IMG/VR virus record: IMGVR_UViG_3300042090_000261
Span: 1 to 28,073 of that record
Direction: 5' to 3' (one strand)
DNA length: 28,073 nucleotides
Origin: a virus
A program made the position numbers and the translations under genes. The notes beneath the pieces are model-generated. The model was given only the letters and a program-made list of their open reading frames with translations. It did no database searches and had not been told where the DNA came from. Below, piece after piece: positions 1 through 28,073 of this stretch. Positions within the stretch are counted from its first letter, which is position 1; every line of letters begins with the position of its first letter.

Positions 1-1290
1 GGCCGCCGCGTCCTCATCCTCTGCCACCGCGTTGAATTAGTTGACCAAATCGTGGATGCCCTGCGGCAGTGCGACGTTGAGCCGGATATCATCGCGGCGG
101 GATACATCAGGAGCGGCGGCAAAGGCCTCGGCCGCTCCACCAATCGCGCCGTGGCGGTCGCGTCCGTTCAAACGCTGGTGCGCAGACTCGAGGAATATCC
201 GGCGCCTACGCTCATCATCTGTGACGAGGCGCATCATTGCGCGGGCGGAAATACGTGGTCAACCATCGTGCGGCACTACGGCGGGGCCAAGCTCCTCGGG
301 GTGACTGCCACGCCGATCCGCCTGGACGGCCGCGGCCTCGCCGCCCACTTCGATAAGCTCATCATCGGCCCATCGGTCCGCGAGCTGATCGCTGCGGGGT
401 ACCTAGCGCCGGCGCGCGTGTTTGCGCCGCCCACGGTGGATATCTCGGGGCTACACGTGCGCGCGGGCGATTACCGGCAAGAGGAGGCGGAAGCCTTGAT
501 GGATGTGCCCACGATCACGGGGGATGCGCTGACCCACTACCGCCGCCATGCGGATGGCAAGCGGGCGCTGGTGTTCTGTACGTCGGTGCAGCACGCGCAG
601 AATGTGGCCGCCAGGTTCAATGCGGATGGGATACCGAGTATCAGCCTGAACGGTGGCACCGACCGCAGTGTGCGGCGCATGGCGGTGGCGGATTTCAAGG
701 AGGGTAAAATCAGGGTGATGGCAAGCTGTGATATTTTTTCTGAAGGGTTCGATGCCCCCGGCACCGAGGTCGGAATCCTCCTACGCCCCACCGCGAGCGA
801 GGGCCTGTGGCGTCAGCAGATCGGCCGGTGCCTCCGCCCCGCCCCCGGCAAATCCCACGCGATCATCTTCGATCACGTGGGATCATCGGTGAAATTCGGC
901 CTTCCCGATCAGGCCCGCGAATGGACCCTGACCGCCAACGCCGTGCGGCGCAGCAAGAAGGCCGCGCCGCAGATCAGGGTATGCCCAAAGTGCTTCGCCG
1001 CCTCGCCCGCGCGCTCGATCGCCTGCGGCGACTGCGGCCACGTGTTCCCGGTCACGCCGCGCGCGGAGGTCGAAGAGCGCGACGGCGAGCTCGTCGAGGT
1101 CACGCCTGAGCAGATTGCGAGGCGGCAGGAGAGGATGGCGCAGGGGCGGGCGTCGACGCTCGCGGAATTGACGAATCTGGCGCGGATCACCGGTAAATCC
1201 GAGGCTTGGGCACTCCACGTGTTTCAGGCTCGCGAGCGGAAGCGGATTGCGAAGGAGCGCGCGAAACGGGCTCAGGGCGTGCTGGTGTGA
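1..1290 (+). CDS. SF2 DEAD/DEAH-box DNA helicase, 5'-truncated by window edge
   Basis: The reading frame is open from base 1, so the true start lies upstream and the Walker A motif is outside the window; about 429 codons are visible. Visible superfamily 2 motifs, in order: an Ia-like stretch (VLILCHRVELVDQI) at the very start, motif II DEAH at about 223-234, motif III VTATP at about 301-315, and motif VI QQIGRCLRPAPG near 814-850. A four-cysteine zinc ribbon follows (CPKC at 982-993, CGDC at 1024-1035), then a basic C-terminal tail. This matches phage-type SF2 helicases that unwind or remodel DNA in replication or recombination modules. The stop codon overlaps the start of the VRR-NUC nuclease, a common phage pairing. 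An internal GTG at 52 is possible but would discard conserved sequence. The helicase class is firm; the exact DNA substrate is unknown. Confidence 0.9.
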   Translation, partial: GRRVLILCHRVELVDQIVDALRQCDVEPDIIAAGYIRSGGKGLGRSTNRAVAVASVQTLVRRLEEYPAPTLIICDEAHHCAGGNTWSTIVRHYGGAKLLGVTATPIRLDGRGLAAHFDKLIIGPSVRELIAAGYLAPARVFAPPTVDISGLHVRAGDYRQEEAEALMDVPTITGDALTHYRRHADGKRALVFCTSVQHAQNVAARFNADGIPSISLNGGTDRSVRRMAVADFKEGKIRVMASCDIFSEGFDAPGTEVGILLRPTASEGLWRQQIGRCLRPAPGKSHAIIFDHVGSSVKFGLPDQAREWTLTANAVRRSKKAAPQIRVCPKCFAASPARSIACGDCGHVFPVTPRAEVEERDGELVEVTPEQIARRQERMAQGRASTLAELTNLARITGKSEAWALHVFQARERKRIAKERAKRAQGVLV

Positions 1291-1676
1291 GCGAATCAGA
1301 CCTCTACCCCGCGATCATCGGCGGCCTGTCGCACGGCAACACGCGGCTGTGGCGCCAACAGAGCCTCTTGGCTTGGGCCGGCAAAGTCATCCGCCGTGAT
1401 GCCTCCACGATCACCCTAGCGCACCCGCACGCCATCAAGATCGGCGTCCCCGGCATGGCGGACTTGGGCGGTCTGACAGCCCATACGGTCACGGAGGCCG
1501 ATATCGGGCGGCTGATTGGGGTCTATACAGCCATTGAGGTCAAGGCCGGCCGCGGGCGTCCTGCGGAGGAACAGGAGGCATTCATTGCCATGGTGCGCAG
1601 TCTCGGCGGTCGCGCGGGGGTGGCGCGGTCGGTGGAGGAGGCGGAGGGGATTGTTCATGGAACCGCTGGCGATTGA
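1287..1676 (+). CDS. VRR-NUC domain nuclease
   Basis: A 129-residue protein starting at GTG 1287, which overlaps the helicase stop (GTGA). This start fits the family better than any upstream one because the conserved N-terminus (SESDLYPAIIGGL) begins right there. It shows the PD-(D/E)XK layout of VRR-NUC: RLWRQQ near residues 20-25, GVPGMADL with D59, then EVK with E84 and K86, and Q96 in the following helix. Stand-alone VRR-NUC proteins of this length are common in phages beside SF2 helicases and are thought to cleave branched DNA intermediates. Coupling to the helicase suggests joint action during replication or recombination. The metal-binding residues look intact. Confidence 0.85.
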   Translation: MSESDLYPAIIGGLSHGNTRLWRQQSLLAWAGKVIRRDASTITLAHPHAIKIGVPGMADLGGLTAHTVTEADIGRLIGVYTAIEVKAGRGRPAEEQEAFIAMVRSLGGRAGVARSVEEAEGIVHGTAGD

Positions 1677-1824
1677 CCGAGATTGGTTCAGCGGCGGGGT
1701 GAACGCGAGCTCTCACGCCGCTGTAAGCTCGCGTTCACCCCGCCGCAAGATGGCGGCCGCGCTCATTGCCAAGATCCCCGAGGCGATTTCGCGCCACATC
1801 GCCCGCACCTTCTACCCGCGATAG
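1657..1824 (+). CDS. Small basic hypothetical protein containing an inverted repeat
   Basis: A 55-residue reading frame starting at ATG 1657, with a GAGGGG ribosome binding site 7-8 nt upstream, overlapping the 3' end of the nuclease gene by 20 bp. The product begins MEPLAIDRDWFSGGV and ends with a basic helix-like stretch (KMAAALIAKIPEAISRHIAR). The 21-bp inverted repeat at 1691-1746 lies inside it, so residues about 12-30 are encoded by the hairpin. I do not recognise the family. It could equally be non-coding with the hairpin as the functional element; the good RBS argues for translation. Confidence 0.4.
   Translation: MEPLAIDRDWFSGGVNASSHAAVSSRSPRRKMAAALIAKIPEAISRHIARTFYPR
1691..1746. 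repeat. Perfect 21-bp inverted repeat (hairpin)
   Basis: The left arm 1691-1711 and right arm 1726-1746 are exact reverse complements (starting GCGGCGGGGTG and ending CACCCCGCCGC), separated by a 14-nt loop at 1712-1725. No T-run follows, so it is not a standard intrinsic terminator. It sits about 140 bp upstream of the promoter for the ribbon-helix-helix gene. It could be a protein-binding site, an RNA processing hairpin, or a cruciform-forming element. Confidence 0.9.
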
Positions 1825-1889
1825 TGTGACGCCCGTCACGTAAGACTCCGCTGACAGCCCTTGTGGGATTCCTCTGTCAGACAATCCCC

Positions 1890-1918
1890 TTGACGCCCCG
1901 AATTGAACATTTTACATT
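1890..1918 (+). promoter_or_regulatory. Sigma70-like promoter for the RHH/primase operon
   Basis: The -35 TTGACG (1890-1895) and -10 TACATT (1913-1918) are separated by exactly 17 bp, in a non-coding stretch. The predicted start near 1925 leaves a leader of about 80 nt before ATG 2004. It would drive the RHH gene and the downstream primase-helicase gene. Confidence 0.6.
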
Positions 1919-2003
1919 TCTGTGACTCTCGGGTCGCACACGCATCCTCACCATTGTGCGCACTCACGCCGTTCCTATCTGACCCGACAGGAGTCTCACC
2001 TAC

Positions 2004-2192
2004 ATGGATTCAACCACCACCGTGCGCCGCTTGCCGCTGCGTCGCGGCAAACGTCTGCGCCTGAATGTCACCGTCGCCCCGGAGACGCACCGAGCGCTGC
2101 GCGATATCGGCGATGGCAACCGCTCGGCGGCCATCGAGGAGCTCGTGCGCCTGTATCGGCTGCGCGAATTACAGCATCCCCTGACGCTGTAG
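2004..2192 (+). CDS. Small ribbon-helix-helix DNA-binding protein
   Basis: A 62-residue protein with AGGAG (1989-1993) placed 10 nt before ATG 2004. A basic N-terminus (RRLPLRRGKRLRLNVTV) is followed by a pattern typical of Arc/CopG ribbon-helix-helix proteins: a beta strand (RLNVTVAP), a helix (ETHRALRDIG), then a turn and second helix (GNRSAAIEELVRLYRL). Such proteins bind DNA as dimers and often repress their own operon. As first gene after a promoter and 7 bp before the primase gene, it is a candidate regulator of the replication operon. The iterons downstream or the 21-bp inverted repeat upstream are possible targets; neither is shown by the sequence. Confidence 0.7.
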   Translation: MDSTTTVRRLPLRRGKRLRLNVTVAPETHRALRDIGDGNRSAAIEELVRLYRLRELQHPLTL

Positions 2193-2199
2193 CCGCCCC

Positions 2200-4467
2200 A
2201 TGGCGGCAGATTTCAAGGCCGTCGGCGAAGCGGCCCTGCAGATGGCGCATTTGCTGCTGCCGGACTGGCTCGGTGGCCAGCGCCGCGGCCATGAGTGGGT
2301 GGCCGAGAAGAAGGCCAATGGCGGCCTCGGGGATTCTTGGTCGGTCAACCTAAATACCGGATTTTGGGGAGCTTTTAGTTCTGGGCAGCGGGGTACCGAT
2401 TTAGTATCCCTCTACGCGGCCATCAACCATATCGAGCAGGGCGTCGCACTCAAGGAGGTCGCCCTTTTGGTCGGCATGACCGACAGCCCCAATCCGCCGA
2501 AAGTCCTCCCCCGCGTCCGCGAACCCGAACCCGTCCCCGATCCCATCCCCGCCGACGCACCGCCCCTGCCGGCGCATTTCAAGTACGGCGCCGCGAGCGC
2601 GGTCTACCGCTACGGCAATTCGTTCCTTGTGGCGCGCTACGATCTGCCAGAAGGCAAGCAATTCACCCCGCTGACCTTCAGGGGCGGCCGCTGGCAATTC
2701 AAGGCGTATCCGGCTCCTAGGCCGTTATACGGGGCGGAACTGCTGCCAGAACGGCCGCAAGCGCCGGTCCTGATCGTTGAGGGGGAGAAATGCGCCGACG
2801 CCGCTCGAGCGGTCTTGAAGGCCTACGTGGTCGTCACGTGGTGCGGCGGTGCACAAGCGGTCAAGCGCAATCAGTGGGACGCCCTCGCCCGCCGCGACGT
2901 CATCATCTGGCCGGACGCGGATGCGCCAGGGCGCGCGGCTGGGGCGCAGCTCGCGGAGATTCTGTCCAGCGTAGCCGCCCAAGTGCGCATTGTGCAACCG
3001 CCGGACGACCTCCCGGATGGATGGGATGTGGCCGACGCGATTGCGACGCCTTGGGACGCGAAACAAGTCACAGCATGGGCGACGCCGCACGTAAAGACCG
3101 TTTGGCCGCCTCCGCAGACTCCGGAGGCACCAGCCAAGTCAGAGCCTGATTCCGCTCCACCGACCGCGCCTGAGCCGATAGCCGCGCCTGAGCCAATAGA
3201 GGGCGCTACACCGGAAGTTCTATCGGGCGATTCAGCCCTCATTGCGTGGCGCGAGATTGGCCTTGACTGCAATGAAGGCAATGTCCCTTACCCGACGATC
3301 GCCAATGCCACGCTGATCATTCAAGCGCACCCGGCGCTCAAAGGGCGCATCTGGTTTGATTCGTTTACGCAGCGAATTTACCACACATTGGACGGCACGC
3401 AGCGGGAATGGGTGGACGCCGATGATGTTAATTTAGTTGTTTGGGTGCAACAATCGCTCAAATTGTCCAAGTTTGACATGCGCATTGTTCAAACTGCGGT
3501 CGGACACGCCGCGCGGCGCGCGCAACGCAACTCCCTTACCGATTATCTTGACGCGCTGGAGTGGGACGGAATTGAGCGTCTGAACGACTGGCTGCAAGAT
3601 TGTTTAGGCGTTCCGAAAGACGAGTACACCATGGCGGTCGCGCGCAACTGGCCGATCGGGATGGTGGCTCGAGCCTACGTCCCTGGCTGCAAAATGGACA
3701 CGATGCCAGTACTCGAGGGCGCGCAAGGCATGCGCAAATCCAGTTTTCTTGAAGTGCTCGGCTCCCCTTGGTACGGCTCAATCCCAGTCGCCTTCGGCGA
3801 GAAAGATTTTCTGCAAGCAATTCAGGGGCATTGGCTCGTTGAGATCCCCGACATGACAGGATTTTCAAGGCGCGAGCACGGCCATATCCTGGCCACCTTG
3901 AGCATCCGCCACGATATTTACCGGCCGCCCTATGGGCGCTACACCGTGAAACACGAGCGCGTCGCAACATTTGCGGCCACCTCCGAGACCAGAGAATACC
4001 TCTCGGACCTCCGCGGCCGGCGCCGTTATTGGCCGCTCGAGTGCGCGGCGATCGATTTGGACACCCTGCGCGCCCAGCGCGATCAGATATTTGCGGAGGC
4101 CGTGCATCGTTACCGCGCCGGCGCTCATTGGTATGACGTCCCCGCGCAAGCTGACGCAGTGCAGCGCGATCGACTGAACAGCGATATCTGGTCCGAACGC
4201 ATTTTGGGATATGTGGAGTCTATTTGGGCGGAGCAACAAAGAACTGGCGAGCGATTGAAAATCACCTCCACCCAAATCCTCACCAACGCCGTCGAAGTGC
4301 CGATCTCTAAGCAGACCGACGGCGAGAAGAAACGCCTGCACAAAGTAATGGGCGAAGGCGGCTGGAAGCAAGTCCGCGATCCCGAGCGGCGATGGGTCAA
4401 GAAGGACTATTGGCCTGGCTCTGGCTCAGATCAGAGCGGTTCAGGCTCAGATCAAGGGAAATCTTAG
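2200..4467 (+). CDS. TOPRIM primase / VapE-type (virulence-associated E) helicase
   Basis: A 755-residue protein. The N-terminal part (residues about 20-95) resembles phage primase zinc-less N-domains. A TOPRIM domain follows, with VLIVEGEK near residues 190-197 and WPDADAPGR near 237-245. After a Pro/Ala/Glu-rich linker (about 300-340) comes a VapE/D5-like helicase domain, with DALEWDGIERL, a Walker A variant GAQGMRKSS (507-515), a Walker B-like stretch WLVEIPDM, and a sensor-like TFAATSE. Primase-helicases of this type start and unwind replication forks. The C-terminus carries a short GSGSDQ repeat. It starts 7 bp after the RHH gene with no clear RBS, suggesting coupling. Its stop codon lies inside the first copy of the TAGACAC repeat array, which puts the candidate initiator next to its candidate origin. 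Confidence 0.88.
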   Translation: MAADFKAVGEAALQMAHLLLPDWLGGQRRGHEWVAEKKANGGLGDSWSVNLNTGFWGAFSSGQRGTDLVSLYAAINHIEQGVALKEVALLVGMTDSPNPPKVLPRVREPEPVPDPIPADAPPLPAHFKYGAASAVYRYGNSFLVARYDLPEGKQFTPLTFRGGRWQFKAYPAPRPLYGAELLPERPQAPVLIVEGEKCADAARAVLKAYVVVTWCGGAQAVKRNQWDALARRDVIIWPDADAPGRAAGAQLAEILSSVAAQVRIVQPPDDLPDGWDVADAIATPWDAKQVTAWATPHVKTVWPPPQTPEAPAKSEPDSAPPTAPEPIAAPEPIEGATPEVLSGDSALIAWREIGLDCNEGNVPYPTIANATLIIQAHPALKGRIWFDSFTQRIYHTLDGTQREWVDADDVNLVVWVQQSLKLSKFDMRIVQTAVGHAARRAQRNSLTDYLDALEWDGIERLNDWLQDCLGVPKDEYTMAVARNWPIGMVARAYVPGCKMDTMPVLEGAQGMRKSSFLEVLGSPWYGSIPVAFGEKDFLQAIQGHWLVEIPDMTGFSRREHGHILATLSIRHDIYRPPYGRYTVKHERVATFAATSETREYLSDLRGRRRYWPLECAAIDLDTLRAQRDQIFAEAVHRYRAGAHWYDVPAQADAVQRDRLNSDIWSERILGYVESIWAEQQRTGERLKITSTQILTNAVEVPISKQTDGEKKRLHKVMGEGGWKQVRDPERRWVKKDYWPGSGSDQSGSGSDQGKS

Positions 4468-4717
4468 ACACTTAGACACATGCTTAGACACTTGATTTTG
4501 ACCTAACCTATTGTCTGGGTTGAGATTTAGACACTAGACACTTGAAACAGCGTTTTCCTTTAGGGTCATGTGTGCGCGCGTGTGCGCGCGTGCGTGCGTG
4601 CGCGTGCGCGCGTATATATTACCAATTTAAGTGTCTAAAGTGTCTAAGTGTCTATTTGCTACTGGATTCAATGACTTGCGCTTAGACACTTGTTAGACAC
4701 TTGGGCTAAGTGTCTAA
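4464..4717. repeat. TAGACAC iteron array, candidate phage replication origin
   Basis: Eleven copies of a near-identical 10-mer (consensus TTAGACACTT). Forward copies are at 4464, 4472, 4484, 4527, 4535, 4682 and 4693; reverse copies (AAGTGTCTAA) start at 4629, 4638, 4646 and 4708. Neighbouring copies within a cluster lie 8-12 bp apart, close to one helical turn. Each cluster flanks the alternating pyrimidine-purine tract. Iterons beside a primase-helicase gene in a non-coding region are the usual form of an initiator-bound origin. The initiator and the origin function are inferred. Confidence 0.75.
4567..4619. other. 53-nt alternating pyrimidine-purine tract (Z-DNA-prone) ending in TATATAT
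   Basis: From 4567 to 4619 every step alternates pyrimidine and purine without a break. It is mostly TG and CG steps, with a final TATATAT before AT-rich sequence at 4613-4630. Such tracts readily adopt Z-DNA under negative supercoiling, and the TATATAT part could melt easily. It lies between the two iteron groups, where an unwinding element would be expected. Confidence 0.9.
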
Positions 4718-4719
4718 AT

Positions 4720-4743
4720 TCATACTAATTGGGTTTAGTATGA
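4720..4743. repeat. 9-bp inverted repeat at the edge of the iteron region
   Basis: TCATACTAA (4720-4728) and TTAGTATGA (4735-4743) are perfect reverse complements around a 6-nt loop. The site closes the iteron region on its right side. It may be a protein-binding dyad or a single-strand hairpin used in replication. Confidence 0.7.
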
Positions 4744-5350
4744 GAGAGATTCATAATGCGCGCCCTCGCCTAGCGAAAATCAGTAGACCGAGCGGTAACA
4801 TTGCGTTGCCCAGGTCGCCGAGGTTGGGGTCGGGGGCGCTCGGGCCGCAGTACGCCAATAATCCCGCGAACTTCGCATAATGTAGATAGTGTTAAATCGA
4901 AGTCGAGCCGCAATTACGCACGCAATCCATTGATCCGTAAGTGAATACGCGAGATTATTACGGCATCGCACAAGATTATTGACGCGCTAAACTGTCGTGA
5001 ATGCGCCATGGAGGCGCGCGTGGAGGCCGATCCGCTGGCCTGAATCCACTGCCGCCCCTCCGCCAGGCGTTCGACCACCCCGGCACCCCCGCTGCGGCCG
5101 GCGAGGGACCCTGGTACCGGTACCGTGGCGCGCCTCAACGATATAAATCCCAAAAAAAAATTCGAGTGCGGGGCGCAAAAAAATTCTGAAAAAATTACAA
5201 ACACAGGGCCGTGCGCGGTGATATGGTTCGGTGCATGCTGAACGCTGGGCGATCACAGGTGATCGGATGCTGAAAAGCGCATGGCAGCGACTGCGGTTAT
5301 GGCGGCGGGTGATGGGCCAGGAGGCGGTAGTGGGCGACGGGAAGGACGGA
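4744..5350. other. Non-coding stretch with A-tracts and a 12-bp palindrome
   Basis: I see no convincing gene in these ~600 bases: frames on both strands are short, lack good ribosome binding sites and encode no recognisable motif. It contains the perfect palindrome GGTACCGGTACC at 5113-5124. Three A-tracts, A9 (5152-5160), A7 (5177-5183) and A6 (5189-5194), have centres about 24 and 11.5 bp apart, which is roughly in helical phase and predicts bent DNA. The frame of the next gene is open back to a GTG at 5231, but the preferred start is 5351. Confidence 0.55.
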
Positions 5351-6229
5351 ATGGGATCACACCCGCATGGCCGGCGGTTCCGGCTCGGGCGCAAGCCCCG
5401 CGGTCACGATGCACGGATACCGAAGATGGCGGTCGCTCGGGCGATGGCCGTTGGGCGCTACGTGCCGGTGCCGGCGGAGGTGGACTATGCGGCGGGGCTC
5501 CCGGTGAGCCTTGGCGTGATGTTGAATTCCGAATTGGGGGACTGCACTGCGGCGGCCTGCGGGCATGCGATCCAAGTCTGGACGGCGAACGCGCAGCCGC
5601 CGATGGTGACGCCGGCCGACAGTCAGATACTGTCGCTCTACGAGGCGACTGGCGGCTATGTGCCGGGGAACCCGAACACCGACAATGGGGCGATCGAGCA
5701 GGTGGTGCTCGGGTATTGGTTGAAGCACGCGGTCGACGGGAACGAGCTCGCGGCGTTCGTGGAGGTGAACCCGGCGGACATGTCCGAGGTCCGGCGCGCG
5801 GTGTGGGAATCCGGGGTCGTGTACATCGGCTTCAACGTGCCGGGGTACCTGATGGACGGGCTGACGGAGCCTGGGTCGGTGTGGGACGTTCAGACGAGCG
5901 GGGACACGTCGATCGTCGGCGGCCATGCGGTGATCGTGGTCGGCTACGAAAGCACCGGGAACCTGATCGTGATTTCGTGGGGGTCCGTGTACTGCATGAC
6001 CCCGAAGTTCTGGGCTCGGTATGTCGATGAGGCCTATGCGTTGGCGAATGCGGCGTGGATCGAACGCTCGGGGCGTTCACCCGCGGGACTGACGCTCGCT
6101 CAGTTGAAGGCGCTGATGAAGGATCTGAACGGCCCGCTGCCCGTTGCCCCGCAGCGCCGGCACCGCCACTGGCGGCGGGTGAAGCGGCGCGAGCGCGCGG
6201 CCGCCGCGGCTGCGGCGAAGCCTGTGTGA
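5351..6229 (+). CDS. Papain-like (C1-type) cysteine peptidase homologue
   Basis: A 292-residue protein from ATG 5351, preceded by AAGGA about 5 nt upstream. In-frame starts at 5231 (GTG), 5267 and 5312 are alternatives, but conserved-looking sequence begins near FRLGRKPRGHDARIP. Papain-fold features: GDCTAAACGHAIQVW with candidate nucleophile C65, then GGHAVIVVGYE with candidate H195, then VISWGS, where papains have an Asn-Ser-Trp-Gly motif. The Asn is not at its usual place, so activity is uncertain. No signal peptide is visible. The tail is very basic and ends in an alanine run. Similar peptidase-like proteins are, from memory, common in environmental phages with unknown roles. The next gene starts inside its stop codon. 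Confidence 0.65.
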   Translation: MGSHPHGRRFRLGRKPRGHDARIPKMAVARAMAVGRYVPVPAEVDYAAGLPVSLGVMLNSELGDCTAAACGHAIQVWTANAQPPMVTPADSQILSLYEATGGYVPGNPNTDNGAIEQVVLGYWLKHAVDGNELAAFVEVNPADMSEVRRAVWESGVVYIGFNVPGYLMDGLTEPGSVWDVQTSGDTSIVGGHAVIVVGYESTGNLIVISWGSVYCMTPKFWARYVDEAYALANAAWIERSGRSPAGLTLAQLKALMKDLNGPLPVAPQRRHRHWRRVKRRERAAAAAAAKPV

Positions 6230-7599
6230 CCGCTGGCAGCGGTCCGCGCATCGCACTCGTCACGGTATGTAAAAACAGGACCGATCACCTCCGGAAGACC
6301 CTGCCGGCGAACTTGGCCGCCACTCGGTACGCGAACGCCGTGTTCGTGGTGCTCGACTACGATGACGATTCCGGACTGTGGGACTGGCTTGCCGAGGACA
6401 TGGCGGGATGGCTGGCTGCGGGGCGGCTCATCGCGTACCGGTACCGAAACGGCGGACAGTTCCACCTCGCGCACGCCAAGAACATGGCCGCGCGCTGCGG
6501 GATGCTCGAGGGCGGCGAGATCCTGGTCACGTTGGATGCCGATAACTTCACGGGGGAGGGGTTCTGTGAGGCGGTCGCCGCGGCATTCCGGGAGCCTGGC
6601 GTGCGCCCTGGGATCTTCATGTGCCCGGATTACGCGCTGATTAAATCACTGCCGCATGGCGCGAGCCGGCCGCCTCGAGGCTACGCGGGGCGCTTGGCGG
6701 TCTGGGCGCAGACGTTCGTGAAGATGGGCGGGTATGACGAGGTGTTTGACACGTGGCGCGGGGAGGACATCGACATGAACTTCCGGCTGCAACGGGTGGG
6801 CTATCAGATGCGCCACATTGAGAATCGGCACCTGATGGCGATCAACCACAGTGCGGCGGTGCGGTTCCGCGAGTACCCGCACGCGCAGCAGTACGAGAAC
6901 AAATCCGAAATTGAGACCCTGCGGGCGCGCACGGAGACGGTCGTGAACATGGGGCGCGGGTGGGGCTGCGGCACGGTGACGCGCCACGATGGCCGTGTGT
7001 CGGACTTGAAGGCGCTGCCGACGCGCGTGTTCGGGATCGGCCTGCACCGCACCGCGACGACGTCATTGCATGAGGCACTGCGGCGACTCGGGATGGATAG
7101 TTTCCACTGGGGCGCGGGCGAAGCGCCGTTGATCTGGTACGAAATGCGATCATTGGGCCGCTCACCGACGCTCGAGCGCTGGTACGCGCTCTGCGATCTG
7201 CCGATCCCGTTGCTGTACCGCGAGCTGGACCGCGCGTATCCGGGGAGCCGGTTCGTACTGACGGTCCGCAACGAGGCTTCGTGGCTGCGCAGCGTAGAGC
7301 GCCTGTGGTCGTCCGAGAATCCGAATCGCTACCTATGGGACGTGTATCCGTTCACGAACATGATTCACACGGAATTGTACGGTCGGGCGACGTTTGACGC
7401 CGCAACGATGCTTGCGCGCTACCGGCGGCACAATGCGGAGGTGCGAGAGCACTTCCGGGGGCGCGATGATCTGCTGGTGATGGACGTTGATGCGGGGCTT
7501 GATTGGGCGCCGTTGTGCGGATTTTTGAATTTGCCCGTGCCGGGTGTAGCCTATCCGAAGGTGGACTTCATGAGTCCGACAGTGAGTGTGACGACGTAA
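6226..7599 (+). CDS. Glycosyltransferase-sulfotransferase fusion protein
   Basis: A 457-residue protein starting at GTG 6226, overlapping the previous stop (GTGA); the frame is open further upstream, but this start sits just before the first conserved strand (RIALVTVCKNRTDHL). Residues 1-210 look like a GT-A glycosyltransferase: DADN (104-107) as DxD metal site, and GGYDEVFDTWRGEDIDMNFR (168-187), typical of the C-terminal part of chondroitin-synthase or galactosyltransferase-like enzymes. Residues about 265-440 look like a PAPS-dependent sulfotransferase: VFGIGLHRTATTSL (268-281) as the 5'-phosphosulfate loop and RFVLTVRNEASWLRS (342-356) as the 3'-phosphate motif. It would add a sugar and transfer sulfate to an unknown acceptor such as host surface glycan, phage protein or DNA. 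No membrane segment is seen. Confidence 0.8.
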   Translation: MTAGSGPRIALVTVCKNRTDHLRKTLPANLAATRYANAVFVVLDYDDDSGLWDWLAEDMAGWLAAGRLIAYRYRNGGQFHLAHAKNMAARCGMLEGGEILVTLDADNFTGEGFCEAVAAAFREPGVRPGIFMCPDYALIKSLPHGASRPPRGYAGRLAVWAQTFVKMGGYDEVFDTWRGEDIDMNFRLQRVGYQMRHIENRHLMAINHSAAVRFREYPHAQQYENKSEIETLRARTETVVNMGRGWGCGTVTRHDGRVSDLKALPTRVFGIGLHRTATTSLHEALRRLGMDSFHWGAGEAPLIWYEMRSLGRSPTLERWYALCDLPIPLLYRELDRAYPGSRFVLTVRNEASWLRSVERLWSSENPNRYLWDVYPFTNMIHTELYGRATFDAATMLARYRRHNAEVREHFRGRDDLLVMDVDAGLDWAPLCGFLNLPVPGVAYPKVDFMSPTVSVTT

Positions 7600-7608
7600 G
7601 GAGGCGAC

Positions 7609-7773
7609 ATGGACGACACAACGTGCAAGGTGAAGAACTGCAAGCGCGAGCTGCACGCGCAAGGATACTGCCAGCGCCACTATCAGCGACTGCGGCGCAA
7701 CGGCACGACCGCGAAACTCGTCTCGCCGTGGCGCAAGACGCGCGGACGGTTTCAGAATCAGAGGGTGACGTAG
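7609..7773 (+). CDS. Small zinc-finger protein
   Basis: A 54-residue protein with a strong AAGGAGG ribosome binding site just before ATG 7609. It has the pattern CKVKNC...GYCQRHYQRLRRNG, a C-x4-C-x9-C-x2-H zinc-binding motif followed by basic residues. This short motif often appears in phage HNH endonucleases and as stand-alone small DNA-binding proteins. There is no nuclease part here, so a DNA- or RNA-binding role is the most that can be inferred. It is directly followed by the next gene (TAG-ATG). Confidence 0.65.
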   Translation: MDDTTCKVKNCKRELHAQGYCQRHYQRLRRNGTTAKLVSPWRKTRGRFQNQRVT

Positions 7774-7977
7774 ATGGACGACGACCTCCGCCGCCGTCTA
7801 GACCGCATGGACCGCACCAATCGTGCGATCAGCGAGGCAATCCGCATGACGCAGATCCAGTTCGCGGACATGGCGGCTCGCTTGGATATCTTGCTTGAAG
7901 CGCATGGCATTGATTTGGATGAACTATCCGAGGATGAGCCGCTGGAGAATACAGAAGAGGGCTTGCGCGACCACTGA
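7774..7977 (+). CDS. Small hypothetical protein, predicted coiled coil
   Basis: A 67-residue protein whose ATG directly follows the previous stop codon. Residues about 1-45 form one long amphipathic helix with heptad-like spacing (LRRRLDRMDRTNRAISEAI, then a hydrophobic stretch MAARLDILLEAHG). The C-terminus is acidic (DELSEDEPLENTEEG). This suggests an oligomerising accessory protein. I do not recognise a family. Confidence 0.6.
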   Translation: MDDDLRRRLDRMDRTNRAISEAIRMTQIQFADMAARLDILLEAHGIDLDELSEDEPLENTEEGLRDH

Positions 7978-8022
7978 GGAATGCGGTAGAGTGCGGCACA
8001 TCACGACAATCGGAGGTGCAGC

Positions 8023-8931
8023 ATGGGTGGCGGAACATTCGATCCTGGCAAGTATCGTGCGTATACCAGCACGACGGTCGGCAAAACGACCGAAGAAGTA
8101 TTCACGGCGCGCAGCATCAAGGCGGCGCTCAATCCGAAAGGCGTCAAAGTCCGCGAGTCTCGCGATAGCGCCGACAATCCGAAGTCCACGCCGATCATCG
8201 TAGCGATTGACGAGACCGGCAGCATGGGAATGCTGGCCGATGTGATCGCGCGCAAGGGCTTGGGCGTGTTGTTTGAATCCATCATCGCGCGCAAGCCCGT
8301 CACCGATCCGCATGTCATGTTCATGGCCTTCGGAGATGTGGAGTGCGATCACGCGCCATTGCAAGTATCTCAATTCGAAGCGGATAACCGCATTGTTGAG
8401 CAATTGAGTGAAATCTATTTGGAAGGCAACGGCGGCGGCAACGGTCATGAGAGCTACGAGTTGCCGTGGTACTTCGCGGCCTTTCACACGGTGCACGATT
8501 CTCTGATCAAGCGCGGCAAGCGCGGATATTTGTTCACGGTCGGAGATGAGCCAATCGGACCCGGACTACGCAAGGATGCATTGGTCAAGTTTTTGGACGA
8601 CGGTGCCGAACGGGACTTTTCAACTGCCGAATGTCTTGAGGCCGCGCAGCGAATGTACGACTGCTATCACGTGGTCATCAAGGAAGGCAATCACGCGCGT
8701 GGTGATTTGTCTGGAGTCTTGAAGACCTGGCGGCCGCTATTGGGCCAGCATGTGATTCAACTGGATGATCACACGAAACTAGCCGAGACCATCGTATCCG
8801 CTATTGAGGTGGCGGAAGGGCGCGACGCATCAACGTCAACCGCCGGATGGGGAGCATCGGCGTCTGTGGTGCTTGAGGCAGTCAAGAATCTGCCAAAAGG
8901 TGCACCGCCTAAGATGTTGGGCGCTCCGTGA
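8023..8931 (+). CDS. VWA (von Willebrand factor A)-like protein
   Basis: A 302-residue protein with GGAGG about 7 nt before ATG 8023. Residues 58-66 (IVAIDETGSMG) form a MIDAS-type metal motif, D63-x-T-x-S, at the end of a hydrophobic strand, as in VWA domains. A second strand (HVMFMAFGDVECD) and a later one (RGYLFTVGDEP) fit the Rossmann-like VWA fold. The N-terminus is Gly-rich and may be disordered. VWA domains bind protein partners through the metal. A second VWA domain occurs in the Ro60 homologue at 16338, so a link between them is possible but unproven. It overlaps the PurZ-like gene by 4 bp, implying co-translation. Confidence 0.7.
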   Translation: MGGGTFDPGKYRAYTSTTVGKTTEEVFTARSIKAALNPKGVKVRESRDSADNPKSTPIIVAIDETGSMGMLADVIARKGLGVLFESIIARKPVTDPHVMFMAFGDVECDHAPLQVSQFEADNRIVEQLSEIYLEGNGGGNGHESYELPWYFAAFHTVHDSLIKRGKRGYLFTVGDEPIGPGLRKDALVKFLDDGAERDFSTAECLEAAQRMYDCYHVVIKEGNHARGDLSGVLKTWRPLLGQHVIQLDDHTKLAETIVSAIEVAEGRDASTSTAGWGASASVVLEAVKNLPKGAPPKMLGAP

Positions 8932-9989
8932 AAGCGCGCGCCGTCATTGGGGCGAACTTCGGCGACGAAGGCAAGGGCCTGCTCGTTGACTACCTGTGCA
9001 AGACGGGTGGCGATGTCGTGGTTCGTTTCAATGGCGGCGCGCAAGCGGGGCATACGGTTGTGACGCCAGAAGGTTTGCGGCACGTATTCCATCACTTCGG
9101 CAGTGGCACTCTGTACGGAGTGCCGACGTTCTTATCTCAGTTTTTTATCTGCAATCCGATCATATATTTCCGTGAGTTGATGGAATTAGACGCGATGGGC
9201 GTCACGGCGGATGTGTTCGCGCATCCCGATTGTTTGGTGTCAACGTTCGCCGACATGATCATCAATCAACGCAAGGAATTGAAGCGTGGCGACAAGGCGC
9301 ACGGCAGTTGCGGTATCGGCATCCACGAGACGATTCAGCGTTCCGCAATCAGCGAACTTAAGATCACGATGAGCGACCTGTGGAATCGGTCAACGACGCT
9401 GCCATCCAAGATGGCAGAGATTTGCGACCGATACGCAAAGTTCCGAACTGGCACGCCGATCAATGAACCTGGCATGATTGAAATGTTCCTGAAAGAATGC
9501 GAGGCATTCGCGAATGCGATCCATCCGGCTGGCATTGGGCAATGCAAAGACCCGATTTTTGAGGGCGCGCAAGGGCTCTTGCTTGATCAGGACCGCATTG
9601 AGTACCATCCGCATGTCACGCATTCCAATACTGGAATGAAGAATGTGCGCACGCTATGCGCGCAAGCGGGGATTACGGATGTGGAAACGTACTACGTGTC
9701 GCGAACTTACTTGACGCGTCATGGCGCGGGTCCGCTGCCTGGAGAGAATCCGGGGCTCTCGTATCACGACGATACGAACGTAGGTCATCCGTGGCAGGGG
9801 TTTCTGCGATTCGCGGCACTGGACGATGGTCTGCGCATCCGCTGCGCAGCGGATGCGGGCGGCGAATACAAACTCGTTCTGACGCACTGTGATCAGCGCG
9901 AACCGACGCAACTGGCCGATCTGTACAGTTACGGGCCGACGCGCGCGAATGTGCGTGGCTGGAAAGAACGCGCCAAGGCTTTCAACTGA
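8928..9989 (+). CDS. purZ: Adenylosuccinate synthetase family enzyme, PurZ/PurZ0-like
   Basis: A 353-residue protein starting at GTG 8928 inside the previous stop codon. It has the PurA-family P-loop GANFGDEGKG (D13, E14, G15, K16), GGAQAGHTVV with the catalytic-type H42, EGAQGLLLDQD, HPHVTHSNTGMKN, and a THCD motif near the C-terminus where PurA has the base-reading (N/T)KxD. At 353 residues it is shorter than bacterial PurA (about 430) and close to phage PurZ and archaeal PurA. PurZ joins Asp to dGMP on the way to 2-aminoadenine (Z) for phage DNA; PurA uses IMP to make AMP precursor. Asp is kept at position 13, where PurZ of Z-phages is reported to have Ser, so the substrate is open: PurZ0-like, PurZ-like or a short PurA. 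DatZ, MazZ and DpoZ are not in this window. Confidence 0.8.
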   Translation: MKARAVIGANFGDEGKGLLVDYLCKTGGDVVVRFNGGAQAGHTVVTPEGLRHVFHHFGSGTLYGVPTFLSQFFICNPIIYFRELMELDAMGVTADVFAHPDCLVSTFADMIINQRKELKRGDKAHGSCGIGIHETIQRSAISELKITMSDLWNRSTTLPSKMAEICDRYAKFRTGTPINEPGMIEMFLKECEAFANAIHPAGIGQCKDPIFEGAQGLLLDQDRIEYHPHVTHSNTGMKNVRTLCAQAGITDVETYYVSRTYLTRHGAGPLPGENPGLSYHDDTNVGHPWQGFLRFAALDDGLRIRCAADAGGEYKLVLTHCDQREPTQLADLYSYGPTRANVRGWKERAKAFN

Positions 9990-10000
9990 GGACTGGAGAC

Positions 10001-10312
10001 ATGAAACGCCGCTCCTTCATCTCCATGCTGACCGGCACCGCTGGCGCGTTGTTCGTCCCGCAGTGGCGCATGCCTGAGCCGGTGATTGTGTTGCCGCCGA
10101 AGGTGCCGCGACACGTGATGTATGCGATGGGCTACACGGTGACGGAAGGCGAAATGGAGCCGCAGGATAATGTGTACGCCACCAGTACCGTGTACCGATG
10201 CGATGAGAGCGGCCGGATTCTCACAGCGGAAAAATTTCGCCAACTGGTGGAACCCGGTATCAAACAAACGTGGGACAAGTTCTATCACAACTGGGAGGAT
10301 CATTTTGCATGA
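10001..10312 (+). CDS. Hypothetical protein with Tat-like N-terminal signal
   Basis: A 103-residue protein with GGAG about 5 nt before ATG 10001. The N-terminus MKRRSFISMLTGTAGALFV has a twin arginine followed by a hydrophobic stretch, as in Tat signal sequences, and then a Pro-rich stretch (EPVIVLPPKVP). The rest is polar. A similar arrangement occurs at 21626. It may be an exported or envelope-targeted phage protein, although short phage proteins can mimic such signals. I do not recognise a family. Confidence 0.6.
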   Translation: MKRRSFISMLTGTAGALFVPQWRMPEPVIVLPPKVPRHVMYAMGYTVTEGEMEPQDNVYATSTVYRCDESGRILTAEKFRQLVEPGIKQTWDKFYHNWEDHFA

Positions 10313-10503
10313 GCACCCCCGACCCCTGCACCTTCACCCGCACCCCCATCCTTCGCTTCGTCGAACGCCAAGTGAAGGACGGCAAGCGCACCGCGACGAT
10401 CAGAGTGTTGCAGCAGTGGTGGGCACCGAACATGCCGTCGTACATGAACAATGGCGAGGGGGAATGGCGGGACGTTGAATTGCAGACGGAGCACTCACTA
10501 TGA
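10309..10503 (+). CDS. Small hypothetical protein
   Basis: A 64-residue protein with a GGGAGG site about 11 nt upstream; its ATG overlaps the previous stop (ATGA). It has a basic, Thr/Trp-containing sequence (KDGKRTATIRVLQQWWAPN) and no recognisable motif. The chain of ATGA overlaps on both sides supports its being translated. Confidence 0.6.
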   Translation: MSTPDPCTFTRTPILRFVERQVKDGKRTATIRVLQQWWAPNMPSYMNNGEGEWRDVELQTEHSL

Positions 10504-10991
10504 ACGACCCCCGCCATCACCCGATCACGATGCGCGCGCCCGCGCGTCACGAGTACAGCAACGCCTGCGAGTGCGGAGCGTGTAAAGCAATCTATCTGCG
10601 GCAGGTGAACTGTCAGCACTCGTTCATCGCCATGAACGGCGCTGGATCAATGATTGGCGCAGAGTCGGTCTGCGTTCACTGCGGAGCGGCGAAGTCGCAT
10701 GTGGAGGCGATGACGCCAGCGAAGCCGCAGATGCCTCAGGTTGTGCCAGCGGGATTCGCGCCTACTTTGCGTTTCGATTCCTTGATGTATAACTGTATCA
10801 GCCGCAAGCCGGTGGCGACGACCGCGCCCGTGACCACTGATCGGACGGCAGGTCCGCACGCTCAGTGGAACTGTCCGTGCGATGATCCGAAGTGCGCTGG
10901 TAAGCGATCTTATACCGAGTGGTGTCAGCGCACCATTGCCGAACTGCGCGCGCAATGGGTCACTACTGGCCCGCCGCAGTCCTGGATATGA
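10500..10991 (+). CDS. Cys/His-rich hypothetical protein
   Basis: A 163-residue protein, with ATGA overlap to the gene before and the gene after. It has clustered cysteines, NACECGACKAIYLRQVNCQH near the N-terminus, SVCVHCGAAK in the middle, and NCPCDDPKC near the end, suggesting two or three zinc sites. It has no catalytic motif that I recognise. A nucleic-acid-binding or structural zinc protein is the cautious reading. Confidence 0.65.
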   Translation: MNDPRHHPITMRAPARHEYSNACECGACKAIYLRQVNCQHSFIAMNGAGSMIGAESVCVHCGAAKSHVEAMTPAKPQMPQVVPAGFAPTLRFDSLMYNCISRKPVATTAPVTTDRTAGPHAQWNCPCDDPKCAGKRSYTEWCQRTIAELRAQWVTTGPPQSWI

Positions 10992-11209
10992 GCCGCCCCA
11001 AACCCTCCCCGCGCCGCACCGCGCAACTCACCTTCTACGTTTCCGAACGTTTGAAGAAGGAGTTGATGCTGGAGGCGTGGGAGGAGAATCGCACACTGTC
11101 GGATTATCTCAGGGGGTTGCTGGAGAGGCGCGGCAAGTGGGCCAGAACGGCCTTGACTGGTCCTGGCGGCTATGACATCGGTCCGCCGAAGACGGAGGCG
11201 CGGAAGTAA
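10988..11209 (+). CDS. Ribbon-helix-helix protein
   Basis: A 73-residue protein; ATG 10988 overlaps the previous stop. RTAQLTFYVSERLKKELMLE then a hydrophobic helix (NRTLSDYLRGLLERRG) is a typical ribbon-helix-helix pattern: a beta strand, helix 1, a turn and helix 2. Such proteins bind operators or act beside DNA-packaging and mobilisation enzymes. It overlaps the probable small terminase by one base (TAATG), so it could regulate or assist packaging. The target site is unknown. Confidence 0.65.
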   Translation: MSRPKPSPRRTAQLTFYVSERLKKELMLEAWEENRTLSDYLRGLLERRGKWARTALTGPGGYDIGPPKTEARK

Positions 11210-11793
11210 TGCCCCGCGCTAGACGCGAAGTCGTCCCCGTCGGCATGCCCACCATTGAGCAAGTGCCCGAAGCCGCGCGCGCGGAACTCGCCAATTGGAT
11301 GAAATCCCACTTAGAGCGCGTGGAGGCCGAAGCCGAGGCGCGCGTCGCCTTGGCCAAGACCGTAATTGAACACCCGTCCGACCTCATGCGCCCGCTGGTC
11401 AAGCACTTCGCGGGCATGGGGATACCGAAGGCTCAGATCGCGCGGCTCTTAGTGATGTCGCCCTCAACACTCGCGACCCACTACGAGACCGAACTTGACT
11501 TAGGCACCGCCGAAGCGAATCTCGCCGTCGCGCAGAACGCCTACAAGGCCGCGACCGATCCCGCGAATGGTAATCTCAGTCTCAAGTGGCTTGAGCGCCG
11601 CGGCGGCGAGGAATGGAAGCGACCAGTGCAGGAGCTGGCGATCAATAAGCCAGCCGCCGGCCCTCCGGTGATCGACTCCACGCGCTTGACCTACGCCGAG
11701 CGCCAGCAGATGCGCGCGATGCTGCAACGGATCAACGAGGGCGGCGAAGGTGAGCCGCTGCAAGCCGATGAGGAGCCGTTGATTGGTGGGTAA
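11209..11793 (+). CDS. Probable terminase small subunit
   Basis: A 194-residue protein starting at ATG 11209 (TAATG overlap). An N-terminal helical stretch (ELANWMKSHLERVEAEAEAR) is followed by a helix-turn-helix near residues 60-90 (MGIPKAQIARLLVMSPSTLATHY), then a helical region (GTAEANLAVAQNAYKAATD) and KWLERRGGEEWK. This HTH plus oligomerisation-helix layout, with LKWLERRGGEEW in the second half, is typical of small terminase subunits that recognise the packaging site. It lies upstream of the large terminase, separated by small genes and the TnpB-like gene. The assignment rests on layout and position. Confidence 0.65.
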   Translation: MPRARREVVPVGMPTIEQVPEAARAELANWMKSHLERVEAEAEARVALAKTVIEHPSDLMRPLVKHFAGMGIPKAQIARLLVMSPSTLATHYETELDLGTAEANLAVAQNAYKAATDPANGNLSLKWLERRGGEEWKRPVQELAINKPAAGPPVIDSTRLTYAERQQMRAMLQRINEGGEGEPLQADEEPLIGG

Positions 11794-11794
11794 G

Positions 11795-11887
11795 ATGATG
11801 AAATGGTGGCGCTCCTATGCGTGGGCCAGGTACATGGGCCGAAGCGTTGGAGTTGCCGTGAGGTATGCGTTCAATTCAGTGAAGTGA
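11795..11887 (+). CDS. Possible 30-residue peptide
   Basis: A short frame starting ATG-ATG at 11795, directly after the terminase gene stop, encoding a basic, Trp/Tyr-rich peptide (MMKWWRSYAWARYMG...). There is no clear ribosome binding site other than GGTGGG near the start. It fills a gap of about 120 bases. Coding status is uncertain. Confidence 0.25.
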   Translation: MMKWWRSYAWARYMGRSVGVAVRYAFNSVK

Positions 11888-11914
11888 CTGCACCCAAGGA
11901 TGCAAGGAGCGACG

Positions 11915-12091
11915 ATGATGAGCAGCAACAAGGTAGTGAGGATTCCGCCGCGCAAGGTTCCGCAGATGCCGCCCGTACAGGACGACGTTGATTTCGCGGA
12001 TCGGATGTTAGGCGCGGCGCTCGCGGGGATTTCCGCAGTGTTTGTGGTGGTGATGCTGTATTGGATCATCAAGCACTACCATGGCGGATGA
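11915..12091 (+). CDS. Small membrane protein
   Basis: A 58-residue protein; AGGAG (11905-11909) precedes two adjacent ATG codons at 11915 and 11918, either of which could start translation. After a basic N-terminus comes one hydrophobic segment (AALAGISAVFVVVMLYWII) ending close to the C-terminus. This single-pass layout is seen in small phage membrane proteins, including some holin accessory proteins, but function is not shown. It overlaps the next gene by 11 bases. Confidence 0.5.
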   Translation: MMSSNKVVRIPPRKVPQMPPVQDDVDFADRMLGAALAGISAVFVVVMLYWIIKHYHGG

Positions 12092-12287
12092 CACGCCGAT
12101 CACGTTCACGGAGCCCTGCTATGTGCTGTTCGACACGACGCAGAACGCGGTGATGACGACGATTCACGGCAATCTTGCGATCTTCAGCACGAGAGGCATG
12201 GCTGACCTTTGGGCTGGCCGATCGGAGAAGCCGGTTGAAGTAATCGCGGTGAACGTGCGGCCCGTCAAGACGGTGCTGCACGCATGA
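12081..12287 (+). CDS. Small hypothetical protein
   Basis: A 68-residue protein starting at ATG 12081, overlapping the membrane protein gene. It looks like a small beta-rich domain (YVLFDTTQNAVMTTIHGNLAIF...VEVIAVNVRPVKTVL). I do not recognise a family. It is the last gene before the double-hairpin terminator at 12295-12370. Confidence 0.5.
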   Translation: MADDTPITFTEPCYVLFDTTQNAVMTTIHGNLAIFSTRGMADLWAGRSEKPVEVIAVNVRPVKTVLHA

Positions 12288-12294
12288 CTCCCTT

Positions 12295-12370
12295 GCTCGG
12301 GGCGCTCCCTCCAGCACGCAAAGCCCCGAGCGTTTCGCCCGCGAGGTGTCAAAGCCTCGCGGGTATTTTT
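12295..12370 (+). terminator. Tandem-hairpin intrinsic terminator
   Basis: First hairpin: GCTCGGGGC (12295-12303) and GCCCCGAGC (12323-12331), a perfect 9-bp stem. Second hairpin: CCCGCGAGG (12338-12346) and CCTCGCGGG (12355-12363), a perfect 9-bp stem with an 8-nt loop, followed by TATTTTT (12364-12370). It closes the accessory block. The next start codon lies only 3 nt after the T-run. Confidence 0.85.
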
Positions 12371-12372
12371 GA

Positions 12373-12564
12373 ATGAGCGAGTATCGGTCAATGGTGATTG
12401 GCGATGATGTGACCTACGAGGAGATAGCCTGGGCGCTAGGCTACAACGCAGCCATGGAGGGTAAGACGGAGGCCGACTGTCCGTACCCCGAGTGCTCAAA
12501 GCTGCGCGCGTCTTGGCTCGTCGGTTTCGAGTGCTACACCGTCCGTGAGCCGCCCAGTGTCTGA
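12373..12564 (+). CDS. Rmf/CrpP-like small protein
   Basis: A 63-residue protein. Its second half matches the ribosome modulation factor/CrpP pattern: GYNAAMEGKTEADCPYPECS and then LRASWLVGFE, that is G-Y-x-A-x3-G, C-P-Y, and W-L-x-G. Rmf binds 30S/70S ribosomes and causes dimerisation (hibernation); CrpP-family proteins are relatives of debated function. The N-terminal extension (SEYRSMVIGDDVTYEEIAWAL) is unlike Escherichia coli Rmf. The start sits right after a terminator with no clear RBS; ATG 12391 is an alternative start. Confidence 0.55.
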   Translation: MSEYRSMVIGDDVTYEEIAWALGYNAAMEGKTEADCPYPECSKLRASWLVGFECYTVREPPSV

Positions 12565-12637
12565 CCTCACCGTCGTCTGCCTGATCCTCGCGTTCGCCGC
12601 GCTGATTGTGGTGATGTTTGGCAATGATGAATTTTGA
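12557..12637 (+). CDS. Possible 26-residue membrane peptide
   Basis: GTG 12557 overlaps the end of the previous gene by 8 bases; the frame encodes one hydrophobic segment (LTVVCLILAFAALIVVMFG) plus a short acidic tail. A single transmembrane peptide of this size is plausible in a phage, but the RBS is weak. Coding status is uncertain. Confidence 0.35.
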   Translation: MSDLTVVCLILAFAALIVVMFGNDEF

Positions 12638-12655
12638 GGGAGGGAGATATGGTAA

Positions 12656-13816
12656 GTGAATGATCCGCTGATGCCGCTCTCGTTCACGCGTACTGTGCGT
12701 CTGAAAATCCGCAGGGAATCGTATCCGTGGCTCAATGGAGCGGCGGTTGAAATCAATCAGGTGTTCAATTACGTGAACCAAGTGAGCTATGACACACGTC
12801 GGCGCACCGACCTCAAATCCAAGTGGCTCTCGGGCTTTGACCTGTGCAACCTGACTTCGGGCGCGACGCAGTATTTTGACCGCATCGGCGCGGACACGAT
12901 TCAATCGGTGTGCATGCACTACGCTCAAAAGCGCGCAGCCGCGAAGCGTCTGAAGCTGCGCTGGCGCGTGAGCCATGGTGCGCGTCGCGCGCTCGGCTGG
13001 ATACCGTTCAAGGCGGCGAGCTTGAAACGACGTGGCAATGCGCTGCGCTTTTGCGGCAAGATCTTCCGGGTATTCAATCGGGAATCCCTGACCGATGTGA
13101 AATGGCGCGATGGATGCTTCGCGCAGGATGCCGTGGGCGACTGGTGGCTGTGTCTGCCGGTCATCGTGACGGTGGAGCAAACCATCGCACCCTTGGAATC
13201 GGTCGGCATTGATCTTGGACTCAAGACCATCGCGACCACGAGCGACGGCGAGAAGCTGGAGGCGGGTCGTTGGACGCAAGGTAACGCGGATAAGCTGGCG
13301 ATGGCGCAGCGCCGTGGCCACAAGCGCCAGGCGAAGCGGATTCACCGCAAGGCCGCGAACCAACGCAAGGACGCGCTGCATAAGTTTTCGAGAATGATTG
13401 TTGATCGGTATCAGAACATCGTCGTCGGCGACGTGAGCAGCACCAAACTGGTCAAGACACGGATGGCAAAGTCCGTGCTTGATTCGGGTTGGTGGATGCT
13501 CAAAACGCAGTTGCAGTACAAGGGCCAGCAGGCCGGCAGAAGCGTTTCAGTCGTCAGCGAGAGTTACTCAACGCGAGCATGCAGCGGCTGTGGGTCCCTC
13601 ACGGGGCCTTCAGGTCCGGCCATGCTCGTTGTAAGGCACTGGGTATGCAGCGAGTGTGGAGACACTCACGATCGGGACGTTAACGCGGCCCGTAACATCC
13701 TTGCCGGGTCCAGGTGTCGGACCCCCGTGCGCGGGAACGAGTCTTCACCTCACGCAGTCGCGTTAACATCTCGCCGTCGCGAGACAGGTAAAAGACTGCG
13801 CGCGGTGGCGACATGA
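12656..13816 (+). CDS. TnpB-like (OrfB/Cas12-related) protein with altered RuvC triad
   Basis: A 386-residue protein from GTG 12656, after a long purine-rich RBS (GAGGGAGGGAG, 9 nt upstream); ATG 12671 is the alternative. It has the TnpB layout: RuvC-I GIDLGLKT with D186, RuvC-II IVVGDVSS with G258-D259, a four-Cys zinc finger (CSGC...CSEC), and RuvC-III HDRDVNAARN with D341. TnpB nucleases have Glu where G258 is; the spacing from 258 to 341 (83) equals that in ISDra2 TnpB (E278 to D361). So the protein may be nuclease-dead or use a different residue. There is no TnpA next to it and no obvious IS ends. TnpB binds an omega RNA from its own 3' end, and the 3' end here folds (see 13706-13800). 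It sits between the terminase genes. Confidence 0.8.
   Translation: MNDPLMPLSFTRTVRLKIRRESYPWLNGAAVEINQVFNYVNQVSYDTRRRTDLKSKWLSGFDLCNLTSGATQYFDRIGADTIQSVCMHYAQKRAAAKRLKLRWRVSHGARRALGWIPFKAASLKRRGNALRFCGKIFRVFNRESLTDVKWRDGCFAQDAVGDWWLCLPVIVTVEQTIAPLESVGIDLGLKTIATTSDGEKLEAGRWTQGNADKLAMAQRRGHKRQAKRIHRKAANQRKDALHKFSRMIVDRYQNIVVGDVSSTKLVKTRMAKSVLDSGWWMLKTQLQYKGQQAGRSVSVVSESYSTRACSGCGSLTGPSGPAMLVVRHWVCSECGDTHDRDVNAARNILAGSRCRTPVRGNESSPHAVALTSRRRETGKRLRAVAT
13706..13800 (+). ncRNA. Candidate omega-RNA-like structured RNA at the 3' end of the TnpB-like gene
   Basis: Within the last codons of the TnpB-like gene, three perfect short hairpins lie in a row: GGGTCC/GGACCC (13706-13724), CCCG/CGGG (13724-13735, sharing one base with the first) and CTCGC/GCGAG (13770-13783). 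The last is enclosed by CGCAGTC (13753-13759) pairing with GACTGCG (13794-13800). In TnpB systems the guide RNA scaffold overlaps the gene's 3' end, so the position is right. GC-rich coding DNA can fold by chance. Confidence 0.4.
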
Positions 13817-13900
13817 GCACCGGTCGCCAGCCGTCCGCCAAGCGATCAATGGACGCCTTCGATATTGGCGGATGCGGGTGTTTCGCTTAAGATTGGGCTG

Positions 13901-15940
13901 ATGCCTACGTTCGACCTCTCCGCGGTAGATCCGCAAGCGCAACTCGATGATCTGAATCGCGCTGATTACCAAGAATCACTCTACGAATTCTATAAAGCCG
14001 CTTGGCCATTGATTGACACCTCTCCGTGGATGGACGGATGGGCCATCGATGCGATTGCCGAACACTTGCAGGCGGTATGTGATGGAGAGATCAATCGATT
14101 GTGCATAAATGTGTCGCCGCGCACTGGAAAATCTAATTTGATCTCAGTCGCGTTTGATGCATGGGTATGGGCACAGCCGCACGCAGGACCCATCAGCGGA
14201 CCGGCAGTAAAATTCCTTCACGCCTCTTACGCGAACCAGCTTTCACTGCGCGACAACGTGAAGTGTCGTCGCCTCATTGAATCCTCGTGGTATCAGAAAC
14301 TGTGGGGCCATCGTTTTCAACTCACGACCGATCAGAACACGAAGTCGCGGTTTGCAAACGATCAAGGAGGCGAGCGGTTGATTACGTCGATTGAGGGCAC
14401 GAATACCGGTGAGGGAGCTATGTGTTTTGTGGCTGGCACGCTGGTCAACACGCCGCACGGAAATATACCGATTGAAAAATTGCTCGTGGGAAACACTGTG
14501 TATTCGAGCGGTGAAGGATTTGAAGCGATACGAGAATCACGAATCGTCGCAGTCATGGCACGTAAGCCATATCATGGACTCGTGACGATTAGCTGCGGTG
14601 GCAGCCATTCACTAACATGCACTGTTGACCATCGAATCTATACTGTCCGCGACGGGTATCAACGGGCCGATTCATTGAAAACTGGGACACGAGTACTGTG
14701 TTACTCGCATCTTGGGTTTACCTACGAAACAGAAGTAGAGTCGGTCAATTCCGTAACGGCAGATTATCGTCAACTCGTATACGACATTCAGGTAGAGCGC
14801 GACCACAACTTTTTCGCCGAAGGTGTGCTCGTCTCAAACTGCATAATAATCGACGACCCCAACGCGGTCGATGACGTAGACTCCGAAGCCACCATCCAGG
14901 CCGCCATTGACTGGTGGGACGGCGTGATGCCCACTCGCTTGAACAACCAAGAGACCGGCGCCTACATCGTCATTCAACAGCGTACATTCGAGAATGATTT
15001 GACCGGCCACATCATGGAACACGAGCGCGATGATTGGTGCTGGCTAATGATCCCGATGCGCTACGAGCCTGAGCGATCGTTCATGACGCCGATCGGCTGG
15101 AAAGATCCCCGCACCGTTGAAGGCGAACTCATGTGGCCCGAGCGGTTCAGCGAAAAGGCCGTCGCTCGCTTAGAGAAACGCCTCGGCAAATTCCGCGCCG
15201 CTGGCCAGCTCCAGCAGCGACCAGAACCCGCAGGCGGCGGCATCATCGAGCGCGCCTGGTGGCAACTCTGGGAATCCGAAACCTTCCCGCCGATGGATTT
15301 CGTACTCGCGACGTTGGACACGGCCTACACCGAGGATCAATTGAACGACCCTTCCGGCATGATCGTCTGGGGCGTCTTCTCCGAAACCACGAGCCAAGCG
15401 AATCATCTCTTAGACGCCTCGGGAAATCGCGTGTACCTAGATCGCACGATTTCCGAATCCCCGCCACGCGCGATGATGATGTACGCGTGGGACGATCACT
15501 TGAAACTGCATGACCTCGTGAAGCGCGTCGCGAAAACGTGCTTACAGTACAAGGTGGACTTGCTGCTGATCGAGAACAAGGCCTCGGGTATTTCGGTGAG
15601 TCAGGAAATCCGCCGGCTGATCAGTGCGGAGCGCTTCGGCGTGCAACTGTTTGATCCGAAATCGCAGGACAAGGTAGCGCGCCTGATATCGATTCAGCAC
15701 CTATTCCAAGAGGGCCTGATCTACGCGCCGTCCGAAAAGTACCCCTGGGTGGACAAGGTCATCACGCAAGTCGGCATGTTCCCGAAAGCGAAGCACGACG
15801 AGTACGTAGACTTGACCTCGATGGGCCTGCGGCACCTCCGCAATAACGGCCTAATCGCCCGCGCGCAAGAGCGCCTGGCAGAACTGGAGGGGTTGAAGGT
15901 GTTTCGGGGCAATCAGGATCAGCCGCTGTATCCGGTGTGA
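13901..15940 (+). CDS. terL: Terminase large subunit (TerL), interrupted by a mini-intein
   Basis: A 679-residue precursor from ATG 13901; removal of the intein (residues 175-313) leaves 540 residues, a normal TerL size. ATPase: Walker A variant VSPRTGKS (residues about 71-78), and Walker B CIIIDDP directly after the intein (from 314). Nuclease: ATLDTAYTED with D473, LLLIENKASG with E558, and AKHDEYVDL near 631-639, the RNase H-like metal residues of TerL. TerL pumps DNA into the prohead and cuts the concatemer. A TTG at 13865 is an alternative start but lacks support. The RBS is weak. The gene follows the TnpB-like gene and ends 2 bp before a strong promoter. Confidence 0.92.
   Translation: MPTFDLSAVDPQAQLDDLNRADYQESLYEFYKAAWPLIDTSPWMDGWAIDAIAEHLQAVCDGEINRLCINVSPRTGKSNLISVAFDAWVWAQPHAGPISGPAVKFLHASYANQLSLRDNVKCRRLIESSWYQKLWGHRFQLTTDQNTKSRFANDQGGERLITSIEGTNTGEGAMCFVAGTLVNTPHGNIPIEKLLVGNTVYSSGEGFEAIRESRIVAVMARKPYHGLVTISCGGSHSLTCTVDHRIYTVRDGYQRADSLKTGTRVLCYSHLGFTYETEVESVNSVTADYRQLVYDIQVERDHNFFAEGVLVSNCIIIDDPNAVDDVDSEATIQAAIDWWDGVMPTRLNNQETGAYIVIQQRTFENDLTGHIMEHERDDWCWLMIPMRYEPERSFMTPIGWKDPRTVEGELMWPERFSEKAVARLEKRLGKFRAAGQLQQRPEPAGGGIIERAWWQLWESETFPPMDFVLATLDTAYTEDQLNDPSGMIVWGVFSETTSQANHLLDASGNRVYLDRTISESPPRAMMMYAWDDHLKLHDLVKRVAKTCLQYKVDLLLIENKASGISVSQEIRRLISAERFGVQLFDPKSQDKVARLISIQHLFQEGLIYAPSEKYPWVDKVITQVGMFPKAKHDEYVDLTSMGLRHLRNNGLIARAQERLAELEGLKVFRGNQDQPLYPV
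14423..14839 (+). other. Mini-intein (139 aa, no homing endonuclease) in TerL
   Basis: The intein starts at C175 (codon 14423-14425) with the block A pattern CFVAGTLVNTPHGNIPIEKL. Block B is LTCTVDHR (T-x-x-H). Blocks F and G are YDIQVERDHNFFAEGVLVSN, ending at Asn (14837-14839) followed by Cys+1 (14840-14842). All core splicing residues are present; the penultimate residue is Ser rather than the usual His. At 139 residues there is no room for a homing endonuclease. Insertion lies just before Walker B, a conserved and essential point. Confidence 0.9.
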
Positions 15941-15941
15941 C

Positions 15942-15970
15942 TTGACAGCCGCGACCAATGGTCGTATAAC
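15942..15970 (+). promoter_or_regulatory. Near-consensus sigma70 promoter for the RNA/Ro locus
   Basis: TTGACA (15942-15947) and TATAAC (15965-15970) are separated by exactly 17 bp. Transcription would start near 15977, three bases before the first tRNA-like unit. It is among the two best promoters in the window, as expected for an abundant small RNA. Confidence 0.8.
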
Positions 15971-15979
15971 GTCATCCCA

Positions 15980-16047
15980 AGCGGTGGTGCAGATTTCAGT
16001 TACTCCATTCTAAGGCGTGGGTCGCAGGTTCAAATCCTGTCACCGTG
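15980..16047 (+). ncRNA. tRNA-like RNA unit 1 (Y-RNA-like candidate)
   Basis: AGCGGTG (15980-15986) pairs through CGGTG with CACCG (16041-16045), like an acceptor stem. An anticodon-like arm has loop ATTCTAA, with U33 and a UCU triplet, on the stem ACTCC/GGCGT with one mismatch. A 5-nt variable region and a full T-arm, GCAGG-TTCAAAT-CCTGT (16024-16040), follow. The D-arm is reduced to about 15 nt and no CCA is encoded, so this is a tRNA mimic rather than a clear tRNA. Bacterial Y RNAs that bind Ro proteins carry tRNA-like modules, and the Ro gene follows. Confidence 0.6.
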
Positions 16048-16051
16048 TAAC

Positions 16052-16277
16052 AGCGGTGTAGCTCAGTCTGGTAGAGCAACGAAATACTGAAGTCGAATAT
16101 TCCCCGCGTAGATTTGCGTGGCGCACAGTTCGGTTACTTCTGACCAAAACTCAGACGATGCGAGTTCGACTCTCGCTGAAAAGGTGTGGTACCTAGTTCG
16201 TTACCGGATTGGCTTGTTCCCGCATTGAGGTTTGATTTGGGTGCTGAAGATTACGGTTACTTCTGCGTTTAGAAACC
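16052..16277 (+). ncRNA. Further tRNA-like elements before the Ro gene
   Basis: AGCGGTG recurs at 16052-16058, exactly 72 nt after unit 1, followed by TA and a perfect D-arm, GCTC-AGTCTGGTA-GAGC (16061-16077). A hairpin near 16104-16121 follows. An anticodon-like arm TCTGA-CCAAAAC-TCAGA (16139-16155) and a perfect T-arm GCGAG-TTCGACT-CTCGC (16160-16176) come next. A third element near 16229-16277 has GGTTT/AAACC and GAAG/CTTC stems. The 12-mer CGGTTACTTCTG occurs at 16131 and 16254, with a related CAGTTACTCC at 15997. These could form one long RNA or several small ones. Nothing else is seen between 16278 and 16326. Confidence 0.5.
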
Positions 16278-16337
16278 ATACCGTATTCGCTTGTTGCCCC
16301 ACTGATTGTTGTTGCCCTTAACTCATGAGGTGCTGTG

Positions 16338-17651
16338 ATGAAAACGAACTTGAAGCGCGCTCCCGGCCCGGTCACGCACGAAGGTGCTCCGGCCATTCCA
16401 TCCAATCCCTACACCGAACTGCGGCGCGCGGTACTCGCGTGCCTCTTGTGGGAGAACCAGTTCTACGAATCCGGCGAAGATATCGCCAAGCGCATCGGTG
16501 CGCTGGTCAAGCAAGTGCCGCAAGAGAAGGTCGCGCAACTCGCCATTGATGCGCGCACGAAATTCAAACTGCGTCACGCGCCGCTGTTGCTGGTGCGTGA
16601 GATGGCGCGCGGCAAAGGCAACATTATCGGTCGCACGCTCTCGGAAGTGATCCAGCGCGCGGACGAGTTGTCAGAGTTCGTCGCGATTTACTGGAAAGAC
16701 AAGCGTCAGCCGCTATCCAAGCAAGTCAAGGTCGGACTTGCGCACGCCTTCCAGAAGTTCAACGCCTACGCATTAGGCAAGTACAAAGGAGATGACAAGG
16801 CCGTCAAACTGCGTGATGTCCTATTCCTGTGCCACGCGAAACCGAAGGACGAAGCCCAAGCCGCTACTTGGAAAAAGCTCATTGACGGTACCCTTGAAGC
16901 GCCTGATACGTGGGAAGTGGCATTGTCGGCAGGCGCGGACAAGAAAGAAACGTTTGAGCGATTGATCCGCGAGAACAAGTTGGGCTACTTGGCACTCCTT
17001 CGCAACCTTCGCAAGATGCTGGAAGTCGGCTGCGATGAGACAATGATCCGCGCGGCGATCTCCGCAGGCGCGCACGGATCAAAGGCGTTACCGTTTCGCT
17101 TCATTGCGGCGGCCCGTGCGGCTCCGCGTTTTGAGCCGCAGTTGGACGCGGCCATGCAGATTGCGGTCGCGGAAATGCCGAAACTCACTGGGACGACTGC
17201 GGTGCTGGTGGACGTATCGGGTTCCATGGATGCGGCGCTGTCGGCCAAGTCGGACTTGAAGCGTATGGACGCCGCGTGCGGCCTTGCGATCATGGCACGC
17301 GAATTGTGCGAGGACTGCCGCGTGTTCGCGTTTTCTAACGCCATCGCAGAAATACCGGCGCGGCGCGGTATGGGATTGGCCGATGCGATCATCAAATCAA
17401 TGCCGCATCAGGGAACGAATTTAGGCGCGGCTGTGGCGTGGATCAACGGCAACGTCAAATATGATCGGCTGATTGTCGTCACCGACGAACAGAGTCATGA
17501 TGCGGTGGGCGCTCCGAAGGGACGCGGAATAATGGTCAATGTCGCGTCCGCCAAAAACGGCGTAGGCTATGGCCCATGGACCCGTTTGGACGGGTTCTCG
17601 GAGGCCATCTTGACGTACATTCAGGAGTCAGATGTTGCCGTCGAAGGCTGA
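16338..17651 (+). CDS. rsr: Ro60 homologue (TROVE and VWA domains)
   Basis: A 437-residue protein from ATG 16338 (GAGG 7 nt upstream; a GTG just before is also in frame). Residues about 1-275 are an all-helical repeat domain with LACLLWENQFYESGEDIAKRI and LRHAPLLLVREMARG, typical of TROVE domains (Telomerase, Ro, Vault). Residues about 285-437 are a VWA domain with a canonical MIDAS, VDVSGSMD (D292), plus VVTDEQSHD. Ro60/Rsr rings bind Y RNAs on the outside and misfolded RNA ends in the centre, and can direct RNA to PNPase. Upstream lie tRNA-like RNA elements and a strong promoter, so the gene and its RNA partner appear as one unit. A small HTH gene overlaps its 3' end by 20 bases. Confidence 0.88.
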   Translation: MKTNLKRAPGPVTHEGAPAIPSNPYTELRRAVLACLLWENQFYESGEDIAKRIGALVKQVPQEKVAQLAIDARTKFKLRHAPLLLVREMARGKGNIIGRTLSEVIQRADELSEFVAIYWKDKRQPLSKQVKVGLAHAFQKFNAYALGKYKGDDKAVKLRDVLFLCHAKPKDEAQAATWKKLIDGTLEAPDTWEVALSAGADKKETFERLIRENKLGYLALLRNLRKMLEVGCDETMIRAAISAGAHGSKALPFRFIAAARAAPRFEPQLDAAMQIAVAEMPKLTGTTAVLVDVSGSMDAALSAKSDLKRMDAACGLAIMARELCEDCRVFAFSNAIAEIPARRGMGLADAIIKSMPHQGTNLGAAVAWINGNVKYDRLIVVTDEQSHDAVGAPKGRGIMVNVASAKNGVGYGPWTRLDGFSEAILTYIQESDVAVEG

Positions 17652-17790
17652 TTTCAAATCTTGGTTGAGACGCAATAGGTACGGGCCGGCTGATGCGGCC
17701 CGTCACCTCAAGGTCAACGTCCGCACCGTCCAGCGCTGGCTCAAAGGGGATCGCCGAATCCCGAACTGGCTGGAGTTACTAATCCGCTAA
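17632..17790 (+). CDS. Small helix-turn-helix protein
   Basis: A 52-residue protein from ATG 17632, with AGGAG (17622-17626) 5 nt upstream. It has a helix-turn-helix with GPADAARHLKVNVRTVQRWL, then KGDRRIPNWLELL, resembling the Cro/C1 or phage excisionase-like fold. It overlaps the Ro60 gene by 20 bases and so is made from the same message. It may regulate the Ro/RNA promoter or be a general phage regulator. Confidence 0.65.
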   Translation: MLPSKADFKSWLRRNRYGPADAARHLKVNVRTVQRWLKGDRRIPNWLELLIR

Positions 17791-17832
17791 ATTTGGTATG
17801 CGGCCCCGCTGTCGGTTACGATACCGCCAGCC

Positions 17833-18093
17833 ATGGACAGCCGCCCGCTCAATGGGTCTTCAATCATCCACGCCAATGAGGCGCACGTCCGCTGTCAATG
17901 TACGGTGGACTTGATCTCGCGCCGTCAGCGTCCGTACCTGTTCCGCGTCAAGGTCTGGGGCGAGCCGCCGCACGAATTCACTCGGATTTACGAGATTACG
18001 GCGATCTCTGAGGAACGCGCGGCGGATCGGGGGCTTAGGATGTTTGAGGCGGAGATGTCGCGGCCGCTCGCTGTCGTGGCGACGTTACAGTAA
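17833..18093 (+). CDS. Small hypothetical protein upstream of the portal
   Basis: An 86-residue protein with beta-rich composition (CQCTVDLISRRQRPYLFRVKVW...FTRIYEITAISEERAADRGLRMFEAEM). I do not recognise a family; small proteins of this kind often sit before the portal gene. No good RBS is seen before ATG 17833. The portal start overlaps its stop by one base (TAATG), supporting translation. Confidence 0.55.
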   Translation: MDSRPLNGSSIIHANEAHVRCQCTVDLISRRQRPYLFRVKVWGEPPHEFTRIYEITAISEERAADRGLRMFEAEMSRPLAVVATLQ

Positions 18094-20477
18094 TGGCGAT
18101 CTCCCCCGGCCTCGGCAACGCCAACCTCCGCCTAATCGAACCGGACGCGGCGACCGACGACGACCCCGCCCGCGTCATCGTAGAACTCGCCGATGACACC
18201 CCCGGCGATATCCCCGAGGTAGACGACAAGAACAACGTACTCAAGATCACCCACGGCGATGGCTCCGTCACTGTAAGCCTGAACGGCTCCCCGCTGTCCC
18301 GCGCTGCGGCGAACGACGGCCCCAAGGAGTGGTTCAGCAATCTGGTTGATGAGATTGATGAATCGGAACTGAACCGCATCGCCGAAGACCTCTTGCGAGC
18401 CGTCGAGGACGACCTTCGCAGCCGCAAGGACTGGGTCGAGGACCGCGCGACCGGCATCAAGCTCCTGGGCCTCAAGATCGAACTGCCGAACGTGCAAGGC
18501 TCAACCGAGGGCGCGCCAGTTGAAGGCATGTCGAAGGTCCGCCATCCGCTCTTGCTTGAAGCCGTGCTCAGGTTCCAAGCGAACGCGCGCAGTGAACTGC
18601 TGCCGACCGATGGCCCGGTCAAGATCCGAAATGACGACAACAATGCGGACCTGAAAGAGGACGAACTCGCGAACGCCTACGAACGCGACATGAACCACTA
18701 TCTCACCGTCACGGCGAGTGAGTATTACCCAGACACGGACCGCATGCTGCTGATGCTCGGGTTCGGCGGCACGACGTTCAAGAAGGTGTATTTCTGTCCG
18801 CTCCGTAGCCGTCCTGTATCCGAGTCCGTTGACGCCGAAGACATCATCGTGAATGAATCGGCCATCAACCTGCGGAACGCGCGGCGCATCACGCATCGCA
18901 CGTACCTGCGGCCATCGACGGTGAAGCGCCTGCAGATCCTGGGCGTCTACAAGGACGTGCCGCTGTCCGACCCGATCCCGCGCCAGCCGGACGAACTCGA
19001 GCGCGAGAAGAAGGAACAGCAGGGCCTCTCGGTGAATAACTTCCGGCCCGATGAGCGGGACCGCGAAATCTACGAAATCGCGTGCGAACTGGATATTCGC
19101 GGCCTTGAGCATAAACGCAAAGGCGAAGTGACGGGGCTCGAGATTCCCTACGTCGTGACGATAGACGTGTCCTCCCGCAAGATCCTGGCGCTGACCCGGA
19201 ACTACGACGAGGACGATCAGGAACTGCCGACCGCGCGCCAGCGCTACGTCAAGTACACGTTCGTGCCGGGATTGGGATTCTTAGACATCGGCTTGCTGCA
19301 TATCTTGGGCAACACGACGAATGCCGTGACCGCGGCATGGCGCGAAATGCTGGATAACGGCATGTACGCGAACTTCCCCGGCTTCGTGGTGCAAAAATCC
19401 GGCACTCGCCAGAACACGAACATATTCAGGATTCCCCCCGGCGGTGGTCAGCCGATCGACACGGGCGGCATGCCGATTCGGGATGCCGTGATGCCGCTGC
19501 CGTATGAGTCCGCGCACATGGCCCCGATGATGGCACTCGTGCAAGACATGGTGCAGACCGGCCAACGAGTGGGCGGCACGGCAGAGCTCCAGGTCGGTGA
19601 GGGCCGCGCCGAGGCACCCGTCGGGACGACGCTCGCGCTGATTGACCAAGCGGTCAAGATCATGAACTCGGTCCACAAGCGATTGCACGCATCGCAAGCC
19701 GAGGAATTTCAACTGCTGGTCAAGGTGTTCAAAGAGCACCCGGAATCCTTTTGGCAGCACGGCTGCAAGTCGAAGACGCCGTGGGACTTGGAGCGGTTCA
19801 TGGCCGCAGTGAATAACTGCGAGCTGGTGCCGCAAGCCGATCCCAACACCGCGTCAATGGGTCAGCGCGTCATGAAGATCGCGGGCCTCGCGCAGTTGCA
19901 ATCCCAATACCCGCAGTTGCTTGATCCGGTGGCGATCGCGACGGCGGCCATACGGGCTATCGGCTGGTCGAATCCCGAGCAGTTCCTAGTGCCCCCGTCG
20001 GCCCGCGCGCAGCCGCCCCCGCAGTTGCAGGAACTGCAGGCGAAGATGCAGAACGACAAGGCGGCTGCGGATGCGAAGACGCTGGAAGCGAACGCGAAGG
20101 CCGCAGAGGCACGCGCGAAAGGTGCCGAGCTGCAGGCGAAGATCGACTCTGGATTCTTCGCTCCGAAGCACGAAGGCGTCGCCGCTGCGCCGCCGCCCGA
20201 CGAGGATACGCCCGTCGATATGGCGCTTGCGCATGCGAAGATCATGGATTCTGAGACGCGCGCCCGCGAGGTTGCGCTGAAAGAACGCATGGCGCACGTC
20301 GAAGATCAGAACCGTGACGAGGATCGCGAGGCGAAAGAGCGGGATGCGGCGATTAAACTGGCGTCCGATGTGATCCGTAGCCCGACGACCGAAACCGGTA
20401 AACAAGTGGACGTGACCGGCGCTGGTCGCAAGGCGAACAAGATCATCAAGGAAGTGGACAAGGGGATCAAGAAATGA
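18093..20477 (+). CDS. Portal protein
   Basis: A 794-residue protein. The size and the long middle region match portals of podovirus/P22-like type: RHPLLLEAVLRFQANARSELLP, YERDMNHYLTVTASEYYPDTDRMLLMLGFGGTTFKKVYF, and WREMLDNGMYANFPGFVVQK. Twelve portal subunits form the vertex through which the terminase packages DNA. The C-terminal 160 residues are Ala/Lys/Glu-rich coiled-coil (LEANAKAAEARAKGAELQAK), often linked to barrel or crown regions. The N-terminal 60 residues are acidic. The place after the terminase and before scaffold and capsid genes is standard. Confidence 0.9.
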   Translation: MAISPGLGNANLRLIEPDAATDDDPARVIVELADDTPGDIPEVDDKNNVLKITHGDGSVTVSLNGSPLSRAAANDGPKEWFSNLVDEIDESELNRIAEDLLRAVEDDLRSRKDWVEDRATGIKLLGLKIELPNVQGSTEGAPVEGMSKVRHPLLLEAVLRFQANARSELLPTDGPVKIRNDDNNADLKEDELANAYERDMNHYLTVTASEYYPDTDRMLLMLGFGGTTFKKVYFCPLRSRPVSESVDAEDIIVNESAINLRNARRITHRTYLRPSTVKRLQILGVYKDVPLSDPIPRQPDELEREKKEQQGLSVNNFRPDERDREIYEIACELDIRGLEHKRKGEVTGLEIPYVVTIDVSSRKILALTRNYDEDDQELPTARQRYVKYTFVPGLGFLDIGLLHILGNTTNAVTAAWREMLDNGMYANFPGFVVQKSGTRQNTNIFRIPPGGGQPIDTGGMPIRDAVMPLPYESAHMAPMMALVQDMVQTGQRVGGTAELQVGEGRAEAPVGTTLALIDQAVKIMNSVHKRLHASQAEEFQLLVKVFKEHPESFWQHGCKSKTPWDLERFMAAVNNCELVPQADPNTASMGQRVMKIAGLAQLQSQYPQLLDPVAIATAAIRAIGWSNPEQFLVPPSARAQPPPQLQELQAKMQNDKAAADAKTLEANAKAAEARAKGAELQAKIDSGFFAPKHEGVAAAPPPDEDTPVDMALAHAKIMDSETRAREVALKERMAHVEDQNRDEDREAKERDAAIKLASDVIRSPTTETGKQVDVTGAGRKANKIIKEVDKGIKK

Positions 20478-20698
20478 CCATCAAGGACTTGCAAGCCGAA
20501 ATTGACGCGCTCAAAAAGCGGATTGCTGAACTGGAATCTAGGCGGCTTGAGCCCAAGCAGGCATTTGAGACGCATTACCATTACCATTACGGACAAGTCC
20601 CAGTGAATCCGTACCTGCAAGGGATACCGCAATACATTCCGCCGTGGACTTGGCCTGCGATGCCATATCTGGGCGCCACAACGTGCGGGTCGTCCTGA
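20474..20698 (+). CDS. Small coiled-coil protein
   Basis: A 74-residue protein with ATGA overlap to the portal stop. The N-terminal half is a coiled coil (IKDLQAEIDALKKRIAELES), and the second half is rich in His/Tyr/Pro/Trp (ETHYHYHYGQVPVNPYLQ, IPPWTWPAMPY). It may associate with the portal or head. I do not recognise a family. Confidence 0.6.
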   Translation: MTIKDLQAEIDALKKRIAELESRRLEPKQAFETHYHYHYGQVPVNPYLQGIPQYIPPWTWPAMPYLGATTCGSS

Positions 20699-20700
20699 AT

Positions 20701-20730
20701 TTGCACCCCGCCCGCAAGTCACTGTATATT
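20701..20730 (+). promoter_or_regulatory. Possible promoter upstream of the Gly-rich protein gene
   Basis: A good -10 box TATATT (20725-20730) has a weak -35 TTGCAC (20701-20706) at 18 bp spacing, in the 58-base gap before ATG 20757. It is the only gap of this size among nearby head genes. Confidence 0.4.
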
Positions 20731-20756
20731 CGGCCAATCAAACGCACGGAGCGCTA

Positions 20757-21629
20757 ATGAGCACCCTGTCAGAACAAGGTCGATCCCAGGCGAAAGCCAA
20801 GCTGGCCCGCATGACCAGCCGCGAGACCGGCAACGTTGACGCCAGCGATTTCTCCCCCGCTCCCGACATGGCCAACGGCGTGCAAACCGGCATGCGTCCC
20901 CTCTCTCGCCGTGCCTTCAAACGCGGCGGCAAGATCTTAGGCGAAGTCCTAAAAGCCCGTGCCGACCGCAAACCCCGCGCCACGGGCGGCCGCGCTTTCG
21001 CCGATGCGCTCGTGAACCGCGACGTCAAGGCCGCGAACGAGGAACGCGAAGGCACGAAGCATGACGGGGGATTGAAGCACGGCGGTCGCGCGCACCGCGC
21101 CACGGGCGGACGCACCGGCAAGATGGGCGGTGGCCCGATGATGGGCCGACCGATCATGACGACTCCGCGCCCGATGCCCGCAGTACAGCCTGACCCGCGA
21201 GTGGGGCATCGTCCGATGATGAGGGCGGCAGGCGGCAAGGTTCACGGTTCAGACTGCAAGTGTGCGATGTGCAACGGCGGCACCGCGAAGGCCTCCGGCG
21301 GCTCCGTCAGCTACGGCGGCAGTCGCCCGACGGGTGGCCGCATGGCCCGCGCGAGCGGCGGCAAAGCCAAGAAGGGCATGAACGTGAATATTATCATCGC
21401 GCCGAATCCGCCTGCGGGCGCCGCGATGCCTCCCAGGCCGATGGCCCCGCCTCCCGGTGCGCCCGTCGGCCTGCATCAAGCACCGCCGCCGATGCCGCCC
21501 CCTGGCGCACCCGCACCGATGGCTGGCGCTGCGCCGATGATGCGAAAGTCCGGCGGTCGCGCGTATCCGATCAAGGATGGCGCGGGCGGGGGATTGGGAC
21601 GGTTGGAGAAGATCAAGGCGTACGGATGA
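20757..21629 (+). CDS. Gly/Arg/Pro-rich low-complexity virion-associated protein
   Basis: A 290-residue protein with CGGAG about 7 nt before ATG 20757. It repeats a short (K/R)A(T/S)GG(R/K) motif at least six times (RATGGRAF, RATGGRTG, RAAGGKVHG, KASGGSV, RASGGKAK, RKSGGRAY), has a CKCAMC metal-like site near residue 165, a Pro/Met-rich stretch (PRPMAPPPGAPVG), and ends in GGGLGRLEKIKAYG. I recall similar proteins beside portals in many environmental phages. Function is unknown; the basic motifs suggest nucleic acid or partner binding. Confidence 0.6.
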   Translation: MSTLSEQGRSQAKAKLARMTSRETGNVDASDFSPAPDMANGVQTGMRPLSRRAFKRGGKILGEVLKARADRKPRATGGRAFADALVNRDVKAANEEREGTKHDGGLKHGGRAHRATGGRTGKMGGGPMMGRPIMTTPRPMPAVQPDPRVGHRPMMRAAGGKVHGSDCKCAMCNGGTAKASGGSVSYGGSRPTGGRMARASGGKAKKGMNVNIIIAPNPPAGAAMPPRPMAPPPGAPVGLHQAPPPMPPPGAPAPMAGAAPMMRKSGGRAYPIKDGAGGGLGRLEKIKAYG

Positions 21630-22126
21630 TCCTCTCTCGCCGCAAACTGCTAGGCATGCTGGCCCCTGGCGCAGCCGTCGCGCCGTCGCTGCTGCTGCGC
21701 GAGCGCACGATATTCCTCCCGCCGATTGGTGGATGGCCGCATGGGCGCATTGCGTATGCGTCGCTGATTATTCCGCGCGATGACGCGACGATGTACTACA
21801 GCGAAGAGATTGCATCCGGTCGGATGGAGTACGACCCAGAGACCGAAGTAATGTCGCTGATTCAGCCATCGCAGCCCGGCCAGTCGGTCACTGTAGAGAC
21901 GATGCGCACGCCAAACGAGTACGTAGTGGCCGAGGATTTGATATCCGATGAGTTTGGGAACTTCGCACGCGGCGGCGCTGTTCCGATTCGATATTCCACC
22001 GGACTGCGAGCGCAAGAGGATGACGCGCGCGAAAAGGCGCGAATGGATGCGCAATGGGCGCGCCTACGGAAACAGTACCCGTCGCTTCCCGGCGATCACG
22101 GGAGGGAGCCGTGGGACTTCACTTGA
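21626..22126 (+). CDS. Hypothetical protein with Tat-like N-terminal signal
   Basis: A 166-residue protein; ATG 21626 overlaps the previous stop (ATGA). The N-terminus MILSRRKLLGMLAPGAAVAP carries twin arginines and a hydrophobic stretch, like a Tat signal, followed by FLPP. The rest contains IAYASLIIPRDDATMYYSEEIASGR and an acidic/basic C-terminus (DDAREKARMDAQWARLRKQYP). The N-terminal layout resembles the gene at 10001. A virion role is possible from position; I do not recognise a family. Confidence 0.6.
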   Translation: MILSRRKLLGMLAPGAAVAPSLLLRERTIFLPPIGGWPHGRIAYASLIIPRDDATMYYSEEIASGRMEYDPETEVMSLIQPSQPGQSVTVETMRTPNEYVVAEDLISDEFGNFARGGAVPIRYSTGLRAQEDDAREKARMDAQWARLRKQYPSLPGDHGREPWDFT

Positions 22127-22330
22127 ATGCTCACCGGCAACACCCAATTCGAAGCCCTGTTACGCCAGCGCATCGCCGAGGAAATCGAGCGCGTGAGAGT
22201 CAATCTCGGCGCCGGAACGTCAGTGAAGAATTACGAGGATTATCGTCACCAGACAGGCAAGATCGCGGCCTTTGAGCGCGTACTTGGCGTGATCTGTGAC
22301 GATGTGAACACGGAAATCAACAAGAGGTAG
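22127..22330 (+). CDS. Small helical hypothetical protein
   Basis: A 67-residue protein directly after the previous stop. It has two predicted helices (NTQFEALLRQRIAEEIERVRVNL and YRHQTGKIAAFERVLGVICDDVNTEIN). A GGGAGGGAG stretch lies about 19 nt upstream, far from the start. Small helical proteins of this type occur between portal and capsid genes in many phages; function is unknown. Confidence 0.6.
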   Translation: MLTGNTQFEALLRQRIAEEIERVRVNLGAGTSVKNYEDYRHQTGKIAAFERVLGVICDDVNTEINKR

Positions 22331-22333
22331 CCA

Positions 22334-22732
22334 GTGCCGAATGTCGCCATGCTCCACGAGAAAGACCCCCGTCAAGTCATCCTTGATGCGATCGGTGATC
22401 TTTCCGGCTTTGAAATCGCGCAGAACGAGGTTCTGTGCGCAACCTATCTGCGCCCCGAGAAAACCGTCGGCGGCATCGTGATTCCGCGCTCGAACCTGAA
22501 CGAGGATCTGTTCCAGTCGAAGGCGCACCTCGTGGTCAAGATCGGCAGCGCGTGTCAGTTCCAGCGCGTGAATAAGAGCGACCGCGTGTTGGGATTGGAA
22601 ATCAACCTTCACGACTGGGTCATCGTGCGCCCATCCGATGCGCTCGCGATGGAAGTCAACGGCGTGCACTGTCGCCTCGTCTACGATGATCAGATTCGGG
22701 CGCGCATCCAAGACTGCCAGATGGTGTGGTGA
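22334..22732 (+). CDS. GroES-like co-chaperonin
   Basis: A 132-residue protein starting at GTG 22334, with AGAGG 5 nt upstream (ATG 22346 is the alternative). It shows a GroES-like layout: strand LCATYLRPEKTVGGIVIPRS, where the mobile-loop-like TVGGIVIP matches the GroES GGIVL segment, then AHLVVKIGSA, DWVIVRPSD, and VHCRLVYDDQIRARI. Phage co-chaperonins such as T4 gp31 help GroEL fold the major capsid protein. It lies 3.5 kb before the major capsid gene, which fits. The gene ends in an overlap with the scaffold-like gene. Confidence 0.75.
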   Translation: MPNVAMLHEKDPRQVILDAIGDLSGFEIAQNEVLCATYLRPEKTVGGIVIPRSNLNEDLFQSKAHLVVKIGSACQFQRVNKSDRVLGLEINLHDWVIVRPSDALAMEVNGVHCRLVYDDQIRARIQDCQMVW

Positions 22733-23682
22733 TGGCCGACCCCGAAACGGAACTGAAAGTCGATATCAGCAACTTGGGCGACGCCGTAGCCCCGAACGGC
22801 CACGACAAGGACAAAGACGCGCCGAAGATTGAAGTCGTCACGGAAGCCAAGCCCGACGCCGAAGAACCCAAGCCCAAGGCAGGCCTTACGCCCGAGGAGG
22901 GTATCCAGAAACTTCAGCGTCAATTGGACGAAGAACGCGCCGCCCGCGCATCCGAAGCCGCCGCGCGCCAAGACGCCGAACGCCGCGCCCAAGAGGCCAC
23001 CGAAGGCGAACTTCGCGCGAAGACCGACAATCACCAGTCGCAACTGGATATGCTCGGGAACGCGATTGCGAACTTGACCAGCGCGAACGATCTGCTCAAG
23101 TCCAAGTACTCCGCTGCGCTCGCGGCTCAAGACTTCGACACCGCTGCGTCCGCGCAGCTTGAAATGTCCACGAACGCCGCCAAGCTCGTGCAACTGGAAT
23201 CCGGAAAGGCGAACTTGGAACGCGCGGGCAAGCCAGCGCCGCGAGTCGCCCCAGTCAATCCCGTGGACCGCTTCGTGTCCACGATGACGCCGCGTTCAGC
23301 CTCGTGGGTCCGCGCGCACCCTGAGTTCGTGACGGATACCGCCAAGAACAACAAGATGATGGCTGCGCACTATGCGGCGATCGGCGACGGGCACGCGCCT
23401 GACAGTGATCAGTACTTCGAGGCGATTGAGCAGACGCTGGGCCTCCGGCAAGCGCCGCAGGTTGACGACGAGCCGGTGCTGTCGGATGCCGCGAGACCCA
23501 AGAGCCAGCGCACACCGCCGCCCGCCGCGCCCGTGAGCCGCAGCGGCAAGTCCACGGGCGGCCGGCCGAACGTCGTCACTCTCTCCAGCGATGAGGTTGA
23601 AATCGCGAAAATGAACGGCATGACGCCTGAAGAATATGCCCGCAACAAGTACGCTTTACAGAAAGAAGGCAGGTTGAACTGA
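22732..23682 (+). CDS. Scaffold-like protein
   Basis: A 316-residue protein from ATG 22732, overlapping the co-chaperonin stop by one base. The N-terminal third is acidic; residues about 55-150 are coiled coil (EEGIQKLQRQLDEERAARAS, then RQDAERRAQEATEGELRAK); the C-terminus ends in SSDEVEIAKMNGMTPEEYARNKY, typical of phage scaffolding proteins. Such proteins shape the prohead and leave or are cleaved before maturation. Position before the capsid genes supports this. Confidence 0.75.
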   Translation: MADPETELKVDISNLGDAVAPNGHDKDKDAPKIEVVTEAKPDAEEPKPKAGLTPEEGIQKLQRQLDEERAARASEAAARQDAERRAQEATEGELRAKTDNHQSQLDMLGNAIANLTSANDLLKSKYSAALAAQDFDTAASAQLEMSTNAAKLVQLESGKANLERAGKPAPRVAPVNPVDRFVSTMTPRSASWVRAHPEFVTDTAKNNKMMAAHYAAIGDGHAPDSDQYFEAIEQTLGLRQAPQVDDEPVLSDAARPKSQRTPPPAAPVSRSGKSTGGRPNVVTLSSDEVEIAKMNGMTPEEYARNKYALQKEGRLN

Positions 23683-24299
23683 TGGCTACCGACGACACCG
23701 CCCCCACCATCGGCACCGAAGACATCGGCCGCCGCGCCCGCAGCCGCATGCCGCATGCGCCGCTGCCCGAACCGCCAGCCGCGAAGCCCCCGACGGTGGT
23801 CATTGACGCACCGTTTGACGAAGACGACCCGCGCGCACGAGCCGCCGCACGGGCTGAGGAACTGCGCGCGCACCGCGGCGCGATGGACGATGGCGTTGAC
23901 AAGTACGCCATTGACCCGCGCGTGATCCCGGACGGTTGGTCCTACGAATGGAAGACCCTGACCGTGTACGGCAAGGAGAATCCCTCCTATCAGGTCTCGC
24001 TCGCCCGCGCCGGATGGGAACCTGTGCCCGCGCACCGGCATCCGGAGATGATGCCCGAGGGCTGGAAATCCGAGACGATCGAGCGCGACGGACAGATCTT
24101 GATGGAGCGCCCGCTTGAGATCACGAACGAGGCGAAGACGAACGAGCTGCGCAAAGCGCGCGCTCAGGTGCGCCAGAAGGAGGCGCAGTTGAACGGCCAG
24201 CCTGCGGGACCGAACTCACCGTTCGAAGCCACGAACAAGGGCAATCCGCTCGCGCAGTTCAAGAAATCGTATGAGCCGATGCCGATTCCGAAGGAATAA
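23682..24299 (+). CDS. Conserved phage head-region protein
   Basis: A 205-residue protein with one-base overlap (TGATG). The N-terminus is Pro/Arg-rich; a compact centre has PRVIPDGWSYEWKTLTVYG and PSYQVSLARAGWEPVPAHRH, then MMPEGWKSETIERDGQILMER. I have seen this DGWSYEWK...GWEPVPA pattern in many phages next to capsid genes. It may be a head or tail-associated structural protein; function is not known. Confidence 0.65.
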   Translation: MATDDTAPTIGTEDIGRRARSRMPHAPLPEPPAAKPPTVVIDAPFDEDDPRARAAARAEELRAHRGAMDDGVDKYAIDPRVIPDGWSYEWKTLTVYGKENPSYQVSLARAGWEPVPAHRHPEMMPEGWKSETIERDGQILMERPLEITNEAKTNELRKARAQVRQKEAQLNGQPAGPNSPFEATNKGNPLAQFKKSYEPMPIPKE

Positions 24300-24345
24300 C
24301 CCAAGGGGCCACCCATCTAGTTGTGAATCCATAAATGGAACTGTG

Positions 24346-24423
24346 ATGGAGTTAACGCCCCGCTTTCTACCTGAGCGAAGCGAGTCCTGGGTATGCCGAC
24401 TTAAAACTGCCCAACTTTCATGA
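24346..24423 (+). CDS. Possible 25-residue peptide
   Basis: ATG 24346 opens a short frame (MELTPRFLPERSESWVCRLK...) whose stop overlaps the next start (ATGA, 24420-24423). The overlap style matches real genes in this phage, but the RBS is weak. It partly fills the 120-base gap after 24299. Coding status is uncertain. Confidence 0.3.
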   Translation: MELTPRFLPERSESWVCRLKTAQLS

Positions 24424-24596
24424 CCACCCGCTCCGAATGCACCTCCAAACGCGCCTACCTGTTCAAAGAAGCCGCCGAGCGCGCGATGCGCTTTCGGCTC
24501 TCTCAGCGTCCGAACACGCCCTTGCGCGTCTACAAGTGCACCAGTTGCCCGTGCTGGCATCTCACCAGCCGGCGGCTCGTAACTGCGGATATTTGA
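24420..24596 (+). CDS. Small zinc-ribbon-like protein
   Basis: A 58-residue protein from ATG 24420. It has Cys7 near the start and YKCTSCPCWHLTSRR near the end, with a helical stretch (RAYLFKEAAERAMRF) between. The C-x2-C-x-C-W-H-L-T-S pattern is one I know from small phage proteins near head genes. A zinc-binding nucleic-acid role is inferred. Its stop codon overlaps the -35 box of the capsid promoter. Confidence 0.6.
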   Translation: MTTRSECTSKRAYLFKEAAERAMRFRLSQRPNTPLRVYKCTSCPCWHLTSRRLVTADI

Positions 24597-24621
24597 CACC
24601 CCGCAACAGTTGATGCATATT
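24593..24621 (+). promoter_or_regulatory. Strong sigma70-like promoter for the capsid genes
   Basis: TTGACA (24593-24598) and CATATT (24616-24621) are 17 bp apart. Transcription would start near 24628, giving a leader of about 93 nt before ATG 24721. A dedicated promoter before highly expressed capsid genes is expected. Confidence 0.7.
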
Positions 24622-24631
24622 CCGCACATCC

Positions 24632-24711
24632 GAGCCGCCCGGTGTGGCTCTTAACGGTTAGTTTGTAAGGTCCCTCCATAGCCCGGTGCCATGAAGACCT
24701 CCAGGTAGGAG
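24632..24711 (+). promoter_or_regulatory. Structured leader before the capsid operon
   Basis: The leader has a GAGCC/GGCTC hairpin (24632-24650), a five-codon frame MKTSR (24691-24708), and a short CTCC/GGAG pairing (24699-24711) that would cover the ribosome binding site of the gene at 24721. This could tune translation; the stem is only 4 bp. Confidence 0.3.
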
Positions 24712-24720
24712 CGTCTCCGC

Positions 24721-25332
24721 ATGGCGACCAACACGTCCAGTCCGTTCGGATTTTCACAGCGCAACGGCACGGGAACCACGCCGAGCTTTGAACAAGTCGT
24801 CGGCATCATCGACTACAACACCGCCAATATCTTCTTTGGCGATCCGGTGTTCCGTCTCAGTGGTGATGGCACCATTGCCGGCGTCACGACCGGCCCCGGC
24901 CCCGGCACGACCGCGATAGCCGGTGTGTTCGTCGGCTGCAAGTATCTCTCCATCGCCCAAAAGAAAACCGTCTGGTCGAATTATTGGCCAGGCTCCGATG
25001 TCGCCTCCGGGAACACCGTCGAAGGCTACATCGTGAACGACCCGAACGCGCAGTTCACCGCACAGGTCGCAGGCTCGAGTTCCACCGGCCTTGTCGCCGG
25101 CAACATCGGCTCCAACGTGCAGTTCGCCTATGGCACCGGCACGACCGCGAACGGAATTTCCGGCGCGTACATCGACATCACCGTCTCGCCGACCACGACC
25201 TCCACGCTGCCGTTTCGCGTCGTGAGCCTGATCACGAATCCGCCAGGGGCGAATGGGACCAACAGTGGGGCGTACAACTGGGCTGTTGTTGCCTTTAACA
25301 ATGTTGAGACAAAGCAGCTCACGGCTGTGTAA
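24721..25332 (+). CDS. Capsid-associated structural protein (decoration or head protein)
   Basis: A 203-residue protein with AGGAG 9 nt before ATG 24721. It is Gly/Thr/Ser-rich with long beta-prone stretches (TVEGYIVNDPNAQFTAQVAG, NVQFAYGTGTTANGISGAYI, ISVSP-like repeats), as in capsid decoration or stabilising proteins. It lies directly before the major capsid region and just after a strong promoter. A head decoration role is inferred from composition and place. Confidence 0.6.
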   Translation: MATNTSSPFGFSQRNGTGTTPSFEQVVGIIDYNTANIFFGDPVFRLSGDGTIAGVTTGPGPGTTAIAGVFVGCKYLSIAQKKTVWSNYWPGSDVASGNTVEGYIVNDPNAQFTAQVAGSSSTGLVAGNIGSNVQFAYGTGTTANGISGAYIDITVSPTTTSTLPFRVVSLITNPPGANGTNSGAYNWAVVAFNNVETKQLTAV

Positions 25333-25336
25333 AAAA

Positions 25337-25855
25337 ATGGATACGACCATTTTCGATTTTGGTTTCCATTCGGTCAGCGATCACGACTTGAAGAAAGCCA
25401 CGCTGTTCAACAAGTCACGACTTGGCGAAAGCGGCTGCTGGATTTGGATAGGAAACAAGCGCCATGGTTACGGCCTTTACTGGCATGAGGGAAAAACCCA
25501 ATCTGCACATCGAGTGAGTTACGAAGTGTTCGTTGGTCCGATCCCCAAGGGATTGCACCTACTTCATTCTTGCGACAATCCTTCGTGCATCAACCCGAGC
25601 CATCTGCGCCCCGGAACCGTCAAGGAAAACATGGCGGATCGTGAGGCGCGTGGTCGTCGTGATGTGCGAGGCGAGCAGGTTGGGACAGCCAAACTGACGA
25701 CCGCGCAAGTATTGGAAATCAAGGCGTCAGAGTTGTCGAACAAGGAACTTAGCCGTATCTACGGCGTCAGGCCAGACAATATCTGGCTCATCCGCAGCGG
25801 TCGATCTTGGAAACATTTGAACGCTGCATCGGAAGGAGTAGCACATGCCGGTTAA
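25337..25855 (+). CDS. HNH homing endonuclease
   Basis: A 172-residue protein from ATG 25337, which is fused to a run of seven adenines; no good RBS is seen, so it may be weakly expressed. It has ESGCWIWIG, then AHRVSYEVFVGPIPKGLHLLH followed by CDNPSCINPSHLRPGT, the core of HNH_3-type endonucleases, and a C-terminal helix-turn-helix-like part (LTTAQVLEIKASELSNKELS). Such free-standing enzymes spread by cutting uninvaded alleles. It overlaps the start of the major capsid gene by 11 bases, so it is wedged between two capsid genes. Confidence 0.85.
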   Translation: MDTTIFDFGFHSVSDHDLKKATLFNKSRLGESGCWIWIGNKRHGYGLYWHEGKTQSAHRVSYEVFVGPIPKGLHLLHSCDNPSCINPSHLRPGTVKENMADREARGRRDVRGEQVGTAKLTTAQVLEIKASELSNKELSRIYGVRPDNIWLIRSGRSWKHLNAASEGVAHAG

Positions 25856-26759
25856 TTTAGCTGCGATCAAGGATCTTCTGTTGCCAGGACTGCGCGGCAT
25901 AGAGGGCCGGTATGAGATGATCCCGGCCCAATGGGATAAGGTCTTCACCAAGTTCGACTCCAAACTCGCCTTGGAACGCACGGCCGAAATGCGCTACTTG
26001 GGCCTGGCTCAGCTAAAGACCGAAGGCGGCCAGACCTCCTTCGACAACAATGCGGGCGAGCGGTACGTGTACAACCAGGAGCACAACGAGATCGCGTTGG
26101 GCTACGCGATGACCCGCAAGGCCATCGACGACAACCTGTACAAGACGCAGTTTCATCCGTCCAATCTCGGCCTGATCGAATCCTTCCATCAAACGAAGGA
26201 GATTTACGCGGCCAACGTCTTGAACACCGCGACCACGTACAACAGCGCCGTCGGCGGCGATGGCGTGGCGCTGTGCTCCACCGCCCACCCGATCGACGGA
26301 CAGACGATCGCGAACACGCCGACGACCCAGGTGGACTTGAACGAGGCCACATTGCTGAATGCCATGATCAGCATTCGGACGAACTTCCGCGATCAGGCGG
26401 CCCTCAAGATCTTCGCGCGCGGTCGCAAGTTGATCGTGCCGCCGCAGTTGGAGCCTGTCGCGATCCGCTTGACCAAGACCGAACTGCGGCCAGGCACGGC
26501 GGACAACGACGTCAACGCGATCCTGTCCACGGCGGGCGGCCTCTCCGAAGGCTACATGGTCATGGACTTCTTGACGTCCAACTATGCGTGGTTCTTGCTG
26601 ACCAACATCGCGGGGCTGGCGTACATGGACCGCATTAACTTTGAGACAGACATGCAAGTGGACTTTATCACTGATAATTTGCTTGTCAAGGGCTATGCCC
26701 GCTATAGTTTATCTTACTTTAATTGGCGCGCCCTGTATGGCTCATTCCCAACTTCATAA
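25845..26759 (+). CDS. Major capsid protein
   Basis: A 304-residue protein with GGAAGGAG before ATG 25845. It has features of HK97-fold major capsid proteins in the Mu gpT-like group: an N-terminal region (LLLPGLRGIEGRYEMIPAQWDKVF), YNQEHNEIALGYAMTRKAID, a GVALCSTAHPIDG motif often seen in such capsids, FARGRKLIVPPQLEPVAIRL, and a C-terminal KGYARYSLSYFNWRALYGS. It forms the icosahedral shell. Position after the scaffold, co-chaperonin and promoter is as expected. Confidence 0.88.
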   Translation: MPVNLAAIKDLLLPGLRGIEGRYEMIPAQWDKVFTKFDSKLALERTAEMRYLGLAQLKTEGGQTSFDNNAGERYVYNQEHNEIALGYAMTRKAIDDNLYKTQFHPSNLGLIESFHQTKEIYAANVLNTATTYNSAVGGDGVALCSTAHPIDGQTIANTPTTQVDLNEATLLNAMISIRTNFRDQAALKIFARGRKLIVPPQLEPVAIRLTKTELRPGTADNDVNAILSTAGGLSEGYMVMDFLTSNYAWFLLTNIAGLAYMDRINFETDMQVDFITDNLLVKGYARYSLSYFNWRALYGSFPTS

Positions 26760-26780
26760 GCAAAAACAGTCACTTACGTC

Positions 26781-26803
26781 ATTACGATAAAAGGTAATTT
26801 TTT
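26781..26803 (+). terminator. Weak intrinsic terminator after the capsid gene
   Basis: ATTAC (26781-26785) and GTAAT (26794-26798) pair around an 8-nt loop and run into six T bases (26798-26803). The stem is short and AT-rich, so termination is likely partial. Confidence 0.4.
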
Positions 26804-26814
26804 AACGTGAATGC

Positions 26815-26842
26815 TTGCTTAAAGACGGATATTGCGTATAAT
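26815..26842 (+). promoter_or_regulatory. Promoter with consensus -10 for the endonuclease VII-type gene
   Basis: A perfect TATAAT (26837-26842) with -35 TTGCTT (26815-26820) at 16 bp spacing. It lies between the capsid terminator and ATG 26870. Homing endonucleases often carry their own promoters. Confidence 0.65.
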
Positions 26843-26869
26843 GGCATCTCCCAACAAGGAGATGAATCC

Positions 26870-27592
26870 ATGAACGTGAAAAAGCCGACTCTGACGTTTG
26901 AGCAGATCAACGAATTGATCGCCTATGACGGGGCGACTGGCGTGTTTACGTGGAAAAAGACGGCATCGCGTCGTCACAAGGTCGGCGAGGAAATCGGTGA
27001 GTTCAAGTCCAGAGTGGACAAGTACGGCGTGGCGCGCCGCTACAAGTACATCGGCGTTCTGTATCACCAGACCCCTGCGACCCGCATTGCGTGGTTGCTG
27101 ACCTACGGCGAATGGCCGAAAGGCAATATCCTGTACAAAGATGGGAACACCGAGAACCTGAAGATTGACAATCTGAAGGAGGCGGATTTCCCGACGGTGA
27201 TCACCGTGAAGGGCAGCGTTCGACATTACAAAATGTCAGCCGAGGCCACGCGGCATTATGGCCTCAAGCGCTACTACGGGATGAGCGGCGAAACGTACAA
27301 CATGATGCTGGCCGCGCAGGGCGGTGTATGCGCAATCTGCAAGGGTACCGAGACGTATATCGCTAAGGGATACAACGAGCCAAAAGCTCTGTCTGTTGAC
27401 CACAATCACGAAACCGGCGCGATCCGTGGGCTGTTGTGCTCAAACTGCAATTACATGATCGGGCATTGCCGGGAGAATCCCGACATTCTGTTGGATGGCG
27501 CGAAGTACCTACGCCTGCACAACGGCACGCCCCCGGCGAAGCCCAAACTTGAAATCGTGCGCACCGATGCGCCGACCGAGGATGCGAAATGA
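26870..27592 (+). CDS. Homing endonuclease: HNH-like N-part fused to endonuclease VII domain
   Basis: A 240-residue protein with AAGGAG 8 nt before ATG 26870. The N-terminal half (LIAYDGATGVFTWKK, then ATRIAWLLTYGEWPKGNILYKDG, ENLKIDNLKEAD) follows the phage HNH pattern, but the expected His in the DHINGD position is replaced (YKDGNTENL). The C-terminal half is an endonuclease VII domain: CAICKGTE, then LSVDHNHETGAIRGLLCSNCNYMIGHCRENPD, with Cys pairs for zinc and the D-H-N-H active motif. It may act as a homing enzyme. It sits between capsid genes and has its own promoter. Confidence 0.82.
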   Translation: MNVKKPTLTFEQINELIAYDGATGVFTWKKTASRRHKVGEEIGEFKSRVDKYGVARRYKYIGVLYHQTPATRIAWLLTYGEWPKGNILYKDGNTENLKIDNLKEADFPTVITVKGSVRHYKMSAEATRHYGLKRYYGMSGETYNMMLAAQGGVCAICKGTETYIAKGYNEPKALSVDHNHETGAIRGLLCSNCNYMIGHCRENPDILLDGAKYLRLHNGTPPAKPKLEIVRTDAPTEDAK

Positions 27593-28073
27593 CCTCCTAC
27601 ATCCCCCCAACGAGCGGCACGCCGGTCTATCCCGATATCCTGGGAGGGCAGCTCACGCAGACCAATGGAAATCCAGTATTTCCCGGCACGCAGTTCACTG
27701 GCCCAGTGCTGGCGGGAAACGTGTTCAATTCCGACGGCACGAACAGCCTCGCGGGCGTCGGTGAAGTCACTGGGACCGCGAACGTCGGGTGGGCGTCGCT
27801 GTCGCAGAGCTGTGTTTGCACGCAGGCGACAAACACCAGCACTGCCGGTCAGTTCGTCTGTCCGATCGTGATCCCGGCGCAGAGCCAGATCAAGTCGATC
27901 AAGATCATGGTGACGACTGCGTTGACCGGGTCTGCGACCACGCTTGGGATCGGCTCGGGCGCGTCCGCAACCGCTTTCACTGCGGCCAATGCCGTGGTCA
28001 CCAGTGGCGCGTTGGGTCAAGTGTCTGTGACCCCTGGCACTGGCGCGACGCAGATCGGCAACTGGGACAACGT
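27589..28073 (+). CDS. Structural protein, partial at window end
   Basis: The frame from ATG 27589 (ATGA overlap with the endonuclease gene) runs open to the last base, giving 161 codons; the C-terminus lies outside. It starts MTSYIPPTSGTPVYPDILGG and is Gly/Thr/Ser/Ala-rich with beta-prone repeats (TGPVLAGNVFNSDGTNSLAG, VVTSGALGQVSVTPGTGA), like head decoration or tail/neck structural proteins. Position downstream of the major capsid gene supports a virion role. Confidence 0.6.
   Translation, partial: MTSYIPPTSGTPVYPDILGGQLTQTNGNPVFPGTQFTGPVLAGNVFNSDGTNSLAGVGEVTGTANVGWASLSQSCVCTQATNTSTAGQFVCPIVIPAQSQIKSIKIMVTTALTGSATTLGIGSGASATAFTAANAVVTSGALGQVSVTPGTGATQIGNWDN

What the first reader, a model, noticed from the sequence alone, without database searches (positions are those of the whole stretch)
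15942..17790. Self-contained phage Ro60 locus: strong promoter, tandem tRNA-like RNAs, TROVE-VWA protein, HTH gene
A near-consensus promoter (TTGACA-N17-TATAAC) starts transcription three bases before a stretch of tRNA-like modules (AGCGGTG starts 72 nt apart, a D-arm, two T-arms, and a repeated CGGTTACTTCTG). The Ro60 homologue follows, then a coupled HTH gene. In bacteria Ro proteins partner with Y RNAs that carry tRNA mimics (established). Here both parts seem to be carried by a phage between terminase and portal. It could protect, sort or degrade RNA during infection, or counter tRNA-cleaving defences. The RNA's extent, and whether it is one or several molecules, is inferred.
Basis: partly seen in the sequence, partly recalled or inferred. 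Interest (0 to 1): 0.85.

Follow-up and report, generated by a model that had tools for sequence, protein, structure and literature searches.

The report
Phage Ro60 with tRNA-mimic Y RNAs
A bacterial virus carries a portable gene block that makes a ring-shaped RNA-binding protein (Ro60) and three tandem small RNAs built to grip it, one of which mimics a whole tRNA cut open at a new place and still shows an anticodon loop; the protein-RNA pair is a known kind, but the anticodon-bearing, swappable tRNA mimic looks new.

Summary
A near-consensus promoter (15942-15970) ends six bases before three head-to-tail Y RNAs (15977-16112, 16113-16229, 16234-16306). A Ro60 gene (16338-17651) and an overlapping HTH gene (17632-17790) follow. 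Y1 matches Rfam YrlA. A model built from related loci finds 229 such RNAs in 93 of 99 viral loci: 222 lie upstream of Ro, in arrays of 1-8, with strong covariation. Sibling phages lack the cassette between terminase and portal, so it is a mobile extra.

Phage Ro60 and Y RNAs are known from the literature, so this is a member of a known kind. What goes beyond Rfam's YrlA model: about half of the tRNA-bearing Y RNAs, including this one, keep an anticodon arm with a 7-base loop, U33 and purine 37. They are whole tRNAs, circularly permuted: old ends sealed by a small loop, break between D and anticodon arms. Among near-identical relatives the Ro-binding stem stays fixed while the tRNA module, anticodon included, is swapped or lost. 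Chromosomal Bradyrhizobium loci show the same.

Most likely it is a Ro-Y ribonucleoprotein whose exchangeable tRNA mimic docks tRNA-binding proteins. An anticodon-nuclease decoy is the main rival. No expression or binding was tested.

The parts
15942..15970 (+). promoter TTGACA-N17-TATAAC; expected start at about 15977, the 5' end of Y1
   Evidence: only match in window, 0.01 expected; promoter-like sites enriched at the same place in relatives
15977..16112 (+). Y1: long Y RNA, Ro-binding stem plus circularly permuted tRNA-like domain
   Evidence: YrlA 44.9 bits; model R1 100 bits; fold z-score -2.7
16002..16018 (+). Y1 anticodon arm: ACTCC-ATTCTAA-GGCGT, anticodon UCU (Arg) at 16009-16011, U33 and A37 present, 4 of 5 pairs
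   Evidence: fixed-offset reading from the T arm; geometry control
16024..16040 (+). Y1 T arm GCAGG-TTCAAAT-CCTGT, preceded by the 5-base variable loop GGGTC
   Evidence: sequence; YrlA alignment
16041..16058 (+). Y1 acceptor stem (CACCG/CGGTG) closed by a loop: no free ends, no CCA
   Evidence: sequence; acceptor pairs covary in relatives
16059..16077 (+). Y1 U8-A9 and D arm (TAGCTCAGTCTGGTAGAGC)
   Evidence: YrlA alignment
16113..16229 (+). Y2: Ro-binding stem, 5-bp hairpin with 7-base loop lacking U33, and T arm; a 36-base piece with these is absent in near-identical L002
   Evidence: R1 45.5 bits; alignment to L002
16234..16306 (+). Y3: short Y RNA, Ro-binding stem and hairpin, no tRNA part
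   Evidence: R1 40.9 bits; fold
16338..17651 (+). Ro60/Rsr homologue, 437 aa, TROVE ring plus vWA with MIDAS motif
17632..17790 (+). 52-aa helix-turn-helix protein, overlaps the Ro 3' end
   Evidence: overlap recurs in L002, L021, L022, L023

Best explanation
A portable phage cassette that makes a Ro ribonucleoprotein. One promoter transcribes three tandem Y RNAs and then, on the same strand, Ro and a small DNA-binding protein. Each Y RNA holds the Ro ring through its conserved basal and inner stems. The far end is an exchangeable effector module. In Y1 it is a complete tRNA mimic, circularly permuted (old ends sealed by a loop, new ends between D and anticodon arm), so it cannot be charged and should only be bound by proteins that recognise tRNA shape. 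By analogy with Deinococcus, Ro with Y RNA would tether such a partner (PNPase or another tRNA-binding enzyme) and feed it structured or damaged RNA during infection. Shown by computation: promoter sequence, three Y RNAs, structure and covariation, Ro fold, module exchange, mobility. Inferred: transcription, RNP formation and partner. Not known: effect on infection.
For: R1 finds 229 Y RNAs in 93 viral Ro loci, 222 upstream of Ro, 1-8 copies, median gap 9.5 nt. Covariation score 0.632 against 0.170 shuffled and at most 0.123 slid; both Ro-binding helices (15 pairs) have a two-sided change at every pair. Ro fold: best matches are Ro60 of Thermus phage phiLo, Rsr and vertebrate Ro60. Ro-binding stem constant while the distal module changes: Xanthomonas phages, window vs L002, Bradyrhizobium. 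About 60 sibling contigs that reach across the terminase-portal interval show no Ro there, while one relative carries the cassette before terminase. Literature: Rsr binds the lower stem and Y RNA tethers PNPase (PMC4726728, PMC8394870).
Against: No expression, binding or knock-out data. PNPase as partner is shown only in Deinococcus. Single-sequence folding of the full leader is not better than shuffles (z -0.98) and Y2 alone is not either (z 0.04). Six of 99 loci give no Y RNA hit. The phage Ro is only 14-24% identical to the solved Ro proteins.
Confidence: 0.6

Rival explanations
1. Decoy: the anticodon-bearing Y RNA, held on Ro, is bait for host anticodon nucleases or other tRNA-targeting defences. 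It occupies or inhibits them and spares real tRNAs; swapping of anticodons reflects an arms race.
For: Intact anticodon loops with U33 in 50 of 53 and purine 37 in 52 of 53; many anticodons; anticodon changed between near-identical relatives. Many phage Ro genes lie among tRNA genes. YrlA as competitive inhibitor of an anticodon nuclease was proposed by Hughes et al. (PMC7790460).
Against: The anticodon varies about as much as other free loop bases, so plain lack of constraint explains it. Roughly half of the Y RNAs with a T arm and all short ones lack a tRNA-like anticodon loop. Bacterial chromosomes carry the same RNAs. In Salmonella YrlA was not cut by the nuclease.
Confidence: 0.2
2. Quality control for the phage: Ro with Y RNA gates and refolds or clears defective tRNA, rRNA or phage RNAs (RNA chaperone or repair platform) without a defence role.
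For: Known Ro60 functions; TROVE discussed with RNA repair in jumbo phages (PMC7824862); Ro genes next to tRNA clusters and tmRNA in several phages.
Against: No RtcB, ligase or other RNA-repair family among the proteins searched against Pfam and PHROGs; many genes of this incomplete contig were not searched. This overlaps the best explanation and differs mainly in the partner.
Confidence: 0.15
3. Cryptic permuted tRNA genes: processing at the acceptor loop and joining at 26/27 would give working tRNAs with useful anticodons.
For: Rotated to tRNA order, ARAGORN of 53 as tRNAs, nearly all with the predicted anticodon. Permuted tRNA genes exist in algae and archaea (PMC3978253, PMC3218864).
Against: The acceptor is closed by short loops without CCA; the conserved Ro stem would be discarded; the anticodon is not conserved; ARAGORN also-40 of 53 after shuffling the anticodon arm.
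Confidence: 0.02
4. The RNAs act only in cis, as structured leader controlling Ro expression.
For: They lie between the promoter and Ro with no terminator-like site on the + strand found between.
Against: Arrays of up to 8 units, two-part stems typical of Ro binding, some arrays downstream of Ro (L016, L087).
Confidence: 0.03

Closest known systems
Bacterial Y RNA YrlA (Rfam RF02553) with Rsr, e.g. Salmonella rsr-yrlBA-rtcBA
   Same: Ro-binding stem, permuted T arm - closed acceptor - D arm, gene next to Ro, partner Y RNAs
   Different: Rfam's YrlA has no hairpin in front of the T arm; here a full anticodon arm with variable loop is present. Arrays of 1-8 RNAs lie upstream of Ro, and no RtcB/RtcA gene was seen beside Ro in this window.
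Phage Y RNAs reported in mycobacteriophages (Chen et al. 2014, cited in PMC12282133) and suspected in Listeria phage CKA15
   Same: phage-borne Ro with nearby Y RNAs
   Different: other phage groups; I could not read the 2014 paper, so whether anticodon arms were noted there is unknown
Ro60 of Thermus phage phiLo (PDB 9l5y)
   Same: phage Ro60, same fold; best structural match along with 9kop
   Different: 24% identity or less; no Y RNA hit in its locus
Deinococcus Rsr - Y RNA - PNPase complex (RYPER)
   Same: Ro ring and Y RNA tether architecture, by inference
   Different: PNPase binding not tested here

Membership tests
Ro60/Rsr (TROVE-vWA) proteins | TROVE domain plus Ro60-type vWA | tested here: met
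   PF05731 54.3 bits (cutoff 23) and PF25045 33.5 bits (cutoff 27.7)
Ro60/Rsr (TROVE-vWA) proteins | ring fold of Ro60 | tested here: met
   AF2 pLDDT 83; Foldseek full-length matches to 9l5y, 2nvo, 1yvr, TM (query) 0.66-0.75
Ro60/Rsr (TROVE-vWA) proteins | vWA metal site DxSxS, T, D | tested here: met
   D292, S294, S296, T360, D383 invariant in the 32-sequence alignment
Rsr equivalog (NCBIfam NF041674) | curated equivalog score 900 | tested here: not met
   24 bits: a relative in the Ro60 family, not the Rsr equivalog
Y RNA (YrlA type) | Rfam gathering score 69 | tested here: not met
   44.9 bits, E 7e-9; relatives 25-56 bits
Y RNA (YrlA type) | T arm - closed acceptor - D arm order | tested here: met
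   Y1
Y RNA (YrlA type) | conserved long stem of 5' and 3' ends next to Ro gene | tested here: met
   helices 1 and 2, 15 pairs, a two-sided change at every pair; 222 of 229 upstream of Ro
Y RNA (YrlA type) | bound by Ro in the cell | not testable with these tools
   needs pull-down
tRNA | standard tRNA gene | tested here: not met
   ARAGORN finds none in the window; Rfam tRNA 18.9 and 21.1 bits, below 29
RYPER | Y RNA tethers PNPase | not testable with these tools
   needs binding assay

The most novel reading that the evidence does not exclude
A widespread, so far unrecognised class of Y RNAs, in phages and bacteria, presents a complete circularly permuted tRNA with a live anticodon loop on the Ro ring. 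The module is swapped like a cassette under selection from tRNA-targeting enzymes, making Ro-Y particles changeable tRNA decoys or baits in phage-host conflict.
Probability: 0.2. Interest if true: 0.88.

Novelty: new variant of a known kind. Interest (0 to 1): 0.62.

Why it matters
Y RNAs are described as mimicking the T, D and acceptor arms of tRNA (PMC8394870), with the Ro stem in place of the anticodon arm in Rfam's model. Here many keep the anticodon arm too, which widens the list of possible partners to anticodon-reading enzymes and makes a decoy idea directly testable. The loci are easy to find: the model gives hundreds of Y RNAs, some in cultured phages (Xanthomonas, Caulobacter, Brevundimonas) and in Bradyrhizobium, so the function of phage Ro60, an open question, can be tested in laboratory strains. 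Several of these RNAs are at present annotated as ordinary tRNAs.

Tried and rejected
ARAGORN and Rfam at gathering threshold found nothing in the window, so a lower threshold and an own model were needed. ARAGORN on rotated sequences is a weak test: it also-40 of 53 with shuffled anticodon arms and 18 of 30 without one; I therefore rely on loop bases, geometry and covariation. Counting G-U pairs made two other loop geometries look as good; Watson-Crick inner pairs settle it, 20 at the tRNA geometry against at most 6 elsewhere. Hypervariable anticodon as proof of positive selection: rejected, other free loop bases vary nearly as much. Whole-leader folding energy is uninformative. No match of the contig to known phages. 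Key papers (Chen 2014, Sim and Wolin 2018, Sim 2020) are not held.

Full report
What is there. The stretch 15942-17790 holds, in order on the + strand: a promoter (TTGACA-N17-TATAAC, 15942-15970; 0.01 matches expected), three head-to-tail Y RNAs, a Ro60 gene and a small HTH gene that starts inside the end of the Ro gene. Rfam's YrlA matches 16016-16083 at 44.9 bits; ARAGORN and Rfam's own cut-offs see nothing.

Relatives. Ro relatives occur in 82 GenBank phage records, 321 viral contig stretches (80 kept) and 200 stretches of bacterial genomes (80 kept). The upstream RNAs align with clear covariation: 23 of 29 predicted pairs change on both sides. With the structure that I wrote down by hand from one row, the score is 0.632 against 0.170 in shuffles and at most 0.123 when slid. 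A covariance model, R1, built from 32 of them (window Y1 included, Y2 and Y3 not) finds in the window exactly three units. Over 99 viral loci it finds 229 full-length units with E below 1e-3 in 93 loci (this tally includes window Y2 from the unfiltered search). 222 of them are upstream of Ro and all are on the Ro strand, 1-8 per locus. They come long (about 135 nt, with tRNA-like domain) and short (about 70 nt, stem only).

The tRNA-like domain. Reading fixed distances upstream of the T arm, 53 of 88 T-arm-bearing units have at least 4 of 5 pairs around a 7-base loop. In these, base 33 is U in 50 and base 37 a purine in 52. Counting only inner Watson-Crick pairs, the tRNA geometry (5-base variable loop, 7-base loop) gives 20 cases and no other geometry more than 6. 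The segment of R1 that holds this arm and the T arm also hits annotated real tRNA genes (for example L020 1029-1067 inside a tRNA-Thr). So these Y RNAs are complete tRNAs in permuted order, closed at the acceptor. Window Y1 has anticodon UCU, like tRNA-Arg. Rfam's YrlA consensus has no such arm. Not all units have it: others lack a tRNA-like anticodon loop, and Y2 keeps a hairpin without U33.

Module exchange. Xanthomonas phages 10KY502B and Olaya share an almost identical Y RNA frame but differ in anticodon (UGU against GUU), T stem, acceptor stem and D loop. Contig L002 is 98.4% identical to the window over this leader but lacks a 36-base piece of Y2 holding the T arm. In 22 Bradyrhizobium chromosomal loci the orthologous RNA has a mean column identity of 91%, with GCA, AUC, GAU, GUG, CCC, CCA or UGA in the anticodon. 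The anticodon is the most variable triplet of all (1.58 bits against 0.20), base 33 never changes, and pair 31:39 switches C-G, A-U, U-A without a mismatch. Other free loop bases vary nearly as much, so this shows freedom, not necessarily selection for change.

Mobility. Sibling phages with the same terminase - small gene - portal order have no Ro cassette in that interval (about 60 contigs). The relative L021/L193 (one contig) carries its own Y RNAs, Ro and HTH before its terminase instead. The cassette is thus an inserted extra with its own promoter, of the sort called a moron. The HTH overlap recurs in four relatives; weaker, different HTH matches lie just after Ro in several more loci.

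Protein. AlphaFold2 from 32 relatives gives pLDDT 83. The best folds are Ro60 of Thermus phage phiLo, Deinococcus Rsr and vertebrate Ro60. The vWA metal-site residues are invariant.

How it likely works. By established knowledge Rsr binds the lower stem of the Y RNA and the other end docks an effector, PNPase in Deinococcus. Here the stem is constant and the effector end exchangeable, which fits that division. The partner and the benefit to the phage are inferred. The decoy idea remains open; a competitive-inhibitor role of YrlA was raised for Salmonella.

Known or new. Phage Ro60 and phage Y RNAs are known. I found no held paper that describes a Y RNA with an anticodon arm of its own, but the main Y RNA papers are not held, so novelty of that point is unproven. 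I file it as a new variant of a known kind.

Noticed in passing
window 13865-15940: Terminase large subunit carries an intein (about residues 190-325; Hint_2 and Intein_splicing hits); no sibling terminase compared aligns across it.
   Followed up: partly
window 8023-9989: A vWA-like protein (phrog_2971) and a PurA/PurZ-like adenylosuccinate synthetase (phrog_1211) overlap by 4 bases; the same pair lies close to Ro in L022, L096, L078 and L059. Possible modified-base (aminoadenine) phage.
   Followed up: partly
window 12656-13816: A TnpB/OrfB-type (Cas12f1-like TNB) gene with no TnpA noticed in the window.
   Followed up: no
L010 2795-2862, L011 2802-2876, L012 2128-2195, L020 2730-2804: GenBank tRNA-Thr, tRNA-Ser, tRNA-Gln and tRNA-Arg genes of these phages coincide with Y RNA model hits and are probably misannotated Y RNAs.
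   Followed up: partly
L015, L016, L020, L098, L103: Ro genes of Rhizobium, Microcystis, Streptomyces, crAss-like and Gordonia phages sit among tRNA genes, in one case with a tmRNA.
   Followed up: no
window 26807-27592: HNH plus endonuclease VII type gene just after the major head protein, probably a homing endonuclease.
   Followed up: no
L190 1766-1918: A close relative of the small HTH gene stands alone just before terminase without any Ro gene detected, so its role may be older than, or independent of, Ro.
   Followed up: no
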